From: Euzebya tangerina
GTDB lineage: Bacteria; Actinomycetota; Nitriliruptoria; Euzebyales; Euzebyaceae
Reading direction: 5' to 3'
Length of the DNA stretch: 64,000 nt
Assembly (NCBI RefSeq): GCF_003074135.1
Contig: NZ_PPDK01000001.1
Coordinates: 620,001-684,000 of the forward strand
A program made the position numbers and the translations under genes. This document shows positions 1 through 64,000 of the stretch, piece after piece. Position 1 is the stretch's first letter, and every line of letters begins with the position of its first letter. A model generated the notes under the pieces. That model was not told the origin of the DNA. It saw only the letters and a program-made list of their open reading frames with translations, and made no database searches.

Positions 1-1
1 G

Positions 2-115
2 GCGTTCTTCGATGCCAAGTCCGCACACGAGGAGCGTCTGCTCAGTGACCGGTACCCGACCTACCAGGCCTACCGTCAGCGCACCCGCTACAAGGTGATG
101 CCCGGCATCCGCTAG
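2..115 (+). CDS. C-terminal fragment of an isoprenylcysteine methyltransferase-like membrane protein
   Basis: The window opens inside this gene; only the last 37 codons and the TAG stop are present. The visible tail has the acidic and basic spacing EERLLSDRYPTYQAYRQRT followed by RYKVMPGIR, which resembles the C-terminus of the ICMT/PEMT-type methyltransferases (EE-x-L, then a Y-x-x-Y-x-x-R-x-x-R stretch ending in PG-[IL]-R). Those are membrane enzymes that use S-adenosylmethionine. The catalytic and membrane parts lie outside the window, so the assignment rests on the tail alone. The stop codon overlaps the stop of a convergent tiny ORF. Confidence 0.5.
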   Translation, partial: AFFDAKSAHEERLLSDRYPTYQAYRQRTRYKVMPGIR

Positions 116-207
116 TTGACCAGGGTGGTCAACCAGCCCAACCCGACGAGGACCGCGACGGTCAGCAGGAGCACGACCACGCCGACGAGGCCGGTTCGCT
201 TGAACAC
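112..207 (-). CDS. Putative 31-residue single-span membrane protein
   Basis: A GTG start lies 6 nt after a clear Shine-Dalgarno AGGAG. It encodes 31 residues beginning MFKRTGLVG, followed by an uninterrupted hydrophobic stretch (VVVLLLTVAVLVGLGW) and a short polar tail. The shape is a single transmembrane helix with a basic N-terminus facing the cytoplasm. The stop shares a CTAG tetranucleotide with the stop of the convergent gene at 2-115, so the two genes end on each other. No family is recognised. Support comes from the ribosome binding site and the clean hydrophobic profile; the short length keeps it tentative. Confidence 0.45.
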   Translation of the reverse strand: MFKRTGLVGVVVLLLTVAVLVGLGWLTTLVN

Positions 208-243
208 GACCCACTCCTACCCTGTTCAGCGGCGCGTCGATGC

Positions 244-268
244 GTTACAATCTGTTCCGCTTTGTAAC
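244..268. promoter_or_regulatory. Inverted repeat upstream of the desaturase, candidate operator
   Basis: Perfect 7-bp inverted repeat, GTTACAA and TTGTAAC, separated by 11 bp. It is relatively AT-rich against the surrounding GC-rich sequence and sits 33 bp before the desaturase ATG, also upstream of the tiny divergent ORF at 112-207. The symmetry fits binding by a dimeric regulator; which regulator is unknown. Confidence 0.4.
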
Positions 269-301
269 ATTGCTGTTGTGCCAGTTCGATGGAGCCGAAC
301 C

Positions 302-1210
302 ATGACCGACGACGCACCGCTCACCCTGCGCAAACTGCCGAAGCCGGACGTCCCACGCCCTGCAGTTGCGTGGCCGACGGTGGGGCTGGCCGTCGTCAGC
401 ATCGGAGTGTGGGTAGCGGTCGCAACGCTGGTCGTGAGCGGGGCGGTCCCGACCGCGCTGGCCATCGTCATCAACACGGCGTGTTCGTTCGCGCTGTTCA
501 CCGTGCTGCACGACTCGGCGCACCGAGGCCTGGGCCGTCTTCGGGTCGCAAACGAGGTCCTGGGACGGCTGGCCGCCCCGTTCGTGACGCTGTACGCGTC
601 GTTCCCGATGTTCCGGCACATCCACCTCACCCATCACCGATTCGTCAACGAAGGTCCGGACGTGGACCCCGACGACTGGATGGCGCACGGTCCGGTCTGG
701 CAGTTGCCACTGCGGTGGATGATCGTGGACCTGCACTATCTCCGGTGGTACCTGCCGCGAGCGTCACGCCGACCTCGTGCGGAGCGGCTCGAGTCGTTGC
801 TCGTCCCCGGCCTCACCTTCGGTGTGATCGCGGCGCTCACTGCGGCAGGGTTCGGCGGCGCGTTCCTCGTGGCCTTCCTCATCCCGCAGCGACTGGCCCT
901 GATCGTGCTGGCGTGGTGGTTCGACTACCTGCCGCACCACAACCTGGAGGGCACGAACCGCCACAACCGCACCCGGTCGACCCGGAACATCATCGGCCTG
1001 GAGTGGCTGCTGACCCCCCTGATGTTCGGTCAGAACTACCACCTGGTCCACCACCTCCACCCGATCATCCCGTTCTACCGGTACGTCTCGGCGTGGCGAC
1101 AGAACGAGGAGGCCTACCTGACACATGATCCGGCGCTCTCCACGATCTCGGGCAGACCGGTCAGCCCCGAGGAGTACCGGGCCATCAGGGGTCTGGCGGA
1201 GACGACCTAG
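302..1210 (+). CDS. Fatty acid desaturase family membrane protein
   Basis: The 302-residue product carries the three histidine clusters of membrane di-iron desaturases/hydroxylases: HDSAHRG (about residue 74), HIHLTHHRF (about 106) and, near the C-terminus, NYHLVHHLHP. Four hydrophobic segments flank them, as in this fold, where the histidines bind a cytoplasmic di-iron centre that inserts double bonds or hydroxyl groups into lipid or carotenoid substrates. The ATG at 302 was chosen because it begins a typical polar N-terminus (MTDDAPLTLRKLPKPD); the frame stays open further upstream but that part is low complexity. The substrate cannot be told: an acyl-lipid desaturase or beta-carotene hydroxylase-like enzyme are both possible. 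Confidence 0.85.
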   Translation: MTDDAPLTLRKLPKPDVPRPAVAWPTVGLAVVSIGVWVAVATLVVSGAVPTALAIVINTACSFALFTVLHDSAHRGLGRLRVANEVLGRLAAPFVTLYASFPMFRHIHLTHHRFVNEGPDVDPDDWMAHGPVWQLPLRWMIVDLHYLRWYLPRASRRPRAERLESLLVPGLTFGVIAALTAAGFGGAFLVAFLIPQRLALIVLAWWFDYLPHHNLEGTNRHNRTRSTRNIIGLEWLLTPLMFGQNYHLVHHLHPIIPFYRYVSAWRQNEEAYLTHDPALSTISGRPVSPEEYRAIRGLAETT

Positions 1211-1215
1211 CCCAA

Positions 1216-1282
1216 CCTCGGCCAGAGCACCGCGCCGACCGTCTCGTCGTGTGATCGCGTCGGTGATCGGCCCTGGCCGAGG
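1216..1282. terminator. Long-range inverted repeat after the desaturase gene
   Basis: CCTCGGCCAG at 1216-1225 is perfectly complementary to CTGGCCGAGG at 1273-1282, with a 47-bp loop region between. It begins 6 bp after the desaturase stop and could form a stem ending its transcript. There is no T-run, so termination is only a guess. Confidence 0.3.
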
Positions 1283-1331
1283 AACTCCACGATCGCGCAC
1301 CATCAGCGACGGCAGGACGTGACGTGGCACT

Positions 1332-2498
1332 GTGTGCGGCGTGCTGGACGTGGTCGAACGCCGGGCGCTGCGGGCGGTCGCCGCGCAGTTCTTCGTCAAC
1401 GGCTTCATCTACGCATCGTTCGTCCCCCGACTGCCCGAGATCCGAGACCGGATCGGGGTCGATCTGGCGGGAATCGGGGTGCTGCTGACCGTCGGCGGAC
1501 TGGCCGGCTTTGCCTCGAGCGTCCTGGTGGGACGGCTGGTGACCCGGTTCGGGACACGCCGACTGCTGATGGGCGCAGGTGTCGCCCTGTCCCTGAGCCT
1601 GCCGGTCATGGGGTTCGCAACCACACCGGCCGTCTTCCTCGTGGGCGCTGCAGCCCTGGGCGCCAGCGATGTCATCGTCGATGTCGCGATGAACGTGCAG
1701 GGTTCACGATTGTCGGAGAAGCGGCACACCCCGGTCATGAACCGCCTCCACGCCCTGTGGAGCGTCGGAACGGTCCTGGGTGGGCTGCTCGCCTCGTGGC
1801 TGGCTGGCCAGGACGTCCCCCTGGAGGCGCATCTGCTGACCGTCGGCCTGGCGTTCACCGCACTGGTCCTCCTGCTGGGTCGGCTGCTGCTGGCCAACGA
1901 CGACCCCCTGGTGGAGCAGGTGGACGTGAAGGCACCCGGCTCCCCCCCGACCTCAAGGCGTCGAGTCGCCATCGTCTTCGGGCTGCTGGGATTCGCCGCG
2001 ATCATGCCGGAGATGGGAACCAGCGACTGGGTGTCCTTCCGCCTGACCGATGACCTCGGCCTGGCCGCTGGCCAGGCCGGCCTGGGCTTCGTGGCCTTCA
2101 CGACCGGGATGGTCGTCGGACGGTTCAGCGGGGACACCGCGCAGCTCCGCTGGGGCCGGGAGCGCGTCTCGGATGTGAGCCTCGGGCTGGCGGTGGTCGG
2201 CATCATCACGTTGGCGGTCGTGCCGGCGTTCCCCGCAGTGCTGGCCGGAGCGGCGCTGAGCGGGCTCGGCATCTCCGTCCTGTTCCCGTTGCTCTACGAC
2301 GACGCTGCGCGAGCTGGCGGCAGCAACGCCGGTGCGCTCGGTGCCATGACGGCCGGCAGTCGGGTGGCCGTCCTGGTCCTGCCCTTCGCGGTCGGCGGTC
2401 TGGCGAGCACATCGGTTGTTGGCGTCGGCGGGGCGATGGCCGCGGTGTCCCTCCCGGCGATCGCGATCATCTTCGTGCTCCAGCGTCGGTTCCGCTGA
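1332..2498 (+). CDS. Major facilitator superfamily transporter
   Basis: A 388-residue protein with about twelve hydrophobic segments and an MFS-type loop between helices 2 and 3 (GRLVTRFGTRRLLM). The first helix region reads FFVNGFIYASFVPRLPEIRDR, and an asparagine/valine-rich stretch (DVIVDVAMNVQGSRLSEK) follows helix 4. Both features are typical of the MFS subfamily that includes YbjJ-like proteins. It should exchange a small solute for protons across the cytoplasmic membrane; the substrate is not evident. The start is uncertain: GTG codons at 1332, 1341 and 1350 are all possible and only a weak AGGA lies about 15 nt before the first. Confidence 0.8.
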   Translation: MCGVLDVVERRALRAVAAQFFVNGFIYASFVPRLPEIRDRIGVDLAGIGVLLTVGGLAGFASSVLVGRLVTRFGTRRLLMGAGVALSLSLPVMGFATTPAVFLVGAAALGASDVIVDVAMNVQGSRLSEKRHTPVMNRLHALWSVGTVLGGLLASWLAGQDVPLEAHLLTVGLAFTALVLLLGRLLLANDDPLVEQVDVKAPGSPPTSRRRVAIVFGLLGFAAIMPEMGTSDWVSFRLTDDLGLAAGQAGLGFVAFTTGMVVGRFSGDTAQLRWGRERVSDVSLGLAVVGIITLAVVPAFPAVLAGAALSGLGISVLFPLLYDDAARAGGSNAGALGAMTAGSRVAVLVLPFAVGGLASTSVVGVGGAMAAVSLPAIAIIFVLQRRFR

Positions 2499-2566
2499 GC
2501 CGAATCCGCGCGGGCCAGATCTGCTATGAACGGATGAAGCGCGGTTCCGGTTATTTGGAACCCTGA

Positions 2567-2580
2567 CGTCAACGTTGACG
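2567..2580. promoter_or_regulatory. LacI-type palindromic operator before the alpha-glucoside operon
   Basis: CGTCAACGTTGACG is a perfect 14-bp palindrome with a central ACGT step, the symmetry used by LacI/GalR-family repressors of sugar operons. It lies directly upstream of the best promoter for the operon starting at 2708. No LacI-family gene is inside the window, so the cognate regulator would be encoded elsewhere. Confidence 0.55.
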
Positions 2581-2603
2581 CAATCTCAGCCGCTTTTAGC
2601 CTG

Positions 2604-2633
2604 TTGACACTCCGTTCCGGCCGGACCTAGGTT
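2604..2633 (+). promoter_or_regulatory. Sigma-70-type promoter of the alpha-glucoside operon
   Basis: Perfect -35 TTGACA at 2604-2609 and a -10 TAGGTT at 2628-2633, spacing 18 bp, about 75 bp before the binding-protein ATG. A second TTGACG overlaps the end of the palindrome at 2575-2580, with TAGCCT 16 bp later as a weaker alternative. Confidence 0.5.
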
Positions 2634-2707
2634 CTTTTGCCTAGCCATTCGTCGATGGTCCCAGGTGACCTGGATAGACGTTCGCCTGGACCGGTAGGAG
2701 CCTGTGA

Positions 2708-4105
2708 ATGTTCAGTTCGCGTCGGTTGATGTCAGCAGTGGTTGTCCTGGGGGTCGTCCTCGCAGGGTGTTCCGTGAACGTCTACGAAGCTGGTTCGGGG
2801 GGAGCCGCCGGCGGAGGCGGGGGCGGTGGCGGTGGCGGAGTCGCACAGGAAGAGAACACCGGGGCGGTGTCGATCGCCGGGGCTGCTACCGGTGTTGACG
2901 CCGAAGCCATCCAGGCCGTGATCGATCAGGGCGTCAACGAGGCGCAGGACGAGTTCACCGCCACCTACACCGGATCGGACTCCTTCGAGCAGAACATCGT
3001 CATCCAGATCGAGGGCGGCACGCCGCCTGACATCGGCTTCTACCCCCAGCCCGGCGCCGTCATCGATCAGGCGGAGCAGGGCAACCTGGTGTCACTCGAG
3101 GACCTGGGCTTCGACATCGCCGATCTCGAGGCGCGCTTCGGGTCCTACCTGATGTCGCTCGGCGAGTTCGACGGGCAGCACTACGGGTTCCCCGACACCA
3201 TCAACTTCAAGAGCGCCATCTGGTACAACGTGCCGGAGTTCGAGGCGGCTGGCTACGAGATCCCCGAGACCTGGGAGGAACTGATCGCCCTGTCGGACCA
3301 GATGGTGTCCGACGGCAACACCCCGTGGTGCATTGGCACCGGGTCGGAAGCCGCCACCGGCTGGCCGGCGACCGACTGGATGGAGGACATCGTCCTGCGG
3401 CAGGCCGGCACCGAGGCGTACGACAACTGGGTGGCCGGGACGCTGCCCTTCGACTCCGAGGAGATCCGAGGCGCAGCCGAGACCTTCGGGCAGATCGTCT
3501 TCACCGACGGGTATGTCTTCGGTGGATCCGACAACATCACCGGCACCGACTTCCGTGACGCACCGGACCCGATGTTCAACGACCCGCCGAACTGCTACCT
3601 GCACCGGCAGGCAACCTTCATCACCAACTTCTTCCCCGAAGGTCTGACGCCGCTCGAGGACTACGACTTCTTCCCGTTCCCGACCATCGACGGGAACAGC
3701 GGGACCCTGATGGCCGGTGGACTGTCGGCCGTGTTCAGCAACCGCCCGGAGGTCCGGGACTTCCTGGAGCTCTACAGCTCCCAGGAGTCGCAGTGCCGCT
3801 ACGGCTCCGTCGTGGAGGGGGTCAGCCTGATCTCAGCCAACCTCGAGGTCGAGGGTGACTGCTACGACAACCAGCTCATCGCCCAGGCGGCAGACACACT
3901 GATCGCCGACCTCCGGGACGAGGTGGCCCGCTTCGACGCCTCGGACCTGATGCCCCCGGCCGTGGGGTCCGGTGAGTTCTGGAACGGCATGAACAACTAC
4001 ACCAACAACGGGCCGGACAACCTCGACGAGGTGATGTCATCGATCGACGCGGCGTTCCCCGCTCCCGGCGAGGAGGCGGCGCCAGAGGAGGAGGCGTCAG
4101 AGTGA
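2708..4105 (+). CDS. aglE: Alpha-glucoside ABC transporter substrate-binding lipoprotein
   Basis: A 465-residue solute-binding protein of the CUT1 sugar family. Residues 1-25 form a lipoprotein signal (RRLMSAVVVLGVVLAGC) with lipobox LAGC. A glycine-rich tether, about fifteen glycines at residues 30-48, follows. The body has AglE/ThuE-like features, including TPWCIG and GWPATDWMED around residue 210-225. The C-terminus is a Glu-rich tail. It should capture alpha-linked glucosides outside the membrane and deliver them to the two permeases encoded next. The ATG follows GGTAGGAG at good spacing. The order binding protein, two permeases, glucosidase matches the aglEFGA operon known from Sinorhizobium; the exact sugar is inferred from that. 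Confidence 0.8.
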   Translation: MFSSRRLMSAVVVLGVVLAGCSVNVYEAGSGGAAGGGGGGGGGGVAQEENTGAVSIAGAATGVDAEAIQAVIDQGVNEAQDEFTATYTGSDSFEQNIVIQIEGGTPPDIGFYPQPGAVIDQAEQGNLVSLEDLGFDIADLEARFGSYLMSLGEFDGQHYGFPDTINFKSAIWYNVPEFEAAGYEIPETWEELIALSDQMVSDGNTPWCIGTGSEAATGWPATDWMEDIVLRQAGTEAYDNWVAGTLPFDSEEIRGAAETFGQIVFTDGYVFGGSDNITGTDFRDAPDPMFNDPPNCYLHRQATFITNFFPEGLTPLEDYDFFPFPTIDGNSGTLMAGGLSAVFSNRPEVRDFLELYSSQESQCRYGSVVEGVSLISANLEVEGDCYDNQLIAQAADTLIADLRDEVARFDASDLMPPAVGSGEFWNGMNNYTNNGPDNLDEVMSSIDAAFPAPGEEAAPEEEASE

Positions 4106-4147
4106 GCGATTCCAGCATGACCCATAGCCCCTGGGACAGGCCACGCG

Positions 4148-5302
4148 ATGAGTGAAACGACGGTCGCCGAGGCCCCGGTATCGGAGGACGAGGAGCCGAC
4201 CCGCCGTGGTGTCGCCTCGACGTCGGACAAGATCATCGGCGGGATCCTCGCCGTGGTCGCCGCGTTCGCCGTCCCGGCCCTGACCTACCTGCTGCTGAAC
4301 GCCACCTTCGAGACGCTGAACAACCGCGTCCCGGACATCGTGGTCGGCCTGGTCGCCATCCTGATCGGCGTCGTCGGCGTCTTCCTCATGTACACCGTGG
4401 TGGACTTCGGGATCAAGGCGCTACCGGTCGGCATCGGCAACATCATCCAGCCGTACGCCTGGGCGGGACCGGCGGTGATCGTACTGGGCGTCTTCCTGGT
4501 CTATCCGGCCGTCAACACGGTCCAGCTCTCGTTCCTCGACGCCCGCGGGGAGAACTTCGTCGGCTGGGACAACTACCAGTACGTCTTCACCGACCCGGCG
4601 ATGCTGCGCTCCCTGCGCAACACCGTCATCTGGATCTTCGTCGTCCCGGTGGCGGCGGTGGCCATCGGTCTTGGCTTCGCCGTCCTCGCGGACAAGCTGA
4701 AGCGCACCGAGTCGCTGGCCAAGTCGATGATCTTCCTGCCCATGGCCATCTCCTTCGTCGGCGCCGGCATCGTGTGGCGCTTCGTCTACAGCTTCCGCGT
4801 CGAGGGTGGCGGTGAGCAGATCGGGATCCTGAACGCCATTCGTGTCGGATTGGGAAGTTCTCCCGTCGACTGGCTCGGCGTGGTCCCGTGGAACAACCTG
4901 CTGCTGATGGTCATCATGATCTGGCTGCAGACCGGCTTCGCGATGGTGATCCTGTCCTCGGCCATCAAGGGCGTGCCTGAGGACATGCTCGAGGCGGCCC
5001 GCCTCGACGGCGCCACCGAGATCCAGATCTTCTGGCGGATCATCGTCCCCTCGATCATGTCCTCGATCGTGGTCGTGTTCACCACGATGATCATCGCGGT
5101 CCTGAAGGTCTTCGACATCGTCTGGGTCATGACGGGCGGTCAGGACGGCACCGAGGTCATCGCCGAGCGAATGATCAGGAACATGTTCACCTTCAGGGAC
5201 TTCGGGCGAGGAGCCGCCGTCGCGGTCTTCATGTTCCTCGCCGTGATCCCCGTGATGATCATCAACGTCCGACGGTTCCGCGAGGAGGAGTCCATCCGAT
5301 GA
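4148..5302 (+). CDS. aglF: Alpha-glucoside ABC transporter permease (AglF-like)
   Basis: A 384-residue inner-membrane permease. A polar N-terminus of about 30 residues precedes two extra hydrophobic helices, then the six-helix MalF-type core with the EAA loop EDMLEAARLDGATEIQIFW (about residue 278-296), the contact site for the transporter ATPase. The extended N-terminus is usual for MalF/AglF proteins. It starts 42 bp after the binding-protein stop and its TGA overlaps the next permease start by 4 bp, so the two permeases are translationally coupled. Confidence 0.85.
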   Translation: MSETTVAEAPVSEDEEPTRRGVASTSDKIIGGILAVVAAFAVPALTYLLLNATFETLNNRVPDIVVGLVAILIGVVGVFLMYTVVDFGIKALPVGIGNIIQPYAWAGPAVIVLGVFLVYPAVNTVQLSFLDARGENFVGWDNYQYVFTDPAMLRSLRNTVIWIFVVPVAAVAIGLGFAVLADKLKRTESLAKSMIFLPMAISFVGAGIVWRFVYSFRVEGGGEQIGILNAIRVGLGSSPVDWLGVVPWNNLLLMVIMIWLQTGFAMVILSSAIKGVPEDMLEAARLDGATEIQIFWRIIVPSIMSSIVVVFTTMIIAVLKVFDIVWVMTGGQDGTEVIAERMIRNMFTFRDFGRGAAVAVFMFLAVIPVMIINVRRFREEESIR

Positions 5303-6309
5303 GTGCAACTGCACCCCCCGCCGAGCTGTCCAAGGAGCAGATGGCAGCCAAGGCCAAGGGCTCCGAGGGCGGCGTGTCCGACCCAGCAAACCTGCGCATC
5401 GTGCGCATCATCGTCCTCGTGATCGTCGTCCTGTGGTTGATCCCGACCATCGGGCTGCTGATCACCTCCCTCCGGGAGCAGGGGGCAATCGAGTCCTCCG
5501 GCTGGTGGACGGTCTTCACCTCGCTGGGCGACACCTCGCAGTGGACGCTGGCCAACTATCGAGAGGTGCTCGGCTCTGGCGGCTTCGACAGCGCCTTCGT
5601 GAACACCCTGATCGTGAGCGTGCCAGCCACGGTGATGCCCATCACCATGGCAGCGTTCGCCGCGTACGCGTTCAGCTGGATGGAGTTCAGGGGCCGCTAC
5701 TTCATGTTCGTCTTCGTGGTGGCGCTGCTGGTCGTGCCACTGCAGGTGGCCCTCATCCCGATCCTGCGGCTGTACGCCGGCGGGCCCGAGTTCGACATCA
5801 GCTTCCTCAGCGGCATCGCCGGGGCGCTGACGGGGCGTGAGATCGAGACGGTCACCACGGGGATACCCCTGTCGTTGAACGGGTCGTTCCTGGGGGTGTG
5901 GCTGGCCCACACCGGCTTCGGCCTGCCCCTCGCGATCTACCTGCTGCGCAACTTCATGGGGTCTTTGCCGTCAGAGCTGATCGAGTCGGCGCGCATCGAC
6001 GGCGCCGACCACTACGCGATCTTCACGCGGCTGATCATCCCCCTCTCGGTCCCGGCGCTGGCCTCGTTCGCGATCTTCCAGTTCCTCTGGGTGTTCAACG
6101 ACTTCCTGGTGGCGCTGGTGTTCTTGGGTGAGACACGGGATGTGCGAGTCCTCACGATTGCCCTGAACAGCCTGAATGGCTCGTTCGGCGAGGCCTGGCA
6201 CCTGCTGACCGCCGGCGCGTTCATCTCGATGGTCCTCCCCGTTGCGGTGTTCTTCAGTCTGCAGCGGTTCTTCGTCCGTGGCCTCACAGCTGGGGCGGTC
6301 AAGGGATAA
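5299..6309 (+). CDS. aglG: Alpha-glucoside ABC transporter permease (AglG-like)
   Basis: A 336-residue permease starting inside the preceding stop (ATGA overlap). It has the MalG-type layout: one N-terminal helix, a long extracytoplasmic segment, then five helices with the EAA loop ELIESARIDGADHYAIFTR (about residue 227-245). It pairs with the AglF-like subunit to form the channel. There is no ATP-binding subunit in this operon; actinobacterial sugar importers often share a single MsmK/AglK-type ATPase made from another locus. A strong hairpin begins 26 bp after its stop. Confidence 0.85.
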   Translation: MSATAPPAELSKEQMAAKAKGSEGGVSDPANLRIVRIIVLVIVVLWLIPTIGLLITSLREQGAIESSGWWTVFTSLGDTSQWTLANYREVLGSGGFDSAFVNTLIVSVPATVMPITMAAFAAYAFSWMEFRGRYFMFVFVVALLVVPLQVALIPILRLYAGGPEFDISFLSGIAGALTGREIETVTTGIPLSLNGSFLGVWLAHTGFGLPLAIYLLRNFMGSLPSELIESARIDGADHYAIFTRLIIPLSVPALASFAIFQFLWVFNDFLVALVFLGETRDVRVLTIALNSLNGSFGEAWHLLTAGAFISMVLPVAVFFSLQRFFVRGLTAGAVKG

Positions 6310-6335
6310 GACGGACCGAAGACGCCACCAGCGCA

Positions 6336-6372
6336 GTCGACCCGGGGCTTGACCGTTAGGCTCCGGGTCGAC
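6336..6372 (+). terminator. Hairpin after the permease genes
   Basis: Perfect 10-bp stem, GTCGACCCGG and CCGGGTCGAC, with a 17-nt loop that can add two more pairs. It lies 26 bp after the permease stop and before the next gene of the operon, without a T-tract. It could be an attenuating or RNA-stabilising element between the transport genes and the enzyme genes rather than a full terminator. Confidence 0.5.
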
Positions 6373-6386
6373 GTATGTGACCAGCC

Positions 6387-6405
6387 CGCGTCCTGACGGG
6401 ACGCG
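6387..6405 (+). promoter_or_regulatory. Small hairpin just before the 6426 ribosome binding site
   Basis: CGCGTCC and GGACGCG pair perfectly around a TGACG loop, ending 8 nt before AGGAGGTGA of the next gene. It may shape translation initiation there. Confidence 0.3.
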
Positions 6406-6425
6406 CGTGATCAGGAGGTGATGGC

Positions 6426-6992
6426 ATGGCCGAGGCAACCAAGACGACCGCGCCGAACCGTCAGTGGCTGGCCATCGGCATCGGAACGTTCTTCGTCACG
6501 GTGAGCTTCTGGGCGATGGCCTACGGGCTGGCCGTGGCGTCAGCTGGCACCCCAGCCGATCCAGGTGCCGACGGAGCAAGCATCGCCACCGCGGGCGTTG
6601 CCCTGTCCGTGGCGCTGATGCCACTCGGTTTCGGCGTGACCGCCTGGGTCTCCAAGCGACCGGATTGGCCGATCGCCGTGCTGAGTGCCATGGGTCTGGC
6701 CCTTGCGGTCGGTCTTCCGACCCTCATCTTCCGCAACCCCCTCGCCTCACTCATGGCCGGCTACGCAGCTGGCGCCGTGGTTGCGCTGGCGCGGCCACTG
6801 GGCACCACCTGGCACAACCGGGCCATTGCGGCGGCGATCGCCACGACGGTGGTGCTCATCGGCATGTCCATGCTGTTCCTGCCCACTGCGATCATCGCAC
6901 CGGCCTTGCCGTTCACCGCGATGGGGCTCGCTGATCTCTTCACCGACCAGGACAAGGCAATCAGGCCTGCCCCGACACCCTCCATCGAGTAG
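6426..6992 (+). CDS. Hypothetical multi-span membrane protein in the alpha-glucoside operon
   Basis: A 188-residue protein with about five hydrophobic segments (roughly residues 14-34, 48-66, 78-96, 102-118, 135-165) and short polar ends. A near-perfect Shine-Dalgarno, AGGAGGTGA, precedes the ATG. It sits between two transport permeases and the glucosidase, and only 3 bp separate its stop from the glucosidase start, so it belongs to the same transcript. No family is recognised; no charged or catalytic motif stands out. Position suggests an accessory role in sugar uptake, but nothing in the sequence proves that. Confidence 0.7.
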   Translation: MAEATKTTAPNRQWLAIGIGTFFVTVSFWAMAYGLAVASAGTPADPGADGASIATAGVALSVALMPLGFGVTAWVSKRPDWPIAVLSAMGLALAVGLPTLIFRNPLASLMAGYAAGAVVALARPLGTTWHNRAIAAAIATTVVLIGMSMLFLPTAIIAPALPFTAMGLADLFTDQDKAIRPAPTPSIE

Positions 6993-6995
6993 TTC

Positions 6996-8624
6996 GTGAC
7001 CGACTCCACCTGGTGGCGCCACTCCGTCACCTATCAGATCTACATCCGCAGCTTCGCCGACGGGAACGGGGACGGCCTTGGTGACATCGCCGGGATCCGC
7101 AGCCGACTGCCGTACCTGGAAGAGCTCGGCGTCGACGCCATCTGGATCAACCCCTGGTACCCCTCGCCCATGGCGGACGGCGGGTACGACGTGGCCGACT
7201 ACCGGGCGGTCGAGCCCACCTTCGGCACCATGGCGGAGGCGGAGGCGATGATCGCCGAGGCGCACGAGCACGACATCCGGGTGATGCTGGACGTGGTCCC
7301 GAACCACTCCTCCGACGAGCACCGCTGGTTCGTCGAGGCGGTGGCGGCCGAGCCCGGCTCACCGGAGCGGGATCGCTACTTCTTCCGCGAGGGCACCGGT
7401 CCCGACGGCGCCGAGCCACCCAACAACTGGCTCAGCTTCTTCGGTGGCCCAGCCTGGACGCGGCTGGAGGACGGGTGGTGGTACCTGCACCTGTTCGACG
7501 CGAAGCAACCTGATCTCAACTGGTCGAATCCCGAGGTGTGGGCGGAGTTCGACGACATGTTCCGCTTCTGGTTCGACCGGGACGTGGACGGCTTCCGCAT
7601 CGATGTCGCCCACTCGCTGATGAAGGACTGGGATCTGCCGGACGTCGACGACCCGGTCGCTGCCCCGGACCCCGACTCCCACGACGATCATCCGTACCTC
7701 GACCGCGATCAGGTCCACGACGTCTACCGACGGTGGCGGAAGCTGGCGGACAGCTACGACCCGCCGCGTGTGTTCGTCGCCGAGGCGTGGGTGCCCGACC
7801 CGGTGCGTCTGGCCGACTACGTCCGCAGCGACGAGTTGCACACGACGTTCAACTTCCCGTTCCTGGAGTCGCGCTGGACCGCCGCCGACATGCGAACGGC
7901 CATCGACCGGACCACCGCGGCACTCCGTGATGTGGGCGCGCCCGCCACGTGGGTGCTGTCGAACCACGATGTGGCGCGGACGGTCTCCCGCTACGCCCGT
8001 GAGCAGGCCGATGTCGACGGGCACAACCTGGATTCGATCCTCGGCAAGCCGGCCGACTTCGCGGTCGGGGTTCGTCGTGCCCGAGCGGCAGCGCTGCTGA
8101 TGCTCGGCCTGCCCGGTGCGGTGTACCTCTACCAGGGCGAGGAGTTGGGTCTTCCGGAGGTGGAGGACCTCCCTACGGAGCTGCTCGCCGACCCGACGTG
8201 GGAGCGTTCCGGTCGCGAACTCCGAGGCCGTGACGGCTGTCGGGTCCCCCTGCCGTGGGCCGACGAGACCCCCTCCCTGGGCTTCGGGCCACGCGACGGT
8301 GCGGCGCCCTGGCTGCCGCAGCCCGAGGCCTGGGGTCCGCTGTCCGCGGCCGAGCAGGCGGAGGACCCCGACTCGATGTTGTCGCTGTATCGCGACGCGC
8401 TCCGGATCCGAGGAACGGACGAGCGGTTCTCCGGCGACTCGATGTCCTGGCTTCCGGCCGACGAGCAGGTCCTGCTGTTCTCCCGGACCGACACCCTCGC
8501 ATGTCTGGTGAACTTCGGCCCGGAACCGGTCGACGTGCCAGACGACTGGTCGGTGCTCCTGTCCAGCTCCCCGGTCGTGGATGACGTCGTCCCAGCCGAC
8601 ACGGCGGTGTGGCTCGGCCGCTGA
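6996..8624 (+). CDS. aglA: GH13 alpha-glucosidase / oligo-1,6-glucosidase
   Basis: A 542-residue cytoplasmic glycoside hydrolase of the alpha-amylase clan, with no signal peptide. The conserved regions are present: DVVPNHSSDEH (about 99-109), DGFRIDVAH with nucleophile Asp203, VFVAEAWV with acid/base Glu263, and LSNHDVAR with the transition-state Asp325. The N-terminal WWRHSVTYQIYIRSFADGNGDG motif is typical of alpha-glucosidases and trehalose- or isomaltose-type hydrolases. It would split the imported disaccharide to glucose. The GTG start lies 3 bp after the upstream gene. It ends 12 bp from a convergent gene. Confidence 0.9.
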   Translation: MTDSTWWRHSVTYQIYIRSFADGNGDGLGDIAGIRSRLPYLEELGVDAIWINPWYPSPMADGGYDVADYRAVEPTFGTMAEAEAMIAEAHEHDIRVMLDVVPNHSSDEHRWFVEAVAAEPGSPERDRYFFREGTGPDGAEPPNNWLSFFGGPAWTRLEDGWWYLHLFDAKQPDLNWSNPEVWAEFDDMFRFWFDRDVDGFRIDVAHSLMKDWDLPDVDDPVAAPDPDSHDDHPYLDRDQVHDVYRRWRKLADSYDPPRVFVAEAWVPDPVRLADYVRSDELHTTFNFPFLESRWTAADMRTAIDRTTAALRDVGAPATWVLSNHDVARTVSRYAREQADVDGHNLDSILGKPADFAVGVRRARAAALLMLGLPGAVYLYQGEELGLPEVEDLPTELLADPTWERSGRELRGRDGCRVPLPWADETPSLGFGPRDGAAPWLPQPEAWGPLSAAEQAEDPDSMLSLYRDALRIRGTDERFSGDSMSWLPADEQVLLFSRTDTLACLVNFGPEPVDVPDDWSVLLSSSPVVDDVVPADTAVWLGR

Positions 8625-8636
8625 GTGGGGGCCGGG

Positions 8637-10022
8637 TCAGCGATCTCCTGCGTCGAGGCCGGGCAGCCAGCGCGTGACCTCCGCGCGCACGGGGACGGTG
8701 GCCCGCAGCTGACACAGCACGCCGACGACGCCCAGCCACACCCGGTGCGTGAACAGGTGCTCTGGCGGCATCCGGAGTTGGAGTGCGACGGCGAAGTCGG
8801 GATTCCGAGGGTCACCCAGCCGGCCGAAGTGGGTGCTCAACCACTCGGGCGTGAACGTGAACGTCTCGTGCCGGCTGGGTTCGGTGAACGGGGAGAGGTA
8901 GTCCCGGAGCTTCACGGCATCGACGCGCGAGCCGGGGCTGATGAACCCCTCCCGCTCCAGCGCGTCTCGAAGGTCCGCGTCGATGCCGGTTGTGCCGACG
9001 CCGCGAGCGGAGGACGGGGTGGATCCGGCCTCCTGCAGCAGACGGATGAGCGTGCCAAACGTCGCCGGCATCCCGTCCGGCATGGGCAACGCAGAGCCGA
9101 AGTCCAGCACACCCAGCTGGCCGTCGGGCGTCCAGCGGAAGTTGCCGGGGTGGGGGTCGGTGTGCAGCCAGCCGGAGCGCTCGGGGCCCGAGACGGCGAA
9201 GCGCATATAGGCCAGCGCGGCCGCGTCTCGCGTTGACTGGTCGGCCTGGCCGGGCGACCCGTCCGCCGGGTTGCGGGGAGCGAGGTCGGTGAACGGGGTG
9301 CCATCCAGCCACTCGGTCACCAGCACCCGCTCGGTGGCGTGGACCACCTTGGGTACGATGACGTCGTCGTCGGCGTAGGCGCGGACGAACGCGCGCTGGA
9401 CCGTGGCCTCCCGCCGGTAGTCAAGCTCTTCGGAGAGCCGGTCGCGCATCTCTGCGACCAGTGGCGGGAGGGCCATACCCGGTGCGATCAGGGCGGCGAA
9501 GCGGGTGAACACCGAGACGGCGGCGATGTCGACGCGCAGGGCCTCAGCGATCCCGGGGTACTGGATCTTGACGGCCACGTCGCGGCCATCGTTCCAGCGG
9601 GCTCGATGCACCTGGCCGAGGGAGGCGGCTGCGGCGGCGGCGGTGGAGAACTCGGTGAAGTGCTGGCGCCAGTCCTGGCCGAGCTCGTCGATGAGCGTCG
9701 GCTCCAGATCGGCGAATGGCATGGCCGGGTTGTCGGCCGGCAAGGTCGCCAGCGCCGACTGCCAGGTGGCCTCCGGGTCGGCGGGGAAGAGCGCGTCGAC
9801 GGTCGCCAGGAGTTGGCCGGCCTTGAGTGCCCCGCCCTTGGCCTCGCCCAGGACGCTGCGGGTGCGGTCCGCGCCGCGCCGGCGAAGATCGGCGGTCACC
9901 GCACCAGGGGCTTCGCCCCGCCAGCGTCGGACGGCGCCCTCTGCCGCGTCGCGCAGGGAGCCGAGCGGCAGCCGGCTCAGGCGCGCTATCCGGCCCACTA
10001 CCAGAATGGTTGCACGGGCCAT
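8637..10022 (-). CDS. ABC1/AarF (UbiB) family atypical kinase
   Basis: A 461-residue protein of the ABC1 family. It shows the KxGQ-type helix (GALKAGQLLATVDALFP, about residue 62), the AAAAASLGQVHRA nucleotide loop, the AVKIQYPG lysine, and the catalytic HTDPHPGNF and VLDFGSALP motifs. These atypical kinases or ATPases act on isoprenoid-quinone or lipid homeostasis. The family-typical start region begins with the ATG at 10022; the frame is open upstream but reads as low-complexity Arg/Pro-rich sequence. No strong ribosome site precedes it. It converges with the glucosidase gene. Confidence 0.85.
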   Translation of the reverse strand: MARATILVVGRIARLSRLPLGSLRDAAEGAVRRWRGEAPGAVTADLRRRGADRTRSVLGEAKGGALKAGQLLATVDALFPADPEATWQSALATLPADNPAMPFADLEPTLIDELGQDWRQHFTEFSTAAAAAASLGQVHRARWNDGRDVAVKIQYPGIAEALRVDIAAVSVFTRFAALIAPGMALPPLVAEMRDRLSEELDYRREATVQRAFVRAYADDDVIVPKVVHATERVLVTEWLDGTPFTDLAPRNPADGSPGQADQSTRDAAALAYMRFAVSGPERSGWLHTDPHPGNFRWTPDGQLGVLDFGSALPMPDGMPATFGTLIRLLQEAGSTPSSARGVGTTGIDADLRDALEREGFISPGSRVDAVKLRDYLSPFTEPSRHETFTFTPEWLSTHFGRLGDPRNPDFAVALQLRMPPEHLFTHRVWLGVVGVLCQLRATVPVRAEVTRWLPGLDAGDR

Positions 10023-10087
10023 TCGAGCAAACCGTGCCGTTAGTGCTCGAGCGAGTCGCCCTTCGCCATCATCCCGTGGACCTGCCG

Positions 10088-10942
10088 TCACGCAGCGGGG
10101 TGGTCCTGGTCGGCCGCGCGGTCGCGGTCGGTCGACCGGGCGAGGGCCGGCAGCACCTCGCTGAGGCTGGCATCCACCTTCACGGTGGCCAGGTGGTCCC
10201 CGCGGCTCTGGCCACGGGTGACGATGGCGATGGGCAGTTCGGCCTTGTCGGCTTGGAGCACGAGGCGATAGCCACTCATGACCGTCAGGCTGGACCCGAG
10301 CACCAGCAGGCCGGCCGACTCGGCCAGCAGGGCCGATGCGTGGTCCCGCCGAACGCGTGGCATCGACTCGCCGAAGAAGACGACATCCGGTTTGAGGACC
10401 CCACCGCAGTTCAAGCACGGGGGGACCCGGAAGGTCTCCACCTCGTCGTCGGGCAGGTCGGCGTCGCCGTCCGGTGCGATGGTTGCGCTGCGGGTGTGGA
10501 AGTCCGGGTTCAGCTCCGCCAGTCGCGCCGCGAAGGATCGGCGCGTGGTCAACTGCCCACACGAGGTGCAAATCACCCGGTCGACGCTGCCATGCAGTTC
10601 GACGACGTCCTCGGCGCCAGCCCGCTGGTGCAGCCCATCGACGTTCTGGGTGAGGACCGGCCCGACCAAACCCTCGGTCTGCAGTGCCGCCACGGCGCGG
10701 TGGCCGTCGTTGGGCTCTGCTGCTGCCATCCAGCGGTAGCCGACGTGGCTACGGGCCCAGTACCGCCGTCGGGTGTGCGGCTCGCGCATGAACTCGCGGT
10801 AGCGGATGGAGGGGCGCCTCCGCTGATCCACACCGGAACCCCGGTAGTCGGGGATCCCGGAGTCGGTCGAGATCCCGGCGCCGGACAGGACGGTCCATGG
10901 CCTCGTCCCGGCCACCAGCTGCTCCAGGTCCACGACGCTCAT
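10088..10942 (-). CDS. SIR2 family NAD-dependent protein deacylase
   Basis: A 284-residue sirtuin. NAD-binding motif LSGAGISTDSGIPDYRG lies at about residues 18-34, the catalytic histidine is in TQNVDGLHQRAG (about 96-107), and a four-cysteine zinc site is formed by CTSC and CLNC. GSSLTV in the C-terminal Rossmann half is intact. It would remove acyl groups from lysine side chains using NAD. The insert between the zinc-cysteine pairs is longer than in the minimal class. GGTGGGACG before ATG 10942 supports the start. It lies 49 bp from the dehydrogenase gene on the same strand. Confidence 0.9.
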   Translation of the reverse strand: MSVVDLEQLVAGTRPWTVLSGAGISTDSGIPDYRGSGVDQRRRPSIRYREFMREPHTRRRYWARSHVGYRWMAAAEPNDGHRAVAALQTEGLVGPVLTQNVDGLHQRAGAEDVVELHGSVDRVICTSCGQLTTRRSFAARLAELNPDFHTRSATIAPDGDADLPDDEVETFRVPPCLNCGGVLKPDVVFFGESMPRVRRDHASALLAESAGLLVLGSSLTVMSGYRLVLQADKAELPIAIVTRGQSRGDHLATVKVDASLSEVLPALARSTDRDRAADQDHPAA

Positions 10943-10991
10943 CGACGTCCCACCGTAGCCAGGGACGCCGCACGCCGAACCAGGCCCGTGG

Positions 10992-12419
10992 TCAGAGTGC
11001 GAACCCGGCGACCTTGGTCTCGAGGTACTCCGCCAGGCCCTCGTGGCCACCCTCCCGACCGAGCCCCGAGTCGTTCATCCCACCGAACGGGACGGTGGCC
11101 GAGGTCGGGTTCACGTCGTTGACGCCGATGATCCCGAACTTCAGCCCCTCGACCGCTCGCATGGCCGTCTTCAGATCACTGGTGTACACGTAGGCCGCAA
11201 GGCCATAGTTGGTGTCGTTGGCCGCCTCGATCACCGTGTCCACGTCGTCGTAGGTGATGACGGGCGCAACCGGCCCGAAGGTCTCCTCGCGGTAGATGGC
11301 CATGTCGTCGGTGACGTTGTTGAGGATGGTCGGGGCGTAGAAGTGACCCGCTGCCAGATCACCATCCGTGACCCGTCGACCCCCGACCGGCACCGCGGCA
11401 CCCTTGGCCCGGGCATCCTCCACCTGCGCCTCGACCTTGGCCACGGCGGCCTCGTTGATCAGCGGCCCGACCTTCACCCCATCGGTGGTGCCGACTCCGA
11501 CCGAGATCTTCTCCACGCGCGGGACGATCGTGTCGATGAACGCCTGCTGGGCGGAGTCGTGGACGTAGAGCCGGTTGGGGCTGATGCACGCCTGCCCGGA
11601 GTTGAGGAACTTCAGGGCCGCGGCCCCCTTCGCAGCGTGGACGGGGTCGGCGTCGGGGAAGACGATGAAGGGCGCGTGACCGCCGAGTTCGACCGACACC
11701 CGCTGGAGGTTGGACGCGGCCTTGCCGGCCAGGACCCGCCCCACCGCTGTCGAGCCCGTGAAGGTCAGCTTGCGGACGCGAGGGTCGCCGGTGAAGACGT
11801 CGCCGACGGGCTTCGGGTCGCCCGTGGTCACCAGGTTCACCACACCCGGCGGGAACCCGGCGTCCTCGAAGACGTCGATGACGGCCTGGGCGCACAGCGG
11901 CGTCGCCTCGGCGGGCTTGAGCACCATGGTGCAGCCGGCTGCGAGCGCCGGCCCCATCTTCCTCGTGAGCATCGAGATCGGGTAGTTCCACGGCGTGATG
12001 GCCGCGACGACCCCGACGGGTGCGTGGGTCTGCAGGAACCGTTGGTCGGCTCGTCCACTGGTCAGCCACGCGCCCTCGATGCGGCGGGCCTCCTCGGCGA
12101 ACCACCGGAGGAAGTCGGCGCCGTAGATGACCTCCGCCTTGCTCGCACGGAGGGGCTTGCCCTGCTCGGTCGTCATCAGTCCGGCCAGGTCGTCAGCCCG
12201 GTCGAGCATCAGCTGCCAGGCCGTGTGGAGCAGGTCGGCTCGCGCGAACGGCGGGGTCCCCGCCCAGGCCGTCGCCGCATCAGCGGCCGCGTCGATCGCC
12301 GCGGTGGCGTCAGACGCCGCACCGTCCGGAACGCGACCGATCACCTCGCCCGTGGCTGGGTTCGTCACCTCGAAGGTGTCGCCGGATGCCGCGCTGACTC
12401 GCTCGCCGTTGATGTACAT
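10992..12419 (-). CDS. gabD: Succinate-semialdehyde dehydrogenase, NAD(P) dependent
   Basis: A 475-residue aldehyde dehydrogenase. Diagnostic motifs are ITPWNYPISMLTRKMGPALAAG, the general-base glutamate in VSVELGGHAPFIV, and the catalytic cysteine in NSGQACISPNR. FGGMNDSGLGREGG near the end is characteristic of the GabD branch. It would oxidise succinate semialdehyde to succinate in GABA breakdown; other aldehydes remain possible. The start MYINGERV at 12419 matches family length; an upstream TTG at 12428 is an alternative. It is divergent from the carboxylase gene across 56 bp. Confidence 0.85.
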   Translation of the reverse strand: MYINGERVSAASGDTFEVTNPATGEVIGRVPDGAASDATAAIDAAADAATAWAGTPPFARADLLHTAWQLMLDRADDLAGLMTTEQGKPLRASKAEVIYGADFLRWFAEEARRIEGAWLTSGRADQRFLQTHAPVGVVAAITPWNYPISMLTRKMGPALAAGCTMVLKPAEATPLCAQAVIDVFEDAGFPPGVVNLVTTGDPKPVGDVFTGDPRVRKLTFTGSTAVGRVLAGKAASNLQRVSVELGGHAPFIVFPDADPVHAAKGAAALKFLNSGQACISPNRLYVHDSAQQAFIDTIVPRVEKISVGVGTTDGVKVGPLINEAAVAKVEAQVEDARAKGAAVPVGGRRVTDGDLAAGHFYAPTILNNVTDDMAIYREETFGPVAPVITYDDVDTVIEAANDTNYGLAAYVYTSDLKTAMRAVEGLKFGIIGVNDVNPTSATVPFGGMNDSGLGREGGHEGLAEYLETKVAGFAL

Positions 12420-12475
12420 GGCCTGCAATCTAGTGGCTCCGGCTGTCCTCCGAGCCGGCGGGATAGGTTGTCGCG

Positions 12476-14341
12476 GTGCCCACCGACGTCGTTGCCCCGT
12501 TCGCCGCCACCGTCGCAGAGATCGCCGTCGAGGTGGGTGCCACCGTGGAGGAGGGGCAGACACTGCTGTTCCTCGAGATCATGAAGATGGAGCAGCCGGT
12601 CACGGCCGCGACCGCTGGTGCCGTCGACCGGATCTCGGTGGAGGTCGGTGACACGGTTGAGGCGGGGACCGTTCTGCTGGTCCTCGCGACCCCCGAACCC
12701 TCCGCCCTTGAGTCGGCCGCGCGCCAGGCCGACGATCCGGGGCCACGGGCCGATCCGGGGCCACGGGCCGATCGAGGTACCCGCGGCGACCTCGCCAGGG
12801 TCCACCGGCGACGCGCACAACTGGAGGACCAGGCCAGGCCAGAGGACATGGCCAAGCGACATGGTCGTGGCCACCGCACCGCTCGGGAGAACATCGCCGA
12901 CCTGGTCGATGAGGGCAGCTTCAGCGAGTACGGGGGGCTGGTGATCGCAAGCCAACGCTCCCGACGGTCGCTCGAGGATCTGCAGGAGCGCACCCCGGCG
13001 GACGGCATGATCACCGGCACGGCCACGATCGGCGCCGCGGTCCACGGGGCGGAGCGGTCGCGGGTCGCAGTGGTCGCCTACGACTACACCGTCCTGGCCG
13101 GGACACAGGGCTGGGCCAATCACCGCAAGCTGGACCGCCTGCTGGACCTCGCGGACCGGGAGGCGTTGCCGCTGATCGTCTTCGCGGAGGGCGGCGGGGG
13201 ACGACCGGGCGATGACTACCTCGGCGCCTCGCTGCTCGAGGCGCAGGCGTGGGAGCTGCTGTGCCGTCTGTCGGGCCGGGTGCCCCTGCTCGCCGTCGTG
13301 AACGGTCGGTGCTTCGCCGGCAACGCGGCCCTTGCCGGTGCGTGTGACGTGATCATCGCCACCGTGGGGTCGAGCCTCGGCATGGCCGGACCGGCGATGA
13401 TCGAGGGCGGCGGGCTGGGGTCGGTCCACCCCGACGAGGTCGGGCCCATGCACGTCCAGACCGCCGGAGGTGTCGTGGATGTGCTGGTGGAGGATGAGGC
13501 GGCCGCCGTCGCCGAGGTCAAGCGGCTGCTCGGGTTCTGGCAGGGCCCGATCGATCACGGCCAGGATCCTGGTGCGGGCCCCGACCCCGAGGTGCTGCGC
13601 GACGCGGTTCCGGAGAACCGCAAGCGGGTGTACGACATGCGTGACCTGCTCGACGGGCTGGTGGACCCCGGCTCGATGCTGGAGCTTCGCGGGCCAGTCC
13701 GCGTCGGCGACGGGGCGGGGGGTTCATGGCAGGAGTACGCGCCGGGAATGGCCACCGGCTTCGCGCGCATCCAGGGACAGCCGGTCGGCATCCTCGCCAA
13801 CGTCCCCACCCACCTCGGCGGGGCGATCGATGCCGAGGCTGCCGACAGCGCGACCCGCCACCTCCAGCTCTGCGACAGCTACCGACTGCCGCTGGTCGTG
13901 GTGTGCGACACCCCGGGGTTCATGGTCGGGCCGGACGCCGAGCGTGATGGCGGGGTTCGTCGGTTCTCGCAGATGTTCCTGGCCGGCTCGCGGCTGACCG
14001 TCCCGGTGATCGTCGTCATCGCCCGCAAGGGGTATGGCCTCGGCGCCCAGGCCATGATGGGGGGCCACCTGAACGTCCCCCTCCTCACGGTGGCCTGGCC
14101 GACGGCCGAGCTCGGCCCGATGGGCCTGGAGGGAGCGGTCTCGCTGGGGTACCGGCGCGAGTTGGAGGCGATCGAGGACCCGGTGGCCAGGGCGGCTCGT
14201 GAGGCGGAATTGATCGATGAGGCCTACGCCGCCGCGGGTGGTCTGAACGTCGCCAGCTTCGGCGAGATCGACGACGTGATCGACCCCGCCGACACCCGCC
14301 TGAGGATCGTGCAGGCACTCGCGGCCGCTCGTCCTCGGTAG
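12476..14341 (+). CDS. Biotin carrier domain fused to acyl-CoA carboxyltransferase
   Basis: A 621-residue fusion. Residues 1-75 form a biotinyl domain with LFLEIMKMEQP, Lys37 being the biotinylation site (EIMKM rather than the usual EAMKM). A Pro/Arg-rich linker at about 76-110 is built partly from an exact 18-bp DNA duplication. Residues 110-620 are a carboxyltransferase of the propionyl/acetyl-CoA carboxylase beta type, with GGGRPGDDYLG, GRCFAGNAALAG and the C-half VVVCDTPGFMVG and KGYGLGAQAMMGG. It would transfer carboxyl from its own biotin to an acyl-CoA. No biotin carboxylase is in the window, so the first half-reaction needs a partner from elsewhere. Start is a GTG at 12476. Confidence 0.85.
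   Translation: MPTDVVAPFAATVAEIAVEVGATVEEGQTLLFLEIMKMEQPVTAATAGAVDRISVEVGDTVEAGTVLLVLATPEPSALESAARQADDPGPRADPGPRADRGTRGDLARVHRRRAQLEDQARPEDMAKRHGRGHRTARENIADLVDEGSFSEYGGLVIASQRSRRSLEDLQERTPADGMITGTATIGAAVHGAERSRVAVVAYDYTVLAGTQGWANHRKLDRLLDLADREALPLIVFAEGGGGRPGDDYLGASLLEAQAWELLCRLSGRVPLLAVVNGRCFAGNAALAGACDVIIATVGSSLGMAGPAMIEGGGLGSVHPDEVGPMHVQTAGGVVDVLVEDEAAAVAEVKRLLGFWQGPIDHGQDPGAGPDPEVLRDAVPENRKRVYDMRDLLDGLVDPGSMLELRGPVRVGDGAGGSWQEYAPGMATGFARIQGQPVGILANVPTHLGGAIDAEAADSATRHLQLCDSYRLPLVVVCDTPGFMVGPDAERDGGVRRFSQMFLAGSRLTVPVIVVIARKGYGLGAQAMMGGHLNVPLLTVAWPTAELGPMGLEGAVSLGYRRELEAIEDPVARAAREAELIDEAYAAAGGLNVASFGEIDDVIDPADTRLRIVQALAAARPR
12734..12769 (+). repeat. Tandem 18-bp duplication in the carboxylase linker
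   Basis: The 18-mer GATCCGGGGCCACGGGCC occurs twice back to back, giving duplicated DPGPRA residues in the linker between the biotinyl and carboxyltransferase domains. The phase is kept, so the linker is lengthened by six residues. It looks like a recent slippage event. Confidence 0.85.
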
Positions 14342-14344
14342 ACG

Positions 14345-15154
14345 TCAGGAGAGAGACTCTGCCAGCGCTGTGAGGTCCGCCGCGGCGCCCGTGACCGGGA
14401 AGCCGTGGAAGACGTTGATGGTCGAGACGTCGAACCCACCCAGCTTCGCAACGCTCTGGATGGCCGTCGGGAGGTCATCGGTGAACCGCTCCGAGGGCCC
14501 GGCCAATCTACCGTCGCCCCCGCCCACCAGGGCGTCGCCGGTGTAGAGGACACCGTCGTCCAACACGCTGATGTGGCCCGGCGTGTGGCCCGGGGTCTCG
14601 ATGATGTCCATCCCGAACACCTGGTCGCCGTCCCCGACTGCGACGATCTCACGGCCCGCGTTCATCCGGTCCAGGTCCGCGGCGCCGGCCCAGATGGCCG
14701 CGTCGGGGGCCCGCTCGGCAACGGCAGCCAAGCTGCCCGCGTGGTCGCCGTGCGAGTGGGTGACGACGACGTCGCTGATGCTGGCCCACTCCAGCCCAAG
14801 ACCGGCCAGGACCTCCTCGATCGCGCCGGCCGACCCCTCCACCCCGGTGTCGATGAGCGCGGCCTCACCAGCGCGGCTGACGATGTAGGCGGCGACGAAG
14901 CCCAACTCGACGATGGCACGTTCGGTTCCCGCTGCCGCCGTTGCGGCCGCGCTCGAGCTGTCGGTCGCCTCGGGGACCGGCTCGGACGGGCCGCCCGACT
15001 GGTCGGCACGATCGGGGGAGCCCGCCACCACGGGATCACTCCCGCTCTCGCAGCCGCCGAGGCCCGCGCCGACGACCAGCAGTCCGACGCTGGTGCGCCC
15101 GAGGTCGCGGAGCACGGCACGACGAGAGCGGCGTGATGGGGGTGACGGCGTCAT
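14345..15154 (-). CDS. Tat-exported MBL-fold metallo-hydrolase lipoprotein
   Basis: A 269-residue protein with a twin-arginine-like lipoprotein signal (RRSRRAVLRDLGRTSVGLL, then LGGC at about 34), a Ser/Ala-rich tether to about residue 75, and a metallo-beta-lactamase domain. The metal ligands are VVTHSHGDHAG, the second histidine in ETPGHTPGH and the bridging Asp in YTGDALV. It should be anchored on the outer face of the membrane as a zinc hydrolase, with small thioesters or lactones among possible substrates. It lies 176 bp downstream of the transglutaminase gene on the same strand and converges with the carboxylase, 3 bp apart. Confidence 0.85.
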   Translation of the reverse strand: MTPSPPSRRSRRAVLRDLGRTSVGLLVVGAGLGGCESGSDPVVAGSPDRADQSGGPSEPVPEATDSSSAAATAAAGTERAIVELGFVAAYIVSRAGEAALIDTGVEGSAGAIEEVLAGLGLEWASISDVVVTHSHGDHAGSLAAVAERAPDAAIWAGAADLDRMNAGREIVAVGDGDQVFGMDIIETPGHTPGHISVLDDGVLYTGDALVGGGDGRLAGPSERFTDDLPTAIQSVAKLGGFDVSTINVFHGFPVTGAAADLTALAESLS

Positions 15155-15330
15155 CGGTCGAGTCCTCGCACGATTGACTCAACGACGCGACCCGCCCGAT
15201 CAGTTCCCGCTGCTCGAAGAGGGCTGCACGAACGGGGGTTTCGCCGTACGGAGTGGGAATTGACACAGCGTGAGCAGCCGGTCTCAACGGGTGAGGCCGA
15301 GCGGGCACAACGCCACGCCCAGCCGGACTC

Positions 15331-16308
15331 CTACTGCTGAGCTCCCTGCACCGCGGGCCCCGGCCCCACGGTGCCAACCGGCTGCTGCAGCGGGCTGCCT
15401 CCTCCGACCCGCCGCACATCAACCGACACCTCGAGCGACGTCGTCTCCCCTTCGGTGAAGATCACACCCTTGAGTGGCGCGACATCGCCGTAGTCCCGGC
15501 CCCACGCCGTGGTGATGTACCGGTCGGTGACGAACTGGTCGTTGGTCGGGTCGACGTCCACCCACCCGATCTGGGGCACGTAGACCGACACCCAGGCGTG
15601 GCTGACGTCAGCACCCTGCAACTTGGGCTGGCCAGGCGGCGGGTCGGTCTCCAGGTAGCCGCTCACGTACCGGGCGGCCAAACCCATCGCTCGCAGCCCG
15701 GCGATCGTCAGGTGTGCGAAGTCCTGGCACACCCCGGCTCGTCTCGCCAGGACCTCGTCCACCGGTGTGCCGACCGTCGTCGCCCCGGCGTTGAACTCGA
15801 AGTCGGCGTGGATCCGGCTGGAGAACTCGGCGACGGCGTCGAGGATGGGTCGTCCGGGCTCGAAGGACGGCCACGCGTAGGCCGCCGCCGCAGCCGTCGT
15901 CATCGCCTGCGGTGAGTCGAGCAGGAAGTCCGCCACGCCATGCAAGCCGGTTCGGGACGTGGCGAACGCCGCGTCGCGCAGCAGGTCCCGGACGGCCTCC
16001 CAGGGCTGCGCCACCAGCAACTGCTCGGAGGGGTGCTGGCCGGCCGCCACCCGACCGCGAACCTCGACGGTGCTGGTCGCGGTGACCGTCAGGTCACGAT
16101 GGCCTTCCTGCAGCACGAAGTGGGTCACTCGGTTGCCGAAGTAGTCCGCGCGGTCGACGCGCTCGGCCGGCTCGGGCGTGATGAGGAGTTCGGCCCCGAG
16201 CACTCGCTGACCGGGCAACTCGCGGGGCAGCAGGTGAGCTTCGCCATAGCTGGACGACACCTCCGACTCGTAGTCGTAGGCCGTGTGGTGGGTCACCTGG
16301 AAGCGCAT
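15331..16308 (-). CDS. Transglutaminase-like cysteine peptidase, BTLCP/TgpA-type
   Basis: A 325-residue cytoplasmic protein: an N-terminal beta-rich region (to about residue 90; FQVTHHTAYDYESEV is the usual opening of this group) and a transglutaminase core with the triad Cys194 (AGVCQDFAHL), His237 (SHAWV) and Asp253 (DVDPTND). Proteins of this type are encoded beside ATP-grasp and alpha-E proteins and are thought to cut or make isopeptide or amide bonds. The ATG overlaps the upstream ATP-grasp stop (TGATG), giving translational coupling; a GTG one codon earlier is an alternative. The C-terminus is a Gly/Pro/Gln-rich tail. Confidence 0.85.
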   Translation of the reverse strand: MRFQVTHHTAYDYESEVSSSYGEAHLLPRELPGQRVLGAELLITPEPAERVDRADYFGNRVTHFVLQEGHRDLTVTATSTVEVRGRVAAGQHPSEQLLVAQPWEAVRDLLRDAAFATSRTGLHGVADFLLDSPQAMTTAAAAAYAWPSFEPGRPILDAVAEFSSRIHADFEFNAGATTVGTPVDEVLARRAGVCQDFAHLTIAGLRAMGLAARYVSGYLETDPPPGQPKLQGADVSHAWVSVYVPQIGWVDVDPTNDQFVTDRYITTAWGRDYGDVAPLKGVIFTEGETTSLEVSVDVRRVGGGSPLQQPVGTVGPGPAVQGAQQ

Positions 16309-18884
16309 CACCCGCTCCCGTCGACGCTCGGCACGTCCTCGCCGGCCAGCAGAGTTCGCTGGGGCTTCTGGTGGACGAAGTAGGTGGCGCTGATCTGCTC
16401 ACCCGTGACCACCAGCAGGTTGTAGAGGTGGGCGAGGAACTCGTCCAGCTCGGCACGGAGTGCCCCATCGACCCCGGTCGCCAGCGACCTGGTGTCCGCC
16501 ACCCGGAGGGCTGTCGACGCCTCCAGCACACCCCGTTCGGCCGCTCCGATCCGGCCCGAGCCCGGATGGCCGGGCAGCGCTCGCAGATCGGTGGCGAGCC
16601 GGTCGATCTGGTACGTCAGCGACCGTGGGTTGTCCGGGTCGACCAGCAGCAGATCGAGCAGGGTGCCGACCTGGCCTCGCGACCGGTAGCGGCGGCGATA
16701 GGTGATGATCGACTCCGACACGCGGAGCACCGACTCGAGCATCAGGCTGTCGGCTGGGGTGTCGCGCACGTACGTGGTCGTCGCACGGAGCAGCGCGATG
16801 ACCTGGAGTGCCCGCTCCAAGCGCCGTCCGGCATCCATGAAGTGCCAGCCCACGTCACGCAGCATGTTCTCCGCCCCCAGCCCCTGGATGGCCAGCAGGC
16901 CGTGGAGGATCTGGGCGATGTCACCCGACGGCGTGCCGGTGAGCCCGCCCACCGCGAACCCGCTGCGATCTGCCGGGTCGGCGGGTCTGACACGACGTTG
17001 CAAATCGGTGACCACCAGCCAGGTGTCGCCGGACAGTTGGTCGCGGACGGCATCGACGCAGTCCAGCAGCTTGCTGATCGCATCGGCGAGCGTGCCGGGG
17101 CGGGTCTCGTCGGAGGCGATCATCTCCAACTCGTCGTCGGGGTCGGCCAGGCGTTCCTGGCCACCCTCGCCGATGAAGCCCGGGTAGGTCGTGGTGATCT
17201 GCGTGAGGGCCTGGAGCAGCCCATGGATGCCCGCGATGCCGGGGCCGTCGACGGCGTCGTTGAACTCGGTCCGGCGGTCCTCGACCTCGCGGAGGAGCCG
17301 TGCCACCCCCTCGGCCCGTTCGGCGTAGCGGCCCAACCAGAAGAGATTCTCGGCAGCACGGGCCGGCATGCCGGCGGCCGGGATCTCGAGGTCGTCGGAC
17401 TCCGGCGCGATCCAGAACCCGGTCAGCGTCTCGGGCTTGCCGGCGAGGACCCAGGTGTCCTTGCTCAGGGCGGCGGCGAAGTCCGACGTGATGGCGTCCG
17501 TCGTCACACCGTCGTCGCCCGAGGCAACCCGGGTGAGGCCACCCGGCATCACGGTGTAGCCGGCACCGTCGGCCACGGCGAAGGTCCGCAGGACCGACTG
17601 CCGAGGCACCACCCCGATGTCGGTCAGCGACGGGGCGGTGGCCAGCGGTCGCCGTTCCTGGGCGACCCACCGGTGTGGTGCCGCGGCGATGGCTGCGCGC
17701 AATGCCAGCAGCTGCCGCTCGTCGAGCAACGCGCCGACCAGCGGAGCGTCGGTGGCGTGCTGGCGGGAGGTGCGCCGGAACACCCACTCACTCGGTTCGG
17801 CCAGCGCCTCGGCGCGGTGGGCCGAATCGCCGCACCACAGGGATCGGGGCGCCGGCAGCCGCAGCGACTGGCCCAGCACGCGCTGGGCGATCGTCGGCAG
17901 GTAGGCCTGAAGTGCCGGGTTCTCGAGGACGCCGCTGCCAAGCGTGTTGACCACGGAGACGCGACCGCTGCGCACCGCCTGTCCGAGACCCGGCACGCCG
18001 ATCAGGGAGTCGGGTCGAAGCTCCAGCGGATCACACCACTCGGCGTCCATGCGGCGCAGGATCACGTCGACGGCTTCGAGGTTGCCCAGGGAGCGCAGCC
18101 ACACCCGCCCGTCCCGCACCACCAGGTCCGAGCCTTCGACCAGGGAGAGACCCAGCCGCGCGGCCAGGAAGGCGTGCTCGAAGGCGGTCTCGTTCCGCGA
18201 ACCAGGTGTCAGCAGGACCGTCCGTGGCAGTCGGGTCTGGGCCGGTGCCACCTCCGCCAGCCCCTGCCGCAACGCGCGGAAGTACGGCGCAAGTCGCTGC
18301 ACCTGGCTCTGGCGGTGGAGCTTCGGAAACACCCGCGACGTGACCACGCGGTTCTGCAGGGCGTAGGCAGCCCCGCTGGGCGCCTGGGTGCGGTCACCCA
18401 GGACCACCATGGCACCGCTGGCGTCCCGAGCCAGGTCCACGGCGTAGCTGAAGAGCTGGTAGGAGCCGGGCAGTCGGACGTCGGACTGCTGACGCAGGTA
18501 GCCCGGGTGGTCCAGCACCAGGACCGGCGGGATCAGCCCCTCCTCCAGCAGCCGACGCGGCCCGTACAGATCGGTCAGGATCAGGTTCAGCAGCTCGGCC
18601 CGTTGGACGACGCCGGACTCGATCTCGGCCCACTCCGATGCGTCGATGAGCAGGGGGAGGGGGTCCAACTGCCATCGCAGCCGCTCACCCGTCCGGGGGA
18701 CGTGGTAGGTGACGCCGTCGTCGTCGAGGAGGCGGGCGGCCTCGGCCCGGCGGGCCCGCAACTCACCGATGGAGAGATCGGCGAGCGCTCGTCCGAGGTG
18801 TTCCCAGGGGGGGCGGATCGACCCGTCGGGGGCGAGCATCTCGTCGTGACCAACCTGCGGCGGGGCGTACGCGACGGTGCTCAC
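16308..18884 (-). CDS. Fused circularly permuted ATP-grasp ligase and alpha-E protein
   Basis: An 858-residue fusion. Residues 1 to about 500 are a circularly permuted type-2 ATP-grasp domain, seen from RAELLNLILTDLYGPRRLLEEGLIPP, LPGSYQLFSYAVDLARDASG, FEHAFLAARLGLSLVEGSDL and the late catalytic strand KDTWVLAG. Residues of about 530-850 are an all-helical alpha-E domain, opening ARAAENLFWLGRYAERAEGVARLLREVEDRR. Such ligases are predicted to make amide bonds with ATP; alpha-E proteins are their constant partners. The pair is usually encoded as two genes, and the fusion fits a physical complex. GTG start at 18884, 75 bp after the upstream gene. Confidence 0.85.
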   Translation of the reverse strand: MSTVAYAPPQVGHDEMLAPDGSIRPPWEHLGRALADLSIGELRARRAEAARLLDDDGVTYHVPRTGERLRWQLDPLPLLIDASEWAEIESGVVQRAELLNLILTDLYGPRRLLEEGLIPPVLVLDHPGYLRQQSDVRLPGSYQLFSYAVDLARDASGAMVVLGDRTQAPSGAAYALQNRVVTSRVFPKLHRQSQVQRLAPYFRALRQGLAEVAPAQTRLPRTVLLTPGSRNETAFEHAFLAARLGLSLVEGSDLVVRDGRVWLRSLGNLEAVDVILRRMDAEWCDPLELRPDSLIGVPGLGQAVRSGRVSVVNTLGSGVLENPALQAYLPTIAQRVLGQSLRLPAPRSLWCGDSAHRAEALAEPSEWVFRRTSRQHATDAPLVGALLDERQLLALRAAIAAAPHRWVAQERRPLATAPSLTDIGVVPRQSVLRTFAVADGAGYTVMPGGLTRVASGDDGVTTDAITSDFAAALSKDTWVLAGKPETLTGFWIAPESDDLEIPAAGMPARAAENLFWLGRYAERAEGVARLLREVEDRRTEFNDAVDGPGIAGIHGLLQALTQITTTYPGFIGEGGQERLADPDDELEMIASDETRPGTLADAISKLLDCVDAVRDQLSGDTWLVVTDLQRRVRPADPADRSGFAVGGLTGTPSGDIAQILHGLLAIQGLGAENMLRDVGWHFMDAGRRLERALQVIALLRATTTYVRDTPADSLMLESVLRVSESIITYRRRYRSRGQVGTLLDLLLVDPDNPRSLTYQIDRLATDLRALPGHPGSGRIGAAERGVLEASTALRVADTRSLATGVDGALRAELDEFLAHLYNLLVVTGEQISATYFVHQKPQRTLLAGEDVPSVDGSG

Positions 18885-18913
18885 GGCCTCACCACGGTGC
18901 TCTCCACCTGCTC

Positions 18914-18926
18914 GATGGTAACCATC
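18914..18926. promoter_or_regulatory. Hyphenated palindrome before the ATP-grasp/alpha-E gene
   Basis: GATGGT and ACCATC around one A, 30 bp before the GTG start at 18884 in the only real gap of the transglutaminase/ligase run. It may be an internal operator. Confidence 0.25.
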
Positions 18927-18959
18927 TGGGTAGGCGAAGCCGCCTCCCCGAGCTGACGA

Positions 18960-21900
18960 TCACCGGGGTCGTCGCAGGTCCAGCGTCCGGGGATACTCCC
19001 CGCCCTGAGCGGCGGCCATGCGATCCAGGTCCTCGATGTCGACCGGGCCGGGGGTGTGCCCGCGGGTCTCGAACCGGTTGACGCGCCGGGAGTCCGCCTC
19101 GACGGCGTTCACGGGCGGGTGGTCGTAGGCCAGACCGCCCTGGTGGACCACATGGTAGGTCGCACCACCCAGTGACCGGCGGTTCCACCGGTCGACGAGG
19201 TCGAACGTCAGCGGCGACTGGACGCCGATCGTGGGGTGCAGTCCCGATGGCGGCTGCCACGCCTTGTAGCGCACCGCTCCGACGGCAACCCCGTCGGTCG
19301 AGGTGGCGGTGAGCGGGACCGGCACGCCGTTGCAGGTGACGATGTGCCGCTCTGCCGTCATTCCGGTGACCGTGACCTGCATCCGCTCGACCGAGCTGTC
19401 GACGTACCGGGCCGTGCCACTGCCAGTAGCCTCCTCACCCAGCACCTGCCAGGGCTCGACGGCCTTGCGCAACTCGATCTCGACGTCGTCGACGACGGCG
19501 GTGCCCATGCGGGGGAAGCGGAACTCCACGAACGGATCGAGCCACGCGGCATCGAACGCGTAGCCGTGGTCCTGCAGGTCGGCGGCGACCTCGGCGATGT
19601 CGGCCGAGGCGAAGTGGGGGAGCAGGAACCGGTCGTGCAGCAGCGAGCCCCAGCGGACCAGCGGTCCGGCGTACGGCGACTCCCAGAAGCGGCTGACCAG
19701 TGAGCGGACCAGCAGCGACTGGACCATCGCCATCTGGGGGTGAGGCGGCATCTCGAATCCCCGTAGCTCCAGCAGTCCCAACCGTCCTCGTTCGGAGTCG
19801 GGGCTGTACAGCTTGTCGATGCAGAACTCGGCCCGATGGGTGTTGCCGGTCAGGTCGGTCAGCAGGTGACGGAGGGAGCGGTCCACCGCCCAGGCGGGGG
19901 GCTGGCCGTCGTAGGTGTCGGCCAGGCGGTCCAGTTCGGCGAACGCGGTCTCGAGCTCGTGCAACGTCTCGACCCGCCCTTCGTCGACGCGCGGCGCCTG
20001 CGACGTGGGACCGACGAACTTCCCGCTGAACAGGTAGGACAGGGACGGGTGGTGCTGCCAGTAGGTGATCATGCTGCGCAGCAGGTCGGACCGCCGCAGC
20101 AGCGGCGAGTCCGCGGGCGTGACCCCACCCAGGGTCATGTGGTTGCCGCCGCCCGATCCGGTGTGTGAGCCGTCCAGGTCGAACTTCTCGGTCCCCAGGC
20201 GCGCCTGGTGCGCCTCGGCGTACACCCCGTCGGTGATGCTCTCGAGCTCCTCCCACGAGGCTGCGGGCTGGACGTTGACCTCGATCACGCCGGGGTCGGG
20301 GGTGACCATCAGTGTGCGGAGCCGGGGGTCGCCCGGTGGTTCGTAGCCCTCCAGCACGACCGGCGTTCCGAGGTCCGCGACGATGTCCTCCACGACCTCC
20401 AGCACGTCGAGGCTGTGCTCCAGGTGGGTCAGGGGCGGGAAGAACACGTGGAGGCGTCCGTCGCGCCGCTCGACGCAGACGGCACTGAACGGCCCGTCGT
20501 CGATCGCCACCTGGTCACGGACGATCTGCTTCTGGTCGAGCGGCGCAGTACCGCCGGTGGGCAGTCGCCGCAGGGCCTCGCGCGGCTCGAAGCTGGACCG
20601 CTCCGGCTGGATGACCCCGTCGGACCAGCTCAGGCCCGGAAGGGGCAGCCGGAGCCCCATCGGGGAGTCGCCGGGCATCAACATCAGCCGGCCACGCCGG
20701 AACCGCCACGTCGCGGTCGCCCACTCCTCGCCGGTGTGGTGCAGCGGCACGGCGTACCCGACCGGGTCGGTGGAGCGGCGATCCAGGGCCTCGACCAGCC
20801 GGCGCCGCTCATCGGCGGCCACCTGTGCCGGGTCGGTCGGGTCGACGTCCACCTCGGGCGGAACGCCGATCGGCAGCGTCGCCTCCTTCCAGGCGCGATA
20901 CAGCTCGTCCTCGAAGGCGGGGTGGACGTTGTCCTCGGGGACGCCGAAGGCCGCCGCGAGTCGCTCGGCGAGGCGTCGGGCGTCATCGGCCGCGGCGGAA
21001 CCCGTGGCCCACGGGTCAGCAAGCAGCTCAGGGTCGCGCCACAGCTGTCCGCCGTCGGCGCGCCAGTGGATGCTGGTCTGCCACCGTGGCAGTGGCTCCC
21101 CGGGATACCACTTGCCCTGCCCGTGGTGGATGACGCCGCCCTCGGCGAACCGGTCGAACAGCCGATGTGACAGATCCCAGGCGCGCGCCTGCTTGTGCGG
21201 CCCGTCAGCGGCGGTGTCCCACTCGGCCGACGTCTGGTCGTCGATCGACACGAACGTGGGCTCGCCGCCCTGGGTCAGCCGCACGTCCCCCGCTTCCAGT
21301 GCGGCGTCGACGCTGCGGCCGAGCGCATCGATCGACTGCCACTGCTCCGGGGTGTAGGGCCGGGTGACGCGAGGGTCCTCGTGGATCCGGGCGACGGTGT
21401 TGGAGTGCTCGAAGACGACCTCCGCGTCGTCGACGGCGCCCTCGACGGGTGCGGCGCTGCGAGGCTCAGGGGTGCACGCGAGCGGGATGTGCCCCTCACC
21501 GGCGAACAGCCCCGACGTCGGATCCAGACCGACCCAGCCAGCCCCGGGGAGGAACACCTCGGTCCAGGCGTGCAGGTCGGTGAAGTCCGCTGCGGGGCCG
21601 CTCGGCCCGTCCAGCGACTCGACGTCCGCGGCCAACTGGACCAGGTACCCGGACACGAACCGCGCAGCCAGTCCCAACCGACGCATGATCTGGACCAACA
21701 GCCACCCGGAGTCGCGACACGAACCGAGCGCCTTCTCCAGTGTGGTCTCGGGGTCCTGGACGCCGGGCTCCATCCGCGTGGTGTAGGCGATGTCCTGTTG
21801 CAGCCGGCTGTTGAGGGCGACGAGGACGTCGATGGTCCGCATGCCCTCGTCGGCGTTGACCAGATCACGGGTGCGATCGTTCAGCCACTCGGTGAGCAGC

Positions 21901-22274
21901 GGTCCCGGCTCGTCGGCCTCCAGGTAGATCGCCAGGTCCCGCTTCAGCGCCGGGTCGTAGGTGAACGGGTAGGTCTCGGCCGTCTCCTCGACGAAGAAGT
22001 CGAACGGGTTGATGGTGGTCATGTCGGCGACGAGGTCGACGGTGAACTCGAGGGTGTCGGCCTTCGACGGGAACACCAGCCGACCCAAGTAGTTGCCGAA
22101 GGTGTCCTGCTGCCAGTTCAGGAAGTGCTCCTCCGGCTGGACCGAGAGTGAGTAGGCCAGGATCGGCGTTCGGGTGTGCGGCGCCGGTCGAAGGCGGACG
22201 ATGTGCGGTCCGAACGCGACGGCGCGGTCGTAGCGGTAGGTGGTGCGGTGGGTGAGGGCGACGTGAATGGCCAC
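18960..22274 (-). CDS. Transglutaminase-DUF2126 fusion protein
   Basis: A 1104-residue protein. The first 290 residues repeat the transglutaminase architecture: HVALTHRTTYRYDRAV opening, triad Cys186 (LGSCRDSG), His235 (DLHAWTEV), Asp251 (GLDPTSG). The remaining 800 residues are DUF2126, a glutamate-cysteine-ligase-like amidoligase region, with RLTQGGEPTFVSIDD, KWYPGEPLPRW, GSHTGSGGGNHMTLGG and LLELRGFEMPPHPQMAMVQ. Known versions are large proteins of this length in many bacteria, always with ATP-grasp and alpha-E partners. The combination suggests one enzyme both forming and cleaving peptide-like bonds. SD AGGAGC lies before the ATG at 22274; 43 bp separate it from the alpha-E gene. Confidence 0.9.
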   Translation of the reverse strand: MAIHVALTHRTTYRYDRAVAFGPHIVRLRPAPHTRTPILAYSLSVQPEEHFLNWQQDTFGNYLGRLVFPSKADTLEFTVDLVADMTTINPFDFFVEETAETYPFTYDPALKRDLAIYLEADEPGPLLTEWLNDRTRDLVNADEGMRTIDVLVALNSRLQQDIAYTTRMEPGVQDPETTLEKALGSCRDSGWLLVQIMRRLGLAARFVSGYLVQLAADVESLDGPSGPAADFTDLHAWTEVFLPGAGWVGLDPTSGLFAGEGHIPLACTPEPRSAAPVEGAVDDAEVVFEHSNTVARIHEDPRVTRPYTPEQWQSIDALGRSVDAALEAGDVRLTQGGEPTFVSIDDQTSAEWDTAADGPHKQARAWDLSHRLFDRFAEGGVIHHGQGKWYPGEPLPRWQTSIHWRADGGQLWRDPELLADPWATGSAAADDARRLAERLAAAFGVPEDNVHPAFEDELYRAWKEATLPIGVPPEVDVDPTDPAQVAADERRRLVEALDRRSTDPVGYAVPLHHTGEEWATATWRFRRGRLMLMPGDSPMGLRLPLPGLSWSDGVIQPERSSFEPREALRRLPTGGTAPLDQKQIVRDQVAIDDGPFSAVCVERRDGRLHVFFPPLTHLEHSLDVLEVVEDIVADLGTPVVLEGYEPPGDPRLRTLMVTPDPGVIEVNVQPAASWEELESITDGVYAEAHQARLGTEKFDLDGSHTGSGGGNHMTLGGVTPADSPLLRRSDLLRSMITYWQHHPSLSYLFSGKFVGPTSQAPRVDEGRVETLHELETAFAELDRLADTYDGQPPAWAVDRSLRHLLTDLTGNTHRAEFCIDKLYSPDSERGRLGLLELRGFEMPPHPQMAMVQSLLVRSLVSRFWESPYAGPLVRWGSLLHDRFLLPHFASADIAEVAADLQDHGYAFDAAWLDPFVEFRFPRMGTAVVDDVEIELRKAVEPWQVLGEEATGSGTARYVDSSVERMQVTVTGMTAERHIVTCNGVPVPLTATSTDGVAVGAVRYKAWQPPSGLHPTIGVQSPLTFDLVDRWNRRSLGGATYHVVHQGGLAYDHPPVNAVEADSRRVNRFETRGHTPGPVDIEDLDRMAAAQGGEYPRTLDLRRPR

Positions 22275-22317
22275 GGGTGGCTCCTAGCAGGGGTGTGGCG
22301 GCAGCTGGTGAGACGGG

Positions 22318-23328
22318 TCAGACGGCGGTCTGCGCCTGGGTACCGAGCGGCATGATCTTGGGCAGGTCGTCGGGATCTCCGCTGAACCAGGTCGTCTGTG
22401 CCGCGTCGTGGACTCGGGCGAGCTGCGTCTGCAGGGTGTCCATCAGGGCGTGCAGCTCTCGACCGGAGAGGTCGGTGATGACCGCGTTGACCAGCGATGA
22501 CTGCGCGTCGGCGCACGCCGCCATGGTGAGTTCGTGACGTGGCAGCTCGAGCAGTTCCTGGCTGAGCGCCGTCAGGTTGAACTCGACCGAGCGGGGGAAC
22601 TGGTGGTCGCTGAGCAGGAACGCCAGCGCATGGGGGCCGTTGACACCGGCTCGGGCAACCCGCCGGAACATCTGCATGGCGGACAACGACCTGAGGACCG
22701 CCATCCAGGTGATGTCGGCGTAGGGGTTCTTGCCGTCGCCCACGCGGTAGCCGAGCAGCGTGGTGGCCTGGACGTCGATCACCCGGGTCGTCATGTCGGC
22801 ACGTTCGAGGTGCCGGCCCACCTGGAGGAACTTGTAGGCGTTGTCGTGGCTCATGGTGCCGTCGAGCACGCCGCTGAGGGTCTGGCACTTCTCGATGATG
22901 TCGGTCAGCCACTCCAGCCGTGAGCGGCGGGGGACGGCGAGATCCTTGCTCCCCTGGGCGAACAGGTGCAGTCGGTTGGCGACCTCCCAGCCGGACCGGG
23001 GGAGCAGGGCCCTGACCGATCGCAGGTTCTGGCGTGCGGCGGCGATGCACTGCAACACCGAGCCCGGGTGGTGGGAGGAGGTCGTGAGGAACCGGACGAT
23101 CTGGTGCTCCTCGGTGGCGGAGACGCCGTCGTCGTACCACTCGTCCTCCTCGACGAATGCGTCGGCCGAGCCGGTGACGGCGAGCATCGGCCGGAACCCC
23201 ACACCCGCGGAGCTCGGCAGGTCCAGGAACAGCTCCGTCTGCGCTCGCACGAGACGCGCCGTGGCCTCGGCACGCTCGAGGTATCGACCGGCCCAGTAGA
23301 CGTGTTCTGCGAGTCGGGAGAGGAGCAT
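22318..23328 (-). CDS. Stand-alone alpha-E domain protein
   Basis: A 336-residue all-helical alpha-E protein. The start at 23328 is fixed by the canonical MLLSRLAEHVYWAGRYLERAE N-terminus; the frame continues upstream but without family similarity. The middle has VGRHLERADMTTRVIDVQ, a second Arg/Glu-rich helix echoing the first. No catalytic residues are known for the family. It is the second alpha-E copy here, the other being fused to an ATP-grasp at 16308-18884. By gene order its likely partner is the separate ATP-grasp protein at 24737-26197, from which it is now parted by the spondin-domain gene. Confidence 0.85.
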   Translation of the reverse strand: MLLSRLAEHVYWAGRYLERAEATARLVRAQTELFLDLPSSAGVGFRPMLAVTGSADAFVEEDEWYDDGVSATEEHQIVRFLTTSSHHPGSVLQCIAAARQNLRSVRALLPRSGWEVANRLHLFAQGSKDLAVPRRSRLEWLTDIIEKCQTLSGVLDGTMSHDNAYKFLQVGRHLERADMTTRVIDVQATTLLGYRVGDGKNPYADITWMAVLRSLSAMQMFRRVARAGVNGPHALAFLLSDHQFPRSVEFNLTALSQELLELPRHELTMAACADAQSSLVNAVITDLSGRELHALMDTLQTQLARVHDAAQTTWFSGDPDDLPKIMPLGTQAQTAV

Positions 23329-23458
23329 GTCTGGCCTAGCAAGAAGTTGGGGCGCCATCAGGCGTCGATACCCGCTGAGCATAGACATCACGCGTGACCG
23401 GCATGTTTCGCGGGGAGTTGACAACCCCCGTGGACGGCGAGGAGCCCTCATCGCATCA

Positions 23459-23492
23459 CCGCCCCGGTCGCACTCGTGCGAAACCGGGGCGG
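23459..23492. terminator. Strong hairpin downstream of the spondin-domain gene
   Basis: CCGCCCCGG at 23459-23467 pairs with CCGGGGCGG at 23484-23492, and a nested TCGCAC/GTGCGA pairing fills the loop. It starts 19 bp past the stop of the minus-strand gene at 23511 and lies before the alpha-E gene. No T-run follows. It probably ends or attenuates transcription, giving the downstream enzyme genes their own control. Confidence 0.65.
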
Positions 23493-23510
23493 CATGGAGT
23501 GGGCGGCTGG

Positions 23511-24572
23511 TTACGACCCGATGGCCGCGTCGAGGATCGAGTTGCTGATGGCGTCCACGCCACCGAGCGCGATCACCTCATCGGGGTCCACCCGATCGAT
23601 CTCTGCGTCGACGATTGCTGGCAGGTCACCGTCGCCGGGCACGAGCAGGACCGGGCCGTCGGTCAGCGTGCCGCCGGCGACGGCATCGACGAAGCTGTCG
23701 GCGTTGGCCAGGTACACCACGTCGGCACCGTCGGGGAAGGCCCGATTGCTGATGGCGATGGCGGTCTCGATTCGAGTCGCGCCGTCCAAGCGACTCCCCG
23801 TCCGCTCGCCGCTCTCCGCGGTGAGGGCGGTGATGGTGACACGGTTGACAGTACCGGAGGTGTCGTGGACGACGGCGTCCAGATCCGCATCGGCCGCACC
23901 GATGATCGGGTGCGGGGTGATCACGCCGCCCTCGGCCAGGTCGGGATTGGACTCGCCGGTGCCCTCGTCGTCGCTGGACAGCCCGGTCAGTGCCTGGCAC
24001 GGCGGGACGATGTCGGCGAAGTCCTCGGTGTTGACCTCGGTGCCGGCGTCGTAGGCGATCGTGTCGACGGTGACGGTCTCACCGGCAGCGGGGAGCGCCA
24101 CGGAGTTCGCCGCAGAGAAGCCGTCGTTGGTGCAGATCTGCATCCACACCAGGGAGATCACGTCGGCCTCGACCTCCGGCGCGAGGACGGTGGTCAGGCT
24201 GGAGGCGAACATCTCCTCGCCGGGGGTATCCGGTGCCGGGATGGGACGTGGGTCCTCGCCATCGGTCAGGACGCCGGCCCGCTGGACGGCGTCGATCCCG
24301 TCGAGTGCCTCGAGCAGCGGCGTGTTGTTGCCGTTCTCGGCGACCTGTGCGATGCCCTCTGTGGCGGTGTCGCCGACGCTGAAGAGGCTGACGGCGTCAT
24401 CATGGAAGGCGTAGACCGGCGGGGTGTTGGGCTGCCCGGCCGTCAGGTTCTCGACCGTGATCTCATACCCGGTGATCTCATCGTCCTGGGCCAGTGCGGG
24501 GAGGGCCAGTGAGCCGAGGGCCAACAGGCTGACCATGAGCATGGTCAGACGGCGAACGAGGGGCATCTTCAT
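23511..24572 (-). CDS. Secreted spondin-N domain protein with a cell-wall-binding repeat
   Basis: A 353-residue exported protein. A Sec signal peptide (MKMPLVRRLTMLMVSLLALGSLALPALA) precedes a spondin-N-like domain at about residues 32-215, recognised from YEITVENLTAGQ, VYAFHDDAVSLF and EDPRPIPAPDTPGEEM. From about 255 there is one PF04122-type wall-binding repeat: RIETAIAISNRAF, then DSFVDAVAGG and LALGGVDAIS-like closing. It would sit on the cell wall, with the spondin fold displayed. A strong AAGGAG lies 6-7 nt before the ATG. It interrupts the amidoligase gene set and is flanked by hairpin and promoter signals. Confidence 0.8.
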   Translation of the reverse strand: MKMPLVRRLTMLMVSLLALGSLALPALAQDDEITGYEITVENLTAGQPNTPPVYAFHDDAVSLFSVGDTATEGIAQVAENGNNTPLLEALDGIDAVQRAGVLTDGEDPRPIPAPDTPGEEMFASSLTTVLAPEVEADVISLVWMQICTNDGFSAANSVALPAAGETVTVDTIAYDAGTEVNTEDFADIVPPCQALTGLSSDDEGTGESNPDLAEGGVITPHPIIGAADADLDAVVHDTSGTVNRVTITALTAESGERTGSRLDGATRIETAIAISNRAFPDGADVVYLANADSFVDAVAGGTLTDGPVLLVPGDGDLPAIVDAEIDRVDPDEVIALGGVDAISNSILDAAIGS

Positions 24573-24661
24573 TGGGTTCTCCTTGACGAGGGCACAGGTG
24601 CCGGCGATGCGGCGAGAGGGGTCCTGTGCGACTGATGAGTAGAACGCTAGGAACGCAATTC

Positions 24662-24673
24662 AGACATTTGTCT
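24662..24673. promoter_or_regulatory. Inverted repeat in the spondin gene promoter region
   Basis: AGACA and TGTCT around TT, about 90 bp upstream of the gene starting at 24572, inside the most AT-rich stretch of the neighbourhood (24650-24680). It is a candidate regulator site. Confidence 0.3.
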
Positions 24674-24736
24674 TACGCAAGAATTACGCCGATCACTCAG
24701 CCCGGTGTCCTGCTGATTTGCGCAAAAGTTCCCTGC

Positions 24737-26197
24737 TCAGAGGGTTTTTTGGGCTGCCTGTGAGCCGCTGCTGGCGTCGATGATCCAGGTGTCCTTGCTG
24801 CCACCCCCCTGTGATGAGTTGACCACCAGCGAGCCTTCGGTGAACGCCACACGGGTGAGTCCACCCTGGGTGACGTAGGGCGCCGGGCCCGAGAGGATGA
24901 AGGGTCGCAGGTCCAGATGGCGTGGGACCACCTTGCCGTCCCGGAGTGTCGGGGCGGTCGAGAGTTGGAGGGTGGGCTGGGCCACCCAGTTGCGAGGATC
25001 GGCCAGCACCTGCTCGCGGATCTCGATCTTCTGCCTGGCCGTCGCCCGGGGGCCGATGAACAGGCCGTACCCGCCCGACTCGTTGGCGGGCTTGAGCACC
25101 AGGTCGTCCAGGTTCGCCAGCACGTGGCTGCGCTGGTCCGGGTCCGAGCAGAGGAAGGTCGGGACGTTGGGGATCAGCGGGTCGGCATCCAGGTAGAAGC
25201 GGATGATGTCGGGGACGTAGGCGTAGACGACCTTGTCGTCGGCCACGCCGGCTCCGGGTGCGTTGGCAAGGGCCACGTTGCCGGCGTGCCAGGCCCGCAT
25301 CAGACCCCGAACGCCCAGGGCCGAGTCCGGTCGGAACGCCTCGGGGTCCAGGAACGCGTCGTCGATGCGCCGGTAGATGACGTCAACGCGGACGGGCCCC
25401 TCCACCGTGCGCATGAAGACGACATCGCCGTCCACGAACAGGTCGTTGCCCTCGACCAGGTAGGCACCCATCTCCTGGGCCAGGAAGGCGTGCTCGAAGT
25501 AGGCGGAGTTGTAGATGCCGGGGGTCAACACCACGATGACAGGTCGTTCCCCGTCCTGAGGTGAGAGCCCGGCCAGGGTGTTCCTGAGTGCGTTCGGGTA
25601 GCCGTCGACCGGGTGGATGTTGAGATCGAAGAAGGCCTCGCCCAGCACCCGCTTGGTGATGGCCCGGTTCTCCAGCATGTAGCTGACGCCGGAGGGGACC
25701 CGGAGGTTGTCCTCCAGGACGTACATGGTTCCCTCGTTGTCGCGGACCAGGTCCGAGCCGGAGATGTGCGCCCACACCCCGCCCCTGGGCTTCGCTCCCA
25801 CGCACTCCGGCCGGAAGTTGGTCGAGGACTCGAGCACCTCGCGGGGGAACACGCCGGCGTCGATGATCCGCTGCTCGTTGTACAGGTCGTCGATGAAGGC
25901 GTTCAGCGCGGTGAGGCGCTGGATCAGCCCGTCCGAGACGGCCGACCACTCCTCGGTGGTGATGACCCGCGGGATGATGTCGAAGGGCCAGGCCCGGTCG
26001 ATGTTCTCACCCTCGGAGTACACGGTGAACGTGATCCCCATCGCCTGGATCGCGAGCTCAGCGGCGGCCTGCCGGTCCTCGATGTCCGGACCGAGACCTT
26101 GGATGATCTCGGCCACCCGCTCGCAGCCCGGCCGGGGACGGCCATCGGGGGTCAGCAGTTCGTCCCAGCACTCGGGGCTCGCGTAGGCGCTCAGCAT
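24737..26197 (-). CDS. Circularly permuted type-2 ATP-grasp protein
   Basis: A 486-residue stand-alone ATP-grasp ligase. Diagnostic pieces are RLTALNAFIDDLYNEQRIIDAG, RPECVGAKPRGGVWAHISG, YVLEDNLRVPSGVSYMLENR, VIVVLTPGIYNSAYFEHAFLA and DLVLKPANESGGYGLFIGP; the closing SKDTWIID is the permuted catalytic strand. Such proteins are predicted to ligate a carboxylate to an amine with ATP. Its ATG (26197), preceded by GGTGGA, lies 11 bp after the stop of the large surface-protein gene, so the two share a transcript. Compared with the fused copy at 16308-18884 it is a different subfamily. Confidence 0.88.
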   Translation of the reverse strand: MLSAYASPECWDELLTPDGRPRPGCERVAEIIQGLGPDIEDRQAAAELAIQAMGITFTVYSEGENIDRAWPFDIIPRVITTEEWSAVSDGLIQRLTALNAFIDDLYNEQRIIDAGVFPREVLESSTNFRPECVGAKPRGGVWAHISGSDLVRDNEGTMYVLEDNLRVPSGVSYMLENRAITKRVLGEAFFDLNIHPVDGYPNALRNTLAGLSPQDGERPVIVVLTPGIYNSAYFEHAFLAQEMGAYLVEGNDLFVDGDVVFMRTVEGPVRVDVIYRRIDDAFLDPEAFRPDSALGVRGLMRAWHAGNVALANAPGAGVADDKVVYAYVPDIIRFYLDADPLIPNVPTFLCSDPDQRSHVLANLDDLVLKPANESGGYGLFIGPRATARQKIEIREQVLADPRNWVAQPTLQLSTAPTLRDGKVVPRHLDLRPFILSGPAPYVTQGGLTRVAFTEGSLVVNSSQGGGSKDTWIIDASSGSQAAQKTL

Positions 26198-26208
26198 GTC
26201 CACCAGGT

Positions 26209-29064
26209 CTACTCGAACTGGCCGGCGAAGGCCGTCATGCCCTCCATCAACGCGTCCTCCGCCGGAGCGTCGAGCGGCGTGCTCGCCGCTGCGAAGGTGC
26301 TGCCCGTGACCACGTTGCTGGCCGCGTAGACCATCTGCCCGGTGTTGGTGAGGCTGCCGGTTCCGATCACGATCCGGCCGGTGTAGGGCATCGTGAACTC
26401 GATGCGCGCGTTGGGGGCGCCGCCCTCGTCGTTGCTCTCGGCCAGCACCTGGAGATCCTCCTCGGTCTCCGCGTCGTTGAAGACGACCATGAACGGGTCG
26501 GTGTCGTCGAACGTCGTCTGGCGGAGCTCCAAGACCAATTGGTCGCCCTGCGTCCCGTCGTAGGTGAAGAACTCGAACTCCTCCCCCTGCTGGTCGAAGA
26601 CCTCCACGTCCTGCACGAAGACCGGCCACGGGTCGACCGCGACGAGGTACTCACCGGTGGAGTCGCCGAAGCCCGAGACGCCGAGGCAGTACTCGCCGGC
26701 AGGCAGCGTTGCGTCGATCACGCTGCCCGTCAGCACGCCGAGTTGCTCGTCGTCGTTCTCCGCCAACTGATTGCCGTCGGAGTCGAACAGCGTGGCGACC
26801 GGGTCCAGACCGTCACTCGTCGGACCGAACGGGTTGTTGGCTCGAATCCGGACTCGCGTCTCCTCAGCCAGGCTGAAGGTGTGGTACGTCGTCGAGCCGG
26901 CTACTTCCACGGTGCCGCCACCCTGCATGCCGACGGTCAGCGGGGTGCTCAGCTCACAGACCTGCTGGCCGGGCGGCTCGGGCCGTGGGTTGGCCAGGAT
27001 CTGCAGTGACACCAGCGTCGGCCGAGGGTCGGCCAGCGTCGTGAACTCGAGGTTCGCGGCACTGACCACGTCGACATCGGGCTGCACCAGCAGGTAGTTG
27101 ACCGTGTTGGTCACCTCCTCGACGACGCAGCTGACGCCCGGTCCCGGCTGCGACGGCCCGGAGGGAAGGAGCTCCCCGTTGCAGACGATCGGCAGGCCGT
27201 CCCGGTTGACCACGACCCCTTCAGGACCGCCGAGGGGCGGCGGTGGCGCAATCGGGCGTTCGTCGGTGACCCGGAGCACCCACTGGATGGCCAGGTCGGA
27301 CAGGTCGGCACCGGCGGCATCACCGAGTGCTGCGAGATCGAACGAGGCTTCCGTCCCGGTTCCCAGCGCGAGCGGGATCCGTAGCCCGGAGTCGGTCTGG
27401 GAGTACACACCCCAGAGCACCTGGCCGACGCCGGTCGGCGGGGTGATCGAAGCCTCGCAGACGGCGTCCCGTGTGGTGATCACCTGGTCGCTGCCGGCAA
27501 CCAGCACGTCCAGCCCGGGTGCGTCCTCCTGCTGGTACTGAGCGGTCACCGCGAAGGCCTCACGGCTGACGGGGGAGCCGCCGGGGGGTGTGCAGGTGAT
27601 CGTGTCGTTCACGTACACGGGGGTGCGGGGCACGATGTCGCCGTAGGGCACCACACCGGAGGAGAGGAGGACCTGATCGGCCGTCCGGAACGGCGCACCC
27701 TCGGTCACGTAGGCGGTGCTGGTTCGCAGGACGGCACCCGCCTCGCCCTCGTAGGTGATGTTCAGCACGCAGGTGCTGGGTGGGAGTTGACTGGCCGCCA
27801 TCACCTGGGCCTGACCGGCGGCGGTGACCTGGACCAACTCGGAGGGGGCCTCGATGCAGTTGCCGTCGAACAGCACCTCGGAGTCCGCTGCCTCCGCCGC
27901 CGGCGTCAGCGTCGCGGTGATCGGCTGGCCCGGCCGGATCACCTGGCCTCGGAGGGGGGTCATGCTGAGCAGCGGGTAGTCCGAGAGGCCCAGGGCCCGT
28001 CGTCCTTCGGTGCACGCCAACGGGTGGACGACACAGGTCACCGACAGGCCGTTCTCCTGGGCGAAGCCACTGCGCGACCCGACCGGCTCCAGGAACTCGC
28101 GGGTCTCCGGGAGCAGCCGGACCCCATCCGCCAGCAGGATCGGGGCTTCCAGCAGCGCCGCGCGTCCGGCGGCCGCGAACCCGCCGGCCCAGCCGTTCTC
28201 GCTGGTGCCGTCGACCAGGATGATGTGGTTCACGTCGGTGGCGTCGTCGGCGCCCTGGGCCTTGGCGATCTCCAGCGCCGTCTCAGCGCGGTTCTCACCG
28301 GCGATCCGCTCGGTGGAGATCCCCATGCCGTTGATCTGCCCCTCCACCGTCTGGGACAGCGCCGCGGTCCCACCGACGATCTGCACCTCGGTGATGTCGG
28401 ACTCGGCCAGGTAGTCCATCGTGGCCGCCGAGAGCTCCTCGGTCGAGGACAGCAGGATCGGCCAGCCGTTGCGTGCGGCCAGTGCGCCGGCCCCGAGCGC
28501 GTCGGCGAACGCTTGCGTCGGGTTGTCCGGGTCGGCGGCGAACGCCCGGGCCAGGATTGCGGTCGTGGCGTTCGGGGCCTCGTTGCGGGCGATGTCGATC
28601 GCCGTCTCGACTCGGCTGCCGCCCTCGCGGCGGTTGACGGTCAACCCCTCATCGGTGAGTTGTGTCGTCACCTCGTTGCCGACGGCAGCAACCCCGCCCA
28701 GGATGGTTGCCGAGTCCGCACCAAGCCGATCGATCTGGGCCAGCACCCGGTCGCTGACCGGGCCGGAGCTGGGCACCAGCAGCAGCGGTGAGTTCGACTG
28801 CATCAGCCCGCCCGCCAGTGCGTCGGCGAAGTTGTCATCCCGACTGATGAGCACTCGCTCGACGTTGGTGAACTCGGTCTCCTCGGTCAGCCGGGCTGCG
28901 ATCTCAGCGTTGGAGGGTGCCTCGTTGTCCTTGATGACCGACAAGTTGTTGTCGGACTGTGCGGCTGCGGGGGAGGCCGGAATGGCGAGCAGCGCGAACA
29001 CGAGTGCCACGACCAGCAACGCCAGCGGGCCAGCCCGGAGAGCCCGAGAAGAGGTGCGAATCAT
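26209..29064 (-). CDS. Large secreted cell-wall-binding repeat 2 protein with a PPC-like domain
   Basis: A 951-residue surface protein. Signal peptide at residues 1-33 (cleavage near SPAAAQS). Three PF04122-type wall-binding repeats follow at about 45-300: DDNFADALAGG...ILGGVAAVG, RVETAIDIAR...VGGTAALS, and RAETALEIAKAQ. The middle (about 330-700) is beta-rich, Ig-like in look, with paired cysteines. At about 720-830 a pre-peptidase-C-like domain is seen (TYHTFSLAEETRVRIRANN ... GEYCLGVSGFGD), and a further beta domain ends the protein. It should be wall-anchored by the N-terminal repeats. No LPXTG motif. It heads the run of ligase/transglutaminase genes, 80 bp downstream of pstB. Confidence 0.85.
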   Translation of the reverse strand: MIRTSSRALRAGPLALLVVALVFALLAIPASPAAAQSDNNLSVIKDNEAPSNAEIAARLTEETEFTNVERVLISRDDNFADALAGGLMQSNSPLLLVPSSGPVSDRVLAQIDRLGADSATILGGVAAVGNEVTTQLTDEGLTVNRREGGSRVETAIDIARNEAPNATTAILARAFAADPDNPTQAFADALGAGALAARNGWPILLSSTEELSAATMDYLAESDITEVQIVGGTAALSQTVEGQINGMGISTERIAGENRAETALEIAKAQGADDATDVNHIILVDGTSENGWAGGFAAAGRAALLEAPILLADGVRLLPETREFLEPVGSRSGFAQENGLSVTCVVHPLACTEGRRALGLSDYPLLSMTPLRGQVIRPGQPITATLTPAAEAADSEVLFDGNCIEAPSELVQVTAAGQAQVMAASQLPPSTCVLNITYEGEAGAVLRTSTAYVTEGAPFRTADQVLLSSGVVPYGDIVPRTPVYVNDTITCTPPGGSPVSREAFAVTAQYQQEDAPGLDVLVAGSDQVITTRDAVCEASITPPTGVGQVLWGVYSQTDSGLRIPLALGTGTEASFDLAALGDAAGADLSDLAIQWVLRVTDERPIAPPPPLGGPEGVVVNRDGLPIVCNGELLPSGPSQPGPGVSCVVEEVTNTVNYLLVQPDVDVVSAANLEFTTLADPRPTLVSLQILANPRPEPPGQQVCELSTPLTVGMQGGGTVEVAGSTTYHTFSLAEETRVRIRANNPFGPTSDGLDPVATLFDSDGNQLAENDDEQLGVLTGSVIDATLPAGEYCLGVSGFGDSTGEYLVAVDPWPVFVQDVEVFDQQGEEFEFFTYDGTQGDQLVLELRQTTFDDTDPFMVVFNDAETEEDLQVLAESNDEGGAPNARIEFTMPYTGRIVIGTGSLTNTGQMVYAASNVVTGSTFAAASTPLDAPAEDALMEGMTAFAGQFE

Positions 29065-29144
29065 GCGCTGCAGCCTAATCCTGCCGCGAGGCGCAAACCA
29101 CCCGAGGTCGGCAGGCGTTACCGGCCCGTTAGCAGTGGGCGACC

Positions 29145-30041
29145 TCAGCCGAACCGACCGGTGATGTACTGCTGGGTCCGGTCGTCCTCGGGGTTGCTGA
29201 ACAGCGTCTGAGTCGGGGCGTACTCGACCAGCCGTCCGGACCGGTGGTCCTTGCCGCTGGTGTCCTCGACGACCTCGGTGGTGAAGAACGCGGTCCGATC
29301 GCTCGCTCGGGCCGCCTGTTGCATGTTGTGCGTGACGATCACGATGGTGTACTCGTCCTTGAGCTTGGCCATCAGATCCTCGATGCGATGCGTCGCCACC
29401 GGGTCGAGGGCCGAGCAGGGCTCGTCCATGAGGATCACGTCGGGCTCGACCGCGATCGCACGGGCGATGCACAGCCGCTGCTGCTGTCCACCGGAGAGGC
29501 TGTAGCCGCTCTCGTCCAGCTTGTCCTTGACCTCGTCCCACAGCGCCGCGCCCCGCAGCGACTTCTCGACGATGTCGTCCATGTTCTCCTTCATGCCCTG
29601 GGCACGAGGTCCGTAGGCGACGTTGTCGTAGATCGACTTGGGGAAGGGGTTGGGCTTCTGGAAGACCATGCCGACACGTCGCCGCACCTCGACCGGGTCG
29701 ACCTCGTCGGCGTAGAGGTCGTTGCCGTGATAGGTGATCGTGCCCGTCATGTGCGAGGAGGGGATCAGGTCGTTGGTCCGGTTGTAGGCCCGCAACAGCG
29801 TCGACTTGCCACAGCCCGAGGGACCGATGAACGCCGTGATCTCGTTCTCGTAGATGGTGAAGTCCACCTCGCGGATGGCCGGTACGTCGCCGTAGAAGAT
29901 CGTGACACCGGCGGTCTCGAAGACGGCAGGACGCTCAGGGAGCGGATCACGCTCGTCCAGGTCCAGCTCCGGCGCGAGATTGGTCGTGATCGCGGTCGAC
30001 TGCTCGGTCTCCTGAGCTGCGGCCTGGTTGATGTCGGTCAT
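29145..30041 (-). CDS. pstB: Phosphate ABC transporter ATP-binding protein PstB
   Basis: A 298-residue ATPase with Walker [17 protein letters not shown], signature [14 protein letters not shown], Walker [13 protein letters not shown] and the switch histidine VTHNM. PstB-specific [21 protein letters not shown] is present. A 40-residue acidic N-terminal extension ([14 protein letters not shown]...) is longer than in most PstB. It powers high-affinity phosphate uptake. The start at 30041 lies 2 bp after the pstA stop (TGATCATG arrangement). Confidence 0.95.
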
Positions 30042-30043
30042 GA

Positions 30044-30955
30044 TCAGTATTCCTTGGTGTATCTGTTGCGGAGGTAGATGGCGATGGAGTTCATGCTGAG
30101 CAGCAGGACCATCAGGACGATGATGCCTGCGGCAGACACCTCGATCTGGAACTCCGGCTGGGGGCGCTTGACGAAGTCGAAGACCTGGATCGGCAGTGCG
30201 GTGTAGCGATCGGTGACGCCCCACGGCACGTTGTCTGCCCGGCGGCTGAACACCGCTCCCGCGACCAGGATAGGAGCGGTTTCGCCGATGGCTCGGGACA
30301 GCGCAAGAATCGTGCCGGTGAACACGCCGCTGATCGCGGCCGGCAAGGTGATCGTGAAGGCCACCTGGATCGGGGTGGCACCCAACGCGAGCCCACCATT
30401 GCGCATCTCCTGTGGGACCGCCCGCAGAGACTCCCGCGCGGCCACGATGATCACCGGGAGGATCAGCAGGCTCAGCGTGATCGCGCCGACGATGAGTGAG
30501 CGGTCGAAGCCGAGGATGCCGACGAAGATGCCGAAGCCCAGCAGCCCGTAGACCACGGAGGGGACGCCGGCGAGGTTGTTGATGTTGGCCTCGGCCGCCC
30601 GCGTCCAGCGGTTCTGCTCGGCGAACTCCTCCAGGTACAGCGCGGCCGCGACTCCGATGGGGAAGGCCATCAGTGCCACGAGCACCATGAGGGACAACGT
30701 TCCGGTGATGCCGGCCCGGACCCCGGTCTCCTCGGCGAATCGGGAGGTGTACTCGGTGAACAGGGTGGCGTTAACCCGTCCGGCGCCGTCGGAGACGATG
30801 TCGATGAGCAGCCAGGCCAGGACGATGACGCTGACGATGGTCGCGATCAGCAACCCGACTTCGAACCGCCGCGCTCGTGCGCGCTTCTTCGGGCTGGACT
30901 GCAGGTCGGGGCTGGTGTCGCTCTCGCGCTGCAGCAGGCTTGCGGGGCTTGACAT
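30044..30955 (-). CDS. pstA: Phosphate ABC transporter permease PstA
   Basis: A 303-residue permease with six predicted helices and the PstA signature [32 protein letters not shown]. The cytoplasmic coupling loop is [29 protein letters not shown]. The ATG overlaps the pstC stop (TGATG) and the stop abuts pstB, so the three genes form one translational unit. A basic, polar N-terminus of about 30 residues precedes the first helix. Confidence 0.95.
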
Positions 30956-31908
30956 CAGTACGCCTCCCGGAAGCGGCGGACGAAGCGTTGGGCGGCGATG
31001 TTCAGGCCCAACGTCATCAGGAACAGAGTGGCCCCGACCGCGAAGATGGACTCATACGTCACGGAGCCGCGTGGCGCCTCACCTTGTACGGCCTGGACGA
31101 TGTAGGAGGTCATGGTCTGGACCTGCTCGAAGGGGTTCAGCAGGCCGAGGGCCCCGTCCGAGAGGTCCCGGGGGAGGTTGCCGGCCGCCAGCGCGACGAT
31201 CATCGTCTCGCCCACCGCCCGGCCCATGGCGAGGATGATGGCCGCCACGATGCCGGAGAGGGCGGCGGGGAAGATCACCTGGGTGACGACCTGTCGCTTG
31301 GTGGCGCCCAAGCCGTAGGCGCCCATCCGAAGGCTGTCGGGGACGGCGCTCATCGCGTCCTCCGAGAGCGAGGCGATCGTGGGGACGATCATGATCCCCA
31401 TCACGATCCCGGCGCTCATTGGGTTGAAGAAGTCGACCGTGCCCTCACCGAGGATGCTGCGGAGCAGCGGCGTCATCGCCGTCAGCGCGAAGTACCCGAG
31501 CACGACGGTGGGGACCCCGGCCAGGACCTCGAGCGTCGGCTTGAGGATCTTGCGGACCCGCGGCGCGGCGTAGTCGGCCAGGTAGACCGCCGAGGCCAGC
31601 CCCAGGGGGATGGCCACGACCATGGCCACGAGCGTCACGATCAGCGTTCCGTGGATCAGCGGGAAGATGCCGATCTGGAACGCGTCGCTCTCGGGGGAGC
31701 TGAACGGCCGCCACGCCGTGTCGGTCAGGAAGGACACGAACGACACCTCGGTGAAGAAGAAGAACGCCTCTTCGAAGAGGATGAAGACGATGCCGACGGT
31801 CGTGAGGATCGAGAGGTACCCAGCTGCTCGCAGCAGCCAGAAGATGATCGTCTCGCCGACCCGGGGTGACTGCTGTGTCAACGGGTTGGACTTGGTGACA
31901 GAACTCAA
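30955..31908 (-). CDS. pstC: Phosphate ABC transporter permease PstC
   Basis: A permease of about 317 residues with PstC features: FFFFTEVSFVSFLTDTAWRP, LEVLAGVPTVVLGYFAL, SEDAMSAVPDSLRMGAYGLGATKRQVV and AMGRAVGETMIVALAAGN. Six transmembrane segments are seen. A TTG at 31908 is proposed as start because AAGGAG lies 9 nt before it; the upstream GTG at 31944 has no ribosome site and directly follows a stable hairpin at 31949-31979. The C-terminus overlaps the pstA start by one base. Confidence 0.93.
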   Translation of the reverse strand: MSSVTKSNPLTQQSPRVGETIIFWLLRAAGYLSILTTVGIVFILFEEAFFFFTEVSFVSFLTDTAWRPFSSPESDAFQIGIFPLIHGTLIVTLVAMVVAIPLGLASAVYLADYAAPRVRKILKPTLEVLAGVPTVVLGYFALTAMTPLLRSILGEGTVDFFNPMSAGIVMGIMIVPTIASLSEDAMSAVPDSLRMGAYGLGATKRQVVTQVIFPAALSGIVAAIILAMGRAVGETMIVALAAGNLPRDLSDGALGLLNPFEQVQTMTSYIVQAVQGEAPRGSVTYESIFAVGATLFLMTLGLNIAAQRFVRRFREAY

Positions 31909-31948
31909 CGGGTGTCCGCTCCTTCGGGTTGCCTGCCGTAACACGCGG

Positions 31949-31979
31949 CGACGCCCGGATCTTAGCCATCCGGGCGTCG
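31949..31979 (-). terminator. Hairpin between pstS and pstC
   Basis: A perfect 12-bp stem (CGACGCCCGGAT pairing with ATCCGGGCGTCG) around a 7-nt loop, 29 bp after the pstS stop. There is no T-run. Its likely role is partial termination or 3' protection so that the binding protein is made in excess of the permeases. Confidence 0.7.
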
Positions 31980-32007
31980 TCGTAGTTGTCGGCGAGGTGA
32001 ACTTTGG

Positions 32008-33090
32008 CTAGGCGCCCAGTTGCTCCTCGACGGTTGCGGTCGCCTCGTCGATCACCTCTTGCGGGGCCGGCACGTAGCCGACGTCCTCGATGACGTCGTT
32101 GACGGTGTCGAGGTAGAAGGTCACGAAGGCCTCGACCTCGGGGCGGGTCAGCGCCTCGTTGTTCACGTAGATGAACAGCGGGCGGGTCAGGCCGTAGCTG
32201 TCGTCCTGGGCCGTCTCGACGGACGGAGCGACGCATCCGTCGCCGGCGTCGTACTCGATGGCGGCCACGCCGTCGGGGTTGTTGGTGAAGTAGGCGAAGC
32301 CGAAGTAGCCCCAGCTGCCCGGCGTGCCCTGGACGCCCTGGGCGATGACGTTGTCGTCGGCCGAGGCGTTGTAGTCCTGACGGGGCTCCTCGATCTCGTT
32401 GGGCTCGAGGATCGTCTCGTTGAAGAAGTCGTAGGTGCCCGAGTCCGCGTCAGGCGCGAAGATCTCGATCGGCTCGTCGGGGAAGTCGGAGTTGACCTCG
32501 CTCCAGGAGCTGACGCCGTCGGGGCCCCAGACGCTGACCAGCTCATCGGTGGTCAGGCAGGTCAGGAACTCGGTGGCGGGGTTGGTCACCATGGTCAGGG
32601 CGTCGGTGCCGACGCGGACCTCGGTGAACTCGATGCCGTTCTCCTCGCAGAGCTCCACCTCATCGTCCTCGATGGGACGGGAGGCGTTTGAGATGTCGGT
32701 CGAGCCCTCACCGCAGAAGCGCTCGAAGCCACCACCGGTGCCGCTGACACCGAGGTTCACGGTGACGTCCGGCGCCTCAGAGGCGAACTCCTCGCTGATG
32801 GCATCGGTCAGGGGTGCGACGGTGGAGGAGCCGTCGATCTCGATGCTGCCGGAAGGCGCGTCGCCGCCGTCGTCGGCAGGCTCCTCGTCCGCCATGGCCT
32901 CGTCGTCCGTAGCTTCTTCATCCATGGCCTCGTCGTCGGCAGCTTCCTCGTCCGCGGCCGGCTCTTCGGCCTCCTCAGCGGTGTCGTCGGCTGCCGCCTC
33001 GTCGTCGCCGTCGTCGTCGGAAGCACAGGCGGTCGCCACCATGGCCAGCAGGGCCAAGATCGCAAGCAGCGTGCGAAGGTTCGTGCGCAT
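32008..33090 (-). CDS. pstS: Phosphate-binding lipoprotein PstS
   Basis: A 360-residue lipoprotein. Signal at residues 1-21 (NLRTLLAILALLAMVATAC), acylated Cys at the lipobox ATAC. A strikingly acidic tether of about 55 residues follows, made of Asp/Glu/Ala near-repeats (DDEAMDEEATDDEAMADEE). The binding domain begins SGSIEIDGSSTVAPLTDAI and has the phosphate-site motifs SGTGGGFERFCGEGSTDISNASR and PDADSGTYDFF. The start is set by ATG 33090 with AGGAG upstream. It leads the pstSCAB operon; two PhoP-box-like sites precede it. Confidence 0.95.
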   Translation of the reverse strand: MRTNLRTLLAILALLAMVATACASDDDGDDEAAADDTAEEAEEPAADEEAADDEAMDEEATDDEAMADEEPADDGGDAPSGSIEIDGSSTVAPLTDAISEEFASEAPDVTVNLGVSGTGGGFERFCGEGSTDISNASRPIEDDEVELCEENGIEFTEVRVGTDALTMVTNPATEFLTCLTTDELVSVWGPDGVSSWSEVNSDFPDEPIEIFAPDADSGTYDFFNETILEPNEIEEPRQDYNASADDNVIAQGVQGTPGSWGYFGFAYFTNNPDGVAAIEYDAGDGCVAPSVETAQDDSYGLTRPLFIYVNNEALTRPEVEAFVTFYLDTVNDVIEDVGYVPAPQEVIDEATATVEEQLGA

Positions 33091-33192
33091 GTTGTCGTCG
33101 TCTCCTAGGTCTGTGAAAGCCACTACCGATGTAGTTGGCTTGACTCCGAGCCTGCGGTGCTTGTCTGGCCGAACCCCGTCATCCAGGTTGAT

Positions 33193-33203
33193 TGCGGATG
33201 AAC
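33193..33203 (-). promoter_or_regulatory. PhoP-box-like 11-mer, proximal copy
   Basis: Read on the pstS strand this is GTTCATCCGCA, matching the 11-nt direct-repeat unit of actinobacterial PHO boxes (GTTCACC followed by four bases). It lies 103 bp before the pstS start. Confidence 0.5.
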
Positions 33204-33275
33204 AACGGTGACGGCGCCGGTTTCCCACCGCGGCTGGGCCACACCCTGGGGTGGGTACTTGGCCTTCGACGAACG

Positions 33276-33297
33276 AGCGAGTTAACGCCGGATGAAC
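33276..33297 (-). promoter_or_regulatory. PhoP box: two adjacent 11-nt repeat units upstream of pstS
   Basis: On the pstS strand GTTCATCCGGC is followed at once by GTTAACTCGCT, two 11-nt units in tandem, the spacing used by PhoP in Streptomyces-type PHO boxes. The first unit matches the proximal site at 33193-33203 in nine of nine leading bases. It lies about 186 bp upstream of pstS and supports induction on phosphate starvation. Confidence 0.55.
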
Positions 33298-33350
33298 TCG
33301 AACCGGGCGATTGACTCATCGGTGACCACCCGGACAGGGCGGCGGAGACC

Positions 33351-33944
33351 TCAGCCGTCTGCCTCCGAGCCCTGGCGAGACCCGAGGATGCTGCCCGCGC
33401 CCCAGGCGTTGAAGATGCCGACGCCGGAGGCCCGCATGCCTCGTTTGCGGAGCGACGCGTCGTGTGCGTCGACGACGACCGTGCCGGCGACCAGATCGTG
33501 GAGAGCGCGACCCGTGGCGTCCCAGCCACTTGGCAGCAGGAGCACCACCCAGACCGCAATGGGGACCCAGAGCGGGAGCGCCAGCGCAGCAGTCAGGGCG
33601 ACCGGTCCCCACCGGAGGGCCCAGCGAACGAGGGCTGAGCCCCATCCCACCTGACGTCGGCCCTCCTGAACCACTCGGAGGGAGGCCATGGCCTTGCCTG
33701 GCGTCCGCCCGATCGTGGCTTCCAGCGGCAGGTAGATGACGGCCGCCAGTCCGGCCGCGGTGGCCAGCCAGAGCGCCCAGCCCGACGCCAGTCCCAGACC
33801 TTCGGGAAGAGCTGCCAAGGCCGCCAGGATGAATACGTCAACGGCACCCGCGAGAAGACGAGCCATATCGTGACCGTCGCCGGGGCAAGGGGTGCCGCAA
33901 ACCTCACGACGCGGGTCAGGCGCCGGGGGCGATGTGGGCGTCAT
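33351..33944 (-). CDS. RDD family membrane protein
   Basis: A 197-residue protein with an RDD-like domain: RLLAGAVDVFILAAL (the family R and D), a second helix pair, then ATIGRTPGKAMASLRVVQ and ALHDLVAGTVVVDA, both hallmark stretches. Three to four membrane segments are predicted. The family's role is uncertain; some members act in ion exchange. Start at 33944 (MTPTSPPAPD) overlaps the end of the small upstream gene by 29 bp, so it is the last gene of a three-gene run with the nucleotidyltransferase. Confidence 0.8.
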   Translation of the reverse strand: MTPTSPPAPDPRREVCGTPCPGDGHDMARLLAGAVDVFILAALAALPEGLGLASGWALWLATAAGLAAVIYLPLEATIGRTPGKAMASLRVVQEGRRQVGWGSALVRWALRWGPVALTAALALPLWVPIAVWVVLLLPSGWDATGRALHDLVAGTVVVDAHDASLRKRGMRASGVGIFNAWGAGSILGSRQGSEADG

Positions 33945-34149
33945 CCGTCGATGGCGCCCCACCCTCCAAATCCCACGCCGCGGCGAGCGCGGCCCGTCGT
34001 CGTCGGTCGACGGCCAGCGCTCCACTGGCGCTCGCCAACTCGAGTGCGGCGATCAGCCACTCCCACCGCTGCTCGTGAGACAGGCCCGCTCGTGACCGTC
34101 GCTGTGCCTCGGCCAACCCGTCCCAATCCCAGGGCAGCCGCTCAGCCAT
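33916..34149 (-). CDS. Small hypothetical protein between nucleotidyltransferase and RDD genes
   Basis: A 77-residue protein beginning MAERLPWDWDGLAEAQ, then a basic helix (RRSRAGLSHEQRWEWLIAALELA) and a second Ala/Arg-rich helix with an acidic tail. No membrane segment. Its start overlaps the nucleotidyltransferase by 8 bp and its end overlaps the RDD gene by 29 bp; such nested overlaps imply tight co-translation. The size and position would fit a partner of the nucleotidyltransferase, but no family is recognised. Confidence 0.6.
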   Translation of the reverse strand: MAERLPWDWDGLAEAQRRSRAGLSHEQRWEWLIAALELASASGALAVDRRRRAALAAAWDLEGGAPSTDDAHIAPGA

Positions 34150-34654
34150 CGGTGGCCTCCGTGTCGCGGGCACCGACCGCGGCCTCGAGGGCGGCAATGT
34201 CTGCCAAGTCCTGCGGGCGTGCGGCTGCCCGCTTCATGGTGATCAGGTGCTCTACCGAGGCGACAGGGACGGAGGTCGCTCTGACCACGATGTCATCGGC
34301 CTGCTCACTGAGCTCGGCCCACGTGATCGGCTCTTCCGCGAAGATGTCGACCTCTCGACGAGGATCCGACGGGTCGTGCAGGGAGAACACGGTCATGTTG
34401 CGGTCAGCCACCCAGCTTGCTCTCGTGGCATCGTCGGCAAACGACGCCGCCGGAACCGGAAGCCGAGGCACCAGCCCCTGATCCTCCAGGGCGGAGAGGG
34501 CTCGCAGGAGGTTTCTCTGTTCGAGCCGAGCGACCAAGTCCAGGTCCACGGTCATTCGCGGATGTCCCCGCAGGACAACCGCAACGCCTCCGACGACGAC
34601 GAAATCCACGTCGGCGTCGCGGAGCGCCTGGACGATGGCGAGGAGCGGGTCCAC
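34142..34654 (-). CDS. AbiEii-like / MNT-type nucleotidyltransferase
   Basis: A 170-residue protein with the nucleotidyltransferase core VVGGVAVVLRGHPRMTVDLDLV at about residues 20-41: GG, then the D-x-D metal pair (DLDL). Later EVDIFAE supplies the third acidic residue, and SVEHLITMKRAAARPQDLADIAAL is the conserved C-terminal helix region of the AbiEii/DUF6036-like group. Related proteins transfer nucleotides to tRNA or proteins and often serve as toxins in toxin-antitoxin pairs. Here the only candidate partner is the 77-residue protein overlapping its end. GTG start at 34654. Confidence 0.75.
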   Translation of the reverse strand: MDPLLAIVQALRDADVDFVVVGGVAVVLRGHPRMTVDLDLVARLEQRNLLRALSALEDQGLVPRLPVPAASFADDATRASWVADRNMTVFSLHDPSDPRREVDIFAEEPITWAELSEQADDIVVRATSVPVASVEHLITMKRAAARPQDLADIAALEAAVGARDTEATDG

Positions 34655-34717
34655 GTCTGAAGCCTACGGGCTACGGCGTGGACCTGACGGCCAACCGGAG
34701 GGCTCAGGCGGAGATGC

Positions 34718-37285
34718 TCACGCGGAGATCGTCAGACCGTCCTCGCCGACGTCGACCGTCACCACCTGGCCGTCGTCGATGTGGCCGTCCAGCAGTGCCA
34801 GGGCCACCCGGTCCTCCAACTCCTTGCGCAGGACGCGCTTCAGCGGTCGCGCCCCGAACACGGGGTCGAAGCCGCGGTTCGCCAGCCAGTCCTTGGCAGC
34901 ATCGCTGACCTCCAGGCCCAGGTCGCGCTGGGTGAAGCGCTCCCGCACGCGGTTCAGCTGCACGTCCACAATCCGGCGGAGCGACTCGCGGTCCAGACGG
35001 TCGAAGACCAGGATCTCGTCCAGGCGGTTGAGGAACTCGGGGCGGAAGTGCCCCCGAACCTCGGCCATGACCTTCTCGTTCCTGACCTCCTGGGTCTCGG
35101 TGGGGTCCAGGATGAACTGGCTGCCGAGGTTGGAGGTCATGATCACGACGGTGTTGCGGAAGTCAACGGTGCGACCCTGCCCGTCGGTCAGTCGACCGTC
35201 GTCCAACAGTTGCAGCAGTGCGTTGAAGACGTCGGGGTGGGCCTTCTCCACCTCATCGAGCAGGACGACGGAGTACGGCCGGCGCCGGACGGGCTCGGTC
35301 AGCTGACCCCCCTCGTCGTACCCGACGTAGCCAGGGGGCGCGCCGAGCAGACGGCTGACGGTGTGCTTCTCACCGAACTCACCCATGTCGATGCGGACCA
35401 TGGCGCGCTCGTCGTCGAAGAGGAACTCGGCCAGCGCCCGCGCCAGCTCGGTCTTGCCCACACCGGTGGGGCCGAGGAAGAGGAAGGAGCCGAGGGGCTG
35501 GTCGGGGTCGGCCAGTCCGGCACGGGAGCGGCGCACCGCGTCGGCGACGGCCTGGACGGCCTCGTGCTGACCGACGACCCGCTGGCCCAGGTGCTCCTCG
35601 AGGTGGACCAGCCGCTCCTTCTCGCCCTCCATCAGGCGGTCGGTGGGGATCCCGGTCCACTTGCCGACGACCTGGGCGATGTCGCTGGCCTCCACCTCCT
35701 CCTTCAGCAGCCCTCCGTCGGCCTGCAGCTCGGCCAGGTCGGCGGCTGCCGCCTCGACCTCGGTGTTCAGCTGGGGCAGACGGCCGTACTCGAGCTCACC
35801 GGCGGTGGCGTAGTCACCCTCGCGCTTGGCCCGCTCGAGCTGGGTGCCAAGGTCCTCGATGGCCTTGTTCAGCTCACCCACCTTGGCGATGGCGGCCTTC
35901 TCTGCCTCCCACTTCGCAGTCAGGGTCCCGAGTTCACCCCGCAGGGACTCCAGCTCATCGGCGATCTCGGCCAGCCGGTCGGCGGCGGTCTCGTCTCCCT
36001 CCAGCGCCGCACGCTCGATCTCGAGCTGCTTGACCCGGCGGTCGAGCACGTCGATCTCGGCCGGCATCGAGTCGATCTCGATCCGCAGTCGGCTGGTGGC
36101 CTCGTCGATCAGGTCGATGGCCTTGTCGGGCAGGAACCGGTCGGTCAGGTAGCGGTCGGAGAGTCGGGCGGCTGCGACCAGCGCAGCGTCGGTGATCCGG
36201 ACGCCGTGATGGACCTCGTAGCGCTCCTTCAGTCCGCGCAGGATGGCCACGGTGTCGTCGAGCGACGGCTCGCCGACGTGGACCGGCTGGAAGCGCCGCT
36301 CCAGGGCCTTGTCGCCTTCGATGTCGGCGTACTCGGCGAGGGTGGTTGCACCAACCATGCGCAGCTGCCCGCGCGCCAGCATGGGCTTGAGCATGTTGCC
36401 GGCGTCCATGGACCCCTCGGCCTTGCCGGCTCCGACGATGGTGTGGAGCTCGTCGATGAAGGTGATCAGCCGGCCCTCGGAGGCCTCGATCTCAGTCAGC
36501 ACCGCCTTCAGGCGTTCCTCGAACTCGCCGCGGTACTTGGCGCCAGCGATCAGCGCCCCCATGTCGAGGGCGACCAGCCGCTTGTCCTTCAAGCCTTCGG
36601 GGACGTCACCGTCGACGATGCGCTGGGCAAGCCCTTCGACGATGGCGGTCTTGCCGACGCCTGGCTCGCCGATGAGGACCGGGTTGTTCTTGGTGCGACG
36701 GGACAGCACCTGGACGACGCGGCGTATCTCCTCGTCGCGGCCGATGACCGGGTCGAGTTTGCCGTCCTCGGCGGCAGAGGTGAGATCGGTGGCGTACTTC
36801 TCGAGCGCCTCGTAGGTCCCCTCGGGGGTGGCGGAGGTGACCCGCTGGTTGCCCCGCACCTCCTTCAGGGCACCGAGGAGGGCATCCCCCTCGATCCCGA
36901 TCTCACGCAGTGCTTTGCCGGTCGGCCCCTTCTCGGCGGCCAGGGCGAGCAGGAGATGTTCGGTCGAGGTGTACTCATCCCCCATGGTCTGTGCAGTGGA
37001 TTCGGCGGCGTCCAGCACCTTGACCAGCTGACGGCCGATGCTCGGGCGGGAGGTGGCACCACGGGCGGCCGGCATCGCGGCGATGCGCTCCTCGGCCAGT
37101 CGACGGACCTGGGTCGGCGTGATCTGCAGTCGGTCGAGGATCGGCGTGACCGGCCCTTCGGTCTGGCCGATGAGGGCAAAGAGGAGGTGGGCAGGGCCGA
37201 CATCGGGGTTGCCTCGGTTGGCGGCATCTGCGGCGGCGGCCTCCAGAGCCTCACGAGACTTGAGTGTGAAGCGCTCAATGTTCAT
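34718..37285 (-). CDS. clpB: ATP-dependent disaggregase ClpB
   Basis: An 855-residue Hsp100 chaperone. It has the double ClpN repeat (residues 1-145), AAA-1 with [13 protein letters not shown] and the [10 protein letters not shown] Walker B, the coiled-coil middle domain (about 405-530: [18 protein letters not shown]...), and AAA-2 with [14 protein letters not shown] and [12 protein letters not shown]. With DnaK it dissolves protein aggregates in the cytoplasm. All motifs are intact and the length is normal. Two HAIR-type operators lie at the start, and a -10 element ends only 7 bp before the ATG, so the mRNA is probably leaderless. Confidence 0.97.
37259..37279. promoter_or_regulatory. HAIR-type HspR operator inside the first codons of clpB
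   Basis: CTTGAGT, 7 bp, GCTCAAT, matching the HAIR consensus CTTGAGT-N7-ACTCAAG in 12 of 14 positions. It spans codons 3-9 of clpB. Codons there encode a conserved ClpB N-terminus, so part of the match could be coincidental. Confidence 0.5.
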
Positions 37286-37292
37286 AGTGAGA

Positions 37293-37324
37293 ATAGTAGC
37301 AGACCTGAGCGTGAGGCGCTCAGA
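37293..37324 (-). promoter_or_regulatory. clpB promoter with overlapping HAIR-like operator
   Basis: TGAGC, with flanking bases CC before it, is paired across 7 bp with GCTCA at 37304-37324, in the HAIR geometry. On the clpB strand a -10 TACTAT follows at 37298-37293. The operator covers the expected -35 position, suiting repression by HspR released on heat shock. The predicted transcript start coincides with the ATG at 37285. Confidence 0.6.
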
Positions 37325-37380
37325 TCCGATAACTCATCCCGTGCGATGGCGTTGTTGCCCGTCGGGTACAGCTAGGGGGT

Positions 37381-38466
37381 ATGGACGTCGTGCTCCCGGA
37401 CCACATCAGTGCGCTGGCGGAGGAGGTGCTCTGGCCTGCCGCGGATGATGTCGATCGGGGTGTGCTCCCCGTCAGCAAGCAGCTCGACCGGTTGGCGTCG
37501 CAGGGGCTGTACGGTGCCGCGTTGCCGCTGCAGGCCGGCGGGCTGGGACTGTCCGAGCACGGGTTCAGGCGGACGGTCGAGGTCTTGGCAGGCGCGGATC
37601 TGACGGCCGCGTTCGTCTGGATCCAGCATCAGGGTGCGGCCAAGCGGGTCCTGCGCTCGTCCAACGAGGCGTTGCGAGACCGCTGGCTGGGAGACCTCGC
37701 CAGCGGGCGGGTTCGCGCAGGCGTCGCCGTCGGCGGGGTGCGTCCACCGACGCCCACCCTGGTCGCTCGCCGTGACGGGTCTGCGTGGGTGCTCGACGGG
37801 ACGATTCCGTGGGTGACCGGCTGGGGCCTGATCGACGTCGTGCTGATCGCGGCGCGCGTGATCGATGACGCCGGTACCGGATCTGCCGAGCAGGACGTGG
37901 TGTGGCTGTTGGCGGATGCACCCCAGCCGGTTGGCGACACCACCACACAGATCGATCTCGACGTGCCGACGATGACGGCCAGCCGCTTCCAGTTGGTGGC
38001 GTTGGACCACACCCGTTCGGCGTCGGTGCAACTGGACGGCCATCGTGTTCCTGGGGACCGCCTCGTGGCTCGGCAAGGCCCCGAGGAGTGGGCGGCGGCC
38101 GACTCGGCTGGCTTGCGCACCAACGGCTCGCTCTCCCTGGGCTTGGCGGAGCGGTGCCGCCTGCTGTTGGAGGGGGAGGAGCCGGCGCTCAGCTCCGCGA
38201 TCGAGCAGAGCCGGCACGCCCTCGATACGGCCGAGGTCGAGGACCTGCCTGCGGCTCGGGCGACCGCCGGCCTTGTGGCCTGGACGGCTGCCGGACGTCT
38301 GCTGGTGGCGCGTGGGGGACGAAGCGTTGCCCTGCAGGACTCCGCCCAGCGCTTGGCCCGCGAGGCGATGGTCCTGCAGGTCTTCGGCACCCGTCCGCCC
38401 ATCACCCGGGCCCTGCTCGAGCAGTCAGCCGCCGCACTCGACGCGACCGTCAGCATCACCGGGTAG
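37381..38466 (+). CDS. Acyl-CoA dehydrogenase-like flavoprotein
   Basis: A 361-residue protein with the acyl-CoA dehydrogenase layout: an N-terminal helical part (QLDRLASQGLYGAALPLQAGGLGLSEHGF), a middle beta domain (VRPPTPTLVARRDGSAWVLDGTIPWVTGW), and a C-terminal helical domain ending in a four-helix region. The usual catalytic Glu-containing stretch and the C-terminal FAD-binding arginine pattern are not clear, and it is slightly shorter than typical members (about 380), so it may be an acyl-CoA dehydrogenase-related protein of altered function. AGGGGGT precedes ATG 37381. Divergent from clpB. Confidence 0.7.
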   Translation: MDVVLPDHISALAEEVLWPAADDVDRGVLPVSKQLDRLASQGLYGAALPLQAGGLGLSEHGFRRTVEVLAGADLTAAFVWIQHQGAAKRVLRSSNEALRDRWLGDLASGRVRAGVAVGGVRPPTPTLVARRDGSAWVLDGTIPWVTGWGLIDVVLIAARVIDDAGTGSAEQDVVWLLADAPQPVGDTTTQIDLDVPTMTASRFQLVALDHTRSASVQLDGHRVPGDRLVARQGPEEWAAADSAGLRTNGSLSLGLAERCRLLLEGEEPALSSAIEQSRHALDTAEVEDLPAARATAGLVAWTAAGRLLVARGGRSVALQDSAQRLAREAMVLQVFGTRPPITRALLEQSAAALDATVSITG

Positions 38467-38495
38467 CGGCGGGCGTCCTCCCTCCTCAGATCCGG

Positions 38496-39140
38496 TCAGG
38501 CGATCCGCACCCGGAGGACGCCGTCGTCCGCGGCCACCAAGATCTCGCGCAGGTCGCTGACCCGTGCCACCGGAGTGGTGTCCCACTCCGCGGAACCGAC
38601 GGCCAGGACCCGGGCGCCGGCTGCCGCTCCGGAGGCACCACCAGCTCGCGAGTCCTCCAGGACCAGACACCGGGCGGGGTCGCGACCCAGCGCTGCGGCC
38701 CCGGCCAGATAGGGCTCGGGATCGGGCTTGCCCCGCGTGACGTCATCAGCGGTGATGGTGCTGTCTGGCGCTGGGATTCCTGCCGCGGTCCATCGCGCCA
38801 GCGCGAGTCGTCGGGAGGCCGAGGTGACGATGGCCCAGCGGTCACCGGGGATCGAGTTGACCACGCTGGCGGCACCCGGAATGGCGGCGGTGTCGACGGC
38901 GCGCTCCACCTCGAGGTCCTCGAGCCGAGCCACTGCCCGCGACAGCCGCTGGCCGTCCAGATGCTGAGCCAGGGTCTGGGCCGCCGGCACCCCGGCGAGC
39001 TCCGGGGTGAGGGCCGCGAAGTCGAGAGCGAACTCGGCAGCCACCGCGGTCCAGGCCTCTCGGACCTGGGCGTGGGAGTCCACCAGCACGCCGTCGCTGT
39101 CGAACAGGACTGCGTCAACCGTGAGTTCGAGCACGGCCAC
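38496..39140 (-). CDS. HAD-IA family phosphatase
   Basis: A 214-residue hydrolase with the four HAD motifs: DAVLFDSDGVLVDSH (nucleophile Asp and acid Asp), IVTSASRR (Ser/Thr), GKPDPEPY (Lys) and LVLEDSRAGGASGAAAG (metal Asp). The cap between motifs I and II is the alpha-helical type. DSDGVL and GKPDPEPYL resemble sugar-phosphate phosphatases such as the 2-deoxyglucose-6-phosphatase/YfbT group. GTG start at 39140. It is convergent with the dehydrogenase-like gene, 29 bp apart, and divergent from the thioesterase gene. Confidence 0.85.
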   Translation of the reverse strand: MAVLELTVDAVLFDSDGVLVDSHAQVREAWTAVAAEFALDFAALTPELAGVPAAQTLAQHLDGQRLSRAVARLEDLEVERAVDTAAIPGAASVVNSIPGDRWAIVTSASRRLALARWTAAGIPAPDSTITADDVTRGKPDPEPYLAGAAALGRDPARCLVLEDSRAGGASGAAAGARVLAVGSAEWDTTPVARVSDLREILVAADDGVLRVRIA

Positions 39141-39154
39141 ACCGTACGGTCGGT

Positions 39155-39169
39155 CGACTCTCGGTACAC
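39155..39169 (-). repeat. Inverted copy of the GTGTACCGAAAGTCG repeat
   Basis: Read on the minus strand this is GTGTACCGAGAGTCG, 14 of 15 identical to the first unit of the tandem array at 39232-39296, and about 15 bp upstream of the HAD gene start. Confidence 0.6.
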
Positions 39170-39231
39170 GGGCGTGCTGGCTTCACACGGGCGCGTGTCC
39201 AGCTACCGGTACGCGCCGCGCCGAGCGTCCG

Positions 39232-39296
39232 GTGTACCGAAAGTCGCGGGGCACCGAGCTTCCCGTGCACCGAAAGTCGCGCTGTACCAAGAGTCC
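39232..39296 (+). repeat. Four-unit tandem array of a 15-mer
   Basis: Units begin at 39232, 39249, 39265 and 39282 (steps of 17, 16 and 17). Units 1 and 3 are GTGTACCGAAAGTCG and GTGCACCGAAAGTCG; units 2 and 4 are diverged (GGGCACCGAGCTTCC, CTGTACCAAGAGTCC). The array fills the intergenic space between the divergent HAD and DUF4442 genes. It may be a multi-site operator or a repeat element. Confidence 0.7.
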
Positions 39297-39354
39297 CCAC
39301 CGACGCGGGGTCCGGCGCCGGGCGGAGCGCGCCCGGTGTGGTTGACTCCCGGCC

Positions 39355-39810
39355 ATGACGGACTCCTCGCTCCTGGACGACCTGCGACCCGCGCTCGAGG
39401 ACGGCTTCCCCTTCCTCACCAACATGGGGCTCCGACTCGATGCGATCGAGCCGGGCTACTGCAAGATGACGGCACCGCTCGAGCCCAACGTCAACCACAT
39501 CGGCACGATGTACGCGGGCGCCCTGTTCACGCTGGCGGAGGTACCGGGCGGGGCGATCTTCCTCGCCACCTTCGACGCGCAGGCCTACTACCCGATCGTT
39601 CGCAGCATGGACATCCAGTTCCTCAAGATGGCGAGGACCGACATCTCCGTCGAGGTGCGGATCGGTCAGGACGAGGTCGACCGAATCCAGGCCGAGGCGA
39701 ACGAGCACGGCAAGGCCAACTACGACTGGACCTGCGAACTGGTCGACACCGACGGCGTTGTCGTCGCGCGGACGACGAACCACTACCAGCTACGCCAGCA
39801 CGGGATGTGA
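39355..39810 (+). CDS. Hotdog-fold thioesterase-like protein (DUF4442 type)
   Basis: A 151-residue hotdog-fold protein. NMGLRLDAIEPGYCKMTAPLEPNVNHIGTMYAGALFTLAEVPGG is the characteristic helix/strand with the N-H-x-G-T-M-Y-A-G-A motif at about residue 42-52. Proteins of this group (DUF4442/PaaI-like) hydrolyse acyl-CoA thioesters. It ends MNHYQL-like and its last 21 bp overlap the 3' end of the convergent MFS gene. Confidence 0.75.
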   Translation: MTDSSLLDDLRPALEDGFPFLTNMGLRLDAIEPGYCKMTAPLEPNVNHIGTMYAGALFTLAEVPGGAIFLATFDAQAYYPIVRSMDIQFLKMARTDISVEVRIGQDEVDRIQAEANEHGKANYDWTCELVDTDGVVVARTTNHYQLRQHGM

Positions 39811-41220
39811 CGGCTCGAGTTCCACCAGCGGTGTGTGCGCGAACTCGCCACCGCGGCGACACCACGACTCCGCGATCAGTCGCTCCGCCTGTGGCAAGCG
39901 CCCCAGACAGATCCGTGCTGGTCGGGCGGTCATCCCGTGCCGCATCTCGAAGCCGGAGGGCAGCGGTTCGAGGCGGACGTCCCGCTCCGGCAGCTCCGCC
40001 AGCTCGGGTGAGGTGATCGAACCGAGCACCAGGGTCCACGGTGCCGGTGCGGCGACGTCCGCCGTCATCACGCGGTTGCGGACGAGTCCGATCAACGCGA
40101 TGACGAGCAGCGCCACGGCGGCGCCCCCGACCAGCGGGCCAACCGCGGGACCGTCCGCCACCAGGGGCAGACCGGCGACCGCCACGGCAGAGCCAGCGGC
40201 GCGGGCCGACGCGGACCACGCGAGAACACCGGTCACAGCGGTCGGGGCAGTGCGCTCGGCCAGGTCAGCGTCCATGACCCCCTCGAAGGCTGATAAGCCG
40301 ACACCGGCCAGCAGTTGGGCGAGGAGGAGGCCGGCAAGGCTGTGCCCGGCCAGCGGCCAGCCGACGACCATGAGCGCGGCGACACCACACCAGACCACGA
40401 CGGGTGACTGCCGGCGACCCGAGACCTGCCCGGCCAGGACCGGGCCGCAGAGCGAGCCGATGGTGTAGGCCAGCAGCGCCGGCCCCACGGCGGCCTGCCC
40501 ATGCAGGACGGCGGCGAGTCCGACGGCCAGCAGGGTCGGCCCGGTGGCGAGCGCCGCCAACAGACCACCGGTCGCGAGCAGGCGACGGTGTGGCACACCA
40601 CCCAGAGGCGCGCGCCGCTGCCGAGGCGTCCGAGCCCCGGACGCCACCACCATCGTGGGCACCAGGCTGAGGCTGTACACCAGCAGCACACCAGGGCCGA
40701 GCCACCCCCAGGGACCAACCCCCGGCGTCAGACCCAATCCCTCGACCTGGGGCAGGGCGGCGGCCAGGAAGGCACCGCCCGACTCCGCGGCGGCGATGCC
40801 GGCGGTGTAGAGCGAGAGACCTCGGGCGCCGTCTCCCGCCGCTCCGACCTCGGCACGCATACCGGCGAACCCGATCCACGCCACCACGCTGGACAGCCCT
40901 GCACACACCAAGATGACCACCAGTGGCGCCCCACCGATAACGGCAGCAAAAAGCAGCGTGCGGGTCAGCGCCTCGACCCCGGCCGTCCATCGCAGCAGCG
41001 CCCGTCCGTCGAGTCGGGAGCTCACGACACCCGTGAGGGGCGCGGCGGCGATGATCCCGACGAACATCGCGCCGTTGAGCAGACCCAGGGCGCCGAGGCC
41101 CTTGGTCGCCACCACGTGCAGCGACAACGTGGTCCAGCCGATCGCCAGGCCCAACGAGTCGACCAGCCCGGCAGCGAGGACCACCCGACCTCGACGCGAC
41201 AGCGGCCCTGACCCACGCAT
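39790..41220 (-). CDS. MFS transporter with C-terminal soluble extension
   Basis: A 476-residue transporter with about twelve hydrophobic segments in residues 1-390. After the last helix (LLVIALIGLVRNRVM) about 85 polar residues follow: a beta-like stretch (TLVLGSITSPELAELPERDVRLEPLPSGFE) and a basic/Cys-containing end (PARICLGRLPQAERLIAESWCRRGGEFAH). Such a tail is not part of a normal MFS carrier. The ATG lies 2 bp after the stop of the decarboxylase gene, so both are co-translated; an export or exchange role for its amine product is inferred from that. Confidence 0.8.
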   Translation of the reverse strand: MRGSGPLSRRGRVVLAAGLVDSLGLAIGWTTLSLHVVATKGLGALGLLNGAMFVGIIAAAPLTGVVSSRLDGRALLRWTAGVEALTRTLLFAAVIGGAPLVVILVCAGLSSVVAWIGFAGMRAEVGAAGDGARGLSLYTAGIAAAESGGAFLAAALPQVEGLGLTPGVGPWGWLGPGVLLVYSLSLVPTMVVASGARTPRQRRAPLGGVPHRRLLATGGLLAALATGPTLLAVGLAAVLHGQAAVGPALLAYTIGSLCGPVLAGQVSGRRQSPVVVWCGVAALMVVGWPLAGHSLAGLLLAQLLAGVGLSAFEGVMDADLAERTAPTAVTGVLAWSASARAAGSAVAVAGLPLVADGPAVGPLVGGAAVALLVIALIGLVRNRVMTADVAAPAPWTLVLGSITSPELAELPERDVRLEPLPSGFEMRHGMTARPARICLGRLPQAERLIAESWCRRGGEFAHTPLVELEPSHPVLA

Positions 41221-41222
41221 GG

Positions 41223-42431
41223 CTACCCGACGAAGACCGTCGCGGGAGGTCCGAAGCCGTTGAAGCTGGACGCGTAGCTCAGGGAGTAGGCACCAGCACC
41301 GCCGATGTAGAGCTGATTGCCCGCCTCGATCGTCGAGGGGAGCATCTCCCCGTAGAACATCGTGTCCGAGCTGTCACAGCTCGGGCCCGTCACGGTGAAG
41401 GGGAGGCGTGGAACCACCCCGTGGTCGGGCCGCGAGCTCCAGATCGGGAACTTCCAGGCGTTGTTCGTCTGCAACGACTCCATCAGCCCGTTGTAGGCCC
41501 CGACGTCCAGGTACAGCCAGTTCTCGCCAGCCCGGACGTCGCGACCGAGGACGGTCGCCACCATGACGCCGGCCTCGGCGACGAGGTGTCGTCCGGGCTC
41601 AGCTGCGATCAACGTCGGCCGGTAGGGCAGGAGCTCGTCGATGGAGGAGGTGACCATGCGGCCGATGTCGCCGATGCTCGGGACGCCGTCGCCGTAGTCC
41701 GCCGGGAAGCCACCACCGATGTCCAGCATCTCGATCTGAATGCCCTCTGCCGCGAGGTCCGTCATCAGATCGCCGGTGACGCCGATGGCCGCGGCCCAGG
41801 CCAACGGGTTCACGCACTGCGATCCGACGTGGAACGTCAGTCCGTACGGCTGCAGCCCGACGCGCTGCGCCTCGCGCATCAGGATCAGGGCCTTGGCCGC
41901 CTCGGCACCGAACTTCCGGGACAGCGGGAACGAGGCCGAGGAGTCGTCGACGCGGAGACGGATGTAGACAGCCGCGCCCGGCGCCAGCGTGGCGAGCTTC
42001 TGGATCTCGCCACCGGAATCCGCGGCGAACCGCCACAGCCCCGCGGCGTGTGCCGCCTCGATGTGCGCCGGCGGCTTGACCGTGTTGGAGTACAGGACCC
42101 GTGCCGGGTCGATGCCCAGTCCGATGAGGGTCTGCAGTTCGGGGAACGACGCCACCTCGAAGGAGGATCCCTGGGCGGCGAGCGCCGAGATCACCTCCGG
42201 CGACGGGTTGCACTTCATGGCATAGAAGGGCTGCACGCCCGGCATCGCCTGGAGCAGCCGCGTGTACCGATCCCGAATCGTGTTCAGGTCGGTGGCCAGG
42301 AAGGGCGTGTCGCGGCCGAGCCCCTTGAGGACGCGGGGGCCGAGGTTTGCGGGCCATGGCGACGGTATGTCCTGGCGGCCGCGCCGAATGAGTGAGTGGG
42401 CGTCAGTACGGTCGCTGAAGAGGGTTCTCAT
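41223..42431 (-). CDS. Ornithine/lysine decarboxylase-like PLP enzyme (fold type III)
   Basis: A 402-residue alanine-racemase-fold decarboxylase. The PLP lysine is in PFYAMKCNPSPEV, the glycine-rich phosphate loop is DIGGGFPADYG, and EPGRHLVAEAG gives the conserved glutamate. GPSCDSSDTMF carries the active-site cysteine at the position of eukaryotic ornithine decarboxylase GPTCDGLD. Ornithine to putrescine is the most likely reaction; lysine or another basic amino acid cannot be excluded. The ATG at 42431 follows AGGAAA; an in-frame ATG at 42458 is possible. It is divergent from the GGDEF-EAL gene. Confidence 0.85.
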   Translation of the reverse strand: MRTLFSDRTDAHSLIRRGRQDIPSPWPANLGPRVLKGLGRDTPFLATDLNTIRDRYTRLLQAMPGVQPFYAMKCNPSPEVISALAAQGSSFEVASFPELQTLIGLGIDPARVLYSNTVKPPAHIEAAHAAGLWRFAADSGGEIQKLATLAPGAAVYIRLRVDDSSASFPLSRKFGAEAAKALILMREAQRVGLQPYGLTFHVGSQCVNPLAWAAAIGVTGDLMTDLAAEGIQIEMLDIGGGFPADYGDGVPSIGDIGRMVTSSIDELLPYRPTLIAAEPGRHLVAEAGVMVATVLGRDVRAGENWLYLDVGAYNGLMESLQTNNAWKFPIWSSRPDHGVVPRLPFTVTGPSCDSSDTMFYGEMLPSTIEAGNQLYIGGAGAYSLSYASSFNGFGPPATVFVG

Positions 42432-42607
42432 CGAGGTGGTTTCCTGCACATAGGGCATGGCGGACTGCGGATGACCGACTACCTGGTGACTGCACACTCT
42501 GTAGTCGAACCCTCTGATTGTCGGAACACTCTCCGTGATCTTTAGCATCGATTCAGTGGGCTGAACCGAACCTCAAGGCCGCAGATCATGGGCCGATACT
42601 CGATTCC

Positions 42608-45373
42608 ATGCAGTCACTGAAGGTAATGATGCGCGGGGGTCCACTTGAACGTCTGATTACTCTCTGCGCTGTCGCGTGGATTGTGGTCCTGTTGTCCGTC
42701 GATGATCCCGGCACCGCCCAGCTGATCAGCAACCTCGGGTTGGCCTCCGCTGCCCTGACCGCGGCGGCTGGAGCCGCCTGGACGGCGTCACGCTGTGACC
42801 GCGAGGTCAGGTCCTTCTGGGCCTTCCTCGCCGCATCTGCGTTCTCCTGGGGCGTCGGACAGTCGATCTGGACCTACTTCGAGTCGGTGTCGGGCCTCGA
42901 ACTGCCCTTCCCCTCCCTCGCAGACGTGGGCTACCTGGGCGCCGTCCCGCTGGCCGTCATCGCCATGCTGTCGCTGCCCAGCGGCACACCGACGCTGGTC
43001 GGTCGCTGGCGGACGGTCATCGACGGGGCGATCGTGGCCCTCTCCCTGCTCGGCATCAGCTGGGAGCTGATCTTGGGCGACCTGTTCCGCTCCGCCAGCG
43101 GCACGCTGCTCGAGACCATCATCAGCCTTGCCTACCCCCTGGGCGACATCATCAGCGTGACCATCGTGGCCTACGTCATGTTGCGGGCCCGTGAGACCAA
43201 CACCCACCCGCCGGTCCCACTCGGTCTGGTCGGCCTGGCGCTGATCGCGATCGGCGTGGCCGACAGCGGCTTCACCCTGATGACGGCCGCCGGGACCTAC
43301 GCCTCGGGCTCGGCCATCGACATCGGCTGGTGCCTGGGGTACGTGCTGATCCTGATGGCCTCGCGTGTGGCACTGCACTCGACCACCACCGACGACGAGG
43401 TCAACTCCGAGCACGCCTACGACTCCGACAGCCCGGGCAGCATGCTGATGCCGTACGCAGCACTGCTGCTGCTGGTCCTGGTCGGCATTGTCTCGCTGAT
43501 CGACACCGGTGCGCTATCGCCGTTCGTCACCTCGCTTCGGACCGGCATCCTGATCCTGATCATCGTCCGGCAGTTCCTGGCCAGCCGGGAGCTGAGCGTC
43601 GTGCGCCGCGCCATCAGGGAGCGCACCGACGAGCTGTACGCCATCCGGCACCGCTACGAAGGGCTGGCCCTGCACGCCAGCGACGTCGTCGCGATCGTCG
43701 ATACGCGCACCCGGGTGTCCTACGTCAGCGGGTCCATCAAGACGGTCTTCGAACACGACCCCGACGAGGTGCTGGACCGGCCGCTCACGGACCTGCTCCG
43801 CGAGGACTACGCCCAGACGTTGACGGCCGCCGTGGGTCAGGCGGCGGCCGAGGCGCAGGGCACTCGGACGGTCGAGGTGGAGGTGGCCCACAGCCTGGGG
43901 ACCCGATGGGCCGAGATGACCGTCACTAACCAGCTGGACAACCCCCACATCAATGGTCTGATCGTCAACTGTCACGACGTCAGTGAGCGCAAGATCCTCG
44001 AGGAGCAACTGCTCCACCTGGCCTTCCACGACTCCCTGACCGCGCTGGCCAACCGCCCGCTGTTCAAGGAACGGGTCGAGGAGGCGTTGAAGGCCGACTA
44101 CGGCGGGAAGCGCGTCGCGGTGCTGTTCCTCGACCTGGACGGTTTCAAGCAGGTCAACGACTCGCTCGGCCACGCGGCTGGCGACCTGCTCCTGGTGATG
44201 GTGTCCGAGCGGCTGCGCACCTGCGTCCGCGCCTCTGACATCGTGGCCCGACTTGGCGGTGATGAGTTCGCCGTCCTGCTGCCCGACGTCGACAACGAGG
44301 CCGCGCCGCGGCGCACGGCGGAGCGGATCATCGGCGCCCTCGTCGAGCCCTTCGAGCTGAACGGGCGGAGCATCGTCGTCGGCGGCAGCATCGGCATCGC
44401 CCGGACCAAGGGCCACCCGATCACCTGCGACGAACTGCTCCGCAACGCTGACCTGGCCATGTATCGGGCGAAGAGCCGGGCGGGAAGTGCCATCGAGGTG
44501 TTCGAGCCGCAGATGCACACGCACCTGGTCCGCCAGCTGCAGACCGAGGGGGACCTGCGTGCAGCACTCGACAACGAGGAGTTCGAGCTGCACTACCAGC
44601 CGACGATCGAGCTCCGCACCGGTCGGATCATCGGGGTCGAGGCGCTCATCCGCTGGAGCCACCCCGACCGCGGGCTGATCCCACCCCTGAGCTTCATCCC
44701 GATCGCAGAGGCCACGGGCCTGATCCGCGACATCGGCCGCTGGGTGCTGACCACCGCCTGCCGGCAGATGGTCCACTGGCAGCAGGAGGTACCCGGCTAC
44801 CGCGACCTGACCGTTGCGGTCAACCTGTCCGGCAAGGAGATCACCCGGCCCGGGCTGCTCTCCGACGTCGGTGAGGTGCTCCGGGAGACCGGGCTGGACC
44901 CGGCCTGCCTGATGCTCGAGATGACCGAGTCGGTCCTGTTCGAGCACGACGAGACGACCCTGAAGACCCTCGACGGAATCACCGCGATGGGCGTCCGCCT
45001 GGCCGTCGACGACTTCGGGACCGGCTACAGCTCCCTGGCCTACCTCCACCGCTTCCCGGCTGACGTCCTCAAGATCGATCGGTCGTTCGTCGAGCGGATC
45101 ACCGGTCCCGCCCAGGACTCCGAACTGGTCAACACGATCGTTCGTCTCGGCCGAAGCCTTGACATGACCACGATCGCCGAGGGAATCGAGAACGCGTCAC
45201 AGATGGAGGTGCTCCGCCAACTGGGCTGCGAGCACGGGCAGGGCTATCACCTGGCCCGGCCGCTCAGTGCCCAGGAGCTGACGACACGTCTGGTCCACAC
45301 CGCCACCGGCGCCTCCACCGGGGAGGCGGAGCAGGTCTCCGAGGACGACCAGGACGACCTGCTGGTCACCTAG
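42608..45373 (+). CDS. Membrane-bound PAS-GGDEF-EAL cyclic-di-GMP protein
   Basis: A 921-residue signalling protein. Residues 1-320 contain about nine hydrophobic helices forming a membrane sensor. A PAS domain follows (about 345-460: LHASDVVAIVDTRTRVSYVSGS). The GGDEF domain has the intact RLGGDEF (residues 550-554), and the EAL domain VEALIRW (EAL at 678-680) and VDDFGTGYSSLAYLHRFPAD, so both synthesis and breakdown of cyclic-di-GMP are chemically possible. The C-terminus is acidic. It has no dedicated operon partner. Confidence 0.93.
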   Translation: MQSLKVMMRGGPLERLITLCAVAWIVVLLSVDDPGTAQLISNLGLASAALTAAAGAAWTASRCDREVRSFWAFLAASAFSWGVGQSIWTYFESVSGLELPFPSLADVGYLGAVPLAVIAMLSLPSGTPTLVGRWRTVIDGAIVALSLLGISWELILGDLFRSASGTLLETIISLAYPLGDIISVTIVAYVMLRARETNTHPPVPLGLVGLALIAIGVADSGFTLMTAAGTYASGSAIDIGWCLGYVLILMASRVALHSTTTDDEVNSEHAYDSDSPGSMLMPYAALLLLVLVGIVSLIDTGALSPFVTSLRTGILILIIVRQFLASRELSVVRRAIRERTDELYAIRHRYEGLALHASDVVAIVDTRTRVSYVSGSIKTVFEHDPDEVLDRPLTDLLREDYAQTLTAAVGQAAAEAQGTRTVEVEVAHSLGTRWAEMTVTNQLDNPHINGLIVNCHDVSERKILEEQLLHLAFHDSLTALANRPLFKERVEEALKADYGGKRVAVLFLDLDGFKQVNDSLGHAAGDLLLVMVSERLRTCVRASDIVARLGGDEFAVLLPDVDNEAAPRRTAERIIGALVEPFELNGRSIVVGGSIGIARTKGHPITCDELLRNADLAMYRAKSRAGSAIEVFEPQMHTHLVRQLQTEGDLRAALDNEEFELHYQPTIELRTGRIIGVEALIRWSHPDRGLIPPLSFIPIAEATGLIRDIGRWVLTTACRQMVHWQQEVPGYRDLTVAVNLSGKEITRPGLLSDVGEVLRETGLDPACLMLEMTESVLFEHDETTLKTLDGITAMGVRLAVDDFGTGYSSLAYLHRFPADVLKIDRSFVERITGPAQDSELVNTIVRLGRSLDMTTIAEGIENASQMEVLRQLGCEHGQGYHLARPLSAQELTTRLVHTATGASTGEAEQVSEDDQDDLLVT

Positions 45374-45511
45374 CGGTCAGTGGGGGCGGCGGTCTGGAGG
45401 GCGTGTCGTTCGACGTCGGAGCGCGGCCGGGGGACAGCTCCGGGCGTAGCGTCGCCTCGGGTAGCCTGGCCGCATGCCCCCGGGAGCGGTGGAGAACGCC
45501 TCGTCGTCGCC

Positions 45512-46429
45512 ATGAGCAGCGACCCGGACCTCCGCCTCCTGCGCTACTTCGTCGCCGTCGCTGAGACCCTCCACTTCGGTCGCGCAGCCGAAACGCTGTT
45601 CGTGTCCCAACCGACCCTCTCCAGCCAGGTCCGCAAGCTGGAGGCGAACCTCGGCGTTGATCTGTTCCTTCGCGACCGGCGGCGCGTCGCGCTTACTGAC
45701 GCCGGACGACTGCTCCTCCCCCCTGCCCGAGAGGTCCTCGCGGCCGGTGAGGGGTTCGGGGCCGCCGCGACACGGCTGCGACGTGTCGCACGCCGCGAAC
45801 TCGTCGTCGGCTTCCACGTGCGCTGGCCCCATGACTTCCTTCCACGGGTTCTCCGCCGAGCCCGCGCCAGCCTGCCCGAGATGGAGGTGACGCTGGCCCA
45901 GCACGACTTCACCGACACCTCTGCAGGCCTGGCCAACGGCAGCAGCGATGTCGCGTTGCTACACCTGCCTCTCGATTTGGGCGGTTTGCAGGTCATCGAA
46001 GCCGCACAAGAACCCCGTGTCGCAATCGTCGCCGAGGACCATCCGCTTGCCATGGCGGGGCAGGTTCGTGTCGACGACCTGGCTGCCAGCGGCACGCCCT
46101 GGGCGGTGCCCCGATCAGAAGATCGAGCCTGGCGGGACTTCTGGGGCGCCGAGTCGGAGCTGCGCGCCGCGGGCATCCGTCGGGTCGGTCCGCTGGTCGA
46201 GATCGCCACGCAGGAGGCGTTGCTCCAACAGGTCGCCGGCGGGGCGGTGCTGGCACTGACCTACCGATCGCTGATCGCGACCTACCAACCCGGTGGTGTC
46301 CGCGCGTTGGACGTGGCAGGGCTCGCACCCGGCCGGCTGGGCATCGCCTGGGTCGAGGAGCCACCTGGCGCGCTTCTCGCGGGGTTCCTCGATGCAGTGC
46401 GCGAGGAGCTGCGAGGTCCCACGGCGTAG
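45512..46429 (+). CDS. LysR family transcriptional regulator
   Basis: A 305-residue regulator. The N-terminal winged helix is LRLLRYFVAVAETLHFGRAAETLFVSQPTLSSQVRKLEANLGVDLF at residues 7-52, a canonical LysR HTH. The effector domain follows, with the hinge at about 90. The start is ATG 45512, giving the usual short leader before the HTH; the open frame extends back to 45380 but is not similar. Its neighbours do not show an obvious target; the divergent-gene pattern of LysR is absent. Confidence 0.9.
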   Translation: MSSDPDLRLLRYFVAVAETLHFGRAAETLFVSQPTLSSQVRKLEANLGVDLFLRDRRRVALTDAGRLLLPPAREVLAAGEGFGAAATRLRRVARRELVVGFHVRWPHDFLPRVLRRARASLPEMEVTLAQHDFTDTSAGLANGSSDVALLHLPLDLGGLQVIEAAQEPRVAIVAEDHPLAMAGQVRVDDLAASGTPWAVPRSEDRAWRDFWGAESELRAAGIRRVGPLVEIATQEALLQQVAGGAVLALTYRSLIATYQPGGVRALDVAGLAPGRLGIAWVEEPPGALLAGFLDAVREELRGPTA

Positions 46430-46579
46430 ACCGCGGCACCGCCAGGCAGGCGGCCGTCGCGCCGCCGACCAGCGGTCATAGCTGCTGGCTATCACCCGAC
46501 GGACATCAGCTCTTGGACGGCGAGGGGAGGGCAGGAGCAGGGTGAGGCCATCGAACCCGACCAACGGAGAGGACCACTC

Positions 46580-47323
46580 GTGCGCCCCCCGACCCCCGAC
46601 CTCACTACTCCCGACCGGCCGATCGGCGGGCCGCGCAGCCCCCGACGCGCACTGGTGGGCCCGGTTTCCGATCATGACCCGATCGATCGCTGGGCGGTGG
46701 TCCGCATGACTGGGCCGGGCGCGTCGCCGCCGACCCCGACCGGGAGAGACCACACGGCCGACGACGCCCTGGCGAGTCGCGCGGCGACGGACGTCGGCAG
46801 GTGGACCCTCACCGCGTTTGCCTTTCCCCCGGCTGGGCTGCTCGCCATCACCGCCGTCAGCCGGGTCGATGACCCCGTCGCCGCGCTGCTGGGCGGGCTG
46901 ATCGCGGGACTCGGCATCGGTGCGGGCCAGTGGCTGGCGCTCCGACGCTGGACCGGACATCCGGGGCGCCTGCTGATGTGGTGGGCCGGCGGGACCGGAG
47001 CCGGACTCGCGGCCGGTCTGACCGTGGGCGCTCACGTGGTGGGCTATGGCACCACCCCAGCCGATCTGGCCGTGGTCGGGCTCTGCTCTGGCGCCGCGGT
47101 GGGCCTCGCCCAAGGAGTCGCGCTCCTCCGGGCACAGGTCCTCCCTGCCCGCCTGGCGCTGCAGTGGGGTGCCGCACAGCCCGCCCTGTGGACACTCGGT
47201 TGGCTGGTGACCGAGGCCTTCGGGATCGAGGTCGAGCGGCAGTTCGCCGTCTTCGGTGCGACCGGGGCCCTAGCGTCCAGCCTGCTCGCCGGCGTTGTGT
47301 TGCGTTGGCTGCGGACCCGCTGA
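46580..47323 (+). CDS. Hypothetical membrane protein
   Basis: A protein of up to 247 residues. The first 70 are Pro/Asp-rich and polar; the rest has five or six Gly/Ala-rich hydrophobic stretches (VAALLGGLIAGLGIGAGQWLALRRW, LLMWWAGGTGAGLAAGLTVG, and more), a pattern of small paired helices with GxxxG. GTG 46580 has a good GAGAGGA; ATG 46706 with GGCGGTGG is an equally good start and would drop the polar leader. No family is recognised. Confidence 0.65.
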   Translation: MRPPTPDLTTPDRPIGGPRSPRRALVGPVSDHDPIDRWAVVRMTGPGASPPTPTGRDHTADDALASRAATDVGRWTLTAFAFPPAGLLAITAVSRVDDPVAALLGGLIAGLGIGAGQWLALRRWTGHPGRLLMWWAGGTGAGLAAGLTVGAHVVGYGTTPADLAVVGLCSGAAVGLAQGVALLRAQVLPARLALQWGAAQPALWTLGWLVTEAFGIEVERQFAVFGATGALASSLLAGVVLRWLRTR

Positions 47324-47363
47324 TCGACCGCAGTCGACCGGGGCGATCCGAGGCGTCGTGCCA

Positions 47364-48392
47364 TCAGGAGGGCAGCCTCGCCAGCACTCGCCGCTCGACC
47401 TCGGGGTCCAGGCCGTGGGACAGCTCCGGCCGCAGCGTCGGCGGTCCCTCCGCCCGCAGCCACGTCCAGGTGTCGCCGACCGTCTCGGTCAGTGGCCGAT
47501 TCACCAGCCCGGCCGCGACCGCCCGGGCGACATCGAACTCGTGCATCGCATCGTGGAGCTCGCCTGGTGGCAGCCAGATGGGCAACTCCGTCCACGGCGT
47601 GATCCCGGCCGCCGCGATGGTCTCCGGCGACACCCAGCGGAGCGTCGCCGACGACCCTGTCGCATCGATGCAGGCCCCGAGCAGCTGCCGCGTCGTCACC
47701 GAGCCGGCAGGCGAGATGACCGTGTAGGCCTCGCGGTCGCCCGCCTCCGCGCGCTCGAGGCAGAACGCGGCCAGGTCCCGGCTGTCGACGTACTGGAAGG
47801 ACTGACCGGGTGGACCTGGTGCCAGGACGTCACCGCCGCGCGCGATCCGCTCCAGCCACCACTGCAGCCGGCCGACGTCGGAGCGTGGCCCCAGTATCAA
47901 CCCGGCACGGGCCGCCACGACCGGTCCGTCGTGCCGGAAGGCGGCCAGCTCCCCGCCGCGCTTGCGTGCTGCGTACTCGGTCTGGGGGTCGGCGTCGTCG
48001 GCGTCGCCCTCGACCAGTGGTGCGGACTCGTCCGACCCTGACGGCGCCGGGAAGGTGTAGACCGAGGCGCTGGAGACGTACACGTAGGTCCTCGCTCGTC
48101 CGGCCAGGGCCCGGACCGCCTCCGAGACGGCCGCCGGTGGCCCGGCCCAGGTGTCCACGACGATGTCCCACCGGTCAGGACCTGTCCCTGCGTGGGCATC
48201 CGCCCGAGCTGAGCCGCGGAGCGCCGCCAGGTCACCGGTCACCCGATCACCGCGGAGCTGGGTCACGCCGGGAGGCGTTGGCTGGGACCCGCGATTGAAG
48301 ACCGAGACCTCGTGGCCACGGTCGAGCGCCGCCTCGACGACGGCCGGCCCCACGAAGCCCGAACCGCCGAGGACCAGCGTCCGGGTGGTCAT
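47364..48392 (-). CDS. NAD-dependent epimerase/dehydratase, extended SDR
   Basis: A 342-residue extended short-chain dehydrogenase. The nucleotide loop is LVLGGSGFVGPAVVEAAL at the N-terminus. YVYVSSASVYTF matches the catalytic-serine strand, and the YxxxK pair is in TEYAARKRGGE. C-terminal features resemble NAD-dependent epimerases acting on sugar nucleotides or mRNA-binding-type reductases. Start ATG 48392 lies 7 bp after the threonine aldolase stop, so the two are co-transcribed. The substrate is not evident. Confidence 0.85.
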   Translation of the reverse strand: MTTRTLVLGGSGFVGPAVVEAALDRGHEVSVFNRGSQPTPPGVTQLRGDRVTGDLAALRGSARADAHAGTGPDRWDIVVDTWAGPPAAVSEAVRALAGRARTYVYVSSASVYTFPAPSGSDESAPLVEGDADDADPQTEYAARKRGGELAAFRHDGPVVAARAGLILGPRSDVGRLQWWLERIARGGDVLAPGPPGQSFQYVDSRDLAAFCLERAEAGDREAYTVISPAGSVTTRQLLGACIDATGSSATLRWVSPETIAAAGITPWTELPIWLPPGELHDAMHEFDVARAVAAGLVNRPLTETVGDTWTWLRAEGPPTLRPELSHGLDPEVERRVLARLPS

Positions 48393-48399
48393 CGCGACA

Positions 48400-49467
48400 T
48401 CAGGCGGCCTGCCCGGCCGTGGTGGCGACCAGCTCCAGGAAGGTGTCCACCTCGTCGGTGGTCGTGGTGAACGAGCAGACCAGGCGGACGAACGCCTCGT
48501 CAGGACCGATCGAATCCGTTCCAGGGCCGTTGCCGGGCCACTCGTAGAACGCGGCACCGGACTGGTGCAGCCGCTCCATGACGGACCGGGGCATGATCGG
48601 GAACACCTCGTTGGCCGGGGTTGGCAACGGCAGGCGGACGCCCTCGGTCTCAGCGAGCCCGTTGGCCAGCCGTGTCGCCATCGCGTTGGCGTGCCGCGCG
48701 TTGGCCAGCCACAGGTCATCAGCCAGATACGCCGTGAGCTGGGCACCCAGGTAGCGGCCCTTGCTCAGCAGCTGGCCCGCCTTCATCCGGCGGTAGTTGA
48801 AGTCGGTCGCCAGTTGCGGGTCGAAGATGGTCACGACCTCGAGGGTCATCGCCCCGTTCTTGGTCCCGCCGAAGGAGAGGATGTCCACGCCTGCCTGCCA
48901 CGTCATCTCCGCCGCAGAGCAGCCGAGGGAGACCAGCGCGTTGGCGAACCGGGCACCGTCCATGTGCAGACCCATGTCGTGGGCGTGGGCCAGGTCGGCC
49001 AGCGCCCTGATCTCGGCTGGGGTGTACAGCGTGCCGAGCTCGGTGGCCTGCGTGATCGAGATCGCAGCGGGCATCGGGTCGTGGACGCCCTTGACGAACC
49101 CGTCGAGTGTGGCAGTGACCGTCTCGGGGGTGATCTTGCCTGTCGGCCCAGGGAGCCCGAAGAGCTTGGCGCCGCCGGTGAAGAACTCGGGCGCGCCGCA
49201 CTCGTCGACGGCGATGTGCGCGTCCTCGTGGCAGAAGACGGCGCCGAACGGTGGTGCCATGGCGGCCAGCGACAGGGAGTTGGCCGCGGTCCCCGTGGTG
49301 ACCAGGAAGGCCTCGAGGTCGGTCTCGAACACCGCGGAGAGGTCAGCAACGGCCTGCCCCGTGTGCTCGTCCTCCCCGTAGGCCGCCTGCGGGCCTGCGT
49401 TGGCGTCGATCAGGGCTTGGAGGATCGCGGGGTGGACGCCGACGATGTTGTCACTTGCGAAGTTCAC
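48400..49467 (-). CDS. ltaE: Low-specificity L-threonine aldolase
   Basis: A 355-residue PLP enzyme of fold type I. FASDNIVGVHPAI opens the chain, HEDAHIAVDECGAPEFFTG holds the stacking histidine, LHMDGARFANAL gives the Asp/Arg pair, and FGGTKNGAM carries the PLP-binding lysine. It would split threonine (and allo-threonine) to glycine and acetaldehyde. GTG start at 49467; the length is family-typical. Confidence 0.9.
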   Translation of the reverse strand: MNFASDNIVGVHPAILQALIDANAGPQAAYGEDEHTGQAVADLSAVFETDLEAFLVTTGTAANSLSLAAMAPPFGAVFCHEDAHIAVDECGAPEFFTGGAKLFGLPGPTGKITPETVTATLDGFVKGVHDPMPAAISITQATELGTLYTPAEIRALADLAHAHDMGLHMDGARFANALVSLGCSAAEMTWQAGVDILSFGGTKNGAMTLEVVTIFDPQLATDFNYRRMKAGQLLSKGRYLGAQLTAYLADDLWLANARHANAMATRLANGLAETEGVRLPLPTPANEVFPIMPRSVMERLHQSGAAFYEWPGNGPGTDSIGPDEAFVRLVCSFTTTTDEVDTFLELVATTAGQAA

Positions 49468-49508
49468 CCTCGGCAGCCTAGTGGGCCGCGATGACCGAGC
49501 ACCGCGCG

Positions 49509-50933
49509 CTACGGGTCGTCGGCTTGGATCGGTGCCGGGGGTTCGGCCAGGAGATCCCCACCGTCGTCGCTGAAGATCTGGTCGAAGAAGGCCTGGGCCA
49601 GACGGTCGACGGCGTCGTGGATCTCCGCGTCATCACCCGGTCCGCTGAGGCCCAACGGGCCCGCCAGTGGGGAGAGGAACGGCTGCAGCGTGAAGTCCTG
49701 GTGGTTGGCGCCCGGGATGACGAACAGGCCGCGGTCGCCGGGTGAGCCCTCGTGCAACGCGCGCAGCACCTGGTCGTTGTCGTTGCCATCCCACTCCTCG
49801 CTGCGCAGGGACACGAGCGGGTCGTCGAGCCCCTCCGACAGCAGCTCACCCGGCACCGGCTCGACCCAGGGGTCCAGGCCGAACACCCCAGCGCAACGAT
49901 CGTCGGTCAGGCAGAGGCGCACCATTGCGCCACCGCCGGTGGAGTGGCCGGTCAGGCCAACCTGGCTGGTGTCGAGGGTCCCGAGGAGGTCGGGATGGTC
50001 GCCTTCGGCGATCTGGTCCAGGACCACGGCGACGTCCTCGGCGAAGGTCTGCTCCAGCAGGGTCGTGGCGGCGACGTAGGCGTCCCCGCCCACATCCTCC
50101 AACTCGGGGAGCGCGGCCGGGTTCTGCCCGATGACCTGTCCGGCCAGGTCGGACTCGTCGGCACCGAAGACCGGCCCGGACGGGAAGATCGAGGCGTTGG
50201 AGCCGTAGGTGTGGTCCAGGGAGATGACCACGTACCCGTGGCTGGCCAGGTGTTCGGCCAGGTCGGACTGCACGGTCCGGAACCCACCCCAGCCGTGGCT
50301 GTAGACCACGATCGGCCACTGGCCCGGCGCGATCGGCACGTCCGCCGTGGCACCCATGCGGGTGTGGGAGAGGTGGCCGAGCGTGAAGACCGGCAAACCC
50401 ACCTCCGGCGCGAGTTGCTCGGCGAAGGCCGCCGCGTCGGCCACCCAGGGTGCCGGGTCCCCGTCGACGGCCGTTGGATACCAGGCCTGAACCACGACCT
50501 CACGCTGTGCAGGCGGTGGTTGTGATGCGGTGAAGGCCGGGCTCAGCCGATCAGGGCGAGCGGTGTCGACCGCGATCCAGGCGGTGGTGCCGACCAGGTT
50601 GGGACCCTCGGGCTGGGGGAGCGCAGGGACCGGGAGCGCCGCCATGAGCAGGGCGGCCAGCGCCAGCACCACCGCTCCGCCAGCAATTGACACGATCCGG
50701 GGACCGGCCGTCTTGTCGCCTCCGATCCTGGCCACGCGCCACCCGAGGACCACGGCCAACAGGGCGTAGATCGGCGCGACCTGCCAGCGGGCGCCTTCGA
50801 TGACGGCTTGGAGGACCGCAACCGCCACACCACCGAACGCGACGGCTGCTCCGATGATCCGGCTGGTCCGAACCAGTGGCCAGAGCACCACAACGGCCGT
50901 GACGACGACCAGACCCACTTCCAGGGGACGCAC
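49509..50933 (-). CDS. Membrane-anchored alpha/beta hydrolase
   Basis: A 474-residue protein. Residues 1-110 hold three or four hydrophobic helices. From about 135 an alpha/beta-hydrolase resembling PAF-acetylhydrolase/dienelactone-hydrolase proteins follows: PIVVYSHGWGGFRTVQSDLAEHLASHGYVV, and the nucleophile elbow GHSTGGGAMVRLC. A late Asp (FGLDPWVEP) and a His in GANHQDF complete a plausible triad. It should work outside the membrane on esters or lipids. GTG start at 50933. Confidence 0.85.
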   Translation of the reverse strand: MRPLEVGLVVVTAVVVLWPLVRTSRIIGAAVAFGGVAVAVLQAVIEGARWQVAPIYALLAVVLGWRVARIGGDKTAGPRIVSIAGGAVVLALAALLMAALPVPALPQPEGPNLVGTTAWIAVDTARPDRLSPAFTASQPPPAQREVVVQAWYPTAVDGDPAPWVADAAAFAEQLAPEVGLPVFTLGHLSHTRMGATADVPIAPGQWPIVVYSHGWGGFRTVQSDLAEHLASHGYVVISLDHTYGSNASIFPSGPVFGADESDLAGQVIGQNPAALPELEDVGGDAYVAATTLLEQTFAEDVAVVLDQIAEGDHPDLLGTLDTSQVGLTGHSTGGGAMVRLCLTDDRCAGVFGLDPWVEPVPGELLSEGLDDPLVSLRSEEWDGNDNDQVLRALHEGSPGDRGLFVIPGANHQDFTLQPFLSPLAGPLGLSGPGDDAEIHDAVDRLAQAFFDQIFSDDGGDLLAEPPAPIQADDP

Positions 50934-51016
50934 CAGCGAAACCCTAGTGTCTGGCGGCCCCTCGCGGCGCGATCGGTTCCGTCGTCACTCGGCGGCCCTC
51001 GACTCCCAGGCCGGGC

Positions 51017-51682
51017 TCACGCGATGTCGCAGCCGGGGAAGGTCGCCTCACAGCCTTCCGCCAACTCCTGCACAGCCGCCTCGAGGTCGGTGACGGCGTC
51101 GTCGTGGTGGGCCTCGACGACGAAGAGGGCCGAGGTGGTGTCCGACGACACCGCGCCCTCGCTGGTCTGTCGCCAGCACCACCGTCGCGCGAGCAGTCGC
51201 CGGTCGGCGTCGGTGAAGATGACCTCACCGGGCTTCGCGATCGTGCTCGTGCCCGCGAGGTCCCGGCCCTCCTCGCCGCCGCGAGCGATCGTGACCAGGA
51301 TCGGCGTGCGCACGCGGTCCAGATCGAACACGGCGACGGGCAGGGCGTGCCGCAGCGACACGACGTTGCCCACGTCGACCAGTGGGTTGATGCTCGGCAG
51401 CGACCCGGTGCTGCGGTAGCGGCGACGGACCGCCTCTGCCGCGGACCGGTACGTGGTCGGATCCAGCCCCATGCGTCGGAACACGCCCCGCCATGCCGTC
51501 AGCGACGGCGTCAACGGCTCCAAGCTTCCGGGGGAGGGGAGGGGAGTGGCGTCGAGCCAGCCGGCATCAGTGGCATCGTCGGACCGCCGAACCGTGAGCG
51601 TTCTCCAGGCGAGGTCGGTGAACGTGTCCGTGATCGTCGTGTCGTGGCCGAAGACGGCCGGGATGGCGTCGGGTGCGGTCAT
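51017..51682 (-). CDS. B3/4 tRNA-binding domain protein
   Basis: A 221-residue protein with the B3/4 domain found in phenylalanyl-tRNA synthetase beta chains: SLPSINPLVDVGNVVSLRHALPVAVFDLDRV at about residues 94-124 is diagnostic. Stand-alone B3/4 proteins are thought to edit mischarged tRNA or be metabolite binders. Start ATG 51682 (MTAPDAIP) preserves the usual N-terminus. Its upstream side borders the island. Confidence 0.8.
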   Translation of the reverse strand: MTAPDAIPAVFGHDTTITDTFTDLAWRTLTVRRSDDATDAGWLDATPLPSPGSLEPLTPSLTAWRGVFRRMGLDPTTYRSAAEAVRRRYRSTGSLPSINPLVDVGNVVSLRHALPVAVFDLDRVRTPILVTIARGGEEGRDLAGTSTIAKPGEVIFTDADRRLLARRWCWRQTSEGAVSSDTTSALFVVEAHHDDAVTDLEAAVQELAEGCEATFPGCDIA

Positions 51683-51778
51683 GGGGAAACGGTACGGGGC
51701 ACGTGGACCTCCGAGGAGAACCGATGAAGGCCTGCGCAGCGGGACCAATCAGGTGCGATGTCGGCGCGTGCCGGCCCC

Positions 51779-51839
51779 CGAGGTTCTAGGAGGCCGTCTG
51801 CGGTCGGGCGCTGCCGGTGACCGAGATCGGCGCGGTGGT
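51779..51839. repeat. Left 61-bp direct repeat (orphan copy)
   Basis: Identical at all 61 positions to 54692-54752. It carries a duplicated 3' end of the TadG-like gene (TTAPISVTGSARPQTAS and stop) without the rest of that gene. Flanking bases differ on both sides. Confidence 0.95.
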
Positions 51840-51874
51840 TACCGTCGGAGGCACCCTTTACCCGTGCATTCATT

Positions 51875-51895
51875 GTCGAGACGAATTGTCTCGAC
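51875..51895. promoter_or_regulatory. 21-bp palindrome inside the island
   Basis: GTCGAGAC and GTCTCGAC, perfect over 8 bp, spaced by 5 bp. The size fits a TetR-family operator. It lies upstream of the SDR remnant in a stretch of about 225 bp (51840-52064) where no gene is seen. Confidence 0.45.
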
Positions 51896-52064
51896 CATTG
51901 TCCCGGGGCTGACGACCCCGACCGGCAGCGGTCATGCTCCAGCGGGCCGTGGGGAGCCCCACCAGGATCGCTTTAGGAGGACCGCGAGGTCGCCCTCGAA
52001 TCGACGTGGACCGCGGCGAGCTCGGGGGCAGCGGCGAGGGTCGCGACGACCGAGCTCGGACGCC

Positions 52065-52400
52065 GCGTCGGACTGGCCGAGCGAATACGCCCCGCTCTTC
52101 GACCCGTTCACCTCTGTCCAGCACTCACTAGGCGGGTCGGCACCGGACGGTGTCGCCCAGGCCATCTGGACCGCCGTGACCGACGGCAACCCCGACAAGG
52201 TCCGGTACTTCGCCGGTCCTGATGCGACGGGCATCCCCACGATGAAGCGGCTGCTCGGCGACGACCGACATTTTGCGACGGTCAAGAACGCCACGCTGCG
52301 CGAGCCATCCCGCGTCACCCGGGTCCTCGGCCGGCCGTTGAGCCGCTCCGGCGACCAGACGGTCGACATCGACCTGCCAGAGATCGGGCACGCGGCGTAG
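52065..52400 (+). pseudogene. C-terminal remnant of a short-chain dehydrogenase
   Basis: About 110 codons with an SDR-like tail: DGVAQAIWTAVTDGNPDKVRYFAGPDATGI followed by KRLLGDDRHFATVKNA and a short Arg-rich end. The N-terminal Rossmann part and the catalytic YxxxK are missing, and upstream sequence in the frame has no similarity, so this is a truncated gene. It is not a copy of the intact SDR at 53169. Confidence 0.5.
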
Positions 52401-52455
52401 GGCGGCCAGCCCCCTTACAAAGGCCCGCCGTCCCCGAACCGGCCGCCGGTCGGAT

Positions 52456-53082
52456 TCAGACGTCTGAGGGTCGGCGAGAGGACTCGGCGAGCGCCACGAC
52501 GGCACGCCGGGTCATGGTGATGAGGTCCGCCGGTGTGCACGGCAGCCCGGAGGTGGCGATCTGCGGGTCGGCGAGGACCGCCGCGTGACCCTGTGCAATG
52601 GCGTAGGCGGACACCATCAGCGTCGGTGCGTCCTCGCCAGCGATCTCGTCCGCAGCGCCAAGGATCAGGGCGGTCGCCCTAGTGCCGAGCGCGTCGAGGT
52701 CGGGGGCTTCGTGTTTGTCGATGCCCGGTGAGAACACGATGGCGTGGGCGGCGGGCTCGGCGGCCGCCCAGGCCACGAACGCCGCCATCATCCCGCCCAG
52801 GCGCTGCACCGGGTCGTGGTCCTGCACGGCGTCGAAGGCCTCGACGAGTCGGGCGTAGGGGGCGACCGCGGCGGATCGGAGGAGATCCTCGCGGTCGGAG
52901 AAGTGACGGTAGGGCGCGGCCGCGGACACGCCGGCGAGGACCGCGGCGTCCTTCATCGTGAAGCCGGTGACGCCAGCTTCGGCGACGAGCTCGAGCGTCG
53001 CCGAGCGCAGCGCGTTAGCGAGATCGCCGTGGTGGTAGCGACCGCTCGGCTTGGTGGACGTCGGGTCGGCCTGGGCGGACAT
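52456..53082 (-). CDS. TetR family transcriptional regulator
   Basis: A 208-residue regulator. The HTH lies at about residues 17-60: RYHHGDLANALRSATLELVAEAGVTGFTMKDAAVLAGVSAAAPYRHFSDREDLL, a canonical TetR N-terminus (YHHGDL type). The C-terminal ligand domain is helical and typical (GMMAAFVAWAAAEPAAHAIVF). Start ATG 53082 was chosen because MSAQ precedes the HTH; a GTG at 53130 is possible. Divergent from the SDR across 86 bp holding inverted repeats, hence a probable repressor of both genes. Confidence 0.9.
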   Translation of the reverse strand: MSAQADPTSTKPSGRYHHGDLANALRSATLELVAEAGVTGFTMKDAAVLAGVSAAAPYRHFSDREDLLRSAAVAPYARLVEAFDAVQDHDPVQRLGGMMAAFVAWAAAEPAAHAIVFSPGIDKHEAPDLDALGTRATALILGAADEIAGEDAPTLMVSAYAIAQGHAAVLADPQIATSGLPCTPADLITMTRRAVVALAESSRRPSDV

Positions 53083-53110
53083 CTGTGCCGATGTTAGCGA
53101 CGGCAGTCGC

Positions 53111-53158
53111 CTTATGTTATGGTTCTTCACATCCGTAAGTTACGACCATTCACATAAG
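53111..53158. promoter_or_regulatory. Double inverted repeat between tetR and the SDR gene
   Basis: CTTATGT at 53111-53117 mirrors ACATAAG at 53152-53158, and ATGGT/ACCAT lie just inside, so two nested symmetric half-sites span 48 bp. CGTAAG in the centre is a third similar half-site. The region is AT-rich and contains both promoters; it is the likely TetR operator. Confidence 0.5.
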
Positions 53159-53168
53159 GGTTCCCATC

Positions 53169-53996
53169 ATGGCCACCACCACCAAGACCGCCCTCGTCAC
53201 CGGCGCCACGACCGGCATCGGCGCCGCCGCCGCATCCGCCCTGGCCGTCCGCGGCTACACCGTCTATGGCACCGGCCGCGATTCCGGCCGCGTCCCAACC
53301 GATGGCGGCATCCGCCCGCTGGAGCTCGATGTGACCGACGAGGACTCCATGGTCAGCGCCGCGAAGGCCGTCCTCGCCGAGCGACCGGCCATCGACCTGC
53401 TGGTCAACAACGCCGGATACGGGCTCAACGGCTTCCTCGAGGACCTGCCCATCGACGAAATCCGCCGGCAGTTCGAGACCAACGTCTTCGGGCTGATCCG
53501 CATGACCCAACTCGCCGTCCCCTCGATGCGCGCCGCCGGCGGCGGCAGGGTGATCCACGTCGGATCCGTCGGCGGGATCATCACCGCACCCGGAGCGGGC
53601 GCTTATCACGCCTCCAAATTCGCCGTGGAGGCGATCAGCGACGTCCACCGCATGGAACTGCGGCCCTTCGGCATCCGCGTGACCCTCATCCAGCCCACCG
53701 GCGTCCACACCCCCTTCCTCACCAAACTCGACGACACCTACCCCGGCACCGGACCCGACAGCGCCTACGCCCACCTCCTCGAAGGCCACAAACAATCGGT
53801 CGCAGACCTCCACGCCAACGGCCCCAACTTCCTCGTCATCCCTGCAGAGAAGGTCGGTGAGGAGATCGCCAAGCAGGCCGACGCCCGGCGCCCCAAGTCC
53901 CGCGTTCGGGTCGGCGCATCGGCCAAGATGTTCGCCACGCTCCGCCGCAACGTCCCCGACAACGTCTGGGACCGCATGGCCACCAGCGCTATTTGA
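53169..53996 (+). CDS. Short-chain dehydrogenase/reductase
   Basis: A 275-residue classical SDR. ALVTGATTGIGAAAASAL is the cofactor loop, LLVNNAGYG the NNAG motif, VGSVGGI the catalytic Ser, and YHASK the catalytic Tyr-Lys. DVTDEDS suggests a role for an Asp near the adenosine. It is close in form to oxidoreductases that act on small carbonyl or alcohol substrates; the substrate is unknown. Controlled by the divergent TetR gene. Confidence 0.9.
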   Translation: MATTTKTALVTGATTGIGAAAASALAVRGYTVYGTGRDSGRVPTDGGIRPLELDVTDEDSMVSAAKAVLAERPAIDLLVNNAGYGLNGFLEDLPIDEIRRQFETNVFGLIRMTQLAVPSMRAAGGGRVIHVGSVGGIITAPGAGAYHASKFAVEAISDVHRMELRPFGIRVTLIQPTGVHTPFLTKLDDTYPGTGPDSAYAHLLEGHKQSVADLHANGPNFLVIPAEKVGEEIAKQADARRPKSRVRVGASAKMFATLRRNVPDNVWDRMATSAI

Positions 53997-54140
53997 GCGT
54001 CGAGCCCCCGCGCTGAAGGAGCCGGGCTCCACGTGCAGATGGTGCGCTCCGGATGAGCCGGCCTTAGGGGGTTGGCCGACATTGGATGGCCGGGGCCCTT
54101 GGAGCGATCGCGCGTGAAGACCGGCGTCGATCCGTCGATG
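53997..54140. other. No gene seen after the SDR stop
   Basis: Non-coding-looking sequence between the SDR stop and the HTH remnant. I see neither a convincing hairpin nor a coding frame. Confidence 0.4.
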
Positions 54141-54287
54141 GTGTGGACGGCTGGGCAGGCGCCCTTGTTCTCGGAGGAACTCCAGTGTCACGTACGCCTC
54201 TTCCTCACTGACCGACAGCGCAGCCGCGAGTTCGGCCGCGGTCGCGGAGCGGGCGGACCGCAGATATGCCCATGCCTCTGTTACCCC
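54141..54287 (-). pseudogene. Winged-helix HTH fragment
   Basis: About 49 codons read GVTEAWAYLRSARSATAAELAAALSVSEEEAYVTLEFLREQGRL, a helix-turn-helix/winged-helix pattern like MarR- or DprA-type domains. No start or stable continuation exists; the frame runs into low-complexity sequence on both sides. It is probably a gene remnant. Confidence 0.4.
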
Positions 54288-54295
54288 CGGGAAGC

Positions 54296-54690
54296 CGCAC
54301 GACCACCATCTTTGCCGACTGGGTATTCGCCCAGCCCTCGGGGATCGGGAACGACGGCCTGGCCCGCGTCGTCGGTCACGAACTGTTCCATGCGGTTGTG
54401 AACGGCCGAGGCGAGCAGGAGTCATCCTGGGTTTGCTCTCAGGATTGTCATGACATGCCGTGGTGGTTGCGGACTGACGGGAAACCGGACTGGGAACGGG
54501 AGCAGCGCATTAACGCCTCCCTTCTTCTTGATGAGGTCCGGGTCGAGCGGGCGCCGCACGAGACCGGGTGGTATCTCGATCCGCCCCGGGCCGGGGGCAT
54601 AGTGGGTATCTTGGCCGACGCACGCCTTGCAATCCGAGACGGTCTGAGACTGCGCTCTTCGGGCGATTCAGTGTCGGCGCCTATCGGCTC
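54296..54690 (+). pseudogene. Zinc-metallopeptidase-like remnant (HELFH)
   Basis: The frame opens about TTTIFADWVFAQPSG and contains VVGHELFHAVVNGRGE (HELFH at 54377-54391), an HExxH zinc site, followed by a downstream acidic stretch (LLLDEVRVERAPHETGWYLDPP). Only about 130 codons are related; no ribosome site or initial domain is seen, and the frame reads into the 61-bp repeat. It is lower in GC than its surroundings, consistent with imported DNA. Confidence 0.5.
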
Positions 54691-54691
54691 A

Positions 54692-54752
54692 CGAGGTTCT
54701 AGGAGGCCGTCTGCGGTCGGGCGCTGCCGGTGACCGAGATCGGCGCGGTGGT
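54692..54752. repeat. Right 61-bp direct repeat (in the TadG-like gene)
   Basis: Identical to 51779-51839. This copy is in its natural context: it covers the last 17 codons and stop of the gene at 54699-55175. Confidence 0.95.
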
Positions 54753-55175
54753 CGCCCCGACCATGCGCAGGAGGAGGAACTGGTACTGACCCTCCACCGT
54801 GACGGTGACGATGTCGGGGCTGGCGCTGACCGACCGGCCCGTGACCAGCCCCGACTGCGGGTGTGCGTCCACGGCGGCGAGGGCTCGGGCTTGCGCATGA
54901 TGTGGGTCGAGGACCGGGGCCTGATCGCCGAGGTCGTCGCGCAGTTCGGTCACCGCCACGGCCGTCGCGCCCGCGATGGCGGCGTCATCGGCGATGGCAG
55001 CGATCCGGCCCCGCGCCGATAACGCGGCCCAGAGATCCAGGCTCATCCCGCCCAGCAGCAGGACCAGCAGCGGCGTGAGGACCATCCAGACCGTGACCGA
55101 TCCGGACTCACCCATCGCGTCGGCGGGCCGTCGTCCGTCAGTGGGCCGTCGTCGTGGAGTCCGGAAGCGGTTCAT
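54699..55175 (-). CDS. TadG-like Flp pilus assembly protein
   Basis: A 158-residue protein with one N-terminal transmembrane segment (GSVTVWMVLTPLLVLLLGGMSLDLWAAL) and a secreted-looking Ala-rich body with paired beta strands. It matches actinobacterial TadE/G-type pseudopilins (Rv3654c-like). ATG at 55175 overlaps the upstream gene by 4 bp. Its 3' end is duplicated at 51779-51839, marking the island edge. Confidence 0.75.
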   Translation of the reverse strand: MNRFRTPRRRPTDGRRPADAMGESGSVTVWMVLTPLLVLLLGGMSLDLWAALSARGRIAAIADDAAIAGATAVAVTELRDDLGDQAPVLDPHHAQARALAAVDAHPQSGLVTGRSVSASPDIVTVTVEGQYQFLLLRMVGATTAPISVTGSARPQTAS

Positions 55176-55624
55176 GGCTGGCTGCGGAACGGGTTGAGCC
55201 TCCGGCGATGCTCAGCGCTTACCGTCGGTGGGGAGAACTCGCCGAGGAACGGCACCACGAGCGGGTCGCCGGTGATGCCGACCTGTGCACGGACCTCGCC
55301 CTCTCGGGGGGCCTGGCCATCCACCGGGGGTGGCAGGTGGATCTCGACGACGATGCCGTGGGGGCCGATGCCACGACCCGCGAGGAGCGATCGCGCGGCC
55401 TCGCTGCCCGCGTGCTCGGCCTGACCACTGTCGATGGCCAACGCCGCCGCGCGGGCCGCCTCACGGGCTGCCGCCCCCGCAGCATCGTGCTGGGCCGCCC
55501 AGCCGGGGAGGAGCCCCGCAAGCACCATGATCGGCAGCAGGATGGTCGCGATTCCGACAGCCCACTCGGTGGTGACGAAGCCACCGTCGTCCCGCCGCTG
55601 GTCGGCGGCCGGCAAGCTCGTCAC
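55172..55624 (-). CDS. TadE-like pilus assembly protein
   Basis: A 150-residue protein. GGFVTTEWAVGIATILLPIMVLAGLLPGW resembles the TadE prepilin-like start (G-F-x-x-x-E) with a hydrophobic helix, followed by an Arg/Ala-rich periplasmic-type domain. The GTG overlaps the preceding stop (GTGA), so it is translationally coupled to its neighbours. Confidence 0.75.
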   Translation of the reverse strand: MTSLPAADQRRDDGGFVTTEWAVGIATILLPIMVLAGLLPGWAAQHDAAGAAAREAARAAALAIDSGQAEHAGSEAARSLLAGRGIGPHGIVVEIHLPPPVDGQAPREGEVRAQVGITGDPLVVPFLGEFSPPTVSAEHRRRLNPFRSQP

Positions 55625-56010
55625 TCGGCGACCTCAGCCCGCACGTGGCCCGACACCTCGACACGCCGCTCCGGCAGGCCTGGGACCCAGGGCGTGAAGG
55701 CTGCGGTCACGCGGGCGACCGCTCCACCCGGCCCCAGCGAACAGCCGACCTCCGACACCGAGTCCGCCATGCCCCCCAGCCCAGCCCCGATGGCGGCGTC
55801 GATCCGGGCCACGCAGATCGCCTCGGACCGTGCGGCCACAGCCTGCCTGGCCCCCTCCTCTGCGGCCGACTGCAGCACACCGGTCGCATAGTGCACCACG
55901 AGTGCGTTGGCGAAGACGCTGAGCAGCGTCATCGTCAGCCCCACCATCGCGATGAAGGCGGGCGTGATGTACCCCGCCTCGCCGCTGATGCTGCGAGCCG
56001 CGCGGATCAT
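55621..56010 (-). CDS. TadE-like pilus assembly protein
   Basis: A 129-residue protein with one hydrophobic segment (GYITPAFIAMVGLTMTLLSVFANALVV) and Ala-rich, Cys-containing rest (AICVARIDAAIG, VGCSLGPGG): TadE-like. It lies 20 bp downstream of the small pilin, third of a chain of overlapping Tad accessory genes. Confidence 0.75.
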   Translation of the reverse strand: MIRAARSISGEAGYITPAFIAMVGLTMTLLSVFANALVVHYATGVLQSAAEEGARQAVAARSEAICVARIDAAIGAGLGGMADSVSEVGCSLGPGGAVARVTAAFTPWVPGLPERRVEVSGHVRAEVAE

Positions 56011-56030
56011 CCGGCGGTGTCCTGGCGCCG

Positions 56031-56231
56031 CTACAGGCCGAGCGCGTTGGTGATCTGGTTGACCACACCCTCGCCGACGCCGCTGAGCAGTCCCCAGATC
56101 ACGACCAGCGCAGCAACGCCCAGTGCCGCGTTGGCGAGCAACTCCGCCGTGGAGAAGCCATCCTCGTCCTCGAGCCGGTCTTGCAGCGCACTCAGGAGCG
56201 TGGTCCAGAGCGTGATGATCGTGCTGTTCAT
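56031..56231 (-). CDS. Flp-like small pilin (DUF4244-like)
   Basis: A 66-residue protein. DEDGFSTAELLANAALGVAALVVIWGLL is a class-III prepilin signature: G then F-S-T-A-E, with the +5 Glu typical of cleaved pilins, and one hydrophobic helix. The N-terminal leader of about 25 residues (MNSTIITLWTTLLSALQ) is the piece removed. AGGCAAGGGA precedes the ATG. It would be the main fibre subunit of the Tad pilus. Confidence 0.8.
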   Translation of the reverse strand: MNSTIITLWTTLLSALQDRLEDEDGFSTAELLANAALGVAALVVIWGLLSGVGEGVVNQITNALGL

Positions 56232-56280
56232 TCCCTTGCCTTTCGTGTTGCCATGGTGGTGATGCGGGGATCGGGGCGGC

Positions 56281-57195
56281 TCAGAGGCCGAGCAGTCCGG
56301 GTAGTGGCGCCGCGATGAAGAGCAGCATGAGCGGGGCCAGCAGTCCGATGATGGGCAGGAGGATCGCGGCACGCTTTGCCGTGGCCTCACGGCGGAGGCG
56401 GGTGAGCTGGTTCGCACGAGCATCGCGGGCCAGGCGGAGCAGCTCGGGAGCGGCGTCGATGCCGTGTCGGATCGCGCTGGCCAGCAGCCGATGGACCCTG
56501 GCAGCCTCTGGCTCAGGTGTGGTGCGGGCGACGGCGTCGAGCGCCGCTTCCAGCGGCTGACCAGCTCGGTGCTGGGCGAGTGCTTCCCGCAACTCGTCGG
56601 CCAGGTCACCCTGCGTGCGCTCGAGCGTGGCCGAGAGGCTCACCACCACCGAGCCGGTAGCGCGAAGGCGCATCGCCAGCAGCTGACACAGTGGCGGGAT
56701 GGCCGCGCGCAGTTGCTGCCGTCGGTGGTCGATCGCACGGTCGACCGCACCCGTGGGGCGGAGCACCTGCGTCGCGCCGGCGAGGAGCCCGACGGCCAGC
56801 GACGCGAGTGGGGCCAGCCCGACAGAAGCCCCGACCCCGACCCCCAGGGCCCCGCCGCCCGCCGCGAAGAGCAGTTGGCGAACGCGGTACTCGCCGACCA
56901 TCTGTCCCGGGGTGCCCTGATACAGACCGGACTGCGCCAGTCGCGCCTCGAGTTGCGGGTCCGAGCGACCGCCGTGGAGGGTGCCCGCCAGGCGCTGCCG
57001 CCAGGTGGCCGGCTGGCCGGCCCTCCGGGCCACCGGTGGGGCGACCACGGGTTGTCCCAGCGCGGAGAGCCCCGGTGCCGCGTACGGCCGGACCCGGCCT
57101 GCCAGCCGCCGCATCGGTCGGCGGTAGAGCACCAGGGCCGTGAGGACGAAGGTGGCCGTCGAGGCGGAGGCGATGAGGACGAGGATGGCCGTCAC
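56281..57195 (-). CDS. tadC: Tad pilus inner-membrane platform protein TadC
   Basis: A 304-residue protein with the GspF/TadC-type fold: a long basic N-terminus, two hydrophobic cores at about 115-160 and the C-terminal pair (ILLPIIGLLAPLMLLFIAAPLPGLLGL). LREALAQHRAGQPLEAALDAVARTTPEP resembles the GspF helical cytoplasmic domain. GTG start overlaps tadB by 4 bp. It anchors the ATPase to the membrane. Confidence 0.85.
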   Translation of the reverse strand: MTAILVLIASASTATFVLTALVLYRRPMRRLAGRVRPYAAPGLSALGQPVVAPPVARRAGQPATWRQRLAGTLHGGRSDPQLEARLAQSGLYQGTPGQMVGEYRVRQLLFAAGGGALGVGVGASVGLAPLASLAVGLLAGATQVLRPTGAVDRAIDHRRQQLRAAIPPLCQLLAMRLRATGSVVVSLSATLERTQGDLADELREALAQHRAGQPLEAALDAVARTTPEPEAARVHRLLASAIRHGIDAAPELLRLARDARANQLTRLRREATAKRAAILLPIIGLLAPLMLLFIAAPLPGLLGL

Positions 57196-58073
57196 GACGC
57201 CGCCCCCTCGGGTATCAGGACCCGCACGGGGTCCGGGGTCCGGGACAGTCGTGAGGAGATCGCCACGCCCGCCAGGCTCATCACCGTCCCGATCCCGATG
57301 ACCAGTGCTCCGGCACCGCTGGCGTAGAAGTCCTGGAACGGGCCTGGCCGTGCGGTGAGGACGACCAGCACCAGCCAGGGCAACGCGAAAACCAGCCGCG
57401 CGTTCAGCTTGCCCTCGAGGGCCAGGGTCTCGGTCTCCTCGGCGACGGCCAACTCGTCCTCCACCGCTCGGGACAGATCGTCGATGATGTCCAGCACGAT
57501 CCGGCCCCCTTCGACGTGGGCGACGGTCAGCACCTCGACGATCCGGTCCGTCAGCGGCTCGGACAACTCGTCTCGCGCAGCTTCCAGGGCCGGCACCAAG
57601 CCGACGGTCTGGATCCGGGCGGCCAGGCCGGATAGCGGCTCGGTCAGCGCCGGAGGCCCGTTCAGGGAGACGTCGATGAGGGCGTGGGAGAGCGGGCGGC
57701 CGGCGCGCAGGCTGCCCGCGATCTGCGCCAGGGCATCGGGCCACGCGCTGCGGATGGCCCGGAGACGTCCCCTCGCTCTCGTGCGGAGCATGACGATCGG
57801 TGCGGCAGCGGCGACGACGACCGGAACGCCCGCCAGCGCCCAGATCGGGGTCAGCGACGTGATGACCACACCAACTGCCAGGGCGGCCGCGAGACAGCCG
57901 GCGACGACCTGCGACGGTGACCAGCCAAGCCCCGCCGCCGCGATGAGATCCTGCAGCGCAGGGGTCTTCTCCCGACGCGGGCGACCAGCTCGCCGAACGG
58001 GCAGCTGGCCTCGGACGGCCGCCACCGCCAGCGCCGCGAAGAGACCGGAGCAGACGACGGCGAGCCCGATCAC
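57192..58073 (-). CDS. tadB: Tad pilus inner-membrane platform protein TadB
   Basis: A 293-residue protein (GTG at 58073 gives VIGLAVVCSGLF as the first helix). It carries the GspF-like cytoplasmic helices (LPALIDVSLNGPPALTEPL-like; VEGGRIVLDIIDDLSRAVEDELAV) and two C-terminal helices. It starts 4 bp inside the CpaF stop and ends 4 bp inside tadC. Partner of TadC in the assembly platform. Confidence 0.85.
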   Translation of the reverse strand: MIGLAVVCSGLFAALAVAAVRGQLPVRRAGRPRREKTPALQDLIAAAGLGWSPSQVVAGCLAAALAVGVVITSLTPIWALAGVPVVVAAAAPIVMLRTRARGRLRAIRSAWPDALAQIAGSLRAGRPLSHALIDVSLNGPPALTEPLSGLAARIQTVGLVPALEAARDELSEPLTDRIVEVLTVAHVEGGRIVLDIIDDLSRAVEDELAVAEETETLALEGKLNARLVFALPWLVLVVLTARPGPFQDFYASGAGALVIGIGTVMSLAGVAISSRLSRTPDPVRVLIPEGAAS

Positions 58074-59353
58074 GACAGCACCGCCGTGTCCGTCATCAGG
58101 TGCCCGGACAGGACGTCGCGGAGTCGTCGGCCCGCTGGGAGGAGCCGCTCGAACCGGTCGATGCCGGGCGGCACCACGCCGGTCCACTGCAACGGTGTCC
58201 CCGGTCCATCGGGTCGGGTGAAGATCGGCTCGGTTGCGAAGACGTCCCCGACGTTGGGCATGACCGCCACGATCTCGCGCACCTCACGCCGAGCGCCCCC
58301 ATCGCTGCGATCGTGCAGGTCGACGTGGACCACCAGGTCGATCGAGGAGGCGAAGATCTTGCGGACCATCGTCTCCGGGACGTGCTCGCCGGCCATGATC
58401 GCCGCGTTCGTGATGGCCTCGAGGGCATCCTGACCCGAGTTGGCGTGGACCGTGCACGCAAACCCGCACCCCGCATTGACCGCTCTCGTCAGCTCGAACG
58501 CCTCGGCTCCCCGGACCTCGCCGACGACCAGCAACTCGCAGCGCATGCCCAGGCAGAACTTCAGCAGATCGCGCATCGTGATGGCCGACTCGCCGGAGGG
58601 CGAGGGGGCCCGGGTCTCGTAGTAGGAGCCGTGGGTGAGCGGGACGGTCAGCTCACGGATCTCCTCGCAGACCCGAACGCACCGGCCGGCTGGCGCCGCA
58701 CCGAGCAGGGCGGTCAACAACGACGTCTTGCCGGCGCCGGGCTGCCCGCTCACCAGAACGCTGGACCAGCCGCGCATCACCAGCTTGAGCAGCTCGGCCG
58801 CCTCGGCTGAGAGCGAGCCGGCGTCGACCAGACTGTCCATCGTGTGGCGGCGAGACGAGTGTCGTCTGATCGTCGCCGAGAGCTGCTCGGCCACGGGGGG
58901 AATCGCGGCCGACAGCCGGGCCTTGCCGTCGAGGATCCGTGCCTGGACCAGTGGGCTGCGGGTGTCCAGGGTCCGCGTGGTGGGGGCCAGCAGCCGTGCG
59001 ACGACCGCTCTGTTCTCCTCCTCCGTCGTGGGGGCATCGAGCCCGTGGAGTCGACCGGTCCGGTCGAGGTAGGTGACCCGAGGCCCCTCGATGAAGACCT
59101 CCTCGACCTCGGGGCGCGAGAGGATGTCGGTCAGCGGGCCGAACGCCGTGATCGCCGCCACCAGGCGGCTGGCCATCTCGGTTGCGTCACGCAACCGAGG
59201 CGTGCTCCCCGTCTCGGCCGAGCGCTGGTACTCGCGCACGGTGGCCGCCACGAGAGCACGGACACGCTCGGGATCCGTCTGTGGATCGAGGCGCTCGTTG
59301 TCCATGCGGGTCAGGACGTCGGCGCGGAGCCGGCCGTATGCCGTCGCCGTCAT
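58070..59353 (-). CDS. tadA: Tad pilus assembly ATPase TadA/CpaF
   Basis: A 427-residue secretion ATPase. Walker A is GQPGAGKTSLL, the Asp box is RCVRVCEEIREL, Walker B-type GMRCELLVVGEVRGAEAFEL, and the His box CTVHANSG; the upstream TMDSLVDAGSLS helix is normal. It powers pilin polymerisation on the cytoplasmic side. ATG overlaps the cpaE stop (ATGA). Confidence 0.92.
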   Translation of the reverse strand: MTATAYGRLRADVLTRMDNERLDPQTDPERVRALVAATVREYQRSAETGSTPRLRDATEMASRLVAAITAFGPLTDILSRPEVEEVFIEGPRVTYLDRTGRLHGLDAPTTEEENRAVVARLLAPTTRTLDTRSPLVQARILDGKARLSAAIPPVAEQLSATIRRHSSRRHTMDSLVDAGSLSAEAAELLKLVMRGWSSVLVSGQPGAGKTSLLTALLGAAPAGRCVRVCEEIRELTVPLTHGSYYETRAPSPSGESAITMRDLLKFCLGMRCELLVVGEVRGAEAFELTRAVNAGCGFACTVHANSGQDALEAITNAAIMAGEHVPETMVRKIFASSIDLVVHVDLHDRSDGGARREVREIVAVMPNVGDVFATEPIFTRPDGPGTPLQWTGVVPPGIDRFERLLPAGRRLRDVLSGHLMTDTAVLS

Positions 59354-60495
59354 CGGGCAACCCCCAACTGCCCCACCAGCGCCCGGACGTCGCGGCGGAA
59401 GGGCCCGCGGGTCACCCGACCGCCCTGCCAGGCAGCCCGGCCGACGCCGGCGTGCTCGGCGATGGTGTGGACACCCACCCCGCCGACCGCTCGTGACAAC
59501 TCCATCATCGCCTCGTCGCGGACGTACCGGTCTCGCGTCACGCGGTTGAGGACCAGGTGGGTCCGCTGGCGGACGGTGTCCAGAGCCGCGAGCAGCGACA
59601 TCGTCCGGGCGATCGCGACCGGTGTCGGAGCGGTGACCACCAGCACGACGTCACAGCGGTGCGCCAGCACACGAGCGTGTCCGAACCGCAGCCCGGTGGC
59701 TCCCTCGACCGTGGCCGGCAGGTGGCCGAGATCCGTCACCACGACCTGATGGTCGTGGCGCAGCTGGTCGGTGACGCGCTCGATGGCCCCGGGCCGGATG
59801 GTCTCCCAGTCCTCACCCGACGGCATGCCGGTCAGGACGTTCAGCTGCTGCCGATTGGTGAGCGGCTGGACGACTCCACGCATGGGCTCGGATTGCTCGA
59901 GCAGGGTGGTTGCCGTGTGCAGGTTGGGGTGCAGCGCCAGGCCGAGCCGTTGCGCCAGGCTGGGGCCGGACTCGTCGAGGTCCACCAAGGCCGTGCGACG
60001 GTTCGTCGCCGCCAGGGTTGCCGCCACCTCGACCGCGACCTCGGTCACACCGACCCCACCGGCGGGGCCGGTGACGCCGATCAGCCGGCCGTCAGCCCGG
60101 GGCCGCTGGATCGGCTCCGGCCGGGGCGGCCGGTCGTCCGGGTGGACGGCAGCGAGACGACTGAGTTGCGCGACGAACGCCGTCGTGTCGGCGTCGATCT
60201 CGATGACCGCGTCGACCCCGGCATCGATCAGCTCACCCTTGCCGTGGGTGTCCCCTGGGTCGTAGACGCCGAGGACGGAGCGGCCCGAGTCGTGCAGGTC
60301 CCGCACGAACCGGCGGGTCAGGAAGGACGTGATGTCGTCGACGACGACCACGTCGCACTGCTCGGCCCGGGCATCCTCGGGGGTCAGAACGGTCGCCCGG
60401 ACCAGCAGCCCTCCGTGGTCGGCCGCGTGGGCCCGAAGCCGCCCGGCCCACCCGCGGGGTGTGGCGGCGAAGACGACGACGGGGTCGGGCGTCAC
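59350..60495 (-). CDS. CpaE/TadZ-like pilus localisation ATPase, Walker lysines lost
   Basis: A 381-residue protein: a receiver-like N-terminal half (residues 1-125) and a MinD/ParA-like half. The deviant Walker A reads GPAGGVGVTE (143-152), in which both expected lysines are replaced (A145, V150), so ATP hydrolysis is unlikely; CpaE/TadZ proteins are known to be divergent here. It helps position the Tad machinery. GTG start overlaps cpaB. Confidence 0.8.
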   Translation of the reverse strand: MTPDPVVVFAATPRGWAGRLRAHAADHGGLLVRATVLTPEDARAEQCDVVVVDDITSFLTRRFVRDLHDSGRSVLGVYDPGDTHGKGELIDAGVDAVIEIDADTTAFVAQLSRLAAVHPDDRPPRPEPIQRPRADGRLIGVTGPAGGVGVTEVAVEVAATLAATNRRTALVDLDESGPSLAQRLGLALHPNLHTATTLLEQSEPMRGVVQPLTNRQQLNVLTGMPSGEDWETIRPGAIERVTDQLRHDHQVVVTDLGHLPATVEGATGLRFGHARVLAHRCDVVLVVTAPTPVAIARTMSLLAALDTVRQRTHLVLNRVTRDRYVRDEAMMELSRAVGGVGVHTIAEHAGVGRAAWQGGRVTRGPFRRDVRALVGQLGVAR

Positions 60496-61196
60496 GGGCC
60501 CTCGCCCCGCGCGGTCCGGACCACATCCAGTGACCCGCCCTCGATCGCGGCCGAGATGAGCAGCGCCTGGTCGGCGTTGACCTCGACGGTGACGGCGTAG
60601 GCGGTCCCGGTCGCGCCCAACCCCTCGCCTGAGCTCGAGACGCCGAGCACGGTGACGTCCGTCACCACGTACTCCACACCGCCCGCGTCTCCACCGTCCT
60701 GCCGGGGCGCGATCACGTCGACGCGGTCGCCGGGCACCAGCAGACCACCGGCTGCCCGCGACTGCGACACGGGGATGCTCATCGCGCCGGCGACCGACCC
60801 GACGGCGGTTCGCAGGTCCGAGGTCCGCAGAATCACGCCGGCCTCGAGTGGCACTGCCGTGACCAGATCGCCGTCAGGCAGGGTCGAGCCCGCCAGGAGG
60901 TACTGCTCGGGGTTGTCCAGTTGGATCTGCTCGACGGTGGTGGCCAGGTCCGACAGCGGCGTCCCGGCAGGCGCGGCTGCGGTGACGACCCGCACCTCGG
61001 AGGGTGACTCGTCGATGGTCAGCAGCGCGAAGTTGGTGACCGCGGCAACCAGGCCGGCCGCGATCATGAGGACCCATCCGCCGTTGAGGGGTCGCCGGCC
61101 AGGTGCTCGGATCCGTCCCGTCGCAGTCACCGGCTGCTGGCCGACCGGTTCCGCAGCCGCAGCAAACCCATCACTCACCGTCTGCCCCGTCTGCAT
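60492..61196 (-). CDS. CpaB/RcpC-like pilus assembly protein
   Basis: A 234-residue protein (ATG 61196). One membrane segment (GGWVLMIAAGLVAAVTNFALLTI), then a SAF domain (VRVVTAAAPAGTPLSDLATTVEQIQLD, and RTSDLR) with a second repeat (GDRVDVIAPR). CpaB family members modify or line the pilus channel; in a bacterium without a secretin the role is unclear. ATG 61223 nine codons earlier is an alternative. First gene of the Tad operon. Confidence 0.8.
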   Translation of the reverse strand: MQTGQTVSDGFAAAAEPVGQQPVTATGRIRAPGRRPLNGGWVLMIAAGLVAAVTNFALLTIDESPSEVRVVTAAAPAGTPLSDLATTVEQIQLDNPEQYLLAGSTLPDGDLVTAVPLEAGVILRTSDLRTAVGSVAGAMSIPVSQSRAAGGLLVPGDRVDVIAPRQDGGDAGGVEYVVTDVTVLGVSSSGEGLGATGTAYAVTVEVNADQALLISAAIEGGSLDVVRTARGEGP

Positions 61197-61416
61197 GTCC
61201 CGTCTCCCGTCTTCCTGCCTCATCCCGCGAGCACTGCTCTCTGCGGTTGTCCCGACTGTGTCCCGTAGTCGGAGGCACTGAGACTAGTCAGTCCCCGCGG
61301 TCCTCCACAAGGTTTTCTGTGACGCACAGGGTTGCACGGATCGGCGTGAGCGATCGAGCGCCCTGTGGACAACCGCCGAACCGGACCCCGATTGAGCCGT
61401 CACCTGTGGAAACCCG

Positions 61417-61445
61417 TTCAAACTCACGCTGATTCGTCGTATCCT
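61417..61445 (+). promoter_or_regulatory. Promoter of the excisionase-fold gene
   Basis: TTCAAA at 61417-61422 and TATCCT at 61440-61445, spacing 17 bp, 28 bp before the GTG start. Typical sigma-70 layout. Confidence 0.5.
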
Positions 61446-61473
61446 TCGCCAAGCATCACCGACTGGAGCCGCC

Positions 61474-61707
61474 GTGGCAGAGAACCGCTCGCTTGACGAC
61501 TACCCCGACATCATGACCGCCGCGCTGGTGGCCGAGATGCTGGACATGAACCTCGACTACGTCCGCAAGCTCTCCCGCGAGGGCACGATCCCGGCACACA
61601 AGATGCCCGGCGGCCGGGTGTTCCGGTACTTCAAGGAAGAGGTCGTGACCTGGCTGAAGGATCTCCCGTCGCACGACCAGCAGGGCGCCTCCTCGTCGAC
61701 CTCATGA
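61474..61707 (+). CDS. Excisionase-fold (HTH_17) DNA-binding protein
   Basis: A 77-residue protein. IMTAALVAEMLDMNLDYVRKLSREGTIPAHKMPGGRVFRYFKEEVVTWL is the compact winged HTH of the Xis/BldC type. GGAG precedes the GTG start. It is divergent from the Tad operon and is a candidate regulator of it. A role as phage excisionase is unlikely because no integrase is near. Confidence 0.85.
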   Translation: MAENRSLDDYPDIMTAALVAEMLDMNLDYVRKLSREGTIPAHKMPGGRVFRYFKEEVVTWLKDLPSHDQQGASSSTS

Positions 61708-61723
61708 ACCGGGCCGGCCGCGG

Positions 61724-62257
61724 CTACAACTGCGGTGTCGGCCAGGTGGCCACGACGGCCGCCCAGGGCGTCACGATGTCCCCTCTGCGGGTTGCGAGCA
61801 GCAGATGATCCGGGGCGGCTGCCTGCACCGAGCCGCTGACCATGGTCTCGTCCCGGAGGAGCACCTCCAACTGGGTCAGCATCGTCTGGTGCTCCGTCAG
61901 GCGGGCCCGGAACGTCTTCGCACCACGGCCCGGGGGTGAGCCGCCGGAGCGAACCCGCTCCACGGTCCGCAGCAGATCCATGTGGGCCAGGACCAGGTCG
62001 ACCGAACCGCGGGCGGCGTCGATGACGCCGTAGTCCTCACCGACGTGGCTGACCGTGCCGACCACGACCTGACCAGCGGCCCGAACCTCGACGCGGTCCC
62101 CGCGGATCATCATCTCGCGGGCCACCCCGGGGAGGGTCCGCGCCCGGAGTTCCGCCTGGAGCGCGAGCGCCTCGTACTCGGCCTGCTCGGCGCGGATCTC
62201 GGCACTCATCTGCGCGTCGAGCTGGCCCAGCAGGGGGTCGGTCTCCGGGTTGTCCAC
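61724..62257 (-). CDS. Hypothetical actinobacterial protein with Sm-like barrel
   Basis: A protein of 177 residues. It opens VDNPETDPLLGQLDAQMSAEIRAEQAEYEALALQAEL, an acidic coiled-coil-like helix, followed by beta strands (RVEVRAAGQVVVGTVSHVGEDYGVIDA) that look like a small Sm-like barrel, and a helical C-terminal part. Similar actinobacterial proteins have no assigned function. The GTG at 62257 is preferred; the frame stays open to TTG 62281. Confidence 0.65.
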   Translation of the reverse strand: MDNPETDPLLGQLDAQMSAEIRAEQAEYEALALQAELRARTLPGVAREMMIRGDRVEVRAAGQVVVGTVSHVGEDYGVIDAARGSVDLVLAHMDLLRTVERVRSGGSPPGRGAKTFRARLTEHQTMLTQLEVLLRDETMVSGSVQAAAPDHLLLATRRGDIVTPWAAVVATWPTPQL

Positions 62258-62310
62258 AGCCAGCGGAATGCTACAGGCCAAGGCCCGCGCACAGAGTTAC
62301 GGTTGTGGGT

Positions 62311-64000
62311 ATGGCACTGGGTCGGTTTGGCACACGCGCGGTTCTGGCACTCGTCCTGCTCGTGGGCGCTGCCGTGCTGCCCGCCGGCATCAGCCCGGCT
62401 GGGGCCACCGTGAGCCAACTCTCGGCGGCAGCGCATGCGGCCACAGCTGGCGTGGACGACGTCGATCAGGCCGTGGTGGACCGCCTCACGCAGCTGCATG
62501 CGATCCGCGGAGCCGGGACTGACGCGACGCTGTCAGGTGGCACCCCACTGGTGGAGGGCCCCTCCGCACCCACGGACCCGCTGACCCGGTCCCCTGTCAT
62601 CCCGGGCTCCTACCTGGTGACGACGAACGGCGTGTACGACCGGCGCGCGTACACCGCGGCCGGCTTCGACGACGCCACCTGGATCGGCTCCGGGGTCGTC
62701 CACGTGACGGTTGATCCGGCCATGGCTGACCAGGCCGTCGCGGGACTGCGAGGCCAGCCGGGTGTGGTCTCGGTCGAGCCCAACCGGCAGCGTCAGTTCC
62801 ACGCCGTGCCGAACGACCCCGGCTACGTCGACCAGTGGTCGCACCAGATCACCCAGATCGAACGCGCCTGGGACGAGACGACCGGCAACGCCGACGTCCT
62901 GGTGGCCGTCGCCGACTCGGGCATCGTCGCCTCCCACCCCGACCTTGCCGGGGTCGTCACCGAGCAAGTCGATGCCGGCACCGGGCAGATCATGCAGGGG
63001 GCGACCGACAACGACATCTGCCGGGTCGGACACGGCACCTGGGTGGCCGGGGTGCTGGCCGGTGTAGGGGACAACGCGACCGGGATTGCTGGCGTCAACT
63101 GGGACCTGTCGATCCTCGACATCAACACCGCCGACCCGAGCCTCGGCTGCAGCGGGCCCAGCGACGTCGGCACCATCGCGGCCATCGACTACGCCGCCCG
63201 CCAGGGCGCCGACGTGGTGAACCTGAGCCTGGGTGGCCCCGAGACGGAGTGCCCGCGCGCGCTGCAGCAGGCCATCACCAGCGCGATCGAGCAGGGCACC
63301 ATCGTGGTGGCCTCGAGTGGGAACGGCGGACCCAGTGGGGCGGCCAACACCCCGGGCAGCTGCAACGGCGTCATCTCCGTCGGGTCCGTCACGCCGACCA
63401 GTTCGATCTCCGGCTTCTCGACCACCAACCCCTACGTCGACCTGGTCGGGCCCGGTGGGACGGGCGGCCAGCCCAGTTCGGCCGCCGACGTCCTGACCAC
63501 CAGCTTCTACGCCAACGGTGCGCAGACCGGCGAGTACGTCGCGGTCGCGGGCACCTCCTTCTCCGCCCCCTACGTCTCGGGCGTCGCGGCCCTCATCCGC
63601 GCGGTCAACCCCGCCCTGACGCCGACGCAGGTCGAGTCGCTGCTCGAGTCCACGGCGACCGACCTGGGACCCACAGGACGGGACGACCAGTACGGCTGGG
63701 GTCTGGTCAATGCCGACGCGGTGGTCGCGGCGGCGTCGGGAGATCCCGTCGGCGAGCCGGAGCCCGATCCGAACTTCCCGACACCGAGCCCGGGCGATGA
63801 CGACGACCCCATCCGACCCGGCGGCAATGTCAACGTCATCCGCATCGCGTCCGGGCCGACCACTGAGCCCATCCCGCAAGCCGTCCAGGTTTCTGAGAGT
63901 GTCTTCGCGAGTGTCGGGGAGAGCCCCGGTCCCGCGACCGGCGTCCGCGCCCAGTGGGGTGTGATCGCTCGAGAGGACGACTACGCCGACGCCTTGGCCG
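62311..64000 (+). CDS. Secreted subtilase with C-terminal cell-wall-binding region (runs off the window)
   Basis: At least 563 residues, no stop in the window. A signal peptide (VLALVLLVGAAVLPAGISPAGA) and a propeptide-like domain (about 30-165) precede the S8 protease core with Asp202 (VAVADSGI), His241 (GHGTWVAGV) and Ser416 (GTSFSAPYV). From about 480 a Pro/Asp-rich linker begins, and the last visible stretch ends in the VIAREDDYADALA pattern of a PF04122 wall-binding repeat. It would be a wall-attached extracellular protease, matching the surface proteins at 23.5-29 kb. Confidence 0.88.
   Translation, partial: MALGRFGTRAVLALVLLVGAAVLPAGISPAGATVSQLSAAAHAATAGVDDVDQAVVDRLTQLHAIRGAGTDATLSGGTPLVEGPSAPTDPLTRSPVIPGSYLVTTNGVYDRRAYTAAGFDDATWIGSGVVHVTVDPAMADQAVAGLRGQPGVVSVEPNRQRQFHAVPNDPGYVDQWSHQITQIERAWDETTGNADVLVAVADSGIVASHPDLAGVVTEQVDAGTGQIMQGATDNDICRVGHGTWVAGVLAGVGDNATGIAGVNWDLSILDINTADPSLGCSGPSDVGTIAAIDYAARQGADVVNLSLGGPETECPRALQQAITSAIEQGTIVVASSGNGGPSGAANTPGSCNGVISVGSVTPTSSISGFSTTNPYVDLVGPGGTGGQPSSAADVLTTSFYANGAQTGEYVAVAGTSFSAPYVSGVAALIRAVNPALTPTQVESLLESTATDLGPTGRDDQYGWGLVNADAVVAAASGDPVGEPEPDPNFPTPSPGDDDDPIRPGGNVNVIRIASGPTTEPIPQAVQVSESVFASVGESPGPATGVRAQWGVIAREDDYADALA

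Follow-up and report, generated by a model that had tools for sequence, protein, structure and literature searches.

Biotin carboxylases are usually thought of as fixed three-part machines. A gene of Euzebya tangerina at positions 12476-14341 of the window (the whole 64-kb stretch of DNA analyzed here) raises the question of how such a machine operates when its ATP-using part is missing, while the carrier domain (BCCP) and the carboxyltransferase (CT) stay fused, well conserved and, apparently, in several lineages.

Domain organization and kinship

The gene lies on the forward strand, with a GTG start and the stop codon included in its coordinates, and codes for a protein of 621 aa (~65.0 kDa), with GC contents of 78/50/87% at codon positions 1/2/3. 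A Pfam search with this ORF placed Biotin_lipoyl (family E 3e-15) at residues 11-70 and Carboxyl_trans (E 1e-76) at residues 128-618 (12857-14329), bearing out an earlier note on this DNA that had read a carrier and a carboxyltransferase joined in one chain. The carrier domain occupies residues 1-70 (12476-12685), with the protein beginning no more than ~10 residues ahead of the BCCP core, and is followed by a flexible linker at approximately residues 71-103 (12686-12784). In the AlphaFold model (mean pLDDT 81.0, pTM 0.75), the carrier is a β-strand fold with a mean pLDDT per ten-residue block of 75-94 up to residue 70, and the predicted pLDDT falls below 50 at residues 74-99 of the linker and also in two short CT loops. 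The predicted biotinylation motif EIMKM (12575-12589) satisfies the E-x-M-K-x lysine context, and M36 and K37 are invariant in 26 aligned rows. This context suggests that Lys37 (12584-12586) would be biotinylated, and the motif, the residue and the 65-kDa product all agree with the earlier note.

No BC (biotin carboxylase) domain was found in the chain by the Pfam search or by an open-frame check: the open frame, at 624 aa, exceeds the called ORF by just 3 codons, and therefore no in-frame BC is hidden upstream. BC queries likewise had no match at E<=1e-3 in the 64-kb window. The BT-like region linking BC to BCCP is absent too, as judged from the N-terminus, where the chain starts at the BCCP. 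The upstream neighbor is a divergent aldehyde dehydrogenase gene, whose likely start (MYINGERV...) at 12419 leaves a divergent intergenic region of 56 bp (12420-12475). We can confirm that the gene joins a BCCP and a complete CT without a BC in the chain or in the window, and the absence of a BC from the chain noted earlier stands on the Pfam search, the open frame and the BC queries alike. The contrast drawn there with the actinobacterial two-subunit acyl-CoA carboxylases also holds: these pair an alpha subunit uniting BC and BCCP with a separate beta subunit whose CT chain lacks a carrier, whereas the window CT chain bears Biotin_lipoyl.

What the earlier account missed was the identity of this module, its wide spread, and the status of EIMKM as a variant. 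The best sequence match in the PDB is 4rcn, a single-chain long-chain acyl-CoA carboxylase (LCC; query residues 7-612, E 1.3e-166), followed by 5fif, a CT domain that its record title assigns to a single-chain carboxylase (YCC; E 3.2e-146), with the PCC beta chains matching at ~1e-60 only. Comparison of the predicted structure with known folds again placed 4rcn and 5fif first, and then transcarboxylase 12S and PCC beta. The lead of 4rcn in both orders identifies the protein, at the level of sequence and predicted structure, as a BC-less variant of the LCC-type single-chain carboxylases, equivalent to their C-terminal BCCP-CT half. In LCC (the SACE_3154 group of PMC6491548), the BCCP similarly sits directly ahead of the same type of CT, and the two proteins are 48-49% identical along the fold alignment; however, LCC has the BC and the region between BC and BCCP, both of which the window protein lacks. 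The blocks FAEGGGGRPGD, G-CFAGNA, and YGLGA-AM are conserved within the family of the window CT, which falls among the LCC-type rows of the tree described below, apart from two further CTs encoded in the same genome. The CT domain of YCC is alike (TM ~0.9 to the predicted fold of the window protein), although YCC carries all its domains in one chain and the window protein is without a BC. As summarized in PMC6491548, LCC is a homohexamer acting on C2-C16 acyl-CoA, with a Km for palmitoyl-CoA 350-fold below that for acetyl-CoA. Because LCC thus prefers palmitoyl-CoA over acetyl-CoA, the substrate of the window protein is, by kinship, probably a medium- or long-chain acyl-CoA. Searches of the open-licence PMC literature turned up no account of an LCC-type BCCP-CT fusion.

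Phyletic spread and architectural history

The same two-domain protein is found in three congeners (G022, G023, and G024; 66-67% identity to the window protein), so that 4/4 sampled genomes of the genus have the BC-less form and the fusion is not a product of chance or a sequencing accident. Relatives were recovered with a profile search, near-exact peptide patterns having returned none. At E<=1e-100, 17/66 genomes of the class have a match: by their frames and BC searches, 14 of these are BCCP-CT (one broken in frame and four on contigs of <4.2 kb with little upstream DNA), two are BC-BCCP-CT, and one is truncated at a contig edge. An even sample of the phylum yielded matches in 39 of 396 genomes, namely 20 BCCP-CT, five BC-BCCP-CT, and 11 with the CT alone, with three matches (G088, G178, G280) left out of the architecture reading. 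The best 80 of 575 candidate loci from named genomes, which do not represent frequencies, comprise 65 BC-fused and 15 non-fused loci, some of the latter on short contigs; a BC lies within 6 kb of one of the 15 (L255). No BC was found beside the BCCP-CT gene at 22 BCCP-CT loci searched, with 3.1 to 17.5 kb of DNA each. The form also occurs in the single-contig genomes G404, G169, and G094, and, among named genomes, in Rhodococcus rhodnii NRRL B-16535 (L209). It is hence stable, recurrent and widespread, not a local oddity.

Two side observations concern the matching loci themselves. At L102, in a single-contig genome of the class (G039:C1:982475-984043), the CT is divided between two reading frames, either as a decayed copy or by a base-calling error. 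A third form (L150-L160) has an LCC-type CT alone, without an adjoining BCCP or BC match in 10 of 11 contexts; at L160, a BC-BCCP gene and a second CT lie a few kb from the lone LCC-type CT.

A quick maximum-likelihood tree with SH-aLRT support only was computed for 77 CTs (37 BC-less, 27 BC-fused, 11 CT alone, and two outgroup sequences), with 45 of the 72 BC-fused rows left off for speed and four loci dropped, viz., L099 (contig edge), L102 (frame broken), L103 (short), and L192 (same contig as L084). The window row falls in a starred clade of 11, all of them BC-less and all from its own class. With the outgroup label included, architecture requires 12 changes on this tree; parsimony for BC-less versus the rest gives eight changes without and 10 with the outgroup, and the starred branches alone force at least four changes for the BC-less label. 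A single clade of all BC-fused rows was rejected (AU p=0.0113), and one of all BC-less rows was borderline (AU p=0.0503). The family has thus switched domain architecture more than once, and a single origin of the BC-less form is only borderline rejected. Two loci (L228, L236) on contigs titled Bifidobacterium breve group were placed with Acidimicrobiales in this tree, and their titles look wrong.

The carrier of the BC-less form is about as conserved as that of the BC-fused form, with no sign of decay. Comparing pairs at matched CT identity, pairs that are not independent of one another, the mean BCCP identity in BC-less versus BC-fused pairs was 0.398 versus 0.400 at 55-60%, 0.406 versus 0.413 at 60-65%, and 0.448 versus 0.451 at 65-75%; at 50-55% the means of 0.361 (29 BC-less pairs) and 0.419 (two BC-fused pairs) come from too few pairs to weigh. 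The motif is slightly looser: the residue preceding MK is other than A/S in eight of 37 BC-less rows (window excluded) and in none of 59 BC-fused rows (of 72, the other 13 falling outside the search pattern). Seven of the eight belong to the class of the window organism, and EIMKM is accordingly a variant of the usual E-A/S-M-K-M found mainly in that class.

Source of the carboxyl group

The earlier note had proposed looking through the genome for carboxylases without a carrier; none was found, as all six BC matches of the window genome (G000), each of them translated, carry one, with the motif EAMKM in the C-terminal half of the chain. One of the six belongs to a pyruvate carboxylase and one to an 1854-aa multidomain chain. 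The three congeners have four BCs each, 12/12 with a carrier in frame, and no dedicated carrier-less BC occurs among the 18 BCs found in these four genomes of the genus. All 16 further BCCP-CT genomes searched have at least one BC. They contain 43 BC rows altogether, one of them scoring under the cut-off; 30 rows were read, and of these 28 have a BCCP in frame (three of them assigned by the matching frame of separate matches), one has a separate adjacent carrier (G048), and one runs off the end of its contig. G404, on a single contig and 99% complete, has a single BC match and five CT matches, G350 and G295 (97% each) a single BC match and three CT matches each, and G043 (92%) one BC and four CTs. 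In the first three the single BC is part of a BC-BCCP chain of ~600 aa, and one CT per genome is the BCCP-CT protein. With one BC for three to five CTs, the BC of these three genomes must already be shared among CTs, and a BCCP-CT protein in single-BC genomes, if BC-dependent, must share that one BC.

By a narrow measure, we favor the proposal that the protein is a BC-less acyl-CoA carboxylase of the LCC/YCC type, whose carrier would receive its carboxyl group in trans from a shared BC-BCCP subunit. Under this proposal, a housekeeping BC-BCCP alpha subunit that also serves the other CTs of the cell would generate carboxybiotin on Lys37; the N-terminal carrier, tethered by its flexible linker, might then swing into the CT site of its own chain or of a neighbor in an oligomer, and thereby feed its own C-terminal CT, which would carboxylate an acyl-CoA, probably of medium or long chain. 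Here we infer the borrowing of the BC, the substrate and the oligomer alike. Two known systems offer precedents. According to PMC5407890, AccA3 of Mycobacterium tuberculosis serves AccD4, D5, and D6, i.e., one BC chain for several CTs, as proposed here, although the AccD4/5/6 CT chains are without a carrier and the window CT chain has one. In the two-subunit pyruvate carboxylase, one chain bears the BC and a second chain the CT and BCCP (PMC5059739), an arrangement matching our reading in having the carrier on the CT chain and the BC elsewhere; however, its CT is of the pyruvate type and its BC chain is dedicated, and no dedicated one was found for the window protein. Several observations count against charging in trans: the BC and linking region that hold LCC together are missing from the window protein, no conserved neighbor ties the BCCP-CT gene to any BC in the loci compared, the mean BCCP identity of the BC-less pairs is the lower one in the lowest CT-identity bin, on the few pairs given above, and the biotin motif of the BC-less proteins is looser.

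The main alternative, which we regard as unlikely, is a BC-independent acyl-CoA:acyl-CoA transcarboxylase, in which the carboxyl group of malonyl- or methylmalonyl-CoA would pass to Lys37-biotin and on to a second acyl-CoA at the same kind of site without ATP. The corresponding broader proposition, that several Actinomycetota lineages would run such a BC-free, ATP-free transfer from malonyl-/methylmalonyl-CoA to longer acyl-CoAs, seems similarly doubtful. It would account for the want of a dedicated BC in all four congeneric genomes searched and for the repeated swapping of BC-fused and BC-less forms while carrier and CT persist; the equal conservation of the carrier fits it as well as it fits the shared BC. 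Transcarboxylase 12S of Propionibacterium, a BC-free biotin enzyme, is also among the nearest folds of the predicted CT structure, but that enzyme is built of separate 12S, 5S, and 1.3S subunits, with the carrier thus on a chain of its own. Furthermore, PYC_OADA, the mark of the 5S subunit, was found once in G000, in a 1162-aa frame also holding BC and BCCP, i.e., within the pyruvate carboxylase, and in none of six other BCCP-CT genomes, and a BC is always available in the 16 further genomes counted above. Both charging in trans and transcarboxylation, the two options raised in the earlier note, remain the main ones, and its interpretation is partly supported; its wording that a partner BC must act in trans was overstated for an inference.

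A split LCC with a dedicated but unlinked BC partner bearing a redundant BCCP appears still less probable: the surplus of BCs in the window genome (six versus four in each of the three congeners) would be in its favor, but G404, G350, and G295 have a single BC match apiece and therefore none to spare for such a partner, and none of the BCs at the eight loci examined had an LCC BC query as its closest. G048, which belongs to the same class and also has the BCCP-CT protein, encodes a separate BC adjacent to a carrier gene, so that a trans BC could nevertheless be dedicated in some lineages. We consider it very unlikely that the protein is a biotin-dependent acyl-CoA decarboxylase of the methylmalonyl-/malonyl-CoA type, whose carrier would deliver CO2 either to water or to a pump in the membrane. 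Its best NCBIfam match is indeed mmdA, methylmalonyl-CoA decarboxylase alpha (residues 108-617, E 3e-73), but the score of 247.4 bits is far under the cut-off of 998.8, and the Na+-pump beta subunit PF03977 was found in 0/7 genomes in a search that was positive in 2/14 controls. Neither a classical decarboxylase nor a classical transcarboxylase thus turned up in these seven genomes. Slightly less credible again is a decayed or truncated, inactive LCC, or a BC missed by the assembly. Intact orthologs in the three congeners, conserved CT motifs, placement within the starred all-BC-less clade, and the same form in the three single-contig genomes stand against it, while the window assembly, at 98.27% completeness in 12 contigs, is not closed, and the split CT of the class relative G039 would be in keeping with decay.

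Genomes with one BC, several CTs, and one BCCP-CT protein offer a clean test of whether a foreign carrier is charged or the enzyme works BC-free, and either answer would change the annotation of orphan CTs and carriers in actinobacteria. Among the BCs of the window genome, the 1854-aa chain with BC, BCCP, and CT matches (L059:5042-10603; G000:C1, ~160-166 kb) resembles the multidomain actinobacterial ACC described in PMC6491548.

Leads set aside and gene neighborhoods

A Rosetta-stone link to the free carrier NCBIfam NF004547, which we take to be TB7.3, was kept as a lead only. Among the 11 genomes with a lone LCC-type CT whose contexts were examined, 10 give an above-cut-off match to NF004547 (those of G216 and G261 lie in frames of 342 and 386 aa), versus 54/396 genomes overall. 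The link is weakened by the presence of such carriers also in relatives without a lone LCC-type CT, and by the score of 65.3 for the window BCCP with a profile of 26 free carriers, which is not the best: profiles of the BC-fused proteins, the alpha subunits, and the BC-less proteins from other classes gave 73.1, 75.6, and 78.2, respectively. A link to AccD3 of M. tuberculosis was dropped, since its published properties, viz., no partner in the pull-down and <20% identity to other CTs (PMC4347857), do not fit the type of the window CT.

No conserved operon was found around the BCCP-CT gene. AMP-binding enzymes are encoded at 9/50 loci (window included), with varied distance and orientation, and a Sir2 gene lies near 4/113 loci, three of them in the genus; function from neighbors was set aside, and neither was used as evidence. 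In the window, the Sir2 NAD-dependent deacetylase gene (10088-11050, reverse strand; NF003738 over the cut-off) lies within ~4 kb of the BCCP-CT gene, as it does in the three congeners and in G043. Mammalian SIRT4 acts on biotin carboxylases, and the Sir2/BCCP-CT pairing may be functional or mere synteny. The Sir2 ORF is overlapped on the same strand by an ORF for an ABC1-type kinase (8637-10571, reverse strand), for whose first ~190 residues neither Pfam nor NCBIfam has a matching family, and whose true start probably lies further downstream.

Follow-up and report, generated by a model that had tools for sequence, protein, structure and literature searches.

In the genome of Euzebya tangerina the 3' end of a tadG-like gene of a Tad pilus locus is present twice within 3 kb, once on the gene itself and once as a cut-off duplicate, which raises the question of what the DNA between the two copies is and how it came to be there. 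We addressed this question in a window of 64,000 nucleotides (contig NZ_PPDK01000001.1, positions 620,001 to 684,000 of the forward strand); unless stated otherwise, positions given here are those of the window, and the features of the locus are listed in Table 1.

An exact direct repeat of the end of tadG

The earlier note on this DNA had described an exact direct repeat of 61 bp, and both copies were found where it had placed them, identical at 61/61 bases and with a spacing of 2913. This pair was the longest spaced exact repeat in a repeat scan of the window, and a chance origin is excluded, because the next longest measures only 22 bp (direct, at 18162 and 25478, 7316 bp apart). In the complete genome sequence (4.78 Mb in 12 contigs) there are exactly two copies of the 61-bp sequence, and no third genomic site was found for its first 23 bp when up to 3 mismatches were allowed. 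The last ~17 codons of tadG and its stop codon fall within the right copy, and the statement in the note that this copy represents the natural end of the gene held up when the TadG C-terminus was aligned with those of three congeners: only about half of the TadG residues are shared with these species, and their TadG proteins end at about the same point, which identifies the right copy as the natural gene end. The Tad locus that ends with this gene is an ordinary one, with RcpC/CpaB, TadZ-, TadA-, TadB- and TadC-like genes. Folding of the repeat was unremarkable (z-score 0.30), and no convincing recombinase core was recognised within it.

The sequences flanking the two copies had been said to differ, which is true for the right side, where the similarity breaks off sharply (3/20 identical), but not for the left side, where 15/20 bases are identical in register. 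Such a level of in-register identity has a frequency of ~7e-5 among random 20-mer pairs from the window, while the score of a gapped local alignment over 200-bp flanks was not significant. Because the 20 bp beyond the gene end are this similar, the true repeat is probably ~81 bp long, with a coding part that is exact and a non-coding end that has diverged.

Table 1. Features of the duplicated tadG end, the segment between the copies and the adjoining genes (positions in the window)
Feature	Position	Strand	Evidence or reading
B3/4-domain gene, intact, flanking the island on its left and outside it	51017..51748	-	PF03483 E=1.2e-22
Outward extension of left repeat	51759..51778	+	15/20 identical to 54672-54691
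Left repeat copy	51779..51839	+	Cut-off duplicate of tadG 3' end; attR-like; exact match to 54692-54752
Palindrome GTCGAGAC-GAATT-GTCTCGAC, 21 bp, operator-like	51875..51895	.	Read directly from the sequence
Second short-chain dehydrogenase, C-terminal fragment (remnant)	52059..52400	+	Weak match to C-terminal part of NF004826, E=0.008
TetR-family regulator, intact	52456..53130	-	PF00440 E=3e-8
Imperfect inverted repeat between divergent TetR and SDR genes	53110..53159	.	21-nt arms, 71% complementary
Short-chain dehydrogenase/reductase (SDR), intact passenger gene	53169..53996	+	PF00106 E=3.6e-42; NF004826 E=2.8e-74, below cut-off
Possible helix-turn-helix fragment	54164..54302	-	Weak HTH_20/EutK_C matches, all below cut-off
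Open frame with HELFH (HExxH) motif, running into right repeat	54266..54691	+	Motif; no relatives detected
Extension of right repeat past tadG stop	54672..54691	+	Diverged, 15/20 versus 51759-51778
Right repeat copy	54692..54752	+	Natural tadG 3' end including stop codon; attL-like; TadG C-terminus aligned with three congeners
tadG-like gene, target, full length kept	54699..55175	-	PF13400 E=3.2e-4, just under cut-off; three-congener alignment

Gene content of the segment

The island is ~2.9 kb long, with an interior of 2.85 kb between the repeats. Only a divergent pair of a TetR-family regulator gene and an SDR gene is intact, and the inverted repeat between them is a probable TetR operator. 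The PDB entries nearest to the SDR are a putative dehydrogenase (3m1a) and 17-beta-hydroxysteroid dehydrogenases. The remainder of the interior includes gene fragments, which points to decay. For the second SDR, of which a C-terminal part is left, no relative was found in 60 related genomes, and the palindrome next to the left repeat is perhaps a leftover of a lost regulator/SDR unit. The frame with the HExxH motif, a possible fragment of a metallopeptidase, was unmatched in phages, plasmids, 119 related genomes, PHROGs, NCBIfam and Pfam. In base and codon composition the intact passenger genes match the host, hence foreignness is not marked by composition; a lower third-position GC (0.73) was seen in the HExxH frame alone.

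When the frames between the repeats were searched against Pfam and PHROGs, none matched an integrase, a relaxase, a transposase or a phage gene, in agreement with the earlier note that no recombinase is left. There are five tyrosine recombinase matches in the genome, the nearest at ~177 kb from the island, and no match to a serine recombinase (PF00239), which led us to reject a serine integrase. No direct repeats of >20 bp with a spacing of >200 bp were seen within ~10 kb of the integrases of this genome. A functional IME, ICE or prophage was rejected for the absence of an integrase of its own, and an insertion sequence or transposon for the lack of a transposase and of inverted ends (inverted matches between the inner ends do not exceed 6 bp, which is chance level), and also because 61 bp far exceeds the usual target duplications. 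Neither is this a tRNA-targeted island, as the window contains no tRNA or tmRNA and there was no Rfam match in 50000-57000. A phage or plasmid origin was likewise set aside: the HExxH fragment has no counterpart in records of either kind, and the DNA of the island was matched only within the SDR gene and in segments next to it.

Distribution of the passenger genes

The TetR/SDR pair has a patchy distribution. Among the sampled members of the class there were no relatives of the SDR at E<=1e-40 and none of the TetR regulator at E<=1e-25, and the best sampled relative of the SDR (53% identity) was found elsewhere in the phylum. A scan for the SDR in a wider collection gave 80 loci with up to 48% identity, none of which had the TetR gene or other pieces of the island nearby. 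In the congeners the island DNA is absent, with only short generic SDR-like matches, and no viral contig with the repeat sequence was found. By this patchy distribution the passenger genes look foreign.

Origin of the segment

We consider it probable that the 2.9-kb segment is a decayed small integrative element, which inserted at the 3' end of tadG, most likely by means of a tyrosine recombinase, and is now in a CIME-like state. The attachment site of this element would have mimicked the last codons of tadG, its stop codon and ~20 bp past the stop. Site-specific recombination with the 3' end of tadG, in which the two repeat copies acted as att sites, would have swapped the chromosomal end of the gene for the equivalent copy of the element, thus leaving tadG intact, and the original end would have come to lie beyond the element, at 51779-51839. 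Later the element would have lost its integrase and whatever transfer genes it had, keeping one intact TetR/SDR unit and several fragments. Integration with duplication of the gene end had also been proposed in the earlier note, and it stands as the best-supported reading, with tadG restored and no recombinase inside; the event itself, its enzyme, which copy was imported and the loss of the integrase are what we infer from this arrangement.

Such an event would be of a well-known kind, the general principle being already known. Most IMEs with one tyrosine recombinase use specific sites, including the 3' ends of tRNA genes and of housekeeping-protein genes, and the target gene is not disrupted when its end lies inside one of the flanking repeats (PMC5704250). 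Integration at the 3' ends of protein genes is documented and common for tyrosine-integrase elements (PMC5704250), and the earlier view that a protein-coding target is unusual finds no support. As with IMEs and genomic islands at the 3' ends of protein genes (PMC5704250), one repeat copy restores the target here, whereas the integrase is missing, and the target is a TadG-like pilus gene instead of a housekeeping gene such as that of a ribosomal protein. CIMEs are decayed ICEs or IMEs without integration or transfer genes which have retained attL and attR (PMC5704250). The island shares with these the flanking direct repeats of attL/attR type that include the target-gene end, as well as an interior from which integration and transfer genes are absent, but the likeness is a structural one: no related integrative element is known at the tadG site, and the island measures only 2.9 kb.

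Three other explanations were weighed, which in order of falling likelihood are recombination of circular DNA, local rearrangement and assembly error. A circle carrying the tadG 3' end of a related strain could have integrated by RecA-dependent or illegitimate (Campbell-type) recombination without a site-specific recombinase. This would give an identical structure with no recombinase present, and DNA from a related strain would fit the partly diverged 20 bp, but homologous recombination would have had only a short stretch of 61-81 bp to act on, single-crossover circles usually have longer homology, and the repeat ends just past the stop codon, as is typical of att mimics; we consider this route unlikely. 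Slightly more doubtful still is that no mobile element was involved, and that the tadG end was duplicated locally in a rearrangement (replication slippage or break repair), with the interior stemming from the same or later events. The interior is indeed pieced together from gene fragments, and the absence of the B3/4-domain gene from the congeners as well makes the entire flank variable; against this, the insertion left both neighbouring genes whole, and the repeat combines 61/61 with 15/20 identity. A single recent copying event fits this pattern poorly, because both parts of the repeat should then be equally alike. The pattern would be better explained if the element arrived with a gene end of its own, of which one part was under coding constraint, as the comparison of these 20 bases suggests. 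An assembly artefact, with a circular or unrelated contig joined via the 61-bp repeat, is very improbable: nothing speaks positively for it, ordinary reads exceed the repeat in length, the site is internal to a 3.4-Mb contig in an assembly of 12 contigs, and the intact interior genes match the host in codon composition.

With a decayed integrative element as the probable source, the list of possible insertion points for integrative elements would grow by a Tad pilus gene, and the case would show a metabolic TetR/SDR unit reaching a thinly sampled lineage of actinobacteria. That the two parts of the repeat diverged unequally would illustrate how selection may preserve the coding portion of such an att mimic. 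It is also conceivable, but improbable, that an undescribed family of actinobacterial integrative elements targets the 3' end of tadG, and that with each insertion its integrase gives a pilus-associated protein a new C-terminus, thereby exchanging the end of TadG.

The empty site and the outer flanks

An empty site had been expected to read straight from 51778 into 54753, a junction which would remove the end of tadG altogether. The expected empty site should instead keep one repeat copy, and thus read from 51778 into 54692 or, equally, from 51839 into 54753. The three congeners, the nearest relatives but too distant for this purpose, show a variable flank and are unusable as empty sites, because other genes follow tadG and the B3/4-domain gene is absent: according to the translations, one congener has a flavin-reductase-like frame downstream of tadG which ends 3 bp from its stop, and the other two have acetyltransferase-like frames. 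In none of the three does the end of the resident tadG recur beyond chance, and a TadG profile search of the named genomes gave no match. As the B3/4-domain gene was unmatched in the three congeners searched, the left flank that carries it may hold further acquired DNA. On the other side, ~19.6 kb to the right of the window end, a tandem array of at least 5 identical copies of a 20-bp unit starts at contig position 703585.
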